From positions 3,658,001-3,722,000 of the forward strand of contig NZ_CP038437.2 of assembly GCF_008329985.2 (NCBI RefSeq): 64,000 nucleotides of DNA. The letters run 5' to 3'. Under the pieces are notes generated by a model. The model was not told the DNA's origin, did not search any database, and saw only the letters and a list, made by a program, of their open reading frames with translations. Shown here one piece after another: positions 1 to 64,000 of the stretch. Numbering within the stretch: position 1 is the first letter of the stretch; each line of letters begins with the position of its first letter. The stretch comes from Halomonas binhaiensis. Its GTDB lineage: Bacteria; Pseudomonadota; Gammaproteobacteria; Pseudomonadales; Halomonadaceae. A program made the position numbers and the translations under genes.

Positions 1-11
1 AGAAGCTCCCG

Positions 12-17
12 TATAAT
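12..17 (+). promoter_or_regulatory. Candidate -10 box upstream of the TraX-like gene
   Basis: A consensus TATAAT lies about 110 bases before the chosen start of the TraX-like gene. The matching -35 box would fall outside the window, so only the -10 element can be seen. The leader that follows holds a perfect 7-bp inverted repeat (33-39 with 46-52) and a 10-base direct repeat (26-35 and 58-67). Confidence 0.4.
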
Positions 18-129
18 GGTGGATTGGAACTTGGCCAGGCTGCCTCCTGGCCGAGTCGGAACTTGGCTGTCGAACAGTAGTCTTATGGCCTCGTTCCAGA
101 AACAACGCTTCCACCACAGGGAATCCTTC

Positions 130-930
130 ATGCCCCATACTGCTGCTGCCTCTTCTCTGGCCCGCCCTTCATCCGCCTGGACAGGTTGGGGACAGTGGCT
201 GGCGTTGATCACCATGACCCTGGACCATGTGGCCCGCTACCTGGCAACCGACAGTTGGGGTATGGGGTGGGTCGACAGCAGTGTCGGACGCATAGCCTTT
301 CCTCTGTTTGCCGGCATGGTCGCCTGGCACGGCCTGTTCAACACCCGGGATCCGGTTCGCTATGCCCGACGCACCCTGGTGATCGGCCTGATCGCTCAGT
401 TGCCCTATCAGTTGATGCCACGGGAAGCATTGTTCCAGCTCAATATCTGCTTCACCCTCACCCTTGGTTTGTTGGCCGGGGCCTGGCTGATGCAGTTGAC
501 TCGTCGCATGGAGGACCAGCAGTTGGGCTATCCACGCCTGGCGCTGGAAACCCTGGGCGTGGCCTGCGCCTGGTATATTGCAGGCTTCTGGGTTGAATAT
601 GGACATGAAGGATTGCTGCTGGTGCCATTCTTCATGCTTGCTGTGCGCCAGCTTCACCGTGGTGGTAACAGCATGCTGGAACGTCTGGAAGCGGTTGCCG
701 CCTGCCTGCCGATACTCGCCATTGCCGGAATGATGAACAGCTCTGACATGGCCAAATCCATAACCGTTGCCACGACATTCAGTGTACTGCTAATGGCGTC
801 CGGCGTTCATCGCATGGTGCCTGAAGCAACAATAAAGATGCCTCGTCGCCTATGGCTGGCCTGGTATCCAGGGCACTTCGCCGTCATTGCCGCCATTCTG
901 CTGTGGACCGGCAACGCTGCATATCCCTGA
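130..930 (+). CDS. TraX-family integral membrane protein
   Basis: The product is 266 residues and resembles the TraX family. F-plasmid TraX acetylates pilin, but chromosomal homologues mostly have no proven role and may be membrane acyltransferases. The sequence shows several hydrophobic helices. A typical TraX opening (LALITMTLDHVARYL) lies near residues 25-40, followed by an RIAFPLFAGMVAWH segment near 55-70. The reading frame is open upstream to position 16, but the ATG at 130 gives the usual family N-terminus. It stands alone and faces the LysR gene across a strong hairpin. The family call is good; the substrate is unknown. Confidence 0.75.
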   Translation: MPHTAAASSLARPSSAWTGWGQWLALITMTLDHVARYLATDSWGMGWVDSSVGRIAFPLFAGMVAWHGLFNTRDPVRYARRTLVIGLIAQLPYQLMPREALFQLNICFTLTLGLLAGAWLMQLTRRMEDQQLGYPRLALETLGVACAWYIAGFWVEYGHEGLLLVPFFMLAVRQLHRGGNSMLERLEAVAACLPILAIAGMMNSSDMAKSITVATTFSVLLMASGVHRMVPEATIKMPRRLWLAWYPGHFAVIAAILLWTGNAAYP

Positions 931-959
931 AACCTGTTCTCACTGAAACCTGTTCTCAC
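928..959. repeat. 16-bp perfect tandem duplication
   Basis: Two exact adjacent copies of a 16-base unit (tgaaacctgttctcac) start on the stop codon of the TraX-like gene. The second copy together with the following bases forms a small CCTGTT / AACAGG inverted repeat (949-954 with 964-969). Confidence 0.9.
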
Positions 960-982
960 TGAAAACAGGACACGACTCCAGC

Positions 983-1014
983 AAGGGGAGTGAGGATCAT
1001 CCCTCACTCCCCTT
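983..1014. terminator. Bidirectional terminator hairpin between convergent genes
   Basis: A perfect 13-bp stem (983-995 with 1002-1014) with a 6-base loop is followed on the plus strand by a CTTT tract. It overlaps the 3' end of the minus-strand LysR gene and lies just after the TraX-like gene, so it can serve both. Confidence 0.8.
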
Positions 1015-1960
1015 CTTTGTTCCCCTTCCTCCCTTCCTGCTCCACCTCCTCGGCTGGGCAAGATGCCCCTGGTCGCCGTTCTCCCAGAAACACCTTGAAC
1101 GCCTGCCACGCCGGACTGCGATAGCGATCCGGGTGCCACACCAGAGAAAAGTGACGCGTCAGGGGCAGGTCATGAGGCAGTGCCTTGAGCTCTCCTCTCT
1201 CCAGCTCGCCCCGTACACTCAAGCGCGACAGACATCCCAGGCCCAGTCCCGCGGCCACGGCTTGCTTTATTGCCTCGTGCTGCCCTAATTCCATGCGTAC
1301 CTTGAGCCGTATCAGCCTGGGCAGGACCGCCGCCTCCAGGACCTCACGAGATCCCGATCCCGGTTCACGCAGAATCCACTGCTCTGCGGCCAGGTCATCA
1401 TCTTCGACAAGTATCTTGCCGGCTAGAGGGTGCCCCGGGGCACAGACAATCTCCATGCGGTCCTCGCACCAGGGCTCACTGATCAGTCCAGGCTCATGGC
1501 AGCGCCCTTCGATCAACCCCAGATCTGCATCGAAGCGCTGCACATCGGAAATGACTTCACCGGTATTACGCAGTCGCAGGCGAAAATCCACACCCGGGTG
1601 CAGAGAACCAAACTCACCTGCCAGTGGCGGCAACAGATACGTGCCAATGGTGGCACTGGCCGAAATCACCAAGGTGCCATGCAGGATATCCTCTGGTTCT
1701 TCGGCAGCCGCAACAAAGTCCGCCAGGCCATCCAGTAGTTGCTCGGCACGAGGCAGCAGACGATGCCCCATGTCATTCAGGGTCAAGCGCCTCCCTGGGC
1801 GCTCGAACAGCGATACACCCAGTTGATGCTCAAGATCGGATAGCCCCTGGCTGGTGGCAGACTGGGAAAGACTGAGGCGCTGAGACGCTGCGCTGACAGT
1901 TCCCAGCCGGGCGACAGCAACAAAGATCTCGAGTTGGCGCAGAGTGATGTGAGATCGCAT
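1004..1960 (-). CDS. LysR-family regulator, YeiE/CysL type
   Basis: The product is 318 residues with an N-terminal winged helix-turn-helix (about residues 5-65, containing QLEIFVAVARLGTVSAAS) and a LysR substrate-binding domain (about 92-295). It is transcribed divergently from a YeiH-type exporter gene with 97 bases between them. The same pairing occurs as yeiE-yeiH in enterobacteria, where YeiE-type regulators respond to sulfite. Control of the neighbour is therefore the likely role, by inference from context. The last ~25 residues are charged (E/G/K rich) and overlap the terminator hairpin. Confidence 0.85.
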   Translation of the reverse strand: MRSHITLRQLEIFVAVARLGTVSAASQRLSLSQSATSQGLSDLEHQLGVSLFERPGRRLTLNDMGHRLLPRAEQLLDGLADFVAAAEEPEDILHGTLVISASATIGTYLLPPLAGEFGSLHPGVDFRLRLRNTGEVISDVQRFDADLGLIEGRCHEPGLISEPWCEDRMEIVCAPGHPLAGKILVEDDDLAAEQWILREPGSGSREVLEAAVLPRLIRLKVRMELGQHEAIKQAVAAGLGLGCLSRLSVRGELERGELKALPHDLPLTRHFSLVWHPDRYRSPAWQAFKVFLGERRPGASCPAEEVEQEGRKGNKEGE

Positions 1961-1986
1961 ATCGGTTTTACCGAAGAGTGGATTCG

Positions 1987-2000
1987 TTATTTACTGATAA
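1987..2000. promoter_or_regulatory. Candidate LysR operator in the divergent promoter
   Basis: An inverted repeat TTAT-N6-ATAA lies in the AT-rich middle of the 97-bp gap between the LysR gene and yeiH. It has the dyad form (T-N11-A class) bound by LysR proteins. No footprint evidence exists here. Confidence 0.35.
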
Positions 2001-2057
2001 TAATTTGGCATAAGCAACCCTAGACTGAGCTCATCCATCATCGAGGGGGCTACCAAC

Positions 2058-3086
2058 ATGTCAAAAGGGCTGCTGTTCTGTGCACTGCTCACCTTGCTCG
2101 GCTTCGGGCTTGCCAAGGTGCCGTTCATTGCCACCAGCGGTGTCAGCCCTCTAGTCTTCGCCCTGCTGCTCGGGATTATCGTGGGCAACCTGCCTATCAG
2201 GAAAACGCTCGAGATTGCTCAGCCAGGGCTGGCCTTTGCCACTCGCTGGCTGTTGCGCGGCGGTATCGTGCTGTTTGGTCTGTCACTGACCTTCACTCAA
2301 GTGCTGGACCTTGGCCCCAAGGTGTTGCTGCTTGATGCATTGGTGATCACCAGCATCCTGATCGCGGGTTACATGATTGGCACCCGTCTGCTGGGCATGG
2401 ATCGCGAAACGACACTCTTGACCTGCGCCGGCAGTGCCATCTGCGGTGCCGCAGCTGTCCTTGCCACGGAATCCACCATTCGCTCCCGCCCCGCCGCCGC
2501 TTCCATGGCGGTAGCTACTGTCGTCCTGTTCGGGTCACTGGCAATGCTGCTGTACCCGATGATATATCCGTGGCTGGGCATGAATGAGGGACTGTTCGGT
2601 GTCTACATCGGCGCCACCATCCATGAAGTTGCCCAGGTCGTCGCCGCAGGTGATGCCGTAGGCCCGACCGCATTGGCCAACGCCGTCATCGTCAAGCTGG
2701 TCCGAGTGATGTTGCTGGTACCCTTCCTTCTGATCGTTGGCCAGTGGTGGTTGCACCACAATGTCTCGACACACAACGTCGCGACAAGCGAATCTACAGA
2801 CACCGGTCAGGTGGCCGAAAAGGGAAAGCTGGTGATTCCCTGGTTCGCCCTGGGCTTCATCGTCATGGTCGGCGTCAACAGCCTGGAAGTGATTCCCGCA
2901 GGGCTACATGATGGGCTGGTACTGTTGGGTCAACTGTCCCTGACCATGGCCATGGCGGCCCTGGGACTCAATACTCGCATGGAAAAACTCAAGGCGCTGG
3001 GGGTAAAACCTTTTCTGCTGGCCCTGATCCTGTTCATGCTGTTGATCATCGGTGGAGGAGCCGCCAGCTGGATGTTGATGGGATAA
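2058..3086 (+). CDS. yeiH: YeiH-family putative sulfate/anion exporter (UPF0324)
   Basis: The product is a 342-residue inner-membrane protein with about ten hydrophobic helices. Family features visible are the SGVSPLVFALLLGIIVGN segment near residues 28-45, the CAGSAICGAAAV segment near 122-134, and GATIHEVAQVVAAG near 185-198. The last of these is typical of the UPF0324 / YeiH group. Members are annotated as putative sulfate exporters, but substrates are poorly established. The divergent LysR gene is its probable regulator. The start at 2058 follows a gagggggc ribosome-binding region. Confidence 0.85.
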   Translation: MSKGLLFCALLTLLGFGLAKVPFIATSGVSPLVFALLLGIIVGNLPIRKTLEIAQPGLAFATRWLLRGGIVLFGLSLTFTQVLDLGPKVLLLDALVITSILIAGYMIGTRLLGMDRETTLLTCAGSAICGAAAVLATESTIRSRPAAASMAVATVVLFGSLAMLLYPMIYPWLGMNEGLFGVYIGATIHEVAQVVAAGDAVGPTALANAVIVKLVRVMLLVPFLLIVGQWWLHHNVSTHNVATSESTDTGQVAEKGKLVIPWFALGFIVMVGVNSLEVIPAGLHDGLVLLGQLSLTMAMAALGLNTRMEKLKALGVKPFLLALILFMLLIIGGGAASWMLMG

Positions 3087-3204
3087 ACTGCAGCACCACG
3101 CCACGAGCGGCTCAATGCATCGCCATTGCACAATGACCCGACACGCGTCCGGCCCCTTAACTGGGGCCGGATTCTTTGGACTGCTCGAAGCTCAAGGCTC
3201 GTCG

Positions 3205-4329
3205 CTATTTGCCCTTTCCTTCGAAACTGAAGCGTGGGGCAGGTGCATCCGGCACAAGCGTTGCACAGGCCCGAACCTTTTCCAGCAGCGCCTCATGCGT
3301 CGGAGCTAGCAGATTGATATGGCCCAGCTTGCGCCCGGCTCTCTCGCTCTTGTCGTAACGATGCAGGTGTGCATCTTCGATAGCCAATACCGCGGCTGGG
3401 TCCGCCTCGCGGCCGATCACATTGATCATGCAGGTCGGCATACGCGCGCTGGTATCGCCCAGCGGCAACCCTTGAATCGCACGCAGATGATTCTCGAACT
3501 GGCTGGTCACGGCACCATCCATGCTCCAATGACCCGAATTGTGCACTCGTGGAGCCATTTCATTGGCCAGCAAGCTGCCATCGGCACATTGGAAGAGTTC
3601 CAGAGTCAGAACACCGACATAGTCGAGTTCATCCAGCAGCGCCCGGATATAGCCATCGGCAGTATGCTGAACGGCATCATCCAGGTCCGGCATGGGGGCC
3701 AGTGAGTAGCGCAGGATGCCATCTACATGGACATTTTCAGCCATGGGATAGAACACCACCTGGCCGTCACGACCACGCACGGCGATGATGGAAACTTCAC
3801 GGACGAAGTCAACGAATGACTCCACGATCAGGCGCGGATGATTGATGCGCTGCCAGGCTTCTGTAGCCTCGGACGGGTCGCGCAGAACCGCTTGCCCCTT
3901 GCCGTCGTAACCTTCCGTGATGGACTTGGCAACGACCGGAGTACCCAATTCTCGAGCTGCCTGTTCCAGCGCCTCGGCACTATCCACCAGACGGTAGGCC
4001 GGAGTAGGAATCGACAGACGATCGAACAATGCCTTTTCCTCAGCACGGTTCTGGCAGATTCGAATCGCTTCACTGGATGGGTAAACCGGTTTCTCGGACT
4101 CGATGTCCTGGACCAGCGCCACGGGAAGGTGCTCGAACTCGTAGGTCACCAGGTCAACCTGGGAGAGAAATGCTTCCAGGTGCTTGTGGTCGGTATCAAT
4201 CATCACATCTCCGATACCAGCACTTGGGTGCCCCGTGGTATCCAGAAAAGTGAACTGGTTGGCCAACGGGTATCCCGCCAATGCCAACATCCGGCCAAGC
4301 TGGCCTGCACCGAGAACGCCAATCTTCAT
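3205..4329 (-). CDS. purK: 5-(carboxyamino)imidazole ribonucleotide synthase
   Basis: PurK uses ATP and bicarbonate to convert AIR to N5-CAIR in purine synthesis. The 374-residue protein opens with MKIGVLGAGQLGRM (nucleotide-binding loop) and carries an ATP-grasp fold with the EGYDGKGQ motif near residues 150-160. NEMAPRVHNSGHWS lies near 260-275. The frame extends 27 bases upstream, but the ATG at 4329 gives the family N-terminus and has AGGA before it. It lies 36 bases after purE, so the two form a purEK operon. Confidence 0.96.
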   Translation of the reverse strand: MKIGVLGAGQLGRMLALAGYPLANQFTFLDTTGHPSAGIGDVMIDTDHKHLEAFLSQVDLVTYEFEHLPVALVQDIESEKPVYPSSEAIRICQNRAEEKALFDRLSIPTPAYRLVDSAEALEQAARELGTPVVAKSITEGYDGKGQAVLRDPSEATEAWQRINHPRLIVESFVDFVREVSIIAVRGRDGQVVFYPMAENVHVDGILRYSLAPMPDLDDAVQHTADGYIRALLDELDYVGVLTLELFQCADGSLLANEMAPRVHNSGHWSMDGAVTSQFENHLRAIQGLPLGDTSARMPTCMINVIGREADPAAVLAIEDAHLHRYDKSERAGRKLGHINLLAPTHEALLEKVRACATLVPDAPAPRFSFEGKGK

Positions 4330-4365
4330 TGCTTTATCCTCACACAACATCCTCACGCAACTCGC

Positions 4366-4872
4366 TTACGGTTGGCTAGGGTCGGGATTGTCGAGCACCG
4401 TTTGCGTCTGCTCGGCACGGAACGCTTCCACCGCACTACGTATCCCGGCATCGCCAAGTCCGACGATCTGAGCAGCCAACAGCCCGGCATTGGTCGCCCC
4501 TGCCTTGCCAATGGCCAAGGTCCCGACCGCAATGCCTCCAGGCATCTGAACGATGGAAAGCAAGGAATCCAGCCCTTTAAGGGACTTTGACTCTACTGGC
4601 ACTCCCAGAACAGGCAGAGCCGTCTGGGAAGCCACCATTCCTGGTAGATGAGCAGCGCCACCAGCACCGGCCACAATCACCTGCAATCCTCGATCCGCCG
4701 CGGTCTTGGCATATTCAAACAGAAGATCCGGCGTGCGGTGAGCGGACACCACTCGGGTCTCATAAGGCACCCCAAGGCGCTCCAGCATGGAAACTGCATG
4801 TTCCATGATAGGCCAATCTGATTTGGATCCCATGATCACACCGACGCGGGGTGACGGGCTTGTTGATGGCAT
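4366..4872 (-). CDS. purE: N5-carboxyaminoimidazole ribonucleotide mutase
   Basis: PurE converts N5-CAIR to CAIR, the step after PurK. The 168-residue class I protein has [12 protein letters not shown] near residues 9-20, the SAHRTPD substrate motif near 42-48, and [11 protein letters not shown] near 74-84. The ATG at 4872 follows a strong GAGGAG and gives the standard start; the open frame to 4995 adds an unlikely 41-residue leader. It is the first gene of the purEK operon. The C-terminal ~10 residues are polar and variable. Confidence 0.96.
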
Positions 4873-5118
4873 CTGCTGCTCCTCGGAAAACGACAGACAG
4901 CGGCAATGATAAAAAAATTTGCCGCAACGAGTGAACGAATGAGAAGCGGCATAGTCTAGCAGAGCCGAGGGACGACTACCTCTCCCACGATGCATGTCGC
5001 CGCAGAACGACAGCTATGTCCGCCCTTTATCCCCATTCATCTGGTAGGGTGCATTCATATTGCGGCATGGATCGATATGACGACAGACAGTATTTACCGA
5101 TTTCCAAGGAGAGAGCCC

Positions 5119-5763
5119 ATGAAACGCTCCCTGTTGCTCATTGCCGCCCTGTCAGCCGGCCTGGCCTTGACCGGCTGTGGTGACGGCAATGCCGAAAAGA
5201 CCTCGGACAGCAACACTGCCAGTGCCGGTCAAGCGGACCATGAGCAGACTCTGACCGGCACCTTGAGCCTCGCTAGCAGCGACCAGCCTCTACCGGACAA
5301 TACCCAGGTAGTTGTCAGCTTGAATGATGCGACACTGGCTGACGCCCCCGCAAAGGTCATCGCGGAAAACCGTGTCGACATGGACCAAAACTCCGTGGAT
5401 TTTCATCTGAATTATGCCAGTGATGAGGTAGACCCGAGCCATCGCCATCTCCTCCGCGCTGAAATTCACGATGCCAATGGCGAGCTGAAATGGACCACCA
5501 CCGATGCCTATCTGGTCAGTGTTGGAAACGATGCCGAGCAAAGCGAGGTTGCCATTGTCCTGCACCCGGTAGACGCCAACGGACAGGCCCAGGGAGCAAG
5601 CCTGCAGCAGGCCCAGGAGCAACTGCTGTCCAGTGGCGACGAGCCTACACAGGAGGAAGTGGAAGCTGCTGAAAACCTGGATGCCATCAGCGAGCAATCC
5701 GTGAATACGCAAAAACCCGAACAACCTGCCGTGGATGGAAGCAACGACGCCCCCGCACAGTAA
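5119..5763 (+). CDS. YbaY-family lipoprotein
   Basis: The product is 214 residues with a lipoprotein signal (MKRSLLLIAALSAG, lipobox LTGC, Cys at about residue 19). The YbaY / YscW-like beta domain covers about residues 40-150, with LTGTLSL, PDNTQVVVSLNDATLADAPAKVIAE and LRAEIHDANGEL segments. A Glu/Gln-rich low-complexity tail of about 55 residues follows. Function in this family is not known. It is likely anchored in the outer membrane. The ATG at 5119 lies after AAGGAGAG. It stands alone between purE (divergent) and the TRAP operon (convergent). Confidence 0.8.
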   Translation: MKRSLLLIAALSAGLALTGCGDGNAEKTSDSNTASAGQADHEQTLTGTLSLASSDQPLPDNTQVVVSLNDATLADAPAKVIAENRVDMDQNSVDFHLNYASDEVDPSHRHLLRAEIHDANGELKWTTTDAYLVSVGNDAEQSEVAIVLHPVDANGQAQGASLQQAQEQLLSSGDEPTQEEVEAAENLDAISEQSVNTQKPEQPAVDGSNDAPAQ

Positions 5764-5804
5764 TCCCGCCTTCTCTTTACTGCCCGCACGAAGACTTCAT
5801 GTAA

Positions 5805-5836
5805 AAAGCCCCCATGCCATCAGGCATGGGGGCTTT
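5805..5836. terminator. Terminator hairpin between the lipoprotein and TRAP permease genes
   Basis: A perfect 14-bp GC-rich stem (5805-5818 with 5823-5836) with a 4-base loop is preceded on the plus strand by a run of five A. That run gives a U-tract for minus-strand transcripts, so it best fits the end of the TRAP operon and may also stop the lipoprotein transcript. Confidence 0.85.
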
Positions 5837-5858
5837 CATGGTGCTGCTACCACCCTGC

Positions 5859-7865
5859 CTATGCGGTAGAAACCTTGGTCCGCGCCTGCCACCAGTTGGC
5901 AACGATGATCAGCAGCATCACCGCAGCACCGGCGACATCGTAGACCAGCGAGGGGGTAAAGACGCCGATGATGGCCGGCAATAGCAGCACACGCTGCCAG
6001 ATGGGTATGCGGTCAAACAGATAGCCCTCCAGAACAGCGGCAAAGGCGGCAAGCGCCAGGATCCCGGTGATGGCTTTCCAGACCAGGATATAGACCGGGC
6101 CACCGATGATGATCTCGGGGTTATAGACCATGAATAGTGGTACCAGATAGAGCCCCTTGGCGAACTTCCAGGCCTGAAAGCTGGTCGCCATCGGCTTGGC
6201 ACCGGCAATCGCCGCTCCCGCGAACCCCGCCAGGGCAATGGGAGGAGTGACGTTGGAATCCTGGGAATACCAGAACACCACCAGGTGAGCGATGATCAAC
6301 GGCACACCAAACTCATTGGACAAACCCGGCCCCACCAGCACGATCAACACGATATACGCTGCTGTCACTGGCAAACCCATCCCCAGCACCAGGCTGGCCA
6401 ACAACACCATGACCAGAGCCAGCAGCAGGTGACCGCCGGAAAACGCCATCATCATGGCAGAGAACTTGAGTCCCAACCCCGTAAGGCCAACGATACCGAC
6501 GATAATTCCAGCCACGGCGCAAGCCATGGACACAGCTACCGCATTGCGCGCCCCCAGTTCCAATCCTTCGACCAGCTTCAACAGACCGCTGCGACAAGCA
6601 ATGCCCAGGCGCTCTCCATTCACTGGCTGGCCTTCCTTGGGTGCGACAAAGAAGAACCACACGGCAAAGCGCAGTATGGCCACCAGTAACATGCAGACAA
6701 TGGCATAGAACCCCACTCGCATTGGTGACATGTTCATCACCAGCAGCCATACCAGCACGGCGAGCGGCAACAGGAAGTGCCAGCCACTTTTCAGCACATC
6801 GCTCATCTGTGGCAGTTCTTCCTTGGCCATGCCCTGCATGCCTTCCTTGAGCGCAATGATATGCACGAACAGGTAGACAGTACCGAAATACATGATGGCA
6901 GGCAGAATGCTGACCTTGACGATCTCCAGGTAAGGTACCCGGGTGTACTCAGCGATCAGGAAGGCCCCAGCCCCCATCAGAGGTGGCATGATCTGCCCAC
7001 CGGTGGAAGCGGCGGCTTCGATGCCACCAGCCTGGTGGGGCTTGTAACCCAGCTTCTTCATCAGCGGAATGGTGAAGGCGCCCGTTGTCACTACATTGGC
7101 AATGGCACTGCCGGAAATGGACCCCATGCCAGCAGAAGCAATTACAGCAGCCTTGGCTGGGCCACCACGCTGCCGGCCAGTCGCGGCATAGGCCAGATCG
7201 ATGAAGAACTTGCCCGCCCCCGTGATTTCGAGAAATGCACCAAACAGAACGAAAATGAAGATATAGGTGGCTGCCACCCCCATCGGCAGGCCAAAGATCC
7301 CCTCCTGCCCCAGATAAAGCTGGCCGACGACACGGTCCAGGTTATATCCACGATGCTGCAGGATGCCCGGAAGCCACTCACCCAACCAGGGCAACTCGCC
7401 GCGAGGTCCTGCAAAGGCGTACAAGATGGCGATGATGCCGATCACCGTCATGCCCAGACCAACCGCACGCCGGCTGGCTTCCAGCACAGTAACGGTGGCT
7501 ACGATGCCCGCCATGATGTCAGTTTGAGTCCAGAATCCTGCACGGTTGAAGATGGCATCCAGGTTCCATGCCAGGTATCCACCGGTAAACACTGCTCCGA
7601 AGAAGAAGGCCATATCTATGATTCCGCCGATGACCCCACGAGAGCGCTTGGGCCCGAACAGCGGGAACATCAGGAATGCCAGCATCATGACCAGAGACAG
7701 ATGGATACTGCGCTGATAGAACAACCCCAGCGGCTGAATCCCTGCTGAATAAAGTTGAAACAGCGACAAGCCCACTGCCACCAAGGTGATCAGCCACAGC
7801 ACCATACGAGAATGGTTGGCCTCACTGCCGGGGACAATCGGGGAGTGGGAAGCATCAGCGCTCAT
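5859..7865 (-). CDS. TRAP transporter permease, fused small and large membrane subunits
   Basis: The product is 668 residues with many hydrophobic helices. It is the fused 4TM/12TM (DctQ-DctM) permease type that works with TAXI solute-binding proteins. Visible family segments include an EASRRAVGLGMTVIG stretch in the N-terminal third, GAGKFFIDLAYAATG, and ASAGMGSISGSAIANVVTTG in the DctM part. ASTGGQIMPPLMGAGAFL is also present. A second internal repeat near LGMGLPVTAAYI is typical of the family. The ATG at 7865 follows GGAGGAG and is preferred over the open frame to 7904. The gene is last in the operon, 55 bases after the DUF1850 gene. The substrate is unknown. Confidence 0.93.
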   Translation of the reverse strand: MSADASHSPIVPGSEANHSRMVLWLITLVAVGLSLFQLYSAGIQPLGLFYQRSIHLSLVMMLAFLMFPLFGPKRSRGVIGGIIDMAFFFGAVFTGGYLAWNLDAIFNRAGFWTQTDIMAGIVATVTVLEASRRAVGLGMTVIGIIAILYAFAGPRGELPWLGEWLPGILQHRGYNLDRVVGQLYLGQEGIFGLPMGVAATYIFIFVLFGAFLEITGAGKFFIDLAYAATGRQRGGPAKAAVIASAGMGSISGSAIANVVTTGAFTIPLMKKLGYKPHQAGGIEAAASTGGQIMPPLMGAGAFLIAEYTRVPYLEIVKVSILPAIMYFGTVYLFVHIIALKEGMQGMAKEELPQMSDVLKSGWHFLLPLAVLVWLLVMNMSPMRVGFYAIVCMLLVAILRFAVWFFFVAPKEGQPVNGERLGIACRSGLLKLVEGLELGARNAVAVSMACAVAGIIVGIVGLTGLGLKFSAMMMAFSGGHLLLALVMVLLASLVLGMGLPVTAAYIVLIVLVGPGLSNEFGVPLIIAHLVVFWYSQDSNVTPPIALAGFAGAAIAGAKPMATSFQAWKFAKGLYLVPLFMVYNPEIIIGGPVYILVWKAITGILALAAFAAVLEGYLFDRIPIWQRVLLLPAIIGVFTPSLVYDVAGAAVMLLIIVANWWQARTKVSTA

Positions 7866-7920
7866 TAGGGCTCCTCCCGGACATGCGTTCGCTGGAACAG
7901 GCATGACCGCACAAGTCTAT

Positions 7921-8559
7921 TTATTGTTGTGGGCAGATACATTGCGTTGATGTCTCCTCTTCACAATCTTCCAGATTCACACTGACCCGTTGGTTGGCCG
8001 CCAGAGCACTGATGCTGATCGGGGTCACTGCCTCGGGTACGGATGCAGGCAGTGCATCCGCACAGTCTTCACGTGCCTGACGAATCAAGGTTTCCAGGCG
8101 TCCTCTATCCCGGTTGACCAGGCGGTGATCCACCTTCATCGATCCGGCTCTCAAACGATAGTGGTTACCAGGCACCGGCTCATCGATATCTTCGATCCAG
8201 TAGCCACCATGTCCGTCGGAGAGCTGACGCCCACGTTCGAAGATATGATCAAGCCCGGCGGCAAAATCCGGAAGGTGACTACGCTCAAGTACCATCTGGC
8301 CAGCCACATTGCGATAACAATCAAGAACTTCGAAGCCCTTCACCGAGTGATTCCAGGCCATGCACCAGCCACTACCAGGCGGCATGGGAAGAGTGATCAA
8401 TGCCTGCCCTTCACTATCCTTGATCACCAGCTTGCCTGATTGAGCATCGGCCACAGCGGCACATGTCCATATACTCAGCGCTAAGCTAACCAGCAACAGC
8501 AAGGCGGGCCTCTTGGCCCGCCTCCTGTTGCACCTGTTCAACTCATCAAGGTCCTGCAT
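7921..8559 (-). CDS. DUF1850-domain exported protein of a TAXI-TRAP operon
   Basis: The product is 212 residues with an N-terminal hydrophobic signal (about residues 18-38, ending near AVADAQ). A DUF1850 domain follows, marked by WCMAWNHSVKGFEVLDCYR and the GNHYRLRAG segment. DUF1850 genes are commonly found between TAXI and fused TRAP permease genes, but their role is unproven. The ATG overlaps the TAXI stop codon as TGATG, so translation is probably coupled. A GTG one codon earlier is an alternative start. Two cysteines in the domain could form a disulfide in the periplasm. Confidence 0.82.
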   Translation of the reverse strand: MQDLDELNRCNRRRAKRPALLLLVSLALSIWTCAAVADAQSGKLVIKDSEGQALITLPMPPGSGWCMAWNHSVKGFEVLDCYRNVAGQMVLERSHLPDFAAGLDHIFERGRQLSDGHGGYWIEDIDEPVPGNHYRLRAGSMKVDHRLVNRDRGRLETLIRQAREDCADALPASVPEAVTPISISALAANQRVSVNLEDCEEETSTQCICPQQ

Positions 8560-9521
8560 CACGGGCGCTGCTTGTCCTGAATGTCTGCCCCGACCTCTTC
8601 GTAATAGCGCAATGCGCCCTCATGGAAAGGAATGGGCGTGGAAGCCGTGGAGAATTCCACCGTGGTGTCATTGGCAGCCGGATGAATGGCAATCAGCTCA
8701 TCGGTTTTCTCGAACAGCATCTTGGTCAGTTGATAGGCCAGCTCATCATCCATCTCGCTGCTGGTAATCAGTACATTGGGGATGCTGATTGTCTGTACCG
8801 GCTCGTCCATTCCCTCGTACAGATTCGCCTTGAGTTCGTAAGCAGCAAACACCGGCTCGTCTTTCTGGGCATTGGCAATCTCTTCATCACTCAAGCCAAT
8901 CAGACGCACATCGTTGGTGGTGGCCAGGTTGAGAATCGAGCTGGTGGGCGGCCCTACACTCCAGAAACCCGCATCGATATCACCATTGCGCAGGGCATCA
9001 GCAGTTTCGTTGAAGTTGAGGCGACGGGCGTCGAAGTCATCATAGGTGATGCCGTTCGACTCCAGCAGTGCCTTGGCATTGAGCTCAGTACCACTGCCTG
9101 GCGCCCCCACGGATACAACCTTGCCCTTGAGGTCTTCCAGAGACTCGATATCAGAGTCGGCCATGGTCACGATCTGCACCGCATTGGGGTAGACCGAGGC
9201 AATCGCACGAATGTTATCCAGCTCACGCCCTTCGAAGGCACCCGTGCCGGTATAACCCTGGTAGACGGTATCAGCCAGGGCCAGAGCCAGGTCAGAGTCT
9301 CCTCGCCATACCAGGCCCATGTTTTCGACCGAGGCCCCTGTAACTTCTGCCACTGCATCATAGCCGTCGATGTGTTTCTTGATCATCTCGGCAAGACCAC
9401 CCCCAATGGGGTAATAGGTACCGCCAGTACCACCGGTGGCAACAGACAACTGTTGCTGAGCAACCGCAGCCTGGGCTCCGATCAACAGCGATGCAGCCAA
9501 GGCCAGCTTCATGGCTCGCAT
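8559..9521 (-). CDS. TAXI-family TRAP transporter solute-binding protein
   Basis: The product is 320 residues with a cleavable signal peptide (MRAMKLALAASLLIGAQ, cleavage near AAVAQ). The TAXI-type start of the mature domain follows (LSVATGGTGGTYYPIGGGLAE, split here by function), which is the ligand-binding loop. Later segments such as VSVGAPGSGTELNAKALLE and DAGFWSVGPPTSSI match the family. It would bind a small organic acid in the periplasm and pass it to the fused permease. The ATG at 9521 has GGAGGA seven bases upstream. It is the first gene of the three-gene operon. The ligand cannot be told from sequence. Confidence 0.92.
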   Translation of the reverse strand: MRAMKLALAASLLIGAQAAVAQQQLSVATGGTGGTYYPIGGGLAEMIKKHIDGYDAVAEVTGASVENMGLVWRGDSDLALALADTVYQGYTGTGAFEGRELDNIRAIASVYPNAVQIVTMADSDIESLEDLKGKVVSVGAPGSGTELNAKALLESNGITYDDFDARRLNFNETADALRNGDIDAGFWSVGPPTSSILNLATTNDVRLIGLSDEEIANAQKDEPVFAAYELKANLYEGMDEPVQTISIPNVLITSSEMDDELAYQLTKMLFEKTDELIAIHPAANDTTVEFSTASTPIPFHEGALRYYEEVGADIQDKQRP

Positions 9522-9733
9522 GACATTCCTCCATGCCTCATGGGCATTTGTTGTTAGTAAGAGATGACCACCTATGCATAGACGCACCTGTGCAAACTAG
9601 CAACGGGGGGTTCACCTTGCAAAGGGTTTCATTGCGCAGTTTTTTCAACACATTATCAATCCGCACAAAGTCTTAGGTGAACGGTCAGCACATGCTACAC
9701 AAGCTTTTTTACATCACGCTGACATCGCATGAT

Positions 9734-10930
9734 TCATTTTTCGACCAGACTCTTCACCTTCTCCACGATATGCGCGCCAATCGGCAACGCCGAGGTAGCC
9801 GCCGGAGAAGGCGCGTTACCCACATTGACCGTGCGGGCCGTATTGACGAAGAGAAAGTCATCGATCAGTTTGCCATCCCGGGACACAGCCTGTGCCCTGA
9901 CACCGGCAGGATAAGGCTCGAGGTCTTCGACACTCAGACTCGGACAGTATTTGCGCACCTCATCGAGATAACCGCGCCGCGACAGAGAGTTCTTCATCTC
10001 GCGCATGCCAGGCTTGAGATGACGCCATAACACTTTGAGAATCCCCGGGTGCGTCAGCATGCCAGCTACATCGGGTGCGGAAACATGGGTCTTGCGATAG
10101 CCCTCCCGGGCCAGCGCCAGTACAGCATTGGGGCCTACCGTGACACTGCCGTCAATCATGCGGGTCAGATGCACCCCTAGAAATGGCATGGAAGGATCCG
10201 GTATCGGATAGATCAGGTGATTGACGATCTGGTTGTGACGCTCACCCAGACGGAAATATTCACCACGGAAGGGGCAGATGGTAAAGCCCGGTTTCTTCCC
10301 CAGCATGCGTATCATGCGGTCAGCCATCAGGCCTGCACAACTGATCAGATAACGCGTAGAGAACGTCTCGCAGGATGTCGTTACCACGACTTCCTGGCGA
10401 CGTTCCTCCAGGGCCCGGACCTGATGATCATAGCGAATCGTACCTCCTAGACGCTGGAATTCATCGGCCATGGCCTGAGTGACCCGAGCATAATCCACGA
10501 TGCCACTGGATGGTACGAAGATCGCCCCCAATCCCGTGATATTGGGTTCACGCTCATGCAAGGCCTCGGCCTCCAGCCACTCGCGCTCGAGACCATTGGC
10601 CTCCGTGCGGACCCACAGCGCCCGCATGCGTTCCATCTCGACCTCATTGGTCGCCACCAGCAGCTTGCCACAGCTGTCGTAGGGGATAGCATGCTCATCA
10701 CAGAAAGCCTTGGTAGCACGGTTACCTTCCAGGCAGAAACGTGCCTTCAGGCTGCCCGGGGTGTAATAGACACCGGCATGAATCACGCCGCTATTGTGAC
10801 CCGTTTGATGGCGTGCAGGCCCTGCTTCCTTTTCCAATACCAGCATCCGCCTGTCTGGATAGACCTGCTGAAGCTGCATGGCGGTGGACATGCCAAGAAT
10901 GCCACCGCCTATGATGATGAAATCATACAT
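9734..10930 (-). CDS. lhgO: L-2-hydroxyglutarate dehydrogenase/oxidase
   Basis: The 398-residue FAD enzyme oxidises L-2-hydroxyglutarate to 2-oxoglutarate, a step in the glutarate/lysine branch. The protein opens with MYDFIIIGGGILGMSTA (dinucleotide-binding fold) and contains HQTGHNSGVIHAGVYYTPGSLKA near residues 40-62, characteristic of LhgO. PFRGEYFRL and the LGVHLTRMIDG segment follow. The frame is open to 11062, but the ATG at 10930 gives the standard N-terminus. It is not beside csiD or gab genes. The APC permease upstream is separated by a terminator, so a shared operon is unlikely. Confidence 0.93.
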   Translation of the reverse strand: MYDFIIIGGGILGMSTAMQLQQVYPDRRMLVLEKEAGPARHQTGHNSGVIHAGVYYTPGSLKARFCLEGNRATKAFCDEHAIPYDSCGKLLVATNEVEMERMRALWVRTEANGLEREWLEAEALHEREPNITGLGAIFVPSSGIVDYARVTQAMADEFQRLGGTIRYDHQVRALEERRQEVVVTTSCETFSTRYLISCAGLMADRMIRMLGKKPGFTICPFRGEYFRLGERHNQIVNHLIYPIPDPSMPFLGVHLTRMIDGSVTVGPNAVLALAREGYRKTHVSAPDVAGMLTHPGILKVLWRHLKPGMREMKNSLSRRGYLDEVRKYCPSLSVEDLEPYPAGVRAQAVSRDGKLIDDFLFVNTARTVNVGNAPSPAATSALPIGAHIVEKVKSLVEK

Positions 10931-11371
10931 TGCACATCTCATTGTCATTGTTGGCCAGTCCGGCATCGCCAGCCAGACCAGTCCTGAAACTATCGTCTTG
11001 CGTGCAGACGTCTTGCGCGCAGATACCACATGGCGAGGGGAAGCGAAGAATGCTCCAGCCACGAGTCATAACACACATGCCACCACTCAGGCGCGTATCT
11101 CGTGTGCTCATATCCTATTCTTCATCAATATCGATTCAGGCAAGGGCATTCATGATGTCCTTCCGCCAGCTTATTAGCTATATTTTCATAAAATATCTAC
11201 ATTTACAGTATCCATCAATAAAAAACCCGGACATTGCCAGGCTCTCGACTAAAGCATGAGGCCGCCTTTTGGCGGCCTCAATGAAACAAATGACAACGAT
11301 CGTCGCTCGCGTATAACGGGTAGGGTTCAACGAACAGGGCTCAATGATCGGGGTCAGCTGGCAGAGTGCCA
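10931..11371. other. 441-bp gap between lhgO and the APC permease gene
   Basis: No gene is supported here. The gap holds a 15-bp tandem duplication (10994-11008 and 11009-11023, one mismatch) that may lie near the lhgO promoter. It also holds an AT-rich stretch (about 11150-11230) and the terminator of the APC permease gene. Short open frames in this gap have no recognisable features. Confidence 0.6.
11257..11280 (-). terminator. Terminator of the APC permease gene
   Basis: A perfect 10-bp stem (11257-11266 with 11271-11280) with a TTTT loop lies about 90 bases past the stop codon of the permease gene. On the minus strand it is followed by TGCTTTAG, a weak U-tract. Confidence 0.65.
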
Positions 11372-12796
11372 CTAGGCAGCATCGCCACTCATCTCCCGAG
11401 CCATCTGCCGCTCACTATATTCCGTGCCGTACTTGAACCTTGACCATACGTAGAGCCCCAGCCCTACTGCCATCCATCCAGCAAACAGTAGCCATTCAAT
11501 CGGTTTCAGAGCGGATGGACTCCCGGGCAGATACAGGCCGATCATCCCCAGAGACAGCAGTACTGCCAGCCAGCCAACCAGGCGAGCATGACGGACACGG
11601 AAAGGCCGCTCCATTTGTGGCTCCTTGCTGCGCAAGATCAGGAAGGACAACGAGACAAACAGATAGGCAATGACAATGCCGAGCCCTCCAGCCACCACCA
11701 GCCAGACCATGGCCGAGCGTCCCAGTAGCGGTGCCAGACTGGAGATGACCCCGATCAGCAGGATGGCATTGACCGGAGTACGGTGCCGCGGATGCAGCTT
11801 ACCGAGGAAGGCAGGCAGCATACCGCAGTGCGCCAGCGCATAGAGTGCCCGGGAACCTCCGATATAAAAGGCATTCCAGCTGGTCAGGATACCGGCTATC
11901 CCCGCCAGCACCATCAGCTTGCCCGCCCAGGGCGCCTGGAATACGGCTTGCATGGCATCCGGCACGGCCAGGGAACTATTGGCCAGTTCGGAAGGATTCA
12001 GCATCAAGGAAGTACCAAGAATGATCAGGGCATACCAGAACACCGCCATGATCACCGAGATCATCAACACTCGCCCGATTTCACGGAATGGCAAGTTGAT
12101 CTCTTCGGCTGCCTGGGGGATGACATCAAAGCCGACAAACATGAACGGCACCATGATGATGACCAGCATGATGCCACCTGCCACACCATTCTCGCTGTGG
12201 AACAGCGGCTGCATGGTACCGAGCTCACCTTCGAACAGCGCTCCGCTGACAAACATCACCCCTACCACCAGTATCAACAGCGTCACGACTTTCTGTACCA
12301 GGGCCGCAGTACGCACCCCGACATAATTGATCAACATCATGATCAGGGATCCCGCAACTCCTACGGCAACCCAGGTGGCCTTGACATCCCAATCTGCCAG
12401 TGTCCAGAGATGACCAACAGCATAGGAGGGGAACAGGTACTCGACGACGGTGGGCAAGGCCACGGCTTCAAAGGCCACGACGCTGATGTACCCCAGTACA
12501 ATCGACCACGTACACAGGAAGGAGGCAAAATGCCCCATGGCCCGATAGCTGTAGACATGTTCACCGCCGACCTGGGGCATGGCCGACGCTAATTCAGCAT
12601 AGGTCAGCCCTACCAACACAATCACCAGGCCGCCCAGGACAAAAGCAGCGATAGCGCCAAGGCTTCCAGCAGAGGTGATCCAGCTACCGGTCATGACAAT
12701 CCAGCCCCAACCGATCATTGCCCCAAAGGCCAGCGCCAGGACATCCTTGCGGGCCAGTACCCGGTGGAGTTCGGCTCCCGTGGTGGAGTCGCTCAT
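11372..12796 (-). CDS. APC-superfamily amino acid permease
   Basis: The product is 474 residues with about 12 hydrophobic helices. The first helix carries ALAFGAMIGWGWIVMTG (residues ~20-36), which matches the unwound substrate-binding helix of APC transporters. An EEINLPFREIG segment follows helix 6, another family feature. It would import an amino acid or amine by cation symport. The start at 12796 follows GAGGAG. It is monocistronic, with a long 348-bp upstream gap and its own terminator. The substrate cannot be named, and its position upstream of lhgO is not strong evidence for lysine or glutamate. Confidence 0.88.
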   Translation of the reverse strand: MSDSTTGAELHRVLARKDVLALAFGAMIGWGWIVMTGSWITSAGSLGAIAAFVLGGLVIVLVGLTYAELASAMPQVGGEHVYSYRAMGHFASFLCTWSIVLGYISVVAFEAVALPTVVEYLFPSYAVGHLWTLADWDVKATWVAVGVAGSLIMMLINYVGVRTAALVQKVVTLLILVVGVMFVSGALFEGELGTMQPLFHSENGVAGGIMLVIIMVPFMFVGFDVIPQAAEEINLPFREIGRVLMISVIMAVFWYALIILGTSLMLNPSELANSSLAVPDAMQAVFQAPWAGKLMVLAGIAGILTSWNAFYIGGSRALYALAHCGMLPAFLGKLHPRHRTPVNAILLIGVISSLAPLLGRSAMVWLVVAGGLGIVIAYLFVSLSFLILRSKEPQMERPFRVRHARLVGWLAVLLSLGMIGLYLPGSPSALKPIEWLLFAGWMAVGLGLYVWSRFKYGTEYSERQMAREMSGDAA

Positions 12797-13144
12797 GGCA
12801 ACATCTCCTCGTTTAAGGCCGCACGCTGAAGGCAGGATACGACCGTTGTTTTTATTAGCTTATCGTCGAAAATATCACACAAGATATCGAGAGCAATACC
12901 TTGGATACCTTTTTGAACCGCAAAATCTAAATGGTCTAGATCACACTTCAGACCATATTAGTCAGCAAAGCCAATGAATCGAGTCATCGGTGATATCTAG
13001 CGAGATCCCTATGAAGAAACCAGAACAATGCTCAGCACCGCGTAGCACATTCCTGCCTATCTGCGCCATCGATACTACGGAGGACTAGCGAAACTCGTTT
13101 AAAGGTTGCATGCTGTACGTGTCACCCCTACACAATGGAGCATC
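12797..13144. other. 348-bp divergent intergenic region
   Basis: This gap separates the minus-strand APC permease gene from the plus-strand small HTH gene and must hold both promoters. It is AT-rich at about 12840-12960, with a GGTCTAGATC...CAGACC near-dyad around 12932-12954. No coding sequence or RNA gene is supported. Confidence 0.5.
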
Positions 13145-13456
13145 ATGAGTACCGCACATTCCTCGTCTCGAGAAGCCGATAACAACGAACCTCCTCCTCG
13201 ACGATGCCCTGACATCGATACCAGAAGCGATGTAAAGGATGATGTAAGGGACTTAGAACAGCGCACACGCCTGATGCGCATCGTGACACGGCTCATCGCA
13301 GTATCGGATCTTGGTAGCCGTGAGATCGCCCGCCGTGCAGGCCTTCCCATGCAGAAGATGAGCGACCTTCTGTCTGGACGTCTGGAACACTTCAGCTACG
13401 ACGAGCTGCGCTCCATCCGTCGTATCATTGACGAGGGACAACTCTCGACCTCCTGA
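13145..13456 (+). CDS. Small solitary helix-turn-helix protein
   Basis: The product is 103 residues. After a polar, proline-rich N-terminus (about 40 residues), it carries an XRE / HigA2-like helix-turn-helix. This contains LGSREIARRAGLPMQKMSDLLSGRL near residues 60-84 (given as key residues of the two helices), then FSYDELRSIRRII. It resembles the antitoxin-type HTH used in HigA2-like proteins, but no toxin gene lies next to it. It may be a stand-alone regulator. The chosen ATG at 13145 is the internal start; an upstream ATG at 13106 is also open. The family call is moderate and the function unknown. Confidence 0.65.
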   Translation: MSTAHSSSREADNNEPPPRRCPDIDTRSDVKDDVRDLEQRTRLMRIVTRLIAVSDLGSREIARRAGLPMQKMSDLLSGRLEHFSYDELRSIRRIIDEGQLSTS

Positions 13457-13643
13457 TCCACGTTCCTCAACGACATCCACTACCCAGTTTCCCTTCCCAG
13501 CGCTCTGGCTTTGCCTGGAGCGCTGGGAATCGTCGTGCACGCTTTCTATTCTTTTCCCGGCAACAAGCACATTGACCAGGAAACTAAGCATGACTTATGT
13601 GATCGAAGCCATAAGTCCATGCCTGTAAAGGAGTATGTATTCT

Positions 13644-14309
13644 ATGCGCCGCGTCATATCCGCCCTGCTGATGTGCATTCCCTTATCTGCTCTGGCCGAT
13701 GGCCAGGCGTCACTGATTGATGGCAAGGGCGACCCTTCCAGCGCTGTCGAAGTACGCTGGGCCGGAGACCAGATGCGGGTCGATTTTCCCCGACATGCAT
13801 CAAAGGGTTACCTCCTGATGCAAGGCAATAATGGTTACCTGGTCACTAATATTTCAGGCCAGCCCCTGGCTCTGGATATTCGCGATGCACAGGCTCTTGC
13901 AGGACAGCTTGGTTCCGACAAGGCTGCCAGCCTGAGCAGTTACCAGGCCCGAAGCGTATCCGCGCTGAGCCCCACTGGTGCAAGTGAAGTCGTCGCGGGT
14001 ATCCAGGGCCAGGTCTATCGCCTGGACTGGGTAACTCAGGAAGGAGAAAACCGTCAGGATCAACTGGTATTGAGCGATGCGCCTGAAGCGCAGGAGCTAT
14101 TGACCATGTTCGACCGCTATCAGACCAACCTGACAGGTCATGCCGACCCTGTGGCCGCCATGCTGCGTGAACGGGGCCTGGGCATCCTGCGCTTCGGAGA
14201 CAAGTTCCAGGTGGCATCCTTGTCATCCACCACTCCCGACACATCACTGTTCGCCATGCCAGCCAAGAGCGGCGGACTTAACGACCTGCTGAAATCAATG
14301 ATCCAGTAA
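13644..14309 (+). CDS. Exported protein of unknown function
   Basis: The product is 221 residues with a clear signal peptide (MRRVISALLMCIPLSALADG, cleavage near ALA-DG). The mature part is beta-rich and soluble with no cysteines or transmembrane helices. The segment GYLVTNISGQPLALDIRDA and a later GQVYRLDW repeat-like strand are the main patterns. I do not recognise the family with confidence. The ATG at 13644 has AGGAG ten bases upstream; the ATG at 13635 is too close to it. It is followed by a strong terminator and probably transcribed alone. Confidence 0.7.
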   Translation: MRRVISALLMCIPLSALADGQASLIDGKGDPSSAVEVRWAGDQMRVDFPRHASKGYLLMQGNNGYLVTNISGQPLALDIRDAQALAGQLGSDKAASLSSYQARSVSALSPTGASEVVAGIQGQVYRLDWVTQEGENRQDQLVLSDAPEAQELLTMFDRYQTNLTGHADPVAAMLRERGLGILRFGDKFQVASLSSTTPDTSLFAMPAKSGGLNDLLKSMIQ

Positions 14310-14414
14310 TGGATACCGCGTCTACAGGACTACCGATAAGCATCATGGCTGCGGCAGAGCTTATAGGGTGTCAGTAGATCGTAGATTTATGTAGAGCCTC
14401 AGTAGAGCATGGTA

Positions 14415-14452
14415 AAAGGCCCGCCTTCTGCAACAAACAGAGGCGGGCCTTT
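14415..14452. terminator. Bidirectional terminator between convergent genes
   Basis: A 12-bp perfect stem (14415-14426 with 14441-14452) with a 14-base loop is flanked by A and T runs. It lies between the unknown exported protein gene and the 3' end of mmsA, and can end both. Confidence 0.8.
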
Positions 14453-14480
14453 GGCACGTCAGCAAGCCTTCAGCAGGCAT

Positions 14481-15980
14481 CTAGCCAAGCGAAATCGTGC
14501 TATTGATGCCACTGGATACATTTTCCGGCTCAAACCAGCGCGAGGTGACTGTCTTGGTCTGGGTCCAGAAGGAAATTGCCTGCTTGCCGTTGGGCCCCAG
14601 GTCGCCCAGCTTCGAGCCTCGTGACCCCGTAAAGCTGAAGTAGGCCACGGGTACTGGAATCGGGACATTGATCCCCACCTGCCCGACATCAACATCACAT
14701 TCGAAGCGGCGTGCCACCCAACCGGAATTAGTGAAGATGGAAGTACCATTGCCATTGGGATTGGCATTGATGAAGGCAATTGCATCATCCAGAGTATCGA
14801 CCTCTACCACGCACAGTACCGGGCCGAAGATCTCCTCATGATAGATGCGCATTTCAGCCTTCACACCGGCAAATAGCGTCGGCCCAATGAAATTGCCGTC
14901 AGGATATCCTGCTACCGTCACGCCTCGGCCATCGACCAGCAAACGTGCTCCCTCCTGTTCACCGCTGGCAATCAACTCCTCCACTCGGGCCTTGGCTGCC
15001 GGGGAAACCAATGGCCCCAGGTCCGCTGAGCGCTCGCTGCCGGGCCCTACCTTCATGTTGCGAGCCCCTTCGGCAATGTCATCCAGCCACTGACGGGCTT
15101 CCCCCACCAGGACCACGACTGAATTCGCCATGCAACGCTGACCCGCGGCACCAAAAGCCGAGCCCAGCAGATTATTGATGGCTTGGCTGCGGTTGGCATC
15201 AGGCATGATGACGCAATGGTTCTTTGCCCCCATCATCGCCTGTGCACGCTTGCCGGCATCACTGGCACGACGATACAGCTGTGTACCCACCGCCGTGGAA
15301 CCAATGAAGGACATGGCCTTGATATCCGGGTGTTCGCATAGCCGATTGGCAACTTCCGGGCCTCCGTGCACCACATTCAACACCCCCGCTGGGACGCCAG
15401 CCTCGAGTGCCAGTTGCGCCAGACGCATGGATGAGCTCGGATCCTGCTCGGAAGGTTTCAGCACAAAGGTATTGCCGGTCGCAATGGCCAGCGGAAACAT
15501 GAAGCAAGGCAGCATGACAGGAAAATTGAACGCCGTGATCCCCGCTCCCACGCCTAGCGGCTGGTTAAGCGTATAGACGTCCACTTCGTTCGCCGCATTT
15601 TCCGCGACTTCACCCAACTGCAGTGACGTAATGGAACAGGCGTGTTCGACAACCTCGAGGCCACGCCCCACCTCGCCTTCGGCATCAGGTAGCGTCTTTC
15701 CGTGTTCCTCGGTGATCAATGCAGCCAGCTCGGCGGTATGCTCACGCATCAACGCCTGAAACTTGAGCATGATGCGCATGCGCTTGCTCAGGGGAGTCTT
15801 GCGCCAGGAAGCAAAGGCGGTCTTGGCACTGGCCACGGCTCGGTCGACTTCCTCCAGCGTACAGAAAGGCACCCTGGCCACCACTTCCTGGGTAGCAGGA
15901 TTGACCACATCGCGCCAGTTACCGCTCTGGGATGCGACGGGTTCACCGTCGATAAGCATGGAAATTTCACGAATGGACAT
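14481..15980 (-). CDS. mmsA: Methylmalonate-semialdehyde dehydrogenase (CoA-acylating)
   Basis: The 499-residue NAD enzyme turns (methyl)malonate semialdehyde into propionyl- or acetyl-CoA in valine and inositol/beta-alanine breakdown. ITAFNFPVMLPCFMFPLA near residues 145-162 and the catalytic-cysteine segment GQRCMANSVVV near 285 are specific for MmsA. The C-terminal YFSFTGSRGSKLGDLGP also matches. The start follows AGGAG. There is no mmsB partner beside it. A LysR gene is divergent, with repeated motif copies between, so it is probably the regulator of mmsA. Confidence 0.94.
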   Translation of the reverse strand: MSIREISMLIDGEPVASQSGNWRDVVNPATQEVVARVPFCTLEEVDRAVASAKTAFASWRKTPLSKRMRIMLKFQALMREHTAELAALITEEHGKTLPDAEGEVGRGLEVVEHACSITSLQLGEVAENAANEVDVYTLNQPLGVGAGITAFNFPVMLPCFMFPLAIATGNTFVLKPSEQDPSSSMRLAQLALEAGVPAGVLNVVHGGPEVANRLCEHPDIKAMSFIGSTAVGTQLYRRASDAGKRAQAMMGAKNHCVIMPDANRSQAINNLLGSAFGAAGQRCMANSVVVLVGEARQWLDDIAEGARNMKVGPGSERSADLGPLVSPAAKARVEELIASGEQEGARLLVDGRGVTVAGYPDGNFIGPTLFAGVKAEMRIYHEEIFGPVLCVVEVDTLDDAIAFINANPNGNGTSIFTNSGWVARRFECDVDVGQVGINVPIPVPVAYFSFTGSRGSKLGDLGPNGKQAISFWTQTKTVTSRWFEPENVSSGINSTISLG

Positions 15981-15996
15981 GAGCGTACTCCTATTT

Positions 15997-16122
15997 ATCT
16001 TTATAGATACATGTCTTTATAGAGGCATGTCGTTATAGCAATACGTTGCACAGAGGCAGCTGTAGAGGGTCGTTTGCCGAAATGCCTCAACCAATGTCTT
16101 TGATAGCCAATGCCTTTGATAG
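15997..16122. promoter_or_regulatory. Iterated 12-13-bp motif in the mmsA / LysR divergent promoter
   Basis: Five related copies of a motif near ATGTCTTTGATAG lie between mmsA and the LysR gene: 15997-16006 (partial), 16011-16022, 16027-16038, 16094-16106 and 16110-16122. They sit in two tandem blocks with a 16-bp period (15999-16046, three units; 16091-16122, two units). They are directly repeated, in the same orientation, and could be binding sites for the LysR product or another regulator, or simple duplications. Confidence 0.5.
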
Positions 16123-16226
16123 AAAGATAGCCACAGGTCGGATGGTCAAACAATCAGCATGCAGGCACATTGATTGTGCATAAATGCACAACAACACCCT
16201 TTCCATGCCCCCAGGAGGACAGCCCC

Positions 16227-17168
16227 TTGCTCGACTGGCAGGATCTGCAGATATTTCTCGAGGTCACACGCCACCCCAGGCTTGCAGATGCTGCCCGGCG
16301 ACTGGGACTGGACCACTCCACACTGTCGCGGCGCACTCGGCGCTTCGAGCAAAAGCTCAATACTCAGTTGTTCGAACGCAGCACTCATGGCTATCGCCTG
16401 ACAGAGGCTGGTGCACAATTGCGTGCTCATGCCGAGCAGATGGCGCGCCATGCCAGCGACGCTGTCGAGAGCCTGAGTGACCAGAACCTGCGCCTGGATG
16501 GCCAGATTCGGCTCGGTGTCACTGAAGGTTTCGGTACCTGGGTCATCGCCCCACTGCTCTCGGCATTCTGTCAACGTCATCCAGGCGTCACCCTTGACCT
16601 GCTGACCCTGCCGCGCGTTGTCAGTCTGAGTCGCCACGAGGCCGATCTCGCCATTACCATCGAGCGCCCCAGCAATCCTGGAATGGTGGTTGCCAGCTTG
16701 TGTCGGTATCGACTCAGGCTATATGCCAGTGACACTTATGCCAGGCGCTACGGCTTGCCTCAGCATCTGGATCAATTGGCCCGGCACCGCCTGGTCGGTT
16801 ATGTCGATGATTTGCTGTTCAGTGACCAGCTCAATTACTTGGACCCCTTATTGGCAACGGAGATCCAGGGCGATGAACAGCCTCATTTCGCCCTGCGCAG
16901 TACCAGCGTGACGACGCAGTTCACAGCGACCTTGAGCGGGACAGGACTCGGTATACTGCCTTGTTTCATGGCAGCTGAACGGAAGTCACTATCGGCGTTA
17001 CTGGAGCAGGAAGTAGACATCGTACGCCAGTTCTGGATTACCGCTCGCCAGGAACAGCGCCAGCTGACCCGGGTACGCTTGCTATGGGATTTCCTGCGCG
17101 AGGCGCTGGAACTCAACCAGGCCTTCCTGATGGGCGAGGACGACCAGTTGATCATTCCTCCAGTGTAG
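16227..17168 (+). CDS. LysR-family transcriptional regulator
   Basis: The product is about 313 residues with an N-terminal helix-turn-helix (DLQIFLEVTRHPRLADAARRLG near residues 5-26, HSTLSRRTRRFE next). A LysR effector-binding domain follows to the C-terminus. I chose the TTG at 16227 because AGGAGG stands ten bases before it and it gives the usual short N-terminus (LLDWQDLQIF). The ATG at 16170 would add 19 residues without a ribosome site. It is divergent from mmsA and probably controls it, by inference from arrangement. The inducer is unknown. Confidence 0.82.
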   Translation: MLDWQDLQIFLEVTRHPRLADAARRLGLDHSTLSRRTRRFEQKLNTQLFERSTHGYRLTEAGAQLRAHAEQMARHASDAVESLSDQNLRLDGQIRLGVTEGFGTWVIAPLLSAFCQRHPGVTLDLLTLPRVVSLSRHEADLAITIERPSNPGMVVASLCRYRLRLYASDTYARRYGLPQHLDQLARHRLVGYVDDLLFSDQLNYLDPLLATEIQGDEQPHFALRSTSVTTQFTATLSGTGLGILPCFMAAERKSLSALLEQEVDIVRQFWITARQEQRQLTRVRLLWDFLREALELNQAFLMGEDDQLIIPPV

Positions 17169-17198
17169 ACTCAGTCCCTATGAGCGATCACCCTGAAA

Positions 17199-17230
17199 CG
17201 CATCACCCCGCCTGTTGGCGGGGTGATGCG
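17199..17230. terminator. Terminator hairpin between convergent regulator genes
   Basis: A 14-bp stem (17199-17212 with 17217-17230) closed by a TGTT loop lies between the convergent LysR and response-regulator genes. No long T-run follows, but the position fits a shared terminator. Confidence 0.65.
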
Positions 17231-17267
17231 GCAATGAAATACACAAGGGTTCGAGCCAACTCGCAGC

Positions 17268-17930
17268 TCAGGATTCAACCTTGGGGGGCTCGACTTCCAG
17301 ACGCTGGGCTGCGATGACCGCCTGCGTGCGAGAATGGACGCCGAGCTTGCGCAGAATGGCCGTTACATGCGCCTTGATGGTTGCCTCCGACACATTCAGC
17401 TCATAGGCAATCTGCTTGTTGAGCAGTCCTTCCGTCAGCATGTTGAGCACACGGAACTGCTGAGGAGTAAGAGAGGCAATGGCCTCAGCAAAGCGGGCCT
17501 CTTCCTCATCGACTTCGCCGAGGGCTTCGGCCATTTCTTCAGGGAGCCAGACTTCCCCTTCGAGGATTTCACCCACGGCTTCAGCAATCAGTGCCAGAGA
17601 CGAGGACTTGGGAATGAACCCCGAGGCACCATAATCGATGGCTCGGCGTACAACATGGACTTCATCACTGCCAGAGACGACGGCAACCGGAATATCCGGC
17701 GTCTGGCCACGCAATTGGATCAAGCCGGAAAAACCATGAGCACCCGGCATGTGCAGGTCAAGCAGAATCAGGTCTGCATCCGGATGACGCGTGACGACCT
17801 CAGTGGTCGCCTCCATCGTGTCTGCCTCGACAATCTCGGCTTGCGGCGCCAGCTGGCGTAGCGCCTGAGTCAAGGCTGCACGGAACAGCGGATGGTCATC
17901 GGCAACGATGAATTTCTGGGCAAAGGCCAT
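17268..17930 (-). CDS. NarL/LuxR-family response regulator, probably CrbR/ErdR-like
   Basis: The product is 220 residues. A receiver domain (residues ~6-120) shows the acidic pair in VADDHP (DD near 11-12), the phospho-acceptor in LILLDLHMPG (Asp near 57), and the conserved Lys in FIPKSSS. A LuxR-type helix-turn-helix follows (LTPQQFRVLNMLTEGLLNKQIA near 153-174, then VSEATIKAHVTAILRKL). It lies next to acs in the same direction as acs, upstream in map order. In Vibrio and Pseudomonas, related regulators (CrbR, ErdR) activate acs. No sensor kinase gene is in the window. The ATG follows GGAGGA. Confidence 0.87.
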   Translation of the reverse strand: MAFAQKFIVADDHPLFRAALTQALRQLAPQAEIVEADTMEATTEVVTRHPDADLILLDLHMPGAHGFSGLIQLRGQTPDIPVAVVSGSDEVHVVRRAIDYGASGFIPKSSSLALIAEAVGEILEGEVWLPEEMAEALGEVDEEEARFAEAIASLTPQQFRVLNMLTEGLLNKQIAYELNVSEATIKAHVTAILRKLGVHSRTQAVIAAQRLEVEPPKVES

Positions 17931-18062
17931 GGATATTCCTCCGATTCCGAAACAGCGCTATTAGGCCAGCACGCTGTCACGCAAGACGCTTGTTTGTACA
18001 GCATGTTACCCCATGCTGGGTAGTTGCCCAAGACCATGCGGTCGGTATGAGGTCAATACTCT

Positions 18063-18088
18063 ATCTTTACACTACATCTTTACACTAC
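18063..18088. repeat. 13-bp perfect tandem duplication
   Basis: Two exact copies of atctttacactac sit side by side in the gap between acs and the response-regulator gene. Confidence 0.85.
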
Positions 18089-18147
18089 CTTTTGCTGAGT
18101 CTCCACACTCAGCCAGGCAACATGATCAACGGCAATGGTCAACGGAT

Positions 18148-18181
18148 ACGACAACGCCGACCATTTGGCCGGCGTTGTCGT
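18148..18181 (-). terminator. Terminator of acs
   Basis: A perfect 12-bp stem (18148-18159 with 18170-18181), extended in its loop by a partial GCC/GGC pairing, lies 16 bases after the acs stop codon. There is no strong U-tract on the minus strand. Confidence 0.65.
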
Positions 18182-18196
18182 GTCAGGCAATCAGAT

Positions 18197-20146
18197 TTAA
18201 CTGTTGGCACGGTGGGCGATCAGATCATCCACCACGGCCGGATCTGCCAACGTGCTGGTATCTCCCAGTCCATCACACTCATTGGCAGCGATCTTGCGCA
18301 GGATACGGCGCATGATCTTGCCAGAACGCGTCTTGGGCAGACCCGGAGCCCATTGGATATGGTCTGGAGATGCAATAGGTCCGATGTCCTTGCGTACCCA
18401 TTGGACCAGTTCCTTGCGCAGCTCCTCCGTAGGCTCTACATCATCATTCAACGTGACATAGATGTAGATACCCTGGCCTTTGATATCGTGAGGGAAGCCT
18501 ACCACTGCGGCCTCGGCGACAGCTGCGTGCGCCACCAGGGACGATTCGATCTCGGCAGTTCCCATACGGTGACCGGAGACATTGAGCACATCATCCACGC
18601 GGCCAGTGATCCAGTAATAGCCATCCTCGTCACGACGGCAGCCGTCACCGGTGAAGTAGCTACCTTCATAGGTGGAGAAGTAAGTCTGCACGAAGCGCTC
18701 ATGATTCTGCCAGATGGAGCGGGCCTGGCCGGGCCAGGAATCGAGCAGCACCAGATTGCCTTCGGTAGCCCCCTCCAGCACCTTGCCTTCATTGTCGACC
18801 AGGGCAGGCTGTACGCCGAACACAGGCAGGGTTGCCGATCCTGGCTTCAGGTCAATGGCACCAGGCAGAGGAGCGATCATGATGCCGCCGGTCTCCGTCT
18901 GCCACCAGGTATCCACTACCGGACACTTGCTGTTGCCAATGACTCGGTAGTACCACTCCCAGGCTTCAGGGTTGATGGGTTCCCCCACGGAACCCAGCAG
19001 GCGCAGACTGTCGCGCTTGCTGGAAGCCATGACATCATCGCCATGGGCCATCAGTGCACGCACGGCAGTTGGAGCGGTATACAGGATGTTGACCTTGTGC
19101 TTATCGACGATTTCCCCCATCCGGCCATGGGTTGGGTAGCTTGGCACCCCTTCGAACATCAGCGTGATCGCCCCATTGGCCAACGGACCATAGACGATAT
19201 AGCTATGCCCCGTTACCCAGCCCACATCAGCGGTACACCAATAGACCTCACCATCGTGATAGTCGAATACGTACTGATGGGTCATGCTGGCATAGGTCAG
19301 ATAGCCCCCCGTGGTATGCTCCAGCCCCTTGGGAGTGCCAGTGGAACCCGAAGTGTAGAGGATGAACAGAGAGTCCTCTGCTCCCATCTCCTCAGCCGGG
19401 CACTCCTTGTCCTGGCCATCGACCAGGTCGTGGTACCACACATCACGACCTTCCTTCCAGGCGATATCGCCGCCGGTACGCTTGACCACCAGCACCTTCT
19501 CGACAACATCTGTACCTTCGCGGGTCAGGGCCGCATCGACGTTATCCTTCAACGGTACCTGCTTGCCACCGCGCACGGATTCGTCGGCAGTGATGACCAC
19601 CCGGGAGGCGGCATCCTTGACGCGCTGAGCCAGAGCATCAGGGGAAAAGCCACCGAATACCACTGAATGGACAGCGCCAATGCGGGCACAGGCGAGCATG
19701 GCTGCGGCCGCCTCAGGAATCATCGGCATGTAGAGAGTGACGGTGTCACCCTTCTTCACGCCCAGGCCCTTCAGCGCATTGGCCAGTTGGCAGGTGCGCT
19801 CATAGAGCTGACGGTAAGTGATGTGCACTGACTCATTCGGATCATCACCTTCCCAGATGATCGCGGTCTGGTCGCCACGCTGCGCCAGGTGACGATCCAG
19901 GCAATTGGCACTGACATTGAGCGTGCCATCTTCAAACCAGCGAATGTCGACATTGTCGCTGGCAAAGGAGGTGTTCTTGATCTTGGTAGGCGCCTTGATC
20001 CAGTCCAGGCGCTTGGCCTGTTCCTTCCAGAATGCCTCGGGATTCTCCACGGACTGGCGATAGAGCTCGTGATAGGTCTCCTTGTTCGCCCAGGCATTTT
20101 GGGCGAACTCTTCAGGAACCGGATGGACGTGCACTTGTTCACTCAT
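18197..20146 (-). CDS. acs: Acetyl-CoA synthetase
   Basis: The 649-residue enzyme activates acetate to acetyl-CoA by way of acetyl-AMP. The adenylation motif [11 protein letters not shown] lies near residues 266-276, with TTGGYL next. The hinge region has [21 protein letters not shown] near 515-535. The acetylatable lysine is in the C-terminal [11 protein letters not shown]. The ATG at 20146 has AAGGAC upstream and gives the family start; the open frame to 20233 is a non-coding extension. The response-regulator gene downstream of it in map order may control it. Confidence 0.96.
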
Positions 20147-20303
20147 GGTTACTGTCCTTGGATATCTTATTAATATGAACGAGCCAGCCGCCATTGCCCT
20201 CCCGACCGGCACCATAAAGCTGCCTGCCAGCATAACGTTGCATTCGGCAGGATTCCCCTAGACATTGGTATGACTAATTTTCTTTTTTATAACAACACTT
20301 TAG

Positions 20304-20876
20304 TTATTGTCTTTTTGCTTTTTTCAGCCCTGGTTCCGGACAAAACTGTAACCTTGAGCGGCAAATTTTGCAGCAGTACTCACGCCCGGCCCGGGCATTG
20401 GCATGGCGCTGCGCGGAGAAATGATGCTCGCGACAATCGCATCGGTATCGATAAGGGGCAGGGCTGGAACGAGCAGTATCAAAACAGTGAGTGACATTGG
20501 GCGGCAGGCCAAAAAGCCGCACCATGACCGTCTGCCATTCACGCCCATGAGGACGAAACAATGGCCCATTTTCCAGGTGCCACACCATCCAGTGGGCCAT
20601 CTCATGCGGCACGACTTCCGTCAGGAAGGCAACTCGGTTGTCTTCGAGCAAAGGAACATTGAAGCGCAGCCCCTTGCGCCCGAAATGGGCTTGCCCTGCA
20701 CTCTTGCCACGCAGATCGAACCACACCTCAGGCGCAGGCAGTGCAGGGTGAATGCTACGACACAGTGCCAAGGCCTCATCGACACGCATCAGCACGGCCT
20801 GTTTCAAGCCTTCACGGTCCAATGCCTGCAGAACAGCAGCATCGACGTCAGGCAACACGGGGACAAGTTTTGACAT
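20304..20876 (-). CDS. sprT: SprT-family zinc metalloprotease-like protein
   Basis: The product is 190 residues. The zinc-protease motif HEMAH (HExxH) lies near residue 84, after a SprT core (NVPLLEDNRVAFLTEVVPHE, key residues only). The C-terminal part has paired cysteines (YRCDCREH, YCCKICRSRL), as in SprT zinc-ribbon domains. The E. coli role is not established; eukaryotic SPRTN relatives cut DNA-protein crosslinks. The ATG at 20876 gives MSKLVPVLP; the very long upstream open frame overlaps the divergent yecA-like gene and is not coding. Confidence 0.85.
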   Translation of the reverse strand: MSKLVPVLPDVDAAVLQALDREGLKQAVLMRVDEALALCRSIHPALPAPEVWFDLRGKSAGQAHFGRKGLRFNVPLLEDNRVAFLTEVVPHEMAHWMVWHLENGPLFRPHGREWQTVMVRLFGLPPNVTHCFDTARSSPAPYRYRCDCREHHFSAQRHANARAGREYCCKICRSRLQFCPEPGLKKAKRQ

Positions 20877-21000
20877 GGTCACAACAGGACACAGCGTGAC
20901 ATTCTGGAGAGTGCTAGAATGCCGCCTCATAGCCAGGTGGTAAAGGGCTCTAAAGCTGCCCTCGCCTTTGTGTTCTATGTGATAGCTAAACGAGCACCCC

Positions 21001-21681
21001 ATGTCTGACGCTGAAACGCCGCTTCCCCAGCCCTTGCTGGAGGACGAAGCCCTGGATTTACTGGATGATTTTCTTGAAGAAAGTGCAGGCCCCGATGCCC
21101 TGGATCTGATCGGCGCCCATGGTTTCCTCGCCGCTCTGGCAGTAGCGCCGCGGGAAGTCCCTGCCAGTGCCTGGGTCGCGGAGCTGTTCCATGGCACACC
21201 GGAATTCCAGGACGAGCAGGAGCGCGAAACCGTACTGGGCCTGCTCGAGCAGCTCAAGTCCAACGCTATCGATGTCCTGGAAGGCGGTGGGTTGCCTGAG
21301 CTGCCCTTCGAACTGACCCTGGATGGCATCGCCCCAGAGGAAACCCCCATTGGCGACTGGTGTGCCGGTTTCATGGAAGGGGTCTTTCTCGATGAGCCTG
21401 CCTGGTTCGAAGGCGATGAAGAAAGCGTCGCAACCCTGTTGCTGCCGTTCATGGCGCTGTCCGGGATCTTCGCCGATGAGCCAGACATGGCTGATCTGTC
21501 CAGCGATGCCGCGCGCCTGGAAAGCCTGGTGGCCCAGCTACCTGAGCTGGTACTCGATCTCTACCTGCACTTTCGTGTTCCACCGGATACCCCCAAGCCC
21601 AAGCCACGCCCCAAGCGTCCGTCGGGAAAGAAAGGCAATTCGCACAAAGGCAAACAGGGTCCTAAGGGCAAGAAGCGCTGA
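21001..21681 (+). CDS. YecA/YgfB-type UPF0149 protein with a basic tail
   Basis: The product is 226 residues. The UPF0149 domain (about residues 12-190) shows GAHGFLAALAVAP near 33-45, GDWCAGFMEGV near 117-127, and an FMALSGIF segment. It ends in a lysine/proline-rich tail (about residues 198-226), unlike the SEC-C zinc motif of E. coli YecA. The tail could bind nucleic acid, by inference. It is divergent from sprT and convergent with the clsB-like gene. The function of the family is not known in detail. Confidence 0.8.
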   Translation: MSDAETPLPQPLLEDEALDLLDDFLEESAGPDALDLIGAHGFLAALAVAPREVPASAWVAELFHGTPEFQDEQERETVLGLLEQLKSNAIDVLEGGGLPELPFELTLDGIAPEETPIGDWCAGFMEGVFLDEPAWFEGDEESVATLLLPFMALSGIFADEPDMADLSSDAARLESLVAQLPELVLDLYLHFRVPPDTPKPKPRPKRPSGKKGNSHKGKQGPKGKKR

Positions 21682-21714
21682 TCAAGCTGCTCCCACACCT
21701 TCCTCGATAAGCGG

Positions 21715-22839
21715 TCAGCGAAGTCGCGTCAGCAACCCATCCAATATCCCGAACACCATGGTCCGGATGCGCATCCACCGAGGTCTGCGCATCCACTCCT
21801 CCAGGGTGATTTCCTGACTCACCTGAAATTTTTGCTCGAACAATTGCTGCACCTCGGCAGCGAGAAGAACGCTCTCGATCTCCTGGTTGGCCTCCAGGTT
21901 CCAGTGCAGGCTCCAGTGATCGAAGTTGCAGGAACCAAGGCTGACCCAGTCATCGGCCAACACAAACTTGGCGTGAATGAAGCATGGCTGATATTCATAG
22001 ATACGTACTCCCGCTCGCAAGAGTCCCGTGAAGAAACGCTGGCTGGCATAACGAATGCCAGGGTGGTCATGGCTCTGCCCTGGCAGCAACAGGCGCACAT
22101 CACCCCCCCTTCTGGCAGCGCTTCGCAAGCGCCGGCGCAGGCTGCGGGTCGGAGCGAAGTATGGTGTGCATAGCCACAGGCGGCGTTTGGCAGAAGAACT
22201 TCGCACCAGCAAGGAATAGCGGATGGCCTGAAAGCGATAGCCCTGCCCCCAGATGACTCTCCCTCGCACCCCGCTAACCGACCCCGGGGAAGATGGCCGC
22301 GGAGTTATCCGTGGCGCCTGCTCTCCTCCTCGCGTCAGCGGTGACTCCCAGACCTTCAGGAACAACCTCACCCAATCCGCAACCACGGGTCCTTCGATAC
22401 GTATCGCGACTTCGAACCAGGAATTGAGAAACGCATCCACTGCACCGAACCCTCCGGTGAAGGCAATACGCTGATCCACTACCACCAGCTTACGATGATC
22501 ACGGCTGATATTACGCGTGAGATTCCAACCCAGAGGATTGAAGTCACGCAACCACACTCCATTATCAGTGAGACGCTGCCTGTCGGCCGCGGACAGCCCC
22601 ATGGAACCGAAGCCATCCAGCACCAGATAAACATCGACGCCACGATGAGAGGCCGAGACCAAAGCGTCAATCACACGGTTGGCCAGCACACCGGACTCCA
22701 TCAGATACAGTTCGATCAGCAGGCTTTCCCTAGCCCCTTCCACGGCTTCCAGCAACGCAGGCATGAAGCGCCTTGCCTCCGGCAGCAACGTGACGTCATT
22801 CCCTTCCTGCCAAACCCCTCTCTCCCTCCGGGTTCTCAT
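21715..22839 (-). CDS. Cardiolipin synthase B-like phospholipase D family protein
   Basis: The product is 374 residues with two HKD half-sites. The first is near residue 117 (RDHRKLVVVDQRIAFTGG) and the second near 293 (IHAKFVLADDWVSLGSCNFD). Both have the H-x-K-x4-D pattern. The size and layout match ClsB (YbhO), which makes cardiolipin from phosphatidylglycerol and phosphatidylethanolamine in E. coli. Other PLD-type phosphotransferases are possible. The ATG has AAAGGAG eight bases upstream. The next gene upstream (divergent) is plsB, another phospholipid enzyme. Confidence 0.83.
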   Translation of the reverse strand: MRTRRERGVWQEGNDVTLLPEARRFMPALLEAVEGARESLLIELYLMESGVLANRVIDALVSASHRGVDVYLVLDGFGSMGLSAADRQRLTDNGVWLRDFNPLGWNLTRNISRDHRKLVVVDQRIAFTGGFGAVDAFLNSWFEVAIRIEGPVVADWVRLFLKVWESPLTRGGEQAPRITPRPSSPGSVSGVRGRVIWGQGYRFQAIRYSLLVRSSSAKRRLWLCTPYFAPTRSLRRRLRSAARRGGDVRLLLPGQSHDHPGIRYASQRFFTGLLRAGVRIYEYQPCFIHAKFVLADDWVSLGSCNFDHWSLHWNLEANQEIESVLLAAEVQQLFEQKFQVSQEITLEEWMRRPRWMRIRTMVFGILDGLLTRLR

Positions 22840-22993
22840 GCCGTCGGCTCCTTTTACTGATCAGCCGCTCATGTGTTCCTAAGAAATCGCTGAATAAATC
22901 AGCAGTGTTTCCCTGATGCTGCCGAGGTCACTTACGACCGCTATACTGGCGACACTTGATGCCTGTTCAGACTGCTTCCACGGATGGACTCTT

Positions 22994-25507
22994 ATGCTTG
23001 ACCTGATTCGCACTTCACTTTTCCATCCGCTACGGTCTCCACTACGCCACCTGTTAGCGGCATGGACGGAAGTGCGTCTCTCCGAACCCGCTCCGCAAGC
23101 ACTCGGCCTCGATGCCACATTGCCCACCATCTATGTGCTGCCACGCCCTGCGCTGAGCGATGCGCTGCTGCTGGAAGCATTCACCCGCCAGCATCACCTT
23201 CCGCCAGCCAAGGGTAGACTAGAGCTGGATAATCTCAGTGTACCGTGCTGCATGGCATTGCCTGCACCGCGTTCGCGCTGGTGGCCCGGAAGCAAGGCCG
23301 CAGAAGCCCCTTTCGCGGAACTGATCGAAAGAGGCATCGATGTCCAGCTGGTACCTGTCAGTGTGTTCTGGGGCAGGGCTCCGGGCAAGAATTTCGGTTT
23401 CTGGCAGCTACTTGCCGCTGATAGCTGGCAGCTCACCGGACGCCTGCGCCGTGCACTTTCCGTACTGGTCAATGGTCGCGATGTGGAAATTCAGTGGGGA
23501 GCGCCATTGAGGCTCACGGAACTGAGCAAGAATGACGCTGGCACGTTGGATCCCGCTCGAACCCACCGCAAGGTGGCACGTTTGCTGAGGGTCCACTTTC
23601 GCCGCGTCAAGACCCGCGTGCTGGGACCTGACCTGTCCCACCGCCGCACCCTGATTCAAGGTGTGATATCCAGCCCTGCCGTGCATCAGGCGATTGCCGA
23701 GACTCATGCAGCAGGCAATGGCTCACGTCGTACCGATCTCTCTCGGCTCAAGCGACGTGCCGCACGCTATGGCAATGAAATCGCATCCAGCATGACCTAT
23801 CCCGTTCTGCGCTTTCTTGCCGGCATATTACGTAGACTGTGGAATCGTCTGTACGACGGCGTCGAGGTAACCGGATTGGACAAGGTCAAGGCACTGGCCG
23901 GAGACCACACCTTGATCTATGTGCCCTGTCACCGCAGCCATATCGATTACCTGCTGCTCTCCTACGTGCTCTATCGGGATGGCCTGATGCCACCGCATAT
24001 CGCAGCAGGACGTAATCTCGATATGCCGCTGGTAGGCCCGCTGCTACGCCGTGGTGGCGCCTTCTTCCTGCGTCGCAGCTTTCGTGACAACCGCCTGTAC
24101 GGCGCAGTATTCACCGAGTACCTGCACCGCCTCCTTGCGCGAGGCTACCCTATGGAATACTTCATCGAGGGTGGGCGCTCACGCAGTGGACGCATGCTTC
24201 CCCCTCGCCCCGGCATGCTAGCCATGACGCTGCGCTCCTTTCTGCGTAGCCAGCAGGAGCACGCTCAACCGATGGTCTTCGTACCCATCTATATCGGTTA
24301 TGAGCGTATCCTGGAGAATGCCAGCTACCAACGTGAGCTGGGTGGAGGCCGCAAGCGCAAGGAAACGCCACTGGCCCTGATCAGAACGCTTGGTCGCCTG
24401 CGCGAGCCTTATGGACGTGTATCCGTCAATATCGGAGAGCCGCTGGACATCGCCACATTCCTCGACGACAGCCATCCTGGCTGGCGCGATATTCCTCCCC
24501 CATCTGCCGATGACAAGGCCGACTGGTTCAAGCAAGCCATACCGACGCTAGGTGACACCATCATCAAGCGGATCAATGCCGTAGCGGCACTCAACCCCGT
24601 CAACCTGGTCGGCCTGGCATTGCTGGCCACACCGCATCGTGCTCTGGAAGTCTCGACGCTACGCAGCCAGCTCGACATTCTGAAGGCCATGGCCCTTCTG
24701 ACCCCCGGTTCAACCTTGCCGGAAGGCTCAGCAGCAGAGTGGATCGAGCATGTCATGCAGCTGGACATGATCGAACAGCGACGTCAGACACTGGGGGACA
24801 TTGTCACAGCCAATGCCCAACAGGCTGCTCTGCTGGGATGGTACCGGAACAATGTGCTGCACCTGTTTGCCTTGCCAGCCCTGGTGGCATTTGCCTTGTC
24901 CAACGACACTTCCCACGACGGTGGCTGGTACCGGCTTGATGACCTGGAAACCTTGCTGGCACCGCTGTGGCCGATACTGGCCCGGGAACTGTCGGTGTCG
25001 ACAGGCAATGATCTGCGCGCTCAGATTGCCGGCATTCTCAATACGCTGGTCGAGCTTGAGCTCGTCGATGAAAGCGTGGCGGGATACATGCCGATGGATG
25101 GCCTGCAGGAACGGGAGTCCCTGCACCTGCTTGGCGGCATGATCCAGCCATCTCTGGAACGCAATACCCTGCTGCTGGAAGTGTTGCTGGAAGCAACACC
25201 CGGCACCCTGAAGCGTGATGAGTTGTGTGAACGTGCCCGGGGACTCGCCGAGCGCCTGGCGGTACTGACCGGGCGCGAAGCGCCGGAGTTCTTTGACGCA
25301 CGCCTGTTCGAAGGGCTGGTCGACAGCCTGGTCAAGGAAGGCTGGGTATGGATGGCAGAAGAGCGCTTGATGTTCGACGAACACCTGCGTGAAACAACAC
25401 AGCGAGTTGCATACCTGCTGGACCCGGCATTACGTCAGCGCCTGGCGCTGATCCACCATGGAGGAGATGCTGGCAATTCGGCGGATCAAACACCCGTCAG
25501 TGACTGA
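22994..25507 (+). CDS. plsB: Glycerol-3-phosphate 1-O-acyltransferase
   Basis: The 837-residue inner-membrane enzyme makes 1-acyl-glycerol-3-phosphate, the first step of phospholipid synthesis. The acyltransferase motif H-x4-D is visible in [14 protein letters not shown] near residue 314. [20 protein letters not shown] near 390-410 and [14 protein letters not shown] near 430 are also present. Its length fits PlsB (E. coli 807). The frame is open 26 codons upstream to 22916, but the ATG at 22994 gives the better N-terminus. The 3' end overlaps the convergent rsmJ by 22 bases. Confidence 0.95.
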
Positions 25508-26238
25508 TGCACGTAGATATCATATCGACTGGTCTTCTCTTCCAGCTGGTGACGAGGTTCAGGCCCGTCGATGGGAGGCGCCTTGCGCGGACGCTTGACC
25601 ACTACCCGATGTGTCGCGACATCCAGTGCAGCTTCGAGCAACCGAGGGGCATCATCATCCGTCCCGGCCAGCTCTCGAAACAGGCGCATTTCCTTCTTCA
25701 CCAGCGCGGACTTGTCGCGGTGAGGGAACATGGGGTCCAGATGGATGACCTGAGGCGCGAAACCACTGGCTTCGACCAAGGCTGACAGGTGTTGCGTGCT
25801 GTCACCATGCCTCAGTTGCATGCGAGCAACGATCTCGGCTATCTCTGGATCAGTGGCTGCCCGCATCAAACCGTCTTCGAGCAAGGCAGCAATGGCTGCT
25901 ACGCGCTCGATCATCAGCACCTCCGCCCCTAACGTAGCCAGCACGAAAGCATCACGCCCCAACCCAGCAGTGGCATCGACAACCGAAGGAGTCACTCCCT
26001 TGGCCAGGCCGCAGGCCCGAGCCACCAATTGCCCCCGTCCGCCGCCAAAACGACGTCGGTGCGCAGAACGTCCAGCAACGAAGTCGACCCATAACGGGTT
26101 GCCATAGACCTTGCTATCGCCTCCCAGCACCAGGCGCCCTTCAGCGTCACGCGCCAGGCTCAAGCCAGCCTGAGGATCAGGATCAATGGAAAAACGCTGG
26201 GCCAGCTCTCCCAGCCCCTCACCCAGAGCAACTCTCAT
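25486..26238 (-). CDS. rsmJ: 16S rRNA (guanine1516-N2)-methyltransferase
   Basis: The 250-residue enzyme methylates G1516 of 16S rRNA. The SAM-binding loop [15 protein letters not shown] lies near residues 87-101. The catalytic-loop segment [20 protein letters not shown] near 171-190 is typical of RsmJ, as is [16 protein letters not shown] near the C-terminus. The ATG overlaps the tsaB stop by four bases (ATGA), so the two are co-transcribed. The last codons run into the end of plsB on the other strand. Confidence 0.94.
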
Positions 26239-26936
26239 CGTGCTTTCTTCCAGGCCACCTGATCACGCAGATAGACCGGTTGGACATCGTGGGGGCACTG
26301 AATGTCACCCGCGTCGAAAGCATCCGCAGCCAGCACCGCCATATCGGCAGCAGCAGGATCGACATCCGTTAGACACAACCCCAGCCCTGCCTGTACCTCT
26401 GCCGGCATGGCATCCCACAGCGACCACCCAGAGCCCAGCCCGACCCAGTCGTGGTCGTCATGTCCCTTGGGGAATTTCAGCCGCTCTGGCGGCAACACAG
26501 CCTCTTCCATCAACGCCACAGGGCGGTTTTCACGAATATGCCACGCCGCGGCATAAACCTCGTTCATGCGTGCATCCAGCGCAGTGAACAGATAGCGATA
26601 CTGATGGCGCAGGAAACCACCCAGGGCAAGCGCCTGCAAGGTAGAGACACCAATCAACGGGCGTCCCAGTCCATAAGCCAGCCCCTGGGCAACTCCTGCC
26701 GCAATACGCAATCCGGTGAATGAGCCCGGCCCACGTCCATAGCACACAGCATCCAGTTCGGATGCCTTGACCCCTGCCTCAGCCAGGACTTCATCAATCA
26801 TCGGCATCAGCTTGCGAGTATGCTCTCGTGGTGTCAGCTCGAAACGCGAGATGATCTCGTCATCGCCATTCTGGCGACGCAGCAATGCGGCGGAACAGGC
26901 GCTGGAGGAAGCATCCATAGCCAGAATCAGGGACAT
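26235..26936 (-). CDS. tsaB: tRNA t6A37 biosynthesis subunit
   Basis: TsaB joins TsaD and TsaE to form the complex that places threonylcarbamoyl on A37 of ANN-decoding tRNAs. The 233-residue protein opens with [16 protein letters not shown], shows the [14 protein letters not shown] motif near residues 37-50, and the [23 protein letters not shown] segment near 68-90. All of these are typical of TsaB. It is the first gene of a two-gene operon with rsmJ. Confidence 0.94.
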
Positions 26937-27041
26937 GTCGGAAACCCCAGAAAATCAAATGTGGGCGCATTATAAATGACTCTGGCCCGCCAGGGCGGGC
27001 CAGATGAGGACACAATTGAGGCTAGAACACTCGTCTGTGCC

Positions 27042-28035
<994 letters not shown>

Positions 28036-30000
28036 TCACAGCAACAGACGACGGACATCGCCCAGCAGTTGTCCCAGCAGAGTGGTAAAGCGCGCTGCGT
28101 CGGCGCCATTGACCGCACGGTGATCGTAGGACAGGCACAGCGGCATCATCAGGCGCGGCTGGAAGGCTGTACCATCCCATACCGGCTTCATGGAAGCCTT
28201 GGATACCCCGAGGATACCCACCTCCGGCGGATTGACGATCGGTGTGAACGCCGTACCGCCGATAGAGCCCAGGCTGGAGATGGTGAAACAACCACCCGTC
28301 ATCTCTTCGCGCTTGAGCTTCTTGGTCTGTGCCTTCTTGGCCAGCTCCACAGACTCCTTGGCCAGGTCGATCAGCGACTTTTGATCCGCATTGCGGATCA
28401 CCGGCACCATCAAGCCATCCGGGGTATCCACTGCGATACCGATGTGGATGTACTTCTTGTGCACCATGGTCTCGCCGTCGGCCTTGAGGCTGACGTTGAA
28501 CTGCGGATACTTCTGCAGTGCATAGGCACAAGCCTTGATCATGAACGGCAGCGGTGTCAGCTTGGCGCCCTGGGCTTCTGCCTCGGCCTTCATCGACTTG
28601 CGGAAGGCTTCCAGCTCGGTGATGTCAGCTTCATCGAATTGCGTCACATGGGGGATGTTGACCCAACTGCGATGCAGGTTCATCGCGCCCATCTTGAGCA
28701 GGCGGCCCATGGGCTTCTCTTCTACTTCACCGAACTGGCTGAAGTCCTGGTCAGGAATCGGCGGGATGCCGTTACCACCACTTGCCGCAGCTGCAGCAGG
28801 CTTGGCTGCACCAGACATCACCTGTTTGACGTAGTTCTGCACGTCATCCTTGATCACCCGGCCCTTGGGACCTGTCGGAGTGACCAGACTGAGGTCGACA
28901 CCAAGCTCGCGAGCCAGCATGCGAACGGCGGGACCTGCATGGACATTCTTGCTCGGCTTACCGGTCGCTTCGGCAGGTGCCGGTGCAACCGCTTGAGCCG
29001 CGGCCTGTTGAGGTGCTGCTGCCTGCTGAGGTGCCGCTGCCTGCTGAGGTGCCGCGGACTTCTTCACGACACTCCCAGCGACTTCGATATAACCGATCAG
29101 ATCGCCTTCGGAAACCGTGTCACCTTCCTTGACGGACAGCTCGACCACCTTGCCCTTGAAGGGGCTCGGTACATCCATGGAAGCCTTGTCGGACTCCAAA
29201 GTGATCAGGGCGTCTTCGACATCGACTTCATCGCCAACGGCGACAGCCATCTCGATGATCGGTACATCGCTGGAGCCGGACAGATCCGGCACCCGGATTT
29301 CCTGGCGGCCGCCAGCAACTTCCTCGACCTCTTCCTCGGCCGCCGGCGCCTCTGCCGGAGCAGCAGGGGCAGCCGCTTCAGGAGCCGACGCAGGTGCTGA
29401 TTCAGCCGCTGCGCCACCACTGACTTCCATGCTGCCGATCAGATCGCCCTCGGAAACCGTATCGCCTTCCTTGATTGCCAGACTGATCAGCTTGCCGGCA
29501 TGGGGACTAGGGACATCCATGGAGGCCTTGTCGGACTCCAGAGTGATCAGGGTATCTTCCGCCCCGACCTCGTCGCCCACACTGACCGGTACCTCGATGA
29601 TTTCCACATCGCTGGAGCCGCCCAGGTCAGGCACGCGAATCTCGACAGTCTGACTAGCAACCGGAGCTGCTTCGGCAGGAGCCGGCGCAGGCTCGGCAGC
29701 TGGAGCGGCAGGAGCCGCTGCAGGTTCCGGCTCGGCCTGGGATTGTGATTCAGCAGTCGCGCCTTCGACTTCCAGCTCGACGATGTCATCACCTTCGGAA
29801 ACCTTGTCGCCTTCGGAGATCAGCACCTTGACGACCTTGCCGCCCTTGGGCGCAGGCACGTCCATGCTGGCCTTGTCGGACTCCAGGGTGATCAGGGTGT
29901 CTTCCGGGGCGATGACATCGCCAACTGACACCGCGACTTCGATGACTTCCACATCGGTATCACCACCGATGTCGGGAACTTTGATGATTTCGCTACTCAA
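28036..30000 (-). CDS. aceF: Pyruvate dehydrogenase E2, dihydrolipoyl acetyltransferase
   Basis: The 654-residue core of the pyruvate dehydrogenase complex passes acetyl groups from lipoyl-lysine to CoA. Three lipoyl domains are visible (about residues 3-75, 117-190, 236-308), each with the LESDKASMDVP lipoylation motif. Ala/Pro linkers join them, the third with three PQQAAA repeats (about residues 317-335). A peripheral-subunit-binding domain follows (about 355-397). The acetyltransferase domain ends with the active-site DHRAVNGADAARF motif. The start is a TTG at 30000, preceded by AAGGAG. It is 71 bases after aceE. Confidence 0.96.
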   Translation of the reverse strand: MSSEIIKVPDIGGDTDVEVIEVAVSVGDVIAPEDTLITLESDKASMDVPAPKGGKVVKVLISEGDKVSEGDDIVELEVEGATAESQSQAEPEPAAAPAAPAAEPAPAPAEAAPVASQTVEIRVPDLGGSSDVEIIEVPVSVGDEVGAEDTLITLESDKASMDVPSPHAGKLISLAIKEGDTVSEGDLIGSMEVSGGAAAESAPASAPEAAAPAAPAEAPAAEEEVEEVAGGRQEIRVPDLSGSSDVPIIEMAVAVGDEVDVEDALITLESDKASMDVPSPFKGKVVELSVKEGDTVSEGDLIGYIEVAGSVVKKSAAPQQAAAPQQAAAPQQAAAQAVAPAPAEATGKPSKNVHAGPAVRMLARELGVDLSLVTPTGPKGRVIKDDVQNYVKQVMSGAAKPAAAAASGGNGIPPIPDQDFSQFGEVEEKPMGRLLKMGAMNLHRSWVNIPHVTQFDEADITELEAFRKSMKAEAEAQGAKLTPLPFMIKACAYALQKYPQFNVSLKADGETMVHKKYIHIGIAVDTPDGLMVPVIRNADQKSLIDLAKESVELAKKAQTKKLKREEMTGGCFTISSLGSIGGTAFTPIVNPPEVGILGVSKASMKPVWDGTAFQPRLMMPLCLSYDHRAVNGADAARFTTLLGQLLGDVRRLLL

Positions 30001-30071
30001 GGTCGCGCTCCTTCAAACTCTTGACGGGGGCGAGCCCTCGGGGGCTCGCCATGCCACGGGATCTCGGCGCC

Positions 30072-32744
30072 TCACACCTCAAGCGGGTTCGGCTTGTTCG
30101 GATCGATAGCGTACTTCTTGAGGGCTTCGGCCACGACCTTGCGATCTATCTCGCCACGATCGGCCAACGCCTTGAGCGCTGCCACGGTGACGTAGTAACG
30201 ATCCACTTCGAAGAACGCACGCAGCTTCTCGCGGGTATCGGAGCGACCATAGCCATCGGTACCCAGCACGTGGTAATCAGTCGGCACCCATGCACGCACC
30301 TGGTCAGCATACAGCTTCATGTAATCCGTAGAAGCGATGGCCGGTCCCTTGCGTCCTTCCAGACACTTGGTAACGTGCGGCTTGCCAGGCTCAGCTTCAG
30401 GGTTGATGAAGGCCTGACGATCCAACCCCAGAGCCTCACGGCGCAGCTCGTTGAAGCTGGTGACGCTCCAGATATCGGAACCGACGCCCCACTCCTCGGC
30501 CAGCATAACAGCGGCAGCCTCGACCTCACGCAGAATGGTGCCGGAGCCCAGCAGCTGGACGTGGCCATTCTTGCCTTCGGTTTCGCGGAGCAGGTACATG
30601 CCCTTGATGATATCCTCGGCAGGGATATTCTCCAGCTCAGGATGCTCGTAGTTCTCGTTCATCACTGTCAGGTAGTAGAAGCAGTTTTCCTTGTCGGAGA
30701 ACATGCGCTTCAGACCATCCTGCACGATGACAGCAACCTCATGGGCATAGGTCGGATCGTAGGTACGGCAGTTCGGAATCATTGCCGCCTGCAGCAGACT
30801 GTGGCCATCCTGGTGTTGCAGACCTTCGCCATTCAGCGTGGTACGACCGGCAGTACCGCCGACCAGGAAACCGCGCGCCTGCAGATCACCTGCCGCCCAG
30901 GCCAGGTCACCGATACGCTGGAAGCCGAACATCGAGTAGTAGATGTAGAACGGCAACAGTGTGCAGTTGTTGTTCGCGTACGATGTCGCCGCCGCCATCC
31001 AGGCGGACATGGCGCCCGCTTCGGTGATGCCTTCCTCGAGGATCTGACCCTTCTGGTCCTCGCGGTAGAACATGATCTGGCCTTTGTCGACGGGTTCGTA
31101 CTTCTGGCCTTCGGAGGTGTAGATACCCAACTGGCGGAACATGCCTTCCATACCGAAGGTACGCGCCTCGTCCGGGATGATCGGAACCACCTGCTTGCCG
31201 ATCTTCTTGTCCTTCACCAGGCCGTTGAGGACACGCACAAAGGCCATGGTGGTGGAAATCTCACGACCCTTCGAGCCGCTGGTCTGGGAAGCGAAGGTCT
31301 TGTCGTCGAGAGGCGGAATTTCCAGTGCCTCGAAGTCGCTACGGCGCTGCGGCAGATAGCCACCCAGACGCTCGCGCTGGAGGTGCATGTACTTCATTTC
31401 CGGGGAATCATCCTCCGGCTTGTAGTACGGCACATCCTTGAGCTGCTCATCGGAAATCGGGATGCCGAAGCGATCGCGGAAGCGCCTGAGCGCTTCGTAT
31501 TCCATAGTCTTGACCTGGTGCGCTTCGTTGGCGGCCTCACCATCGCCACCACCCATACCGTAGCCCTTGACGGTATGCGCCAGAATTACGGTCGGACGGC
31601 CATTGGCATTGGTCGTTGCCTCATGATAGGCCGCGTAGACCTTGAACGGATCGTGGCCACCACGGTTAAGCTTCCAGATGTCCTCGTCGGACATGTCCTT
31701 GACCAGCTCAGCAGTCTCCGGGTACTTGCCGAAGAAATGCTCGCGAGTGTACGCGCCGCCATTGGCCTTGTAGTTCTGGTAGTCGCCGTCGACCGCCTCG
31801 TCCATGCGCTTCTGCAGGATACCTTTCTTGTCCTTCTCGAACAGCGGATCCCATAGACGTCCCCAGGTGACCTTGAGCACGTTCCAGCCAGCGCCACGGA
31901 ACACACCTTCGAGCTCATCCATGATGCGCGAGTTGCCGCGTACCGGACCATCCAGACGCTGCAGGTTGCAGTTGATGACGAAGATCAGGTTATCGAGCTT
32001 CTCGCGGCTGGCCAGGTGGATGGCGCCCAGAGATTCCGGCTCATCGCACTCACCATCGCCCATGAAGCACCAGATCTTGCGATCCTGCATATCATGCAGT
32101 TCACGAGAATGCAGGTACTTCATCACGTGAGCCTGATAGATGGCCTGAATCGGTCCCAGCCCCATGGATACCGTCGGGAACTGCCAGAAATCAGGCATCA
32201 GCCACGGATGCGGATAGGAGGACAAGCCATCGCCATCGACTTCCTGACGGTACTTGTCCATCTGCTCCTTGGTCAGGCGACCTTCAAGGAAAGCACGAGC
32301 GTAGATGCCAGGAGCCACGTGACCCTGGATATACACCAGATCGCCTTCGAAATCGCCGTTCGGAGCACGGAAGAAGTGGTTGAAGCCCACATCGTACAAC
32401 GTCGCGGAGGACATGAAGCTCGCGATATGCCCACCAAGTCCAGGATTCGCACGGTTGTTGCGAATGACCTGGGCGATCGCGTTGTAGCGAATCAGTGAAC
32501 GGATGCGACGCTCCATGAAGAGATCGCCCGGCATCGGGGCTTCACGGTGCACCGGGATAGTATTGCGATGCGGTGTCGTAACCGAGAAGGGAACCTGCAT
32601 GCCATCACGGCGATAGCGGTCGGCCAGCCGCGTCATCAGGTAACGGGCGCGGTCCTCGCCCTCGCGATCCAGTACCGATTCCAGGGCGTCCAGCCATTCC
32701 TGGGTTTCGACCGGATCGAAGTCTTCTCTTGAACCAAGACTCAT
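30072..32744 (-). CDS. aceE: Pyruvate dehydrogenase E1 component
   Basis: The 890-residue homodimeric E1 uses thiamine diphosphate to decarboxylate pyruvate and acetylate the lipoyl groups of AceF. The opening (FDPVETQEWLDALESVL) and NTIPVHREAPMPGD near residues 64-77 match the family. The TPP-binding region GDGECDEPESLG near 230-241 and the length (E. coli 887) also match. It is first in the aceEF operon; lpd is not in the window. No PdhR-type operator (AATTGGT-N-ACCAATT) was found upstream. Confidence 0.97.
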   Translation of the reverse strand: MSLGSREDFDPVETQEWLDALESVLDREGEDRARYLMTRLADRYRRDGMQVPFSVTTPHRNTIPVHREAPMPGDLFMERRIRSLIRYNAIAQVIRNNRANPGLGGHIASFMSSATLYDVGFNHFFRAPNGDFEGDLVYIQGHVAPGIYARAFLEGRLTKEQMDKYRQEVDGDGLSSYPHPWLMPDFWQFPTVSMGLGPIQAIYQAHVMKYLHSRELHDMQDRKIWCFMGDGECDEPESLGAIHLASREKLDNLIFVINCNLQRLDGPVRGNSRIMDELEGVFRGAGWNVLKVTWGRLWDPLFEKDKKGILQKRMDEAVDGDYQNYKANGGAYTREHFFGKYPETAELVKDMSDEDIWKLNRGGHDPFKVYAAYHEATTNANGRPTVILAHTVKGYGMGGGDGEAANEAHQVKTMEYEALRRFRDRFGIPISDEQLKDVPYYKPEDDSPEMKYMHLQRERLGGYLPQRRSDFEALEIPPLDDKTFASQTSGSKGREISTTMAFVRVLNGLVKDKKIGKQVVPIIPDEARTFGMEGMFRQLGIYTSEGQKYEPVDKGQIMFYREDQKGQILEEGITEAGAMSAWMAAATSYANNNCTLLPFYIYYSMFGFQRIGDLAWAAGDLQARGFLVGGTAGRTTLNGEGLQHQDGHSLLQAAMIPNCRTYDPTYAHEVAVIVQDGLKRMFSDKENCFYYLTVMNENYEHPELENIPAEDIIKGMYLLRETEGKNGHVQLLGSGTILREVEAAAVMLAEEWGVGSDIWSVTSFNELRREALGLDRQAFINPEAEPGKPHVTKCLEGRKGPAIASTDYMKLYADQVRAWVPTDYHVLGTDGYGRSDTREKLRAFFEVDRYYVTVAALKALADRGEIDRKVVAEALKKYAIDPNKPNPLEV

Positions 32745-33089
32745 AGAACGTCTCTCCGAATGACGATGTGGGGGTCATTTGCCCCGCGATCGAGGCCAAT
32801 GAGCGAGCGGAGAAAGGATCAGACTCTCATACCGCTGCGCAACGTCAGGCATGTAGTAATTTTACGAGATTTTCGTATCTTTCCGATGACTCGATGGCAG
32901 AAAGATACCGTAAACACCTGGGGCTGCCAATTGAAGCAGACATGGAAATATTTTTCAATACCGCCATATTGCACTGCAACACAACAACTTAGCCGCCTCT
33001 ATCGCTCAGCAAATCGACGCCAGACAAGAACTTGTAAACAAACTAACGTTTGACAGCCATTGTCCTCGCGCAATATGCAAATTCGCTAT
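32745..33089. other. 345-bp gap upstream of aceE
   Basis: This gap must hold the aceE promoter and ends at the ampD stop codon. It is AT-richer than its neighbours around 32860-33060. I see no gene, no clear regulator site and no good -35/-10 pair. Confidence 0.5.
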
Positions 33090-33659
33090 TCATTGCTCTA
33101 ACTCAGGGCATGCAAGACATTGACGCAAATATGCCCAGTCAAATGCTGGACCTGGATCAGTCTTGCGTAGTGGAGCTACACGGGCATGACTGGTGACACG
33201 CTGAGGGGTAATGTCCGGATAGCTCAGGAACAAGGTGTGGAGCACCTTGACCAGACACTGGTACTGAGCATCACTGTAGGCCGAAATTTCATCTCCCTCG
33301 AGTTCAATGCCAATGGAAAAGTCATTGAGCTCTCGGCGCCACCGGCGACCATCGAACCACCGCGAACGTCCTGCATGCCAGGCCCGGGCTTCAAAGGGGG
33401 CAAATTGAACGCATTCTCCATCACGCAGGATCAGAAGATGAGCAGATACCTGAAGTCCAGCAATGGTGGCGAAGTAAGGATGGGCCTCGCCATCAAGACG
33501 GTTGGTAAACAAGCGCTCTATGTCATCACCACCAAACTGGCCTGGCGGCAGGCTGATCGAGTGCAGCACTACTGCTGATACTTCTCCCTCGGGGCGCTGG
33601 TTTACATTGGGGGAAGGCACACAACGCACCCCTTCCAGCCAACCGTTAACGGATTTCAT
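33090..33659 (-). CDS. ampD: 1,6-anhydro-N-acetylmuramyl-L-alanine amidase
   Basis: The 189-residue cytoplasmic zinc amidase cuts the stem peptide from anhydromuropeptides in cell-wall recycling. Zinc ligands are visible as His in VVLHSISLPPGQFGG (near residue 32), His in VTSHARVAP and Asp in RKTDPGPAFDW. The AWHAGRSRWFDGR segment lies near 90-102. The ATG at 33659 follows AAGGAG and gives MKSVNGWLEG; the longer open frame to 33863 is not coding. nadC is divergent from it, the common arrangement in gammaproteobacteria. Confidence 0.94.
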   Translation of the reverse strand: MKSVNGWLEGVRCVPSPNVNQRPEGEVSAVVLHSISLPPGQFGGDDIERLFTNRLDGEAHPYFATIAGLQVSAHLLILRDGECVQFAPFEARAWHAGRSRWFDGRRWRRELNDFSIGIELEGDEISAYSDAQYQCLVKVLHTLFLSYPDITPQRVTSHARVAPLRKTDPGPAFDWAYLRQCLACPELEQ

Positions 33660-33870
33660 TGAATAACTCCTTGGAGAAAGGCGAATGCACCAGCAGATGC
33701 ATGATGACAGCGACTTGCCCCGGCACGCCGGTGCCATCTCCTTCGTTTCCTTACTGGTTACAGCATGCGCGCCACAGACTTCAACATGAGAGAATTCCGG
33801 CCACCACTGTGCAGATGGAGCCGACACCCCAGCAGTGTGCAACATAGAGGCTCGCACAGGCATTTGTTAA

Positions 33871-34761
<891 letters not shown>

Positions 34762-34827
34762 GCAGGTAAGCGGACAGCAGTCGCAACACGCACCCTCTCC
34801 TTCAGTGCAGTTCAGCAGCGCGTCACT

Positions 34828-35307
34828 TCATGAGAGATTCTTGCTCATGTTGTGACGCGGCAGACGTTCTCCAGCACGTTCGACCCATTCCACGCCATGG
34901 CTGTCCCAGCCATGGCGCATCAGGTACTCAGCCAGTCCGAGGCTGGCGTCAATCGTCATGCGCACGGCCCCGCCTTCACGCAGGTTGCACTCGGCCAATG
35001 CCAACAGGGAACGACCTATACCCATCCCTGCCAACGATGGCCAGACATACAGCATCTCGACATTGGCCTTTTCCATATCCAGCTCGACAAAGCCGACGCA
35101 GCGCCTGTCACATTCCGCTACCAGAGTCCGGTAACGGGACTGGCGATCCATCCAGACACTGGCATCGCGCGATAATGCCGACGCCCAGGCCTGGCGCTGA
35201 GCCATCGTGTAGTGGCGGCTAGTGCCCTGCATGACCGCATGGTGAAACACCTCTGCCTGGTCCGCCGCATCATCTGACGTTGCCTCACGGTAGTGGATAC
35301 GCGCCAT
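34828..35307 (-). CDS. GNAT-family N-acetyltransferase
   Basis: The product is 159 residues with a GNAT fold. The opening IHYREATSDDAADQAEVF is the first strand and helix. The acetyl-CoA loop is in LAGMGIGRSLLALAE near residues 106-120, a G-x-G-I/L-G pattern. EYLMRHGW stands at the usual C-terminal position. The substrate is unknown. The ATG at 35307 gives the family start; the open frame to 35415 has no clear ribosome site. Divergent from trmO. Confidence 0.8.
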   Translation of the reverse strand: MARIHYREATSDDAADQAEVFHHAVMQGTSRHYTMAQRQAWASALSRDASVWMDRQSRYRTLVAECDRRCVGFVELDMEKANVEMLYVWPSLAGMGIGRSLLALAECNLREGGAVRMTIDASLGLAEYLMRHGWDSHGVEWVERAGERLPRHNMSKNLS

Positions 35308-35425
35308 GGGACCTGTACCTCGGGAAACAGGCGGAGGCATGGAAGAAGGCTGAATCGTGGCGCGATTTGAGCATGGCTTGATGTGTGACATGATGGCAAC
35401 GCCTGTCGAATACATGAGACCGCGA

Positions 35426-36193
35426 ATGGATCATTCAGACCCCACCGACACTTTCAACCTGACAGCTATCGGCAGGATTCATAGCGATTTTCCGGACAAG
35501 TTTGGCATACCACGCCAACCCGGCCTAGCCGATGAAGCAATCGCCCGCCTTATCCTTGCTCCACCCTTCAACGACCCACAAGCCGTACGTGGCCTGGAAG
35601 GCTTCAGTCATCTGTGGCTGACCTTCATCTTCCACCTGAGCCCGTCTTCTCATTGGAAACCCCTTGTGCGACCGCCACGCCTCGGCGGCAATACACGAAT
35701 GGGGGTTTTTGCCAGCCGCAGCACGCATCGCCCCAACCGTCTCGGCCTGTCGCTGGTAGAGCTGCTTGATGTGGATACCCACAAGGGAGTCACGCTGACC
35801 CTGCGCGGAGCCGACCTGGTCGATGGCACCCCAGTGGTCGATATCAAACCCTACCTGCCATGGGCAGAATCGATCCCCCAGGCACGTACCGGTTTTGCCC
35901 CGGAAGCCCCGACTCTGTGCCCTGTGGCATTCTCCAGTGCAGCAGAGACTGTGCTGTCCGTACGTGCCGACGGTGACTCTCTGCGCCGTCTGATCATTCA
36001 GGTACTGGGGCAAGACCCCCGCCCGGCATATCGCGGCACCGAAGATGAAGATGAGCGTGATTACGGGGTCTACCTGCGCGACGTCAACGTGCGGTTCCGT
36101 GTTTCCCCCTTATCTGCTGGCAGCACCTTTCTCGTAGAAACCATCGAGCCACATGCACACGCCCCCGCATCACGCCGTACCATGCAGGAATAG
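35426..36193 (+). CDS. trmO: tRNA t6A37 N6-methyltransferase, TrmO (TsaA) family
   Basis: The 255-residue enzyme adds a methyl group to t6A37 of tRNA-Thr(GGU) in E. coli. The N-terminal beta-barrel domain shows AIGRIHSDFPDKFGIPRQP near residues 13-31. LGGNTRMGVFASRSTHRPNRLGLS near 87-110 is the SAM-binding region. A C-terminal domain includes DPRPAYRG. The start is uncertain among 35357 (GTG), 35414 and 35426; none has a strong ribosome site. Its stop codon lies inside the first unit of a 3 x 21-bp tandem repeat. Confidence 0.88.
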   Translation: MDHSDPTDTFNLTAIGRIHSDFPDKFGIPRQPGLADEAIARLILAPPFNDPQAVRGLEGFSHLWLTFIFHLSPSSHWKPLVRPPRLGGNTRMGVFASRSTHRPNRLGLSLVELLDVDTHKGVTLTLRGADLVDGTPVVDIKPYLPWAESIPQARTGFAPEAPTLCPVAFSSAAETVLSVRADGDSLRRLIIQVLGQDPRPAYRGTEDEDERDYGVYLRDVNVRFRVSPLSAGSTFLVETIEPHAHAPASRRTMQE

Positions 36194-36241
36194 CGCAGTA
36201 CTATGCAGGAATAACGCCGTACTATGCAGGAATAGCGCAGT
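36179..36241. repeat. Three tandem 21-bp units overlapping the trmO 3' end
   Basis: Units at 36179-36199, 36200-36220 and 36221-36241 differ by a few bases each, with core ACTATGCAGGAATAGCGC. A partial earlier copy is seen at 36171-36178. The first unit encodes the last four residues and the TAG stop of trmO. The 21-bp period is seven codons, so the same frame would meet TAG or TAA in each unit. Confidence 0.9.
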
Positions 36242-36287
36242 GCAGAAATATGCTGTTGGCATGCAACACGCAGCCGCCCCAAGACGC

Positions 36288-36322
36288 CATCGCCCTGAAC
36301 CACAGTGCAGTTCAGGGCGATG
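36288..36322. terminator. Hairpin between convergent trmO and purC
   Basis: A perfect 13-bp stem (36288-36300 with 36310-36322) with a 9-base loop lies between the two convergent genes. No T-tract follows on either strand, so it may be a terminator or another structured element. Confidence 0.55.
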
Positions 36323-36442
36323 CCAGTACCTCAAGACGAAGCCTCTCATCTGCTCGGCGGGTGTTAAGTCTGGATCCATGAACCCAGAACTCTGGGCTCA
36401 GTCCTCGGACTCAAGCTTTCAGGCCCGCTGCTGCAGAAGACC

Positions 36443-37159
36443 TCAGGCGCCGAAATCGACGCCGATGCGGCGACCAACTTCTTCATAAGCTTCGATCACA
36501 CCACCAAGCCCTTGGCGGAAGCGATCCTTGTCCAGCTTTTCACGAGTGTCGGCATCCCATAGACGACAACCATCCGGAGAGAACTCGTCACCGAGAACGA
36601 TGCTGCCCTTGAACAAGCCAAACTCCAGCTTGTAATCCACCAGCAGCAAGCCGCCATCGGCGAACAGCTTCTTGAGTACCTCATTGACCTTGAAGGTCAG
36701 CGCCTTCATCTCTTCCAACTGCTCGGCTGTCGCCCAGCCGAAAGTGACGGCCAGCGACTCATTGATCATCGGATCGTGAAGCTCGTCATTCTTGAGGAAC
36801 AGCTCGAAAGTCGGCGGATTGAGTTCCTGGCCTTCCTCCACGCCAAGACGCTTCACCAGGCCACCGGCAGCAATATTGCGCACCACGCACTCGACCGGGA
36901 TCATGTCCAGCTTCTTGACCACACACTCGGTATCGGACAACAGCTGCTCTACATGGGTGGGAATACCCGCTTCTTCCAGCTTGCCCATGATGAAGGCATT
37001 GAAACGGTTGTTGACCATCCCCTTGCGCTCCAGGGATTCCATGCGCAGGCCATCGAAAGCGCTGGTATCGTCACGGAAGTGCAGGATCAGACGGTCAGGG
37101 TCGTCAGTGGCGTAAACCGATTTAGCCTTACCGGCATAGAGTTCTTCAAGCTTTTGCAT
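36443..37159 (-). CDS. purC: SAICAR synthase
   Basis: The 238-residue enzyme joins CAIR and aspartate to give SAICAR in purine synthesis. It opens with [25 protein letters not shown], shows [13 protein letters not shown] near residues 46-58, [15 protein letters not shown] near 92-106, and [11 protein letters not shown] near 174-184. All are PurC features. GGAGG precedes the ATG. It lies 69 bases after the MBL hydrolase gene, last in the dapA-bamC-MBL-purC run, an order also found in Pseudomonas. Confidence 0.97.
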
Positions 37160-37228
37160 TATGGGCCTCCACAGGCGAAACAGGTGATGGAACGCCGTCT
37201 GAATTCAGTGTTCCTGGGAATTATAAAG

Positions 37229-38023
37229 TCAGTGGATCGCCTGCCAATCCAGGCCTTCATCCTGGTCGGCCACGGTCAGGCGGTTCGCATCGCCATCGAG
37301 CAGGGGCATCAATGCCTCCAATGCCAACTCGGGACGATTATTATGCTCGGAAAGATGCGAACAGACGATATGCTGCAGGCGGTCGAGCCCGATGCGCTTG
37401 AGTAGAGTAGCGGCCTGCACATTGGCCAGGTGCCCCCAGTCTCCTCCTACACGACGCTTGAGACTTGGTGGGTAAGGTCCTTCTGCCAGCATCTGTACAT
37501 CGTGATTGCATTCCAGGACCAAGGCATCACACCCGGTGAAAGCCTGGCACACATGATCGCTGGGATGCCCAAGATCCGTAAGCAAACCCAGTCGCCTGCC
37601 AGCCGCACTGATGGTGAATTGAACAGGTTCTCGCGCATCATGAGGTACCGTGACTGGCTCGATACTGAAGCCTTTCACCTGGAATGCTGCCTGCGGAGTA
37701 ATCCAGTGGCACTGTGGCAGGCGGCCAAGCTTGCCGGACAGCCAGGTACCCGGGGTGATATGAACAGGCAGTTGATAGCGCCTGGCCAATGGCCCTACAC
37801 CGCGGACATGGTCGCCGTGCTCATGAGTGACCAGGACAGCGTCAAGCTGGCTGGGATCCATTCCCAGGCGAGCCAGCCGACGCTCGGTCTCCTTCAGTGC
37901 GAAGCCACAATCCACCAGCACATGTGACTCGCCATCACTTACCAGGGTGGCATTACCCTTGCTGCCACTGCCAAGGGAGGCAAAACGCAGCCCTCCCCCA
38001 GCCTTGTCCGACCACTGAGGCAT
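37229..38023 (-). CDS. MBL-fold metallo-hydrolase
   Basis: The product is 264 residues with a metallo-beta-lactamase fold. It opens with LRFASLGSGSKGNATLV, has THEHGDH (H-x-H-x-D-H metal motif) near residues 64-70, and a later LECNHDVQML with a conserved His. It resembles the YycJ/WalJ-like group of hydrolases or nucleases. Its ATG overlaps the bamC stop codon as TGATG. The role is unknown. The place between bamC and purC is conserved in Pseudomonas-like genomes. Confidence 0.85.
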   Translation of the reverse strand: MPQWSDKAGGGLRFASLGSGSKGNATLVSDGESHVLVDCGFALKETERRLARLGMDPSQLDAVLVTHEHGDHVRGVGPLARRYQLPVHITPGTWLSGKLGRLPQCHWITPQAAFQVKGFSIEPVTVPHDAREPVQFTISAAGRRLGLLTDLGHPSDHVCQAFTGCDALVLECNHDVQMLAEGPYPPSLKRRVGGDWGHLANVQAATLLKRIGLDRLQHIVCSHLSEHNNRPELALEALMPLLDGDANRLTVADQDEGLDWQAIH

Positions 38024-38988
38024 CAGCGCAACAGGCCTGACACGAAGTCCAGCAGTTCACGCTGATCATCGGCCGACAGCGTCTCATCTTCAGCACTGCT
38101 GACCTGCATCACTGTGACACTGCCCTGTGGGGTCAGGGTCAGGTTGAGTCGATGTGTCGACTCCCACAGGCTCAAGGAAGTCAGGGAATCGACGAAGCCA
38201 CGGGTGCGCTCGCTCTCGGTCACATAATCAATGACAAAACTCTTGCTGGTCTCATCAGCAGATACCAGCTCGCGGCGCCCTTGCATGTCGAAATTGTTGC
38301 TCAACTGGAAATTCAACTCTGCCCAGGCGCGATCGATCGCAAACGGCATGATCATGACCCAGTCATTGCCCCGCTTCTGGAGCTCCATCGACTGGGCGCC
38401 TGGAGCCTGCTGGGCAGACATGGAAGCAATGCTGGCAGAGGCGCTACGCGCCTCAAGGTGGCTCTGCAATTCGGTCAGGCACAGGGTATTGGTCTGTCCT
38501 GCCGTCTCACAGCGGATCTCACTGGAACCCTGGCGCAACCCCTGGCGCAATTCGATATCGGCATCGGCCGTTGAAATTACACCACGCGAGGCATCCTTAT
38601 TGGTGACCTGCAGGCCACGCATCTGGGAGAAACGCTCCAGCTCAGGCCAGACTGCAGCGGGAGGAGCACCCACAACCAGCCAGCTACCAGCGGCAGATTC
38701 GCGCAAGGCAACCTGGCCGGCATTCACCGCGCTGCTGGAAGCCATGGTCTGCGGCAGAGGCGCTTCGAACTCACTTTCACGAGCATAGAACTGCCCTGCC
38801 GCCTCAGGCACTGGCATGATGTCGCGATAACGGCTGGTATCACGGGTCTCCGGGAGCTTCAGAGGAGCCGCCACCTTAGCACCGGCATAGTCCTCATTAC
38901 GGTCATGGTAATAACCGTCCTTGGCACAGCCAGCCAGTGTTACAGCCACAAGCGCCACCAGCGGCAGTCCTTTCAGCGCAGAATTCAT
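38023..38988 (-). CDS. bamC: Outer membrane assembly lipoprotein BamC
   Basis: The 321-residue lipoprotein belongs to the BAM complex that inserts outer-membrane proteins. The signal ends in a VTLAGC lipobox (Cys near residue 21). The unstructured N-terminal segment DYAGAKVAAPLKLPETRDTSRY (key part of the BamD-binding lasso) is present. Two helix-grip domains follow (about 105-190 and 200-315). It is 93 bases after dapA in the same direction, as in many gammaproteobacteria. Confidence 0.9.
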   Translation of the reverse strand: MNSALKGLPLVALVAVTLAGCAKDGYYHDRNEDYAGAKVAAPLKLPETRDTSRYRDIMPVPEAAGQFYARESEFEAPLPQTMASSSAVNAGQVALRESAAGSWLVVGAPPAAVWPELERFSQMRGLQVTNKDASRGVISTADADIELRQGLRQGSSEIRCETAGQTNTLCLTELQSHLEARSASASIASMSAQQAPGAQSMELQKRGNDWVMIMPFAIDRAWAELNFQLSNNFDMQGRRELVSADETSKSFVIDYVTESERTRGFVDSLTSLSLWESTHRLNLTLTPQGSVTVMQVSSAEDETLSADDQRELLDFVSGLLR

Positions 38989-39081
38989 GCATCCACCTTG
39001 ATTGATTAATAGGTCCAGTCACCGCTGCCCAGCAACACATCACGATCAGGGGCAGCGCATGCCGTGCCCCTCCGACAACCG

Positions 39082-39966
39082 TCAGTCGTCAATCAGACCA
39101 GCCGACTGCAGGGCACCACTGACAGTGGAATGATACTTCTCGGATAACCAGGTCAGCGGCAGGCGAATTCCAGTGTCGATGATTCCCATACGATGCAGCG
39201 CCCACTTCACCGGGATCGGGTTGCTCTCGATACCCAGGTTGGTGTGCAACGGCAGCAAGCGTGTATTGATCTGATGAGCCTTCTCTGCATCCCCGGCAAT
39301 CGCAGCCATGCACAGCTCGTGCATCGCTTTCGGCGCGACATTGGCAGTGACAGAAATGTCGCCGTTGCCACCCATCAACATAAAATCGCAAGCAGTGGCA
39401 TCATCACCGGAATAGAGCATGAAGTCACTGCCCTTGAGACGCTGAATCAGCTCCTGGGCCCGCTCCAGATTACCGGTGGCATCCTTGAGACCGACGATGT
39501 TATCCACTTCGGCCAGGCGCAGCACTGTCTCGTTATAGATGTCAGAGATGGTGCGACCAGGCACGTTATACAGAATCACAGGAAGATCACAGTTCTCGGC
39601 AATGGCCTTGAAGTGCTGATACATGCCTTCCTGGGTAGGCTTGTTATAGTACGGCGCCACGCTCAGGCAATAGTCGGCACCCACCTCTTTGGCATAACGG
39701 GTCAGCTCGATCGCTTCAGTGGTGTTGTTGGAACCCGTTCCGGCAATCACCGGAATACGGCCATCGACCTCTTCCACCACCGTGCGGATCACATCGAAGT
39801 GCTCGGCGAATGACATGGTGGCAGGCTCACCAGTGGTGCCCGCTGCCACGATGGCATCAGTGCCATTTTCCAGATGGAAGCTCACCAGCTTGCGCAGCAC
39901 TTCCCAGTCAATCTCGCCATTACTCTTCATCGGTGTCGCCAACGCGACGATACTACCCGTGATCAT
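39082..39966 (-). CDS. dapA: 4-hydroxy-tetrahydrodipicolinate synthase
   Basis: The 294-residue enzyme condenses pyruvate with aspartate semialdehyde, the first step of lysine and diaminopimelate synthesis. [10 protein letters not shown] near residues 43-52, YNVPGRT near 133-139 and the Schiff-base lysine in VGLKDATGN near 161 are visible. The start follows GAGGA. It heads the dapA-bamC-MBL-purC run and is divergent from bcp. Confidence 0.97.
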
Positions 39967-40425
39967 CCTCGTTATTCCTCTCGATTTGTCGCCAAGGTGC
40001 CACGCAGGTATTGCCTTGCGCGCTGACGTGATAGCCCTGAATCCGGTGCATCAGGGGGAGCAACCAGCCTCAGGTGCTGTACAAAAAGCCGATGAGCCAT
40101 GGACAAGATCGGGCCCGCCATCAATGGGCGATGTCTTTCCCGCCCCTGAGTGAGCGCATGACGAAACCGGTCAAAAGCAGAGCTTATGAGCTGAAAACAA
40201 GCATTTTGAGACCAGATTCGATGCAACGTCACCAACGTGCAGACACTTTCCGTACAGAGCCTAAAGGATAAATGGTACTCAGGCGGCTAGACCCTGTACA
40301 GCCGCGCGTACGGGAAACCTCGATAATCTCTGTTCGACAGGGCGACAACCGGTCATTGCCCTTTACAGAGTCCCCCCCTTTTCCGTCTAATCGGAAGCCT
40401 TTGAATCGCATGATGGAGAACCACC
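39967..40425. other. 459-bp divergent region between dapA and bcp
   Basis: This must hold the promoters of both genes. Small open frames exist (for example 39972-40235 on the minus strand, 87 arginine-rich codons), but none shows a family or a ribosome site. No riboswitch was recognised. Confidence 0.5.
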
Positions 40426-40899
40426 ATGAGCCTGGAGATTGGCGCAGTCGTTCCGGATTTCACAACCCCGGCCACCGATGATACCGAAATCACCCTGTCA
40501 CAGCTGCGGGGCAAGCAGGTAGTCATCTACTTCTACCCCAAGGCCAGCACTCCGGGCTGCACCACTGAAGGAGGTGACTTCCGCGATCGCAAGGCACAGT
40601 TCGATGCCGCCAACACCGTCATCATTGGCGTTTCTCGTGATGGCATTCGAGCGCAACAGAACTTCAAGAACAAGCAGGAGTTCAACTTTGCCCTGCTCTC
40701 CGACAAGGACGAGACCGTCTGCAACCTGTTCGATGTCATCAAGCTGAAGAAGCTCTACGGCAAGGAATACATGGGGATCGAGCGCAGCACCTTCCTGATC
40801 GACAGCGAAGGCAAGCTTGCCCAGGAATGGCGCAAGGTCAAGGTAAAGGACCATGCTCAAGAGGTTCTGGAAGCTGCCCAGTCGCTACATCAGGGCTAG
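40426..40899 (+). CDS. bcp: Thiol peroxidase of the Bcp/PrxQ group
   Basis: The 157-residue peroxiredoxin reduces hydroperoxides with thioredoxin. The peroxidatic cysteine is in KASTPGCTTEGGDFRD near residue 45. The second cysteine usually five residues later in E. coli Bcp is replaced here (GGDFR), so the enzyme may work as a 1-Cys type or use Cys in ETVCNLFDV near residue 101. GGAG precedes the ATG. Divergent from dapA, as in Pseudomonas. Confidence 0.93.
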   Translation: MSLEIGAVVPDFTTPATDDTEITLSQLRGKQVVIYFYPKASTPGCTTEGGDFRDRKAQFDAANTVIIGVSRDGIRAQQNFKNKQEFNFALLSDKDETVCNLFDVIKLKKLYGKEYMGIERSTFLIDSEGKLAQEWRKVKVKDHAQEVLEAAQSLHQG

Positions 40900-40964
40900 C
40901 TAGAGGGCATCAGGACGAGCCCAGTACGCTTCACATCCTGCACTGTTCTGAATCAGGGCTCAAA

Positions 40965-40997
40965 CCGACAAGGCCGGTCAATGACCGGCCCTGTCGG
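40965..40997. terminator. Bidirectional terminator between bcp and perM
   Basis: A long hairpin joins 40965-40970 and 40972-40979 with 40983-40990 and 40992-40997, interrupted by one A/C mismatch, with a 3-base loop. It lies between the convergent bcp and AI-2E-family genes. Confidence 0.75.
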
Positions 40998-41030
40998 AAG
41001 TTGCTGCACCGCCATTTATTCCTTTACCTG

Positions 41031-42119
41031 CTATTCCCCTACCTTCTGGGCAATGCTGTGCTGCTGTATTCCCCTGGGCCAGGCATAGACCAGGGCCTTG
41101 AGTAAGGTTGCCAGGGGAATCGCAAAGAACACTCCCCAGAATCCCCAGATACCACCAAACACCAGCACGGCCAGGATGATGGAGACCGGGTGCAGGTTGA
41201 CCGCTTCGGAGAACAGGATCGGCACCAGCACATTGCCGTCCAGGGCCTGAAGTACGCCATAGGCCACCAGGACATAGAGAAACTGGTCACCCAACCCAAA
41301 GTGGAACCCCGCTACAGCGGCCACTGGCAACGTTGCAACGGCAGCACCGATATAGGGAACCAGCACCGAGAAACCGACCAGAACCCCAAGCAGGGCCGAG
41401 TATGGCAGGCCAAACATGGCAAAGGTGAAGAAGGCCACTGTACCGACAATGATGATTTCAGTGGCCTTGCCGCGTATGTAATTGGCAATCTGGCTATCCA
41501 TCTCCTGCCATACCCGGGTCATCAGATCCCGCTTCGTGGGCAGAAATGAAACAAGAAAGCCAATCAGCCTGTCACGGTCCTTGAGCAGGAAGAACACCAG
41601 GATAGGCACCAGGACCAGATAGATGATCAGGCTCATCAAGTTGCCCAGGGAAGCCAGTGATAATGACACGGCCCGCTGGCTCAACTGGGTTGCCTCGCGA
41701 CTGATCACACCGATCCAGTGCTGGACCAGGTCAGGAGTGATCAGCTGCGGATATTCCTTCTGCAACTCATCAAGCATATCCTGGCCACTGGCAAACATGC
41801 GGGGCGCCTCTTGAATCAAGCTGGTCAACTGTTCCCAGACCAGTGGCAGCAGGATGAAGGCCATGGCCAGCATCACGCCGATGAAAGCAAGAAACACGAT
41901 CAATACCGCCATCAGGTGCGGCACCTTGCGCCGAGTCAGCCCATTGACGGGCCCTTGCAGCAGGAAAGCCACTACCAACGCCGTGAGGAAAGGTGCCAAT
42001 ACCTGTCCAAGCCAGATCACCGCGGCAAATCCGGCGACCAACAGCGCGAGCAGCAGCACCGCTTCTTCGTCGGAAAAATAACGATCAACCCAATTGCGAA
42101 CAACCGTGCGCAATGTCAT
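41031..42119 (-). CDS. AI-2E family transporter (PerM/UPF0118)
   Basis: The product is 362 residues with about eight hydrophobic helices. It opens with two helices, has a soluble stretch (about residues 100-160) with an LDELQKEYPQ segment, then VPILVFFLLKDRD near 175-187. The family signature of SALLGVLVGFSVLVPYIGA lies near 245-265. Family members include PerM permease and AI-2 exporters; the substrate is unknown. Its ATG overlaps the stop of the TusA-like gene (ATGA), so they form an operon. Confidence 0.88.
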   Translation of the reverse strand: MTLRTVVRNWVDRYFSDEEAVLLLALLVAGFAAVIWLGQVLAPFLTALVVAFLLQGPVNGLTRRKVPHLMAVLIVFLAFIGVMLAMAFILLPLVWEQLTSLIQEAPRMFASGQDMLDELQKEYPQLITPDLVQHWIGVISREATQLSQRAVSLSLASLGNLMSLIIYLVLVPILVFFLLKDRDRLIGFLVSFLPTKRDLMTRVWQEMDSQIANYIRGKATEIIIVGTVAFFTFAMFGLPYSALLGVLVGFSVLVPYIGAAVATLPVAAVAGFHFGLGDQFLYVLVAYGVLQALDGNVLVPILFSEAVNLHPVSIILAVLVFGGIWGFWGVFFAIPLATLLKALVYAWPRGIQQHSIAQKVGE

Positions 42120-42364
42120 GTGTTGGCCTTCCCTGCTTTTCGCAGCCAGTAATAATAAACGTCGTCGCGCACTTCCCGGCCTTCCAGCACATGCTCACTT
42201 TGTTCGGCAAATGTCTCGAAATCCCGCCAGGAGCCTGCATCCGTTGCCCTGACCTCGAGCAGTTGTCCGGCTTCAAGGTGCGCCAGAGCCTGCTTGGCCT
42301 TCAACAATGGGAGTGGACATGGAAGCCCGCAGGCATCTAGCACATTATCAGGTTGCACTGTCAT
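42116..42364 (-). CDS. TusA/SirA-like sulfur carrier protein
   Basis: The small protein of 82 residues has the TusA motif CGLPCPLPLLKAKQAL near residues 12-27, with the sulfur-carrying Cys in CPLP. The last part is SEHVLEGREVRDDVYYYWL. It would carry persulfide sulfur for tRNA thiolation or related paths; other SirA-like proteins have uncertain roles. It is translationally coupled to the transporter gene downstream. Confidence 0.88.
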   Translation of the reverse strand: MTVQPDNVLDACGLPCPLPLLKAKQALAHLEAGQLLEVRATDAGSWRDFETFAEQSEHVLEGREVRDDVYYYWLRKAGKANT

Positions 42365-42552
42365 GATCTCTCCCGAGAAAATGCTTGAATCATATCGACA
42401 AGCTATCAGCTGTCGTACTTTCCTGAACTAGGCAAGTCCTTGGGATTTAAAGGCACTTTTGAGGTCGAAGCAATGTCATACCCAAGCGCACTTAACATAA
42501 ACTTGCCACTATACAATGTTGCCAACATGCAATGCTGCCAATGAGGTCGAAG

Positions 42553-44094
42553 ATGCCTGTGCGAACTCTGTCACGCCCTTGTGCCGGCCTACTGGTCCTC
42601 GCGCTGGCCGTATGTTCCTCCTCCATGGCCACGGCATGGACGCTCAACGAACCCCGGGACGATGCCACCAGCAGTCAGGGCAGCAGCCTCTACGACTCCT
42701 CAGGCACTCTCGATAGCGATCAGAACGACTTCGAACTCCCCAGTCTAGTGGCCACCGGCAGCCAGGCCATCAGCGGAGAAGAGTATCGTCTTGGCCGTGC
42801 ATGGCTGCGACAGTTCCGAGCCCACGTACCGGAGTGGCGCGACCCTATCGCACAGGACTACATCGAGTCACTGGTCAGTCGCCTGGTCCCCTATAGCGGC
42901 CTGCCTGGCGTCAATACCACTATCACTCTGGTAGCCAATGGCAGCCTCAACGCCTTTGCCGTCCCTGGAGGAGTAGTAGGCGTCAACAGTGGCCTGTTTG
43001 CCTTCGCACGCGATGAAGCCGAAGTCGCTTCGGTACTGGCCCACGAACTCGGCCACCTGTCCCAGCGCCACTATGCACGCAGCAAGTCTCGTGCCGAACA
43101 GACTCAGATTCCGGCCATGGCTGCCATGCTTGCCGGCCTGGTCGTGGCAGCCGCAGGTGGTGGCGATGTCGGCATTGCCGCCATGGCCGGCACCCAGGCA
43201 GCCATGATACAGGACCAGTTGCGCTACTCGCGGCGTTATGAACAGGAAGCGGATCGTATCGGTCTCCAGGCCATGACTCAGGCAGGATACGACCCGAATG
43301 CCATGATCGACCTGTTTCGCTCCATGCAACGCATGATGAGCCTGCAAGGTGGCACACCACCAGAGTTTCTGCTGACTCACCCTGTTACCGAGTCACGCAT
43401 CAGTGACGCCGAAGAACGGGTTCGTCAGCTACACGCTTCCGTCACCCGGGGAGATGACCTGCAATATCATCTGATCCGAGCTCGCGCATTACTGGCAATT
43501 CACCAGCGCTCGCCTAATCAGGCCATGACGATTCTACACCAGGACAATGCTCCCCAGGCAGCCCAGCAATATCTCCAGGCATTACTCGATGCCGAATCCG
43601 GCAACATAGATGCTGCCCTGTCCAGTCTCGATCAATTGGCTCAGAGTCACCCGGATATCGCCATGCTGCCAGCCAGTGCCGCCCAGGTCGCCTTCGAAGG
43701 TGGCCGAACCAGTGATGCCATCGCGCGTGCCCAGCGCCAGCTGCGTCTCATGCCGGATTATTACCCAGCATCCCTGCTGCTTGGCGAAGCCCTGCTACAG
43801 CAGGACCCTGAGCGTTCTTATCAAGTCCTCAGCAACCTTTCGCGCCGACGCACGGAAGACCCTTCGGTATTCTCGCTGCTCGCAGAAGCAGCGGGACACA
43901 GCGGCCATCAAGCCTGGGGGCACCTGGCCCGGGCTGAACAAATGCAGCTCGATGGCGATATCGACCGAGCCATTCGCCAGCTCGACGTGGCCGAAGCCGT
44001 GGCACGCCGCAGCGACGACTTCAATGCCCAAGGCCGAGTCGTCCAGCGCAAGAAGGCGTTCCGCGAATATCGCGAGACCATGGAGAAATTCTGA
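42553..44094 (+). CDS. BepA-like periplasmic M48 metalloprotease with TPR repeats
   Basis: The product is 513 residues with a signal peptide (about residues 1-28, ending near SSSMATA). The M48 peptidase domain shows NAFAVPGGVVGVNSGLF near residues 133-150 and AHELGHLSQRH (HExxH) near 168. A third ligand region is RYEQEADRIGLQAM. The C-terminal half is TPR-like. This fits BepA (YfgC), which supports LPS-transport and BAM assembly. I chose ATG 42553 because GAGG stands six bases upstream; 42532 is also open. The stop overlaps the next start as TGATG. Confidence 0.9.
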   Translation: MPVRTLSRPCAGLLVLALAVCSSSMATAWTLNEPRDDATSSQGSSLYDSSGTLDSDQNDFELPSLVATGSQAISGEEYRLGRAWLRQFRAHVPEWRDPIAQDYIESLVSRLVPYSGLPGVNTTITLVANGSLNAFAVPGGVVGVNSGLFAFARDEAEVASVLAHELGHLSQRHYARSKSRAEQTQIPAMAAMLAGLVVAAAGGGDVGIAAMAGTQAAMIQDQLRYSRRYEQEADRIGLQAMTQAGYDPNAMIDLFRSMQRMMSLQGGTPPEFLLTHPVTESRISDAEERVRQLHASVTRGDDLQYHLIRARALLAIHQRSPNQAMTILHQDNAPQAAQQYLQALLDAESGNIDAALSSLDQLAQSHPDIAMLPASAAQVAFEGGRTSDAIARAQRQLRLMPDYYPASLLLGEALLQQDPERSYQVLSNLSRRRTEDPSVFSLLAEAAGHSGHQAWGHLARAEQMQLDGDIDRAIRQLDVAEAVARRSDDFNAQGRVVQRKKAFREYRETMEKF

Positions 44095-44630
44095 TGCAGC
44101 TCATGGAACACTTCATGCTGCTGGCCCGCTATAACCAGTGGATGAACACAAAAGTCTATGCAGCAGCGAGCCACCTGCCCACGGAAGAGCAGTGGAAAGA
44201 TCGTGGCGCCTTTTTCGGCTCTATCCTGGGTACCCTGAACCACATCATGGTTGGCGACATTCTTTGGCTCAAGCGCTTTGCAACACATCCTTCATCGCAT
44301 GCCTCATTGCACGGCATCGTGAGCCTGGCAATGCCCAGCAGCCTCGAGCAGATACTCATCGATGAATTCGAACCATTACACCAGCGTCGCAAATGGATGG
44401 ACGAACAGATCATCAACTGGATCGAGCAGCTCTCCTACCGGGACCTCGATGACTCGCTCAGCTACCACAACATCCAGGGCACTCCCGCTACCCAACCCTA
44501 CTCCAGTCTGATACTCCACTTCTTCAATCACCAGACCCATCACCGAGGACAGGTGTCCACGTTGCTGTTACAGGCAGGAGAAGACATTGGCAGCACGGAC
44601 TTATTGGATCTGATAGCACAGCAACAGTGA
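44094..44630 (+). CDS. DinB-family protein
   Basis: The product is 178 residues and a likely four-helix bundle. It has the three histidines of DinB proteins in LGTLNHIMVGDILWLKRF (near residue 51) and FFNHQTHHRGQVSTLL (near 143-158), probably binding a divalent metal. Family members include thiol-dependent transferases, but this one has no known substrate. Translation is probably coupled to the BepA-like gene through a TGATG overlap. Confidence 0.85.
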   Translation: MQLMEHFMLLARYNQWMNTKVYAAASHLPTEEQWKDRGAFFGSILGTLNHIMVGDILWLKRFATHPSSHASLHGIVSLAMPSSLEQILIDEFEPLHQRRKWMDEQIINWIEQLSYRDLDDSLSYHNIQGTPATQPYSSLILHFFNHQTHHRGQVSTLLLQAGEDIGSTDLLDLIAQQQ

Positions 44631-44642
44631 TCCCCAGATACA

Positions 44643-44677
44643 AAGACGCCCGCAGTCATGTCGGCTACGGGCGTCTT
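44643..44677. terminator. Terminator between the DinB-family gene and nadA
   Basis: A perfect 10-bp stem (44643-44652 with 44668-44677) with a 15-base loop lies between the convergent genes, with A and T bases at its outer ends on both strands. Confidence 0.75.
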
Positions 44678-44693
44678 AAGCAAGCCGGCGTCG

Positions 44694-45722
44694 TCACGCC
44701 TGGAATTCAAGCATCCGGGTCAGAGGCTTGAGAGCCTGGGTGCGCAGTTCGTCACTGACGTCGATCTCCCCGCTTCCTTCACGCAAAGCCTCCGCCAGAT
44801 TATCGAGCGCATTCATCGCCATCCAGGGGCAATGGGCGCAGCTACGGCACGTCGCACCATTACCAGCGGTTGGAGCCTCGAACAGCGTCTTGTCCGGCAC
44901 AACCTGCTGCATCTTGAAGAAGATACCGCGATCGGTCGCCACGATCAGCTGCTCATTGGGCAATTCCTTGGCTGCCTTGATCAACTGGGACGTCGAGCCG
45001 GCCACATCAGCAAGGGATACCACAGACTCAGGAGATTCCGGGTGCACCAGAACGGCGGCATCAGGGTAAAGCGCCTTGAGGTCCTCGACCCCTTTGGCCT
45101 TGAACTCCTCGTGAACAATGCATGCGCCGTCCCAGAGCAGCATATCTGCCCCGGTCTTCTTCTGGATATAACCACCCAGGTGCTTGTCCGGGGCCCACAG
45201 AATCTTTTCCCCCTTGGCCTGTAGATGCTCGATCACCTCCACTGCGATGGAAGATGTCACCACCCAGTCGGCACGAGCCTTGACGGCCGCCGAGGTATTG
45301 GCATAGACCACCACGGTGCGATCCGGGTGCGCATCACAGAAGGCGGAAAACTCATCGATAGGACAACCCACATCCAGGGAACAGGTCGCCTCCAGAGTCG
45401 GCATCAGCACACGCTTCTCGGGAGACAGGATCTTGGCCGTCTCGCCCATGAAGCGCACTCCCGCCACCACCAAGGTGGAAGCATCATGACGCGCGCCAAA
45501 ACGTGCCATCTCAAGGGAGTCAGCGACACAACCGCCTGTTTCCTCGGCCAGCTGCTGGATAGCATCATCGGTATAGTAGTGAGCGACGAGGACGGCATTC
45601 TGCTCGTTGAGCAAACGCTTGATTTCTGCAACGCGAGCAGCATCCTCGGCAGGGATACGGGTAGGGCAATAAGGGCGTGCGAGATAATCCCGGATCTCGG
45701 CCCGTGAAGTCATGACTGTCAT
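44694..45722 (-). CDS. nadA: Quinolinate synthase
   Basis: The 342-residue [4Fe-4S] enzyme makes quinolinate from iminoaspartate and [25 protein letters not shown] near residues 43-63, FMGETAKIL, and [15 protein letters not shown] with a cluster cysteine are visible. [12 protein letters not shown] and the C-terminal [13 protein letters not shown], with the third cluster region, also fit. The ATG at 45722 or the one at 45713 is the real start; the frame to 45857 is open. nadC, the next enzyme, is at 33913. Confidence 0.95.
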
Positions 45723-46058
45723 CGTGTCTACCACTGTGACCAGCAGGGAATCCCCCTGCACATGAGCTTGTGCGCAGACAACTCTCCGTTGCTGCAACAC
45801 GCCTGTGAAACCACCGGCCGCCCTCGACACCTTGAGAGCACTCGCCAGTAACTTCAACTATCGGCATCCCCATGCGTCTCTCGCCCTGGCGATGCCTCTC
45901 GTCGGCTAGGCCATCGAAACAACCACTGCAGTGCCTAGCAGACGAACATAACAAGATGATGACGCCAGGATGGCGATGATGCAAGACTAGAGACGCTATT
46001 CAAGCCTCGATACCCGCAAACAGAAACGGCCCCGTTCCGAGGAACGAGGCCGTAAATC
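45723..46058. other. 336-bp gap between nadA and the tRNA-Lys pair
   Basis: The gap holds the nadA promoter region and the tRNA terminator (46026-46053). No gene is supported. Confidence 0.55.
46026..46053 (-). terminator. Terminator of the tRNA-Lys pair
   Basis: A stem of 46026-46031 and 46033-46037 with 46042-46046 and 46048-46053, one mismatch and a 4-base loop, is followed on the minus strand by TTTCTGTTTG. It lies just after the second tRNA-Lys gene. Confidence 0.8.
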
Positions 46059-46134
46059 TGGTGGGTCGTGTAGGATTCGAACCTACGACCAATTGGTTAA
46101 AAGCCAACTGCTCTACCAACTGAGCTAACGACCC
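46059..46134 (-). tRNA. tRNA-Lys (UUU), second copy in the transcript
   Basis: The 76-base gene folds as a cloverleaf: acceptor GGGTCGT pairs with ACGACCC, the anticodon loop reads CTTTTAA with anticodon TTT, and CCA is encoded. It is identical to the copy at 46211-46286. Confidence 0.97.
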
Positions 46135-46210
46135 GGCTCATGGCCTCTGCATTACACTTGATGATGTGTTGCCACTCCAACAAGGCAAGGCTGCCATGTA
46201 CAGGTTCGGT

Positions 46211-46286
46211 TGGTGGGTCGTGTAGGATTCGAACCTACGACCAATTGGTTAAAAGCCAACTGCTCTACCAACTGAGCTAACGACCC
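46211..46286 (-). tRNA. tRNA-Lys (UUU), first copy in the transcript
   Basis: Identical in sequence to the copy at 46059-46134, with the same acceptor, TTT anticodon and encoded CCA. The two are 76 bases apart and share one promoter and one terminator. Confidence 0.97.
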
Positions 46287-46303
46287 GTCCCGAACGCGTG
46301 CAG

Positions 46304-46332
46304 ATACTACGGATATACCCCTTTCATTGCAA
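46304..46332 (-). promoter_or_regulatory. Promoter of the tRNA-Lys pair
   Basis: On the minus strand, TTGCAA (46327-46332) and TAGTAT (46304-46309) are spaced by 17 bases. Transcription would start about 10 bases before the first tRNA. The GC-rich discriminator that follows (GCACGCG) fits a stable-RNA promoter. Confidence 0.65.
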
Positions 46333-46380
46333 GCACTTTTTTCGATAAAACATCAAAGTGCGTCGAGTGCCGTGCAGGTT

Positions 46381-47232
46381 TCAGCGTTTGCGACTGCGCT
46401 GCATCGTCTGTACCGGGCGACGCTTGTGCTTGTCGCGGCTCCAGCGATTACGCTCATCCGGTGTCAGTTCCGGAACCTTGCGTGTTTCCAGCCCAGCCAC
46501 CTCAGCCAGGTCGTCGACCTCAGTCTGGGACAACTCCACCCACTCACCTGCCTTGGCACGCTTATCGAGGAAGATATTGCCATAGCGTACACGCTTGAGG
46601 CGGCTGACGGTCAGCCCCTGGGACTCCCATAAGCGGCGTACCTCACGGTTGCGGCCTTCCATGAGCACCACATGAAACCAGGTATTGATGCCTTCCCCGC
46701 CAAACTCCTGGACATCAGTGAAACGTGCAGGGCCATCGTCGAGCATCACGCCATCCACCATGGCCACCACATTCTCGCGCTTGACCTCTCCCATCACCCG
46801 TACGGCGTACTCACGCTCGACTTGGGTGGAAGGATGCATCAAGCGATTGGCCAGCTCGCCATCCGTTGTGAACAGCAACAGTCCACTGGTATTGATATCC
46901 AGGCGGCCAATGGCAATCCAGCGTTCTCCCTTGAGCCGAGGCAGACGGTCGAATACGGTACGCCGTCCCTCAGGATCCTTGCGTGTGCACAGCTCGCCTT
47001 CCGGCTTGTTGTACATGATTACTCGGCGCGGAACCTCTTCAGCAGCGCGCAGAGTGACCGGGCGGTCATCGAGGCTCACTTTGTCACGGGCCTCGACCCG
47101 GTCCCCCAAGGTAGCGACCTGGCCATTGACCTTGACTCGGCCATCTGCGATCGCCGCCTCCATCTCACGACGGGAACCCAGACCGGCACGGGCCAGGACC
47201 TTCTGCAGTTTTTCGCTGGTGGTGTTACTCAT
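46381..47232 (-). CDS. rluB: 23S rRNA pseudouridine-2605 synthase
   Basis: The 283-residue enzyme makes pseudouridine at 2605 of 23S rRNA. An S4 RNA-binding domain (about residues 6-65, [20 protein letters not shown]) is followed by the RsuA/RluB fold. The catalytic aspartate is in [17 protein letters not shown] near residue 105. [16 protein letters not shown] near 194-209 is also typical. A basic tail ends the protein. The ATG at 47232 overlaps the scpB stop by eight bases, so the gene belongs to the scpA-scpB-rluB operon. Confidence 0.92.
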
Positions 47233-48283
47233 CGGTATCATTCTCGGTATCGGTGTATTCCGTGCCCGAGGCAGCGTCATCATCGACGCGACCGCGGGCC
47301 CGTTCGGACAACCTGGCTTCCAGATCAGCGAAGCTCAGGCCTGTCCGCTCAGACGCCATCTCGGCGTGACCATCGAGGCCTTCGGACATCATGTCGCTTG
47401 CTTCCATAGCAGCCTCTGTCCCCGAAGCTCCTCTCGCCTCTATAGAAAATCTCGTCTCGTCGTCATGCGATACAGCGACAAGACTTTCTATCCTGGTACG
47501 ATCTTCAATATTAGTACTGCTTTCACTCTTGGTATCGCTGTCTACTCCGCCTTCCACTTCTTCAGCTTCCTGAGCTTCTGTTCTCATGGCTGCTGTCTTC
47601 TGGTCCTCTGACTCAGAAGGCTCTTCATCAGAAGACACTTCGCCAGATGACGCCTCACCAGAAAGCTCTTCATCCAGAGGCAGATCAGCCTGGGCAAGAA
47701 GAGGAGACGGCGGCGGAGGCAGATCCTCTTCCAGTTGCACCTCTTCAAACTGCTTGAGCTCGTGCATCGGCGGCAGTTCGTCCAGGGTCTTGAGTCCGAA
47801 GTCATCAAGAAAGCTGCGAGTTGTTGCATAGACGGCCGGGCGCCCAGGGACATCGCGATGCCCCACCACTCGAATCCATCCACGTTCCAGCAGCGTCCGC
47901 ATGATCGAGCCACTGACCGTGACGCCACGCACTTCCTCGATATCCCCGCGAGTGACGGGCTGGCGATAGGCGATCATCGCCAGGGTCTCGAGCAGTGCTC
48001 GGGAATAACGCTGTGGGCGTTCATCCCACAGCCGTGCCACCCAGTTGGCCAGGCGCGGACGTATCCGTAGCTGGTAGCCTGAAGCGGTCTCGATAAGCTC
48101 CATGGCACCACGCACATGACGCTCGGTCAGGCGCTCCAGGGCCTCTCGCAACGCACGACGTGGCGGCCGTTCGTGATCATCGAACAGCAGTTCCAGGCGA
48201 TCGAGCCCCAGCGGCTCCCCTGCAGAGAGCAATGCAGCTTCAATGATGTCATCCAGCGCATCGGGTGCTTCCATCACGCTCAT
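47225..48283 (-). CDS. scpB: Segregation and condensation protein B, with long acidic tail
   Basis: The product is 352 residues. The first ~180 are the ScpB winged-helix pair ([23 protein letters not shown] near residues 12-34, [20 protein letters not shown] near 106-125). ScpB binds ScpA and Smc/MukB-type partners for chromosome condensation. The remaining ~170 residues are low-complexity, rich in Glu, Ser and Asp, far longer than common ScpB proteins (about 200). The 5' end overlaps scpA by four bases. Confidence 0.9.
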
Positions 48284-49440
48284 GCGGGCTCTTCCCCTTT
48301 ACCTGCAGATTCGCTCCAGACATCACCCTCAGGAACATCCAGGTCATCCTCGAGCTCATCGTCCAGGCCCCCAGGACGACCTTCAAGCTCGTCTTCATTT
48401 TCCAGCTCAGCCAGCGCCTCTTCCAGCTCTATGGCAGAGGCGACCGTATCACCAGCGCCAGGCTCATCAAAGGCACTTTCTCCGCCGTCCATATCATCCA
48501 ACTCATCGAAGGGGGCCTCCTCGCCCTCTTCCGCCAGCCGCGCGCGCACATGAATCGGCGACAAGGCTTCGTTCTGGACGATTTCGATCATGGATTCCTT
48601 GGCCAGTTCCAGAATCGCCATGAACGTCACCACAACCCCCGAGCGCCCTTCCTCCAATGTGAATAGCGCCTCGAAGGGGGTGTAGCGCTCATGGTGCAAT
48701 TTTTCCATGATGGCCAGCATGCGCTCCCGGGTCGACAGGACTTCTGTCTCGATATGGTGAGACTTGTTCAACTCGGCTCGGCGCAACAGCCCCGCCAGAG
48801 CACCGAGCAGTTCATCCAGCGCGACATCGGGATGAATCACCCGGGCTTCGAGCGGCGGCAAGCCTGCCTTGGCCGGAAACCAGTCGCGTCCTATCCGGGG
48901 CAGATCAGCCAACGACTCAGCAGCCAGTTTCAGCCGCTCATATTCCTGCAGACGACGTATCAACTCAGCACGAGGATCATCGTCTTCACTGCCATCTTCG
49001 CTCTTCGGGGGCCGGGGCAGCAGCGAGCGCGACTTGATCTCTGCTAACATGGCCGCCATCAGCAGATATTCGCCCGCCAGCTCGATTTCCATGGCCTTCA
49101 TCAGTTCCACATACTCAATGTACTGATGCGTGATGGCAGCCACGTCAATCGACAGGATGTCGAGATTCTGGCGTCGAATCAGATACAGCAGCAGGTCGAG
49201 CGGGCCTTCGAAGGTTTCCAGGAAGACTCTCAGAGCCTCCGGCGGAATGTACAGATCTTCAGGCAGTTCGGTGATCGGCTCATCGAACAGGCGGCCCAAC
49301 GCCTGAACCTGCGGCACCACTTCCTGGTCTTCTGCAGCGCTCTCACCCGCCTTATTGGCAGGATCGCTCGAACACTCGGCAGCCGCCTGATCGGCAACTT
49401 CCTGAAGCAAGGCTTGATCTGTCGTCGGCGAGTCACTCAC
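48280..49440 (-). CDS. scpA: Segregation and condensation protein A
   Basis: The product is about 386 residues. The ScpA N-domain shows FEGPLDLLLYLIRRQNLDILSIDVAAIT (key part near residues 77-104). IELAGEYLLMAAMLAEIKSRSLLPRP near 117-142 follows, and the C-terminal winged helix has FMAILELAKE. A charged N-terminal extension and an acidic C-terminal tail (about 60 residues) are present. I favour the GTG at 49440; an ATG at 49488 in frame is an alternative. It is first in the scpA-scpB-rluB operon. Confidence 0.88.
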   Translation of the reverse strand: MSDSPTTDQALLQEVADQAAAECSSDPANKAGESAAEDQEVVPQVQALGRLFDEPITELPEDLYIPPEALRVFLETFEGPLDLLLYLIRRQNLDILSIDVAAITHQYIEYVELMKAMEIELAGEYLLMAAMLAEIKSRSLLPRPPKSEDGSEDDDPRAELIRRLQEYERLKLAAESLADLPRIGRDWFPAKAGLPPLEARVIHPDVALDELLGALAGLLRRAELNKSHHIETEVLSTRERMLAIMEKLHHERYTPFEALFTLEEGRSGVVVTFMAILELAKESMIEIVQNEALSPIHVRARLAEEGEEAPFDELDDMDGGESAFDEPGAGDTVASAIELEEALAELENEDELEGRPGGLDDELEDDLDVPEGDVWSESAGKGEEPA

Positions 49441-49503
49441 GCGAGGCCCGTCTCCCGGAAAGTGCCGGCGGCACAAGGTTGGCGTCAATCGTTCAGTTTA
49501 TCA

Positions 49504-49560
49504 ATCTCCGCGCAGGGCTTCTATTTCGCGCAGAGTTTATATTTCGCGCGGGCTTCTCTT
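49504..49560. repeat. Three degenerate 18-19-bp tandem units
   Basis: Related units, each with a core near TTTCGCGC followed by a purine-rich part and ending in CTTCT or TTTAT, follow one another between radD and scpA. The copies have diverged more than other tandem repeats in the window. Confidence 0.6.
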
Positions 49561-49593
49561 TCAGAAGCATCATCACCTTACAGGTGACACCGC

Positions 49594-51489
49594 CTACTGC
49601 AGATGACAGCACTCATGCCCGATAGCATCATCTGCATCCTGCTCGCCATCTGCACTCGCTGCCTTACGATAGCGCCCGACATAGTCGAACAGTTTCTCGC
49701 GTACCTTCCAATGGCGGCCCACCTTGCGCCCGACCACAAAGTCCGGTGCTCGCAAGCGCTGCTGTCCAGCGCAGACCTCCTGTGGTGACCTGGGCGACCA
49801 GGGTATCCCTGGAGCACGCGAGTGGTGGCGCAGGAACACTGCACCAAAGGCATTCCTCTGAGCAGCGGTTTCCAGAGCGAACCATTCATGCAGGGTGGCA
49901 CCATCTTCATCGTGATAGGTCACCTTGAGACGAGGAAGGCCTCGGCCATTCACCACGGCATCCAACTGCATGCCACTGACCCTCAGCACCTTGGCATCGC
50001 GCAACTTCAAGGCCGCGCGCAGCTTGTCATCGGCATCGACCAGCAACGCCTGGCAGCCATGGCAACAACGTGCCGCAATATCATTCTCGACACCACACTC
50101 CCCGCAAACCTTGAAGCGAAAGCGGAAAGTACACTGCTGCCCGGCCGTACCCGCCCCTTCTGGGTCATCCACCAACCCCTGACAGCGGCGACCATAGTGT
50201 TCGATGACGATCTCACCGTCACGCTTGCCCCAGAACAGGTTGGCATGGCCACAGGCCGGACACTCGACCTGCACAGGCTCGCTATCGCTCTGTGGACGCG
50301 CTCCCCCGACTTCGGGCGCATACAGATCCCAGGGGTTACCGGCATAATCCAGCACCAGGCAATCGCTCTTGCCTGGCGACAAACGTAGGCCACGGCCGAC
50401 GATCTGCTGGTAGAGGCCCACCGACTCTGTGGGTCTGAGAATTGCGATCAGGTCTACATGTGGTGCATCAAAACCGGTAGTCAACACGGACACATTGACC
50501 AGAAACTTGATGTGCCTGGCTTTGAACGCCTCGATCAAGCGAGTGCGTTCGTCACCATCGGTATTGCCAGTCACGAGAGCTGAGCTCTCCGCCGGCAGAT
50601 ATCCCATGATCTCCTGGGCATGCGGAACACTGGCCGCAAAGATCATCACTCCCTGGCGTTGCCTGGCATGCTCAACGACATCGGCAATGATGCCCGGCGT
50701 TGCTCGATTCCCCGAAACAATTCTGTTGATCTCTTCTTCACGGAACAGACCGCTTCCCCCAGGCACCAGGGATGAGAAATCATAATGCGCCACGGCGGCA
50801 TCGACCTTCACCGGTTCGCAGAGAAAGCCCTGACGCACCATCAGGCGTAAAGGTTGCTCGAATACGCAGTCCCGGAAAAAGGCCTCGTCCTCACCACGCA
50901 CCATGCCATGATAGTGACGGTGATAGATAAACCCTTGCCCAAGACGATAAGGCGTTGCGGTCAACCCCAGCACCTTGAGCCGCGGATTGCGGTTTCTCAG
51001 ATGTTCGATCACCTTGCGATAACTGGAATCCTGCTCCAGGGACACCCGGTGGCATTCATCAATCACCAGCAGGGTAAAAGGGCCATATCTGGCCTCGGTA
51101 TCGCTGACCGCGTCCAGATGCCGTACTACCGACTGCACCGAGCCAAAGACCACCTGGCGGTCGCTTTCCCTGCGCTTTAGTCCGGCACTGAAGATATCCG
51201 CCTGCAGGCCATAGGCCAGGTATTTGGCGTGATTCTGCTCGACCAGCTCACGCACATGCGCCAGCACCAGCACGCGCCCGCGAGCAAGGCGCGCCAGCTC
51301 GGCGATGACCAGCGACTTGCCACTGCCTGTCGGCAACACCACTACGGCAGGATCATCAGTGCCGCGAAAGTGCTGGATGACTCGTTGAACCGCGTCGCGT
51401 TGATAAGGACGTAGCTGTGGAACCGATGGCGGAACCGGTTGTGATGTCGATTGTGAAATCGGTTGTTGAGCCGGTTGTGACGATGTCAT
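49594..51489 (-). CDS. radD: RadD (YejH)-like SF2 helicase
   Basis: The 631-residue ATPase resembles E. coli RadD, which acts in DNA crossover repair. Walker A is in [16 protein letters not shown] near residue 58, the Walker B DECH box in [11 protein letters not shown] near 152, [19 protein letters not shown] near 186-204, and the motif VI region [15 protein letters not shown] near 370. The C-terminal part has cysteine pairs ([25 protein letters not shown]) that may bind zinc. The ATG overlaps the crotonase-gene stop as TGATG. A Gln/Pro/Ser-rich leader (about 20 residues) precedes the fold. Confidence 0.9.
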
Positions 51490-52289
51490 CACGCAAGCCG
51501 GGGCCGACGCCCTTCCAGGCGCGCCCGTGTTGCCTCGCGCTGCTCGGGCCCGCCTATCAGGTTACGCTGCAGACCGGACTCACGTTCCAGACATTCGCGT
51601 TCGCTCATTGCCGGGGCCTCGCGACGCAGACGACGCGCCGCCGCCACGGCCCTGGGGGAGCGGAGAGCCAGGGATTGCGCCAGCTCTCTCCCGCCTTCGC
51701 GAGGGTCTTCATCAAGCCGTGAGGCCAGGCCAAGAATCACGGCTTCTTCACCGCTCAAGTGACGCCCGGTCAGCATCATGTCATGGATGACATCCTGGCG
51801 CAGCGCGGCCCCTGAGACACTGACCCCCATATCGGCAACCAGCCCCCACTCAATCTCCGGCAGCGCCAGCGATGCCTCTGGATGGACAATACGAATATCC
51901 GCCGCCAGGGCCATCTGCAGACCTGCACCAAAGACATGGCCATGCAAGGCAGCAACCACGGGGCCCCCAACATCACGCCAGCCCAGCGCCAAGCGTTGAG
52001 CTGGCGTCATGCCGGTGGCATCCGGCTGAAGCAACCAGGCGATACGCTCAGGAGTCGATACCACTGCGGCCACATCCAATCCCGAACAGAAACTTTCGCC
52101 TTCGCCCAGCAGCACCACTGCACGCACACCGACCCGCTCGGCCAGCCACACCTGAGCTTCCAGCAAGGCGTCGATCATTGCGACATCCATGCAGTTGTGG
52201 CGTTCAGCATGATCGAGGCGCACTTCAGCCACATGATTGTCCAAGATCACCTGGAGACGATCGTGGAAAATCTTGGTAACAGCAGTCAT
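51489..52289 (-). CDS. Enoyl-CoA hydratase/isomerase family protein
   Basis: The product is 266 residues with a crotonase fold. [28 protein letters not shown] lies near residues 18-45 (key part), [15 protein letters not shown] near 62-76 forms the first oxyanion region, and [18 protein letters not shown] near 117-134 the second. The glutamate expected at one catalytic site is in [13 protein letters not shown]. It starts with AGGAG upstream and is first in a two-gene operon with radD. The reaction is not clear from sequence. Confidence 0.87.
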
Positions 52290-52357
52290 GGCAGGCTCCT
52301 GGAGAAATAGTGTGGGCTAAATGATGCGTTCAACAGCAATGTTAGGCTCTCAATGCA

Positions 52358-52382
52358 AGTGCCGCCCGAAAAGGGCGGCACT
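52358..52382 (-). terminator. Terminator of purL
   Basis: A perfect 10-bp stem (52358-52367 with 52373-52382) with a GAAAA loop lies about 30 bases past the purL stop codon on the minus strand. Confidence 0.75.
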
Positions 52383-52411
52383 CGAGACTGATTCAGCAAG
52401 TCATCCGTTGC

Positions 52412-55400
52412 TTACCCCAGCCATACCCGGGCGTTGCGGAACAGCCTCATCCAGGCACCATCCTGGCTCCACTCAGCCGGGCGCCAGGAGTTGGTCACCG
52501 CACGCACGACACGCTCGGGGTGAGGCATCATGATGGTCACCCGGCCATCTGCCGTGGTCAAACCAGTGATACCGGATGGTGAACCGTTGGGGTTGGCCGG
52601 ATAACGTGTAGTGGCCTGGCCATAGTTATCGACGTAGCGCAATGCGACCTGACCGGAGCCCTGGATGCTGCGCAAATGGGCGCTGTCACGGAATTCGGCA
52701 CGCCCCTCGCCATGGGCAACAGCGATGGGCAAGCGAGAGCCTTCCATACCGGCCAACAGAATCGAAGGCGATTTCTCGACTTCGACCATGGCCACACGCG
52801 CCTCGAACTGTTCGGACTCATTGCGAACAAAGCGCGGCCACGCCTCTGTGCCCGGAATCAGCTCCTTGAGCTGGGACAGCATCTGACACCCGTTACACAC
52901 TCCCAGAGCAAAGCTGTCATCGCGGCCGAAGAAGCCAGCAAACTGTTCGCGGGCACGCCCGTTGAACAGCACTGACTTGGCCCAGCCACCGCCAGCCCCC
53001 AGCACATCGCCGTAAGAGAAACCACCACAGGCGGCCACCCCCTTGAAGTCCTCCAGGGACACACGGCCACTAAGGATATCGCTCATGTGCACATCCACGG
53101 CTTCGAAGCCAGCCTTGTCGAAGGCCCAAGCCATTTCCAGATGGCCGTTGACGCCCTGCTCACGCAGGATGGCTGCACGTGGACGCGTCACATTGATGAA
53201 GGGCGCTGCGATATCTTCATCCACATCGAAAGTCGTGGTCACGGACAGGCCAGGATCACGTGCATCGAGCAGATTATCAAACTCATTCTTGGCACATTCG
53301 GAATTGTCACGCAGTGCCTGCATGCGGTAGCTGGTCTCAGCCCAGCTACGCTGCATCAGCTGGCGAGTCGTCTCAAGCAGCGGCTCTTCGAACAGCGTGA
53401 TACGGATCTGGTCGTCATAACGCGGGCGAGCGATGACGCCGCACGTTTCGATACCTGCCGCCGCGAACTGAGCCAGTACTTCCTCCGTATGCGCGCGATT
53501 GACCTGAATCACGGCACCCAGCTCTTCACTGAACAGCGCACTGGAAGCCCTGGAAGGTTCGTCGACCAGCCAGTCGAGCTTGATCTCGAGACCTGCGTGG
53601 GCAGCAAAGGCCATTTCCAGCAAGGTGACAATCAAACCGCCATCGCTGCGGTCGTGATAGGCCAGTATCTTGCCATCAGCATTGAGGCCCTGGATCACAC
53701 TGAAGAACGCCTTGAGATCTTCAGGATCGTCCAGGTCCGGGCATTCATTGCCTACCTGGCCGTAAACCTGAGCCAATGCCGAACCACCCAGACGATTCTG
53801 GCCGGCTCCCAGGTCAATCAACAGCAGATCGCTTTCATCCTGCTCCAGGGAAATCTGCGGCGTCAGCGTGCGCATGGCATCCACCACCGGAGCAAAGCCG
53901 GTGATGTTCAACGTCAGCGGTGATGTCACTGACTTGTCTTCGCCTTCCTCCTGCCATGCGGTACGCATGGACATGGAGTCCTTGCCTACCGGCACAGCAA
54001 TGCCCAGCGCCGGGCACAGTTCCATGCCCACGGCATGCACGGCATCGTACAAGGCCTGATTCTCGCCGGGATGATCGGCTGCACTCATCCAGTTGGCCGA
54101 CATCTTGATATCGCCCAGCTTGGCAATCGGTGCCGCCGCCATGTTGGTAATGGCCTCGGCAACGGCCAGACGGGCACTGGCCGCAGGATCGATCAATGCG
54201 ACAGGGCTACGCTCCCCCATCGCCATGGCTTCACCCGCATGGGTATCGAAACTGGCGGTGGTAACGGCGACGTCAGCGACCGGTACCTGCCAGGGGCCGA
54301 CCATCTGATCCCGGGCGACCATGCCAGTAATCGAGCGGTCACCGATGGTAATCAAGAAACTCTTCGAGGCCACGGTGGGCAGCTTCAACACACGATCCAA
54401 CGCCTCTCGCAGATCAAGGTTGTCCAGTTCCACACCGGGCAGCTCCAGGGTCTCGCGCTGGAATTCGCGGGTCATCTTGGGCGGTTTGCCGAACAGCACG
54501 CTCATCGGCAGGTCAACGGGCTGTGTGTCGAAGTGACCATCGGCCACTGTCAGATGATGAGCCTGCTGAGCCTCGCCGACCACGGCATAGGGACAACGCT
54601 CACGCTTGCACAGGGCATCGAACAGTTCGAGATTGTCTGGAGCCACCGCCAGCACATAGCGCTCCTGTGCCTCGTTGCACCAGATTTCCAACGGGCTCAT
54701 GCCCGGCTCGGCATTGGGGACATCGCGCAGCTGGAACAGACCTCCACGGTCTCCATCCTTGACCAGTTCCGGCAGAGCGTTGGACAAGCCACCTGCCCCC
54801 ACGTCATGAATGAAGCAAATGGGGTTCTGCTCTCCCAGCGACCAGCAACGGTCGATGACTTCCTGGGCCCGACGTTCGATCTCGGGGTTGTCGCGCTGCA
54901 CCGAAGCAAAATCAAGATCGGCACTGGAGGAACCTGATGCCATGGAAGACGCAGCACCGCCACCCAGGCCGATAAGCATGGCCGGGCCGCCCATCACGAT
55001 CAGCTTGCCGCCGACGGGGATCTCGCCCTTGGCCACGTGTTCCTGGCGAATGTTGCCGTAGCCACCCGCCACCATGACCGGCTTATGGTAACCGCGACGC
55101 TCGATGCCATTGGCCCCCAGGGCATCCTGCTCATAGGTACGCAAGAAGCCCGTCAGGTTGGGGCGGCCAAATTCGTTGTTGAACGCGGCACCCCCGATGG
55201 GACCTTCCAGCATGATGTCCAGGGCGCTGACGATGCGCTCTGGCTTGCCGTAGTCGAAAGCTTCCCAGGGCTGGACGAACTCGGGGATACGCAGGTTGGA
55301 GACGGTAAAACCCGTCAGGCCAGCCTTGGGCTTGCCGCCGATACCGGTAGCGCCCTCATCGCGAATCTCACCGCCTGCCCCGGTGGCGGCACCGGGGTGA

Positions 55401-56332
55401 GGTGCGATCGCCGTCGGATGGTTGTGCGTCTCGACCTTGGTCAGGATATGGATCGGTTCGACTTCTCCACCATAGGTGGCCCGTTCCCCCTCCTTGCCCG
55501 TCAGCGGAACAGCAAAGAAGCGCCGTGCGTCACTACCTTCGATCACAGCAGCATTATCGCTGTAGGCAGAAAGAATACCGTCAGGAGAAGCTTCGAAGGT
55601 GTTCTTGATCATCTTGAACAGCGAATGAGTCTGCGGCTCCCCGTCGATCAACCAATCGGCATTGAAGATCTTGTGGCGGCAATGTTCGGAGTTGGCCTGG
55701 GCGAACATCATCAGTTCAATGTCAGTCGGGTTACGGCCCAGTTCCCCGAAGGCATCGACCAGATAATCGATTTCATCATCGGCCAGGGCCAGCCCCAGCT
55801 CGACATTGGCCGCTTCCAGCGCCTTGCGCCCGCCTTCGAGAATGTCCACCTTGCCCAGAGGCGCTGGCTCATGGTGGGCAAACAGCTGGGCAGCATCAGA
55901 GGCATCACCAAGTACTGCCTCGGTCATGCGGTCATGCAGTCCAGCAACAATGGCCTCGAAGTGGCTTTCCTTCAGGGTTCCTCTGAGCGCGATGCGATAG
56001 GCGATACCACGCTCCAGCCGCCTGATCTGGGTCAATCCACAGTTATGGGCAATATCGGTAGCCTTGGAGGACCAGGGCGATTGGGTACCAATACGCGGAA
56101 CCACCAATACCGCCAGCCCGTCCGTCAGCCGCTCTTCTGCATAGCTGGGACCATAGTCCAGGAGCTGTTCGAGCAGAGCATGCTCCGCAGGGCCAAGATC
56201 GCCTTCAACATCCACGAAATGTACATATTCAGCGTACAGTTCGGTGATCTCGGGAACGGATGCACGCAGGGTGGCCAGCAGCTTGGCATGACGGAAGGCA
56301 GAAAGGGCGGGCGCACCACGCAGTTGGAGCAT
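52412..56332 (-). CDS. purL: Phosphoribosylformylglycinamidine synthase
   Basis: The 1306-residue large PurL makes FGAM from FGAR and glutamine (E. coli 1295). The N-terminal part opens [21 protein letters not shown]. The middle carries [40 protein letters not shown] (key residues near 300-340). The C-terminal glutaminase has its nucleophile Cys in [11 protein letters not shown] and the His/Glu in PHPERVVR. The ATG at 56332 follows AGGA; upstream open frame to 56509 overlaps mltF. It is divergent from mltF, as in other gammaproteobacteria. Confidence 0.97.
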
Positions 56333-56491
56333 ATCCTGGAGCCTCTGAAAATCGACGAGAAGATGATGTGCCACAGCGGGCCTTATAGAGGGCAGTATGA
56401 TACTGGAAAGCGGCAGATCGATAAATCGTCCGAGTGACAGTTCGTCGCACTGTGGGTAAGGTGACGGCTCAATAACCATGAACACGCCGAT

Positions 56492-57949
56492 ATGACCGAT
56501 GGCTTTCACCGCCCTCGCCGCCGGGGCGTATTACTGTTGGCGGGCCTCGGCCTGGCCTTGTGGCCAGTCGATCCCACGCCTCCCCCCGGTGCGGCCTTGG
56601 AGGGCGTGAAGTCCCGTGATTTCCTGACTGTTCATACTCGCAATACGCCCTTGACCTATTACGAAGGACGTCTGGGGCCGACAGGTTTCGAGTATGAGCT
56701 GGTACGCCGTTTTGCTGACTATCTTGGCGTTAGCCTGACCCTGGAAGATGACCACAATGTCTCCAGTGTATTGGCTTCCGTACGCGAACAAGGTGACCTG
56801 GGGGCAGCCGCCCTGCCGCTGGATCCCGCCACTCCAGGCGTCATCTATACCCAGCCGGTGATGCTGATGCAGCCCATTGTGGTCTACCGGCGTGGCCTGC
56901 ATCCCCCGCGCACTCCCGCCGATCTGGTCGGTCTGCAGATTGGCACCCTCAAGGGCACCGGCATCAGCCGAGTCATGCATGAACTGCAGGACAGTGTCCC
57001 CGAACTCAGTTGGAAAGAAGCAACCGATCTCGAGATTGCTTCTCTGCTGAAGCGCGTGGAAGACGGCAGCCTCGATGCCGCCGTGGTATTCGAACATCAG
57101 TTCCGCCTCAACCGCCTGTTCTTTCCTGAAGTCGAAGATGGCTTCAAGGTTGGCGAAAAAGTGGCCATGGCCTGGGCCCTGCCCGACAACCAGGGTATGG
57201 GGCTGATTGATGCCGCCAATGAGTTTCTCGTCACACTGCGCGCCAGCGGCAAGCTGGATATGTTGATCGATCGCTACTTTGGTCATGACGATTACCTGGA
57301 ATACGTCGGCGCCAGGACCTTCATCCAGCATGTCCATGGCCGCTTGCCACGCTACGAGGAACTGTTCCGTGAAGCGGCACGACGGGAGAATTTCGACTGG
57401 AAGCTGCTGGCAGCAGTGGCGTATCAGGAATCGCACTGGAAACCCGATGCTACCTCTCCGACCGGTGTCCGCGGCATGATGATGCTGACCAACGCCACCG
57501 CCGAAGAAATGAATATCTCCAATCGCCTCGATCCGGCGGAAAGTATTGAGGGTGGCGCTCGCTATCTGCGCAGCATCGAGCAACGCCTGCCGGAGGAAAT
57601 CACCGGAAATGACCGCCTGTACATGACCCTGGCCGCCTACAACGTGGGCCTGGGGCACCTCTACGACGCGCGCAAGATCGTCTCCATGCTAGGCCGGGAT
57701 CCCGACCGCTGGGATGACATCCGCGACGCCTTGCCGCTGCTGCAGGAAAGCAAGTGGTACGAAAGAACGCGCCATGGTTATGCCCGTGGCAGCGAACCGG
57801 TCATCTATGTGCGCAATATCCAGCGTTATCTGGAAATACTCGATTACGTGGACCACAACCAGCAGCAGTTCCATCAGCTCAATGCGCGCCTGCCCGATGA
57901 CAACGACAATGCACTGTTTCAGATCGTGCCGCCGAAGTCCAAGGGCTGA
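56492..57949 (+). CDS. mltF: Membrane-bound lytic murein transglycosylase F
   Basis: The 485-residue enzyme cuts peptidoglycan at the periplasmic face. After a basic start and hydrophobic anchor ([16 protein letters not shown] near residues 9-24), an amino-acid-binding-protein-like domain (about 38-270) is followed by an SLT domain. The catalytic glutamate is in [15 protein letters not shown] near residue 313, and [10 protein letters not shown] and [15 protein letters not shown] follow. The ATG at 56492 has no clear ribosome site. Divergent from purL, convergent with tadA. Confidence 0.94.
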
Positions 57950-58024
57950 ATGTCAGGACGGATAGAGAAGCCTGTTCAGGCCTGGAGTACACTGGCTGCC
58001 AACGCGCGACACGGCCTTCTTCTC

Positions 58025-58060
58025 TTTATTATTGGCTTTATTATTGGCTTTGTTATTCGC
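58025..58060. repeat. Three tandem 12-bp units at the end of tadA
   Basis: Units at 58025-58036 and 58037-58048 are identical (tttattattggc) and 58049-58060 differs by two bases. They adjoin the TAA stop of tadA. On the minus strand, the 12-base period keeps TAA codons in the same frame in each unit. Confidence 0.9.
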
Positions 58061-58064
58061 CCTC

Positions 58065-59457
<1,393 letters not shown>

Positions 59458-59496
59458 GATCAAGCGTGCCGATACCAAGCCATCAGGAGAACATGC

Positions 59497-60015
59497 GTGA
59501 ACCTCCACATTCGCCCAGAATCTGCCGATGATCGCCAAGCCATTTCACGCCTGACCCAGCGTGCCTTTGAGCATGCTCCGCATGCCAGTCATACTGAGCA
59601 CTTGATCGTTGATGCGCTACTGCTTTCTGTTTCCCTGGTCGCCACCAGGGATGACGAGGACGAGATAGTGGGACACGTCGCTCTTTCCCCGATCATGCTG
59701 TCCTCAGCACCTCCTGGATCAACGGCAGCCACTGGCTGGTATGGGCTGGGGCCGATTTCCGTGTCTCCTGAATGCCAGGGCCAAGGCATCGGTTCTCAAC
59801 TCATGCAAGCGGCACTGCAGCATCTGGAAAAGACGGAAGCCAGCGGCTGCGTATTGCTAGGCGATCCCGCCTTCTATTCTCGCTTCGGTTTTCGCCCGCG
59901 CGATGAGCTGGTGCTTCCCGGCGTGCCCCCGGAATATTTCCAGGCCATTTGCCTGCGGGGAGACTGGCCCCGGGGCATCGTCAGCTTTCACCCAGCCTTC
60001 GATATCAGCCTCTAA
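59497..60015 (+). CDS. GNAT-family N-acetyltransferase (YhbS-like)
   Basis: The product is 172 residues. LHIRPESADDRQAISRLTQRAF opens the fold, VGHVALSPIML follows, and the acetyl-CoA loop is in SPECQGQGIGSQLMQAALQHLE near residues 89-110. YSRFGFRPRDEL near 127-138 and the C-terminal region match the YhbS-type group. The start is a GTG with AGGAG eight bases upstream. The substrate is unknown. It lies 39 bases after tesB. Confidence 0.85.
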   Translation: MNLHIRPESADDRQAISRLTQRAFEHAPHASHTEHLIVDALLLSVSLVATRDDEDEIVGHVALSPIMLSSAPPGSTAATGWYGLGPISVSPECQGQGIGSQLMQAALQHLEKTEASGCVLLGDPAFYSRFGFRPRDELVLPGVPPEYFQAICLRGDWPRGIVSFHPAFDISL

Positions 60016-60099
60016 CCCTGGCAGACACCGGACAGGACCTTGAACTTGCGCCGTATCGAGGCTTGTATCAATTCCAAGCAGAAGGCTGATGTATCAGGC

Positions 60100-60129
60100 T
60101 TGGCGAAGGTTGGGACGAGTCACTATGCT
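60100..60129 (+). promoter_or_regulatory. Candidate promoter of tRNA-Thr
   Basis: TTGGCG (60100-60105) and TATGCT (60124-60129) are 18 bases apart and about 33 bases upstream of the tRNA. This is a plausible but not consensus sigma-70 promoter. Confidence 0.4.
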
Positions 60130-60161
60130 GCGAAGCAGGTAGGCAACGCAGACATAGCATT

Positions 60162-60237
60162 GCCGGCATAGCTCAGTTGGTAGAGCAGCGCATTCGTAAT
60201 GCGAAAGTCGGAGGTTCGACTCCTCTTGTCGGCACCA
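60162..60237 (+). tRNA. tRNA-Thr (CGU)
   Basis: The 76-base gene forms a cloverleaf with acceptor GCCGGCA and TGTCGGC, anticodon loop TTCGTAA (anticodon CGT) and encoded CCA. It stands alone and marks the left side of an AT-rich islet. Confidence 0.95.
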
Positions 60238-60263
60238 GAATTTATTTCCCAGACATTAAACTG

Positions 60264-60298
60264 ATACAGCACCTTACCGAAAAAGTAAGGTGCTGTAT
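60264..60298. terminator. Terminator hairpin after tRNA-Thr
   Basis: A perfect 14-bp stem (60264-60277 with 60285-60298) with a 7-base A-rich loop follows the tRNA by 26 bases. It may also end the minus-strand lectin gene transcript. It is followed by two exact-but-one copies of a 19-bp unit (60296-60314 and 60315-60333). Confidence 0.75.
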
Positions 60299-60333
60299 GT
60301 GTTGTCCAACTTAGTATGTGTTGTCCAACTTAA
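60296..60333. repeat. 19-bp tandem duplication
   Basis: Two adjacent copies of tatgtgttgtccaacttag, differing only at the last base, lie between the hairpin and the 3' end of the lectin gene. Confidence 0.85.
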
Positions 60334-60356
60334 GACTTATTACCGATATTTCTTTG

Positions 60357-61082
60357 TTATGCTCGTTTCACATCCATGTGGATGGAAAACTCCCCTCTAT
60401 TATCGGCATGTGAACCAGGCTCATCATTCACAATAAATGAGACTTCTCCATCCTCCGGAACAACAAATTCAGACAGCTCTTTTCCTACAGGATAGTAAGT
60501 ACCAGCTATTTTCATCACTACTGATGCGAGCTGCGCAGGAGGGAATATGGCATTTTTGCTCGATCCACGCATTGACCCATCGGGTCCTAATTCCTTGCCT
60601 TCTTGGGATATATGAATCCCTCCACTGGCCCTGATACTAATAACGTCACCCTTCTTCACGGCCATATTTGTTTCAACGCCATCTACACTATTTCCTGGCA
60701 GGACCCCATCCCAGGTTTCGGCATTAGACTGCGAGGCTTCAGCATAGACTTCGACATCAAACTCCCCAGAATTATCTGAGAAAGTTCCAGGTCTATCATT
60801 GAATAAAAATGAAATTTCACCAGCCTCAGGAACTTCCCAACGATAGAGATAATTTCCAACCGAGTATTTCGTGCCATTTATTACTGCGACCAGGGTAGCA
60901 ATGGATTCAGGCAGGTCACTTCTACCTGCCGCTCCCTGAGGAGCTGCCCATGCATGCTCACTGCTTGCATACTTGACCCATCCGTTGGCCAGAATAGTGA
61001 TGACGTCTCCCTTGCTCACCTTGACTCCGCTTGAAATTCCATTTTCTGCTGCGGCGCTAACATTTCCTGACCATAATTTCAT
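60357..61082 (-). CDS. Two-domain LecA (PA-IL)-like lectin
   Basis: The product is 241 residues with two tandem domains resembling P. aeruginosa LecA, the calcium-dependent galactose lectin, which has one domain of 121 residues. Domain 1 (about 1-116) has GDVITI near 25-30, Tyr38 where LecA has its calcium-site Tyr, and NDRPGTFSDNSGEF near 95-108 (calcium loop: Asp96, Thr100, Asp103, Asn104). Domain 2 (about 122-241) has GDVISI near 145-150, His157 at the Tyr place, and NDEPGSHADNRGEF near 219-232. The His and Gln used by LecA to hold galactose are not obvious, so specificity may differ. There is no signal peptide, as in LecA. GGAGG precedes the ATG. The gene is AT-richer than its neighbours (about 40% GC in the line 60421-60480), suggesting transfer. 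Confidence 0.82.
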   Translation of the reverse strand: MKLWSGNVSAAAENGISSGVKVSKGDVITILANGWVKYASSEHAWAAPQGAAGRSDLPESIATLVAVINGTKYSVGNYLYRWEVPEAGEISFLFNDRPGTFSDNSGEFDVEVYAEASQSNAETWDGVLPGNSVDGVETNMAVKKGDVISIRASGGIHISQEGKELGPDGSMRGSSKNAIFPPAQLASVVMKIAGTYYPVGKELSEFVVPEDGEVSFIVNDEPGSHADNRGEFSIHMDVKRA

Positions 61083-61172
61083 GACAATTCCTCCAGATCC
61101 ATCTGTCGATAAAGAAAACCCTCACACCTTCGGCATCTTGCCAAATAGGGTTTCCAATATTAAATTCCAATA

Positions 61173-61206
61173 ATCTCTTGAGATAAATGTTATGTATAAC
61201 ATTTAT
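61173..61206. promoter_or_regulatory. Operator-like inverted repeats upstream of the lectin gene
   Basis: A perfect 11-bp inverted repeat with a 2-base centre (61183-61193 with 61196-61206) touches a second, 5-bp inverted repeat (61173-61177 with 61180-61184). They lie about 100 bases before the lectin start, where an activator or repressor might bind. A weak TTGGAA-N17-TATTTG promoter lies between them and the gene on the minus strand. Confidence 0.5.
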
Positions 61207-61444
61207 ACACTCACATATGTTGCAGGACAAAATCTAGCAGTAAACGTGAAATCTTATGTTATTTGTTTACACTTTTTTGTGCATGGATGTTGGTTAATCA
61301 AGGCGTGGTGTGATCATGATTTCATAAACCATGATAATACCGCCATATTTAGACAAACTGTTTAATATTATTTCTTGTCTCAGGCATTCATTCCCTGGCA
61401 TCATCAATTACCACACACCTCCTGAACTTCAGTGTCGCACCCGC

Positions 61445-61480
61445 TGCGGGGCTCAGGAGGGTTGCGGGGCTCAGGAGGGT
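61445..61480. repeat. 18-bp perfect tandem duplication
   Basis: Two exact copies of tgcggggctcaggagggt are adjacent, between the AT-rich gap and the 3' end of the AhpD-like gene. Confidence 0.9.
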
Positions 61481-61507
61481 TGATGCCAGGCATTGGCCAC
61501 GGCATCA
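61481..61507 (-). terminator. Hairpin over the stop codon of the AhpD-like gene
   Basis: A 7-bp inverted repeat (61481-61487 with 61501-61507) overlaps the TGA stop of the AhpD-like gene. It has a 13-base loop and no U-tract, so it is a weak terminator candidate. Confidence 0.4.
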
Positions 61508-61849
61508 GGTCATCTCGACAGGTGAGTGCGTGTCAGGAGCCTGGGTTTCAGATATTCGCGTCACTGCTTCGGCCCAAGCAAGTGCTGCACGTTCGCGGGC
61601 ACTGTAGAGTTCGCTTACCTGCCAGCCAGCCAAGCTGTCCAGCTTGTGTGTCTCTTCACCTAGTTCGCGCAGTGTCGCTGCATGGTTCTGCAGGCAGAAC
61701 GCGCAGCCATTGATCTGGGAAACGCGAAGGTAGATCAGTTCAACCAACCTGCGACCAAGACTGCTCTGATCCAGGCTGCGATATGCACTCAGCAGGTTTT
61801 CATAGGCTACCGGCGAGAGTTCTCCATAGGGAAGACGAGTATTACTCAT
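61505..61849 (-). CDS. Carboxymuconolactone decarboxylase / AhpD-like protein, shortened C-terminus
   Basis: The product is 114 residues. The redox site CAFCLQNH (C-x2-C-x3-H) lies near residues 49-56 after LVELIYLRVSQINGCAF. The segment ERAALAWAEAVTRISETQAPD near 86-106 also matches the family. Typical members continue for about 40 more residues with a helix rich in VDLTLAI and INxWNR, absent here, so the gene seems to have lost its 3' end. In another frame past the stop, a short AVANAWHQ stretch could be a remnant. AGGAG precedes the ATG, which overlaps the azoR 3' end by eight bases. It could still be active or be degrading. Confidence 0.75.
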   Translation of the reverse strand: MSNTRLPYGELSPVAYENLLSAYRSLDQSSLGRRLVELIYLRVSQINGCAFCLQNHAATLRELGEETHKLDSLAGWQVSELYSARERAALAWAEAVTRISETQAPDTHSPVEMT

Positions 61850-62465
61850 GAGATTCTCCTGTAACGGACATCAAGGATGTTGCGTATTGATTCATCTGCT
61901 GCCGCGCCTGACTCGAAGCCGCATGACGAGCGTCATCGCCCTGGGCCAGGCCTTGCATGGCGATAAACTCCACTGAATGAATACCGATGGTCGATAGAAC
62001 GTGGCGTAAATAGGGCGTTAGAAAGTCAGGCTGCATCGACATTTCCCCCTGGAAGATTCCACCGGCACTGACAAAGACGAACGTCGGGCGATCCCGTAGC
62101 AGGCCCTGCTTGCCCTGTGCTGTGGCGCGAAAACTACGATGAATGCGTACTACATGATCGATCCACAGCTTCAAAGCCGCTGGCACAGTGAAGTTGTGCA
62201 TCGGCGTGGCGATGAGCAAGTAATCGCAGTGCTCGAGTTCGGCTATCAGGTTTTCGGAAATATTGAAGTGCGGGCTGGTATCTGGAGCCGATGTAACGAT
62301 GGCATCGGCATAGTTGGCATCGATGGGCGGCAATGGCTCGCTAGCCAGGTCTCGTATCACCAATTGGGCTTGTGGATCCAGGCGAGCGGCATACTCCATG
62401 GCCAACCTGCTGCCCTGTGATGCTGTCCCATGAGGGCTGCATGCCAATAACAAAATGCTGTTCAC
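61842..62465 (-). CDS. azoR: FMN-dependent NADH:quinone/azo reductase
   Basis: The 207-residue flavodoxin-fold enzyme reduces quinones and azo dyes with NADH. It opens with SILLLACSPHGTASQGSRLA, has ATPMHNFTVPAALKLWIDHVVR near residues 85-106 (the FMN-binding region) and FVSAGGIF near 130-137. All are AzoR features. The start is GTG with GAGAGG upstream. It precedes the shortened AhpD-like gene and follows a GNAT gene, probably one operon. Confidence 0.9.
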   Translation of the reverse strand: MNSILLLACSPHGTASQGSRLAMEYAARLDPQAQLVIRDLASEPLPPIDANYADAIVTSAPDTSPHFNISENLIAELEHCDYLLIATPMHNFTVPAALKLWIDHVVRIHRSFRATAQGKQGLLRDRPTFVFVSAGGIFQGEMSMQPDFLTPYLRHVLSTIGIHSVEFIAMQGLAQGDDARHAASSQARQQMNQYATSLMSVTGESHE

Positions 62466-62492
62466 GAAGGTACACCTCTCATTACCGTCCCG

Positions 62493-62984
62493 TTATCGTC
62501 CCGCTTCTTCTGACGTCTCTGTGGCGAGAGACAGACTGAAGTGCATGCCAGTAGCAAGCAGCCCCTGTCGGTAGTAGAAGCGCTGTGCCAGTGCATTACC
62601 CAATCCAGTATCCAGCACGACTCGCCGGCACCGATGCAAGTGAGCCACTTTCTGGATCTCTCCCAGCAAGGCAGCACCAATGCCATGACTTCGCTTGTCC
62701 GCTCGCGTCACCAGATCATCAACATAGAGAAAACGGCCATACATCAGGTTTTCCTGTAGCCGGTATCCCGCCAGCCCCACTGCTTCCCCACCTTCCCAGG
62801 CTGCCAGCAGCCGATAGTTCTGCTCGGCCTGGCGTGTCACCTGGTCGACAAAATCCTCGGCATGCGTCAGATGGGGGCGAAGCTCACGCATGAGAGCAAA
62901 GCAGGCACGTAACGTCTGAGGGCTGTCGGCATGCTGCAATATGGGTGCCTGCAGTGTATCGGAAGGTTGAATGGGTGAGTGCAT
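62493..62984 (-). CDS. GNAT-family N-acetyltransferase
   Basis: The product is 163 residues. It shows FALMRELRPHLTHAEDFVDQV near residues 29-49. AVGLAGYRL follows, then FLYVDDLVTRADKRSHGIGAALLGEIQK near 85-112 with the acetyl-CoA loop. This type is often found beside MocR-like regulators. GAGGAG precedes the ATG. It is first of the azoR operon and divergent from the MocR-type gene, 109 bases apart. Substrate unknown. Confidence 0.85.
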   Translation of the reverse strand: MHSPIQPSDTLQAPILQHADSPQTLRACFALMRELRPHLTHAEDFVDQVTRQAEQNYRLLAAWEGGEAVGLAGYRLQENLMYGRFLYVDDLVTRADKRSHGIGAALLGEIQKVAHLHRCRRVVLDTGLGNALAQRFYYRQGLLATGMHFSLSLATETSEEAGR

Positions 62985-63013
62985 AGAAGTCTCCTCATGA
63001 ATTAATGACTACT

Positions 63014-63036
63014 CTATGCAGAAGATGGCCTATGCA
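63014..63036. promoter_or_regulatory. Candidate direct-repeat operator of the MocR-type regulator
   Basis: CTATGCA occurs at 63014-63020 and 63030-63036, in the same orientation, 16 bases apart, in the gap between the GNAT and MocR-type genes. MocR-type regulators such as GabR and PdxR bind direct repeats. Confidence 0.4.
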
Positions 63037-63060
63037 ATAGGTACAAAAACCGCCCAATCA

Positions 63061-63096
63061 AATGGGACAAGAAAGCCGAATGGGACAAGAAGAATG
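63061..63096. repeat. Imperfect 18-bp tandem unit before the MocR-type gene
   Basis: AATGGGACAAGAA starts two adjacent 18-base units (63061-63078 and 63079-63096), which differ in their last third. The second includes the start codon of the MocR-type gene. Confidence 0.65.
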
Positions 63097-64000
63097 ACGG
63101 ATGTCTCGCCACCTGACCGAACGTTGGATACTCCTCTTTATTTACAGCTGTACCAGCGTTTCCAGGAAGCGATCCGCACGGGACGCTTGAAACCGGGAGA
63201 TCGCGTGCCAGCCATTCGCAATCTGGCAAGTGAGCTCAACCTGGCAAGAGGTACGGTGGAGACCGCCTATCAATTGCTGATCAGCGAAGGCTATCTGGAA
63301 CCTCGCGGACCAGCAGGCACCGTGGTGTCACCACGTCTGGACGCCGCTAATATTCTCATCCATCACTCCCGGAGCACCACTGTGCCCAGTGCCCAGGCAT
63401 CCCAAGAGACCAGGCCAGGTTCTACGATCCTGCCCTTCCAGCTTGGTCTCCCTGCCCTGGATGCCTTCCCCCACGCACTATGGCGACGCCTGACGACCCG
63501 GCGGCTGCGAGAGCTCCGAGCGGACGACCTGAACTATCCCGATCCGCTTGGCTATCGCCCGTTACGCGAACACCTTTCTGCCTACCTGGGTATCTCGCGA
63601 GGTATTCACTGCGCTCCAGAGCAGCTATTCATCACGGCAGGATACAAGGGAGCCCTCAGCATGATCTGCCACTGCCTGATGGAGCATGACGACCAGGTCT
63701 GGTTCGAAGACCCTGGCTACCATCTTGCACGCCGCCAGTTGGAGCACGCGGGAGCAAGGCTAATTCCCGTGCCGGTAGATGAGCATGGCCTTGACGTGGA
63801 CCATGGACAGCACTGCGCGCCTCAAGCCAGGTTTGCTGTCGTCACCCCATCTCACCAGAGCCCGCTCGGCAACGCTCTCTCCCTGCCTCGGCGCTTGGAA
63901 CTGTTGAACTGGGCAGCCAGGGCCGAGAGCTGGATCATCGAGGATGATTATGACAGTGAGTATCACTACGAAGGCCATCCACTGCCGGCACTGAAGAGTC
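63094..64000 (+). CDS. MocR/PdxR-type transcriptional regulator, partial at the window end
   Basis: At least 302 residues are seen; the 3' end lies outside the window. A GntR winged helix (about residues 12-82) shows TPLYLQLYQRFQEAIRTGRLKPGDRVPAIR at its start (key part) and NLARGTVETAYQLL. A linker follows, then an aminotransferase-like domain from about residue 113 (LGLPALDAFPHALWRRL). It has FITAGYKGALSM near 180-191 and IIEDDYDSEYHYEGHPLPALKS near 281-302. The PLP-lysine lies beyond the window. These proteins use PLP as effector and act as transcription factors. It likely controls the divergent GNAT-azoR-AhpD operon. Confidence 0.9.
   Translation, partial: MTDVSPPDRTLDTPLYLQLYQRFQEAIRTGRLKPGDRVPAIRNLASELNLARGTVETAYQLLISEGYLEPRGPAGTVVSPRLDAANILIHHSRSTTVPSAQASQETRPGSTILPFQLGLPALDAFPHALWRRLTTRRLRELRADDLNYPDPLGYRPLREHLSAYLGISRGIHCAPEQLFITAGYKGALSMICHCLMEHDDQVWFEDPGYHLARRQLEHAGARLIPVPVDEHGLDVDHGQHCAPQARFAVVTPSHQSPLGNALSLPRRLELLNWAARAESWIIEDDYDSEYHYEGHPLPALKS

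Follow-up and report, generated by a model that had tools for sequence, protein, structure and literature searches.

The 64,000-nucleotide stretch of Halomonas binhaiensis DNA analyzed here (contig NZ_CP038437.2; hereafter, the window) holds a lectin gene that is real, intact, and acquired, carried on a segment that is absent at the same site in a near relative. Sequence comparison and structural modeling support its reading as a two-domain LecA-like lectin, in which PA-IL domains 1 and 2 take up nearly the whole chain. We expect the product to be a soluble, calcium-dependent, multivalent lectin with, in each chain, one site resembling that of Photorhabdus luminescens lectin A (PllA) and one changed site. 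The features are collected in Table 1.

Table 1. Features of the lectin locus, in window coordinates
Feature	Position	Strand	Evidence
Tandem PA-IL (LecA-like) lectin gene, 241 aa	60357..61082	-	ORF call, PF07828 matches
Domain 1, residues 4-116, PllA-like PA-IL domain	60735..61073	-	PF07828, sequence match, predicted structure
Domain 2, residues 124-237, diverged PA-IL domain	60372..60713	-	PF07828, sequence match, predicted structure
Domain 1 calcium loop, Asp96-Asn104 (LecA 100-108)	60771..60797	-	Alignment; calcium role as in LecA and, for EclA-N, from PMC11875179
Domain 2 calcium loop, Asp220-Asn228 (Asp/Ser/Asp/Asn)	60399..60425	-	LecA match and multiple alignment
Codon of Ile158, which most likely aligns with LecA Tyr36; His157 is the preceding residue	60609..60611	-	Ungapped LecA match and multiple alignments
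GGAGG ribosome-binding-site-like sequence, 7 nt from ATG	61090..61094	-	By eye
Upstream non-coding region kept in the other Halomonas copy; probable promoter region	61083..61313	-	Alignment of the two copies
tRNA-Thr (CGT), adjoining the lectin segment	60162..60237	+	tRNA call, G101 alignment
Lectin-carrying segment; G101 has 178 bp of other sequence instead	60241..61531	.	Alignment to near relative G101
CMD-family gene, 114 aa (143 aa in G101); 3' end inside the differing segment	61505..61849	-	Alignment to G101
Hairpin just downstream of the lectin gene	60259..60303	.	z -7.3; one similar hairpin in the genome

Gene, domains, and composition

The open reading frame has the coordinates and strand given for it in a preliminary description made from the DNA letters alone, and its translation matches the PA-IL profile (PF07828) with 151.3 bits in two stretches. 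Scored separately, the domains reach 100.2 and 56.7 bits, each above the Pfam cut-off of 22.5 bits, and both match solved PA-IL lectins by sequence (E = 4e-33 for domain 1 and 2e-16 for domain 2), bearing out the earlier claim of two PA-IL-type domains in one polypeptide. The domains are 37% identical to each other; domain 1 is 51% identical to PllA, and structure comparison with solved PA-IL lectins gives a domain identity to LecA of ~30%. The predicted structure fits the solved PA-IL lectins, with two domains of the PA-IL jelly-roll beta-sandwich type joined by a short linker. At a pTM of 0.51, the model does not resolve the relative placement of domains 1 and 2; of the "covalent dimer" proposed earlier, it is the two domains per chain that are shown. 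The least certain part of the domain 2 model, residues 171-180 (pLDDT 62), lies near where LecA's sugar contacts fall. Inspection by eye revealed no signal peptide at the N-terminus, as had been described. LecA itself leaves the cell without a signal peptide, and the Halomonas lectin might, by analogy, do the same.

The gene stands in an AT-rich islet, another point on which the preliminary description was right: the two 1-kb steps of 60001-62000 have GC fractions of 0.470 and 0.484, vs. 0.537-0.625 in the other 62 steps, and the GC3 of the lectin gene is 0.39, vs. 0.548-0.715 in seven neighbors. A comparison of the two Halomonas copies gives dN/dS values of 0.08-0.10 (domain 1) and 0.18-0.25 (domain 2); the site residues of domain 2 are unchanged, and ~230 bp upstream of the gene are conserved. 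The low dN/dS and the conserved upstream stretch suggest that the gene is probably in use, with a promoter of its own driving expression. The homologue has GGAG at the ribosome-binding-site-like position. A perfect 11-nt inverted repeat upstream of the lectin (61183-61206), a possible regulator site, is kept only in part in the other copy.

Calcium loops and sugar-contact positions

The site survey was based on an alignment of 58 PA-IL domains, from which the fragments P0051-P0053 were left out. At LecA positions 36, 100, 104, 107, and 108, domain 1 has Tyr38, Asp96, Thr100, Asp103, and Asn104, the Tyr and Asp/Thr/Asp/Asn loop that had already been recognized; domain 2 has Ile158, Asp220, Ser224, Asp227, and Asn228, with the Ser in place of Thr104 likewise as first reported. 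Asp100 and Asn108 are present in 58/58 domains each; 52 of the domains have Asp at column 107, the other 6 Asn. We take Asp100, Asn/Asp107, and Asn108 to be the calcium side chains of the LecA ligand list, and by alignment all three are present in domain 2 too (Asp220, Asp227, and Asn228), a point that the preliminary description had passed over.

An aromatic residue, Tyr or Phe, occupies position 36 in 52 of the 58 domains; the six exceptions are both Halomonas second domains, both domains of a Chelativorans salis protein (P0046), the N domain of the Enterobacter cloacae lectin EclA (EclA-N), and P0054. Domain 2 had been said to carry His at the Tyr place, which is probably wrong by one column. 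The ungapped match to LecA and two multiple alignments put His157 on LecA Ser35 and Ile158 on LecA Tyr36, whereas aligning just the two Halomonas domains with each other gives the His register, through a one-residue gap. In the model, strands 27-37 and 147-157 are offset by exactly 120 residues; this pairs Tyr38 with Ile158 and favors the ungapped register. With three alignments against it and one for it, His at this place was rejected on balance, and the residue is most likely Ile158; the homologue P0002 also has Ile at position 36 of its domain 2. Domain 2 further has Gly for Trp33 and a contact loop that differs from LecA's.

According to PMC11875179, calcium in the EclA-N crystal is bound by the side chains of Asp114, Asp121, and Asn122 and by main-chain oxygens of Asn54 and Gln118. 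From the 6ygq chain and its tag offset, we read EclA-N 54 and 118 as the counterparts of LecA 36 and 104.

The galactose-contacting His and Gln, earlier described as not evident, are indeed found in neither domain, the columns aligned with LecA His50 and Gln53 being gap-rich. Gln53, a sugar contact in LecA, has its counterpart in 16 of the 58 rows, PllA included; in domain 1, the residue aligned with Gln53 of PllA and LecA is Leu, a slight argument against this domain being fully PllA-like. His50, named for LecA in PMC8350385, recurs only in domain 2 of P0012, so that 2/58 rows have His at this position. Because the 56 domains that lack it include PllA, reported to bind alpha-galactosides (PMC8350385), the absence of His50 is weak evidence, and we rejected its loss as a mark of altered specificity. 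When the missing His and Gln are read as a sign of specificity, as the preliminary description read them, the His50 half is therefore weak and the Gln53 half counts a little in its favor. P0012 domain 2 (residues 128-253) has His-Pro at LecA 50-51.

Genomic site and relatives

The lectin stop lies 119 bp from tRNA-Thr(CGT). In alignment to the near relative G101 (TesB 98% and CoxA 99% identical; these names and "endonuclease" were assigned by eye), the flanks 57937-60240 and 61532-66453 match at 91-92%. G101 carries the protein of Halomonas MAG bin15, its lectin site lying between an endonuclease-like gene and tRNA-Pro; the same locus in the window's genome (G000) is 92-93% identical, and there the gap is taken up by 1.76 kb of different sequence. 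The two genomes thus carry the lectin at different sites, and neither has it where the other does. Over 60263-61313, the lectin blocks are 79.7% identical (83% within the coding sequence), below the identity of the flanks. The mutual absence suggests that, among near relatives, a lone lectin gene can be relocated on the chromosome together with its upstream region. The endonuclease/tRNA-Pro gap (L073, G000:C1:2359000-2369000) is a variable slot, which holds a DUF2569 protein and small ORFs in G000 and the lectin in G101.

At the right junction, the CMD protein departs from its 143-aa counterpart in G101 after residue 106, as if the lectin segment had cut the end of the CMD gene, in this one comparison. 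Perfect tandem duplications are found near both segment ends, at 60295-60332 (2 x 19 nt) and 61445-61480 (2 x 18 nt). A search for the tRNA-Thr in other genomes found tesB adjoining at 9 of 19 loci; all nine belong to the window's genus and differ in the ORFs that lie beyond the tRNA. A classical tRNA-integrated island was considered and found no support: the last 14-29 bases of the tRNA have no repeat in the 31.9 kb from window position 60100 on, and no integrase was seen by eye among the ORFs of the 31.9 kb downstream.

A pattern search allowing up to three mismatches found only two hairpins of the downstream kind in the genome, at window positions 60269-60293 and at G000:C1:2366429-2366453, the latter in the endonuclease/tRNA-Pro locus where G101 keeps its lectin. 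We considered the hairpin as the lectin's own terminator and rejected this assignment, since a terminator scan did not list it and the very similar hairpin in G000 stands without a lectin. From this lectin-free counterpart, the hairpin beside the lectin may be a flank of an earlier site, and the simplest reading is that the window copy came from a donor with the lectin at the endonuclease site, hairpin included.

A single-sequence search of 822 candidates returned only the lectin itself and P0002 (Halomonas sp.; 84% identical over the full length), and a profile search of 6599 candidates returned 53 proteins, among which the full-length tandems beyond the two from Halomonas are those of Enterobacter mori (P0004), Enterobacter cloacae (P0012), and Chelativorans salis (P0046). 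Short proteins of 83-130 aa with 38-52% identity make up 47 of the 53 (42 from Xenorhabdus/Photorhabdus, one each from Enterobacter and Jejubacter, and three with no organism given), and P0054 is the remaining one. Among named genomes, relatives were found at 12 loci: the tandem of Halomonas MAG bin15, ten Photorhabdus/Xenorhabdus loci with single-domain frames, and one Planctomycetota protein. At the level of the bacterial family, 2 of 275 genomes carry PA-IL (G000 and G101); the order sample has 4 carriers among 390 genomes and the class sample 2 among 369, G000 being one of them each time. Carriage by phage or plasmid was also considered: eight pattern matches in viral contigs yielded no confirmed relative, phage records gave no match to the lectin, and the four plasmid records with matches hold one-domain matches (40-42% identical to domain 1). 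A search for a LecB-type partner (PF07472) gave no match, and neither did its controls.

One of the three other carriers in the order sample, checked with Pfam, encodes a 615-aa protein that resembles a serine/threonine kinase and has a PA-IL domain at its C-terminus (G500, L006 16-1863; Pkinase 128.7 bits, PA-IL 29.6 bits); in G339 and G442, of the same genus as G500, frames of 605 and 636 aa match PA-IL, and L008 looks alike by eye. P0054 is an EF-hand repeat protein with a C-terminal PA-IL domain (residues 284-384; 23.7 bits, just over the cut-off). In the class sample, G786 has two PA-IL matches ~21 kb apart (L009/L010), in frames of 334 and 319 aa.

A tree built from the 58 domains, in which long branches make the deeper joins unsafe, mixes the five first and five second domains of the tandems and groups neither set, which suggests that tandems probably arose more than once; a single origin of all tandems is improbable, with the caution that these branches impose. 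The two domains of P0046 group together (support 100/89), and P0012 domain 1, P0004 domain 2, and the single-domain Jejubacter lectin form another group (99/96). A sister relation of the two Halomonas domains, as duplicates of each other, is not rejected (p-AU 0.215).

Possible roles of the two sites and comparison with known lectins

Judging from the alignments, domain 1 is most likely a galactoside site of PllA's kind, which may bind alpha-galactosides, and domain 2 is most likely loaded with calcium and changed or weak in sugar binding, the usual galactose binding being unlikely. The earlier suggestion that the two sites are unequal or differ in specificity is plausible; the chief reason is that domain 2, like EclA-N, no longer has an aromatic at 36, and the missing His50 gives weaker grounds. 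Since EclA-N is well formed yet without a known ligand, even the sugar site of domain 1 is a prediction. We regard as reasonably probable the whole explanation of a horizontally acquired gene for a soluble calcium-dependent lectin with a PllA-like domain 1 and a changed domain 2. Domain 1 would hold calcium and an alpha-galactoside in a manner close to PllA's; domain 2 would hold calcium in the same loop and, with Ile36, Gly33, and its other contact loop, would bind another glycan, or galactose weakly. Chains are predicted to pair, probably via PA-IL interfaces, into a four-site particle with two kinds of site, which could link glycans of two kinds, whether at cell surfaces or within a matrix.

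More tentatively, the gene may encode a bispecific lectin on a mobile gene, in which domain 1 would take an alpha-galactoside and domain 2, with Ile36 and an intact calcium loop, a different glycan, so bridging two surfaces, the tandems having been assembled from PA-IL domains more than once. On the other hand, both domains might bind the same alpha-galactosides, the fusion merely fixing a dimer that LecA and PllA reach by assembly. The calcium side chains are intact in both domains, and since main-chain oxygens do the binding at the EclA-N equivalents of 36 and 104, change there is tolerated for calcium (PMC11875179); however, the domains are 37% identical, in domain 2 the aromatic at 36 and the Trp at 33 are gone and the contact loop differs, and EclA, with a comparable loss at 36 in its N domain, failed to bind galactose and was not retained by a galactose resin (same source). 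We consider such simple avidity unlikely. Quite unlikely, too, is a mainly structural domain 2, which would hold calcium and drive assembly with no glycan ligand. EclA-N, calcium-loaded and with no specific ligand identified on a glycan array of the separate domains, provides a precedent, although its authors consider that it may explain some charged-glycan binding (PMC11875179); moreover, an assembly role alone needs no calcium loop, and domain 2 has low dN/dS and unchanged site residues. That the gene is a passenger, recently arrived or decaying and with no role in the host, would accord with its presence in 2 of 275 family genomes, its AT-rich composition, and its different sites in two near relatives, but is very improbable given the open frame in both copies, the low dN/dS in both domains, and the conserved upstream region.

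LecA (PA-IL) of Pseudomonas aeruginosa (PDB 1l7l, 2vxj) has the fold and the calcium side chains in common with both domains but differs from them at His50 and Gln53 and from domain 2 at Tyr36 and in the contact loop. LecA is a single-domain tetramer, and PllA (PDB 5odu/5ofz) likewise has one domain per chain and forms a tetramer (both PMC8350385), whereas our lectin has two domains per chain. A dimeric LecA has been engineered (PMC9864468), and lectins of Xenorhabdus and Photorhabdus are treated in PMC3220699. EclA (N domain, PDB 6ygq) is, like ours, a two-domain lectin with an N-terminal LecA domain, and EclA-N and our domain 2 both lack the aromatic at 36; its C domain, however, has another fold and binds fucose, whereas both of our domains are PA-IL, and EclA with its two unlike domains was proposed to cross-link two partners (PMC11875179).

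The tandem architecture is not new, contrary to what the preliminary description implied, but belongs to a rare yet already noticed kind. An Enterobacter ludwigii lectin with two LecA domains is in print, its second domain similar to its first, which is 38-42% identical to EclA-N; its likeness to ours is taken from the description in PMC11875179. To this are added the three further tandems: those of E. mori and E. cloacae are 35% and 33% identical to ours, and that of C. salis (240 aa, two PA-IL domains) is 35% identical over 97%, its two domains grouping together, which suggests a separate duplication. The lectin thus adds a Halomonas-like member to the small set of tandem PA-IL lectins, and its chain offers a test of the question raised by EclA, namely what a PA-IL domain without an aromatic at 36 binds, with the PllA-like domain as an internal control.
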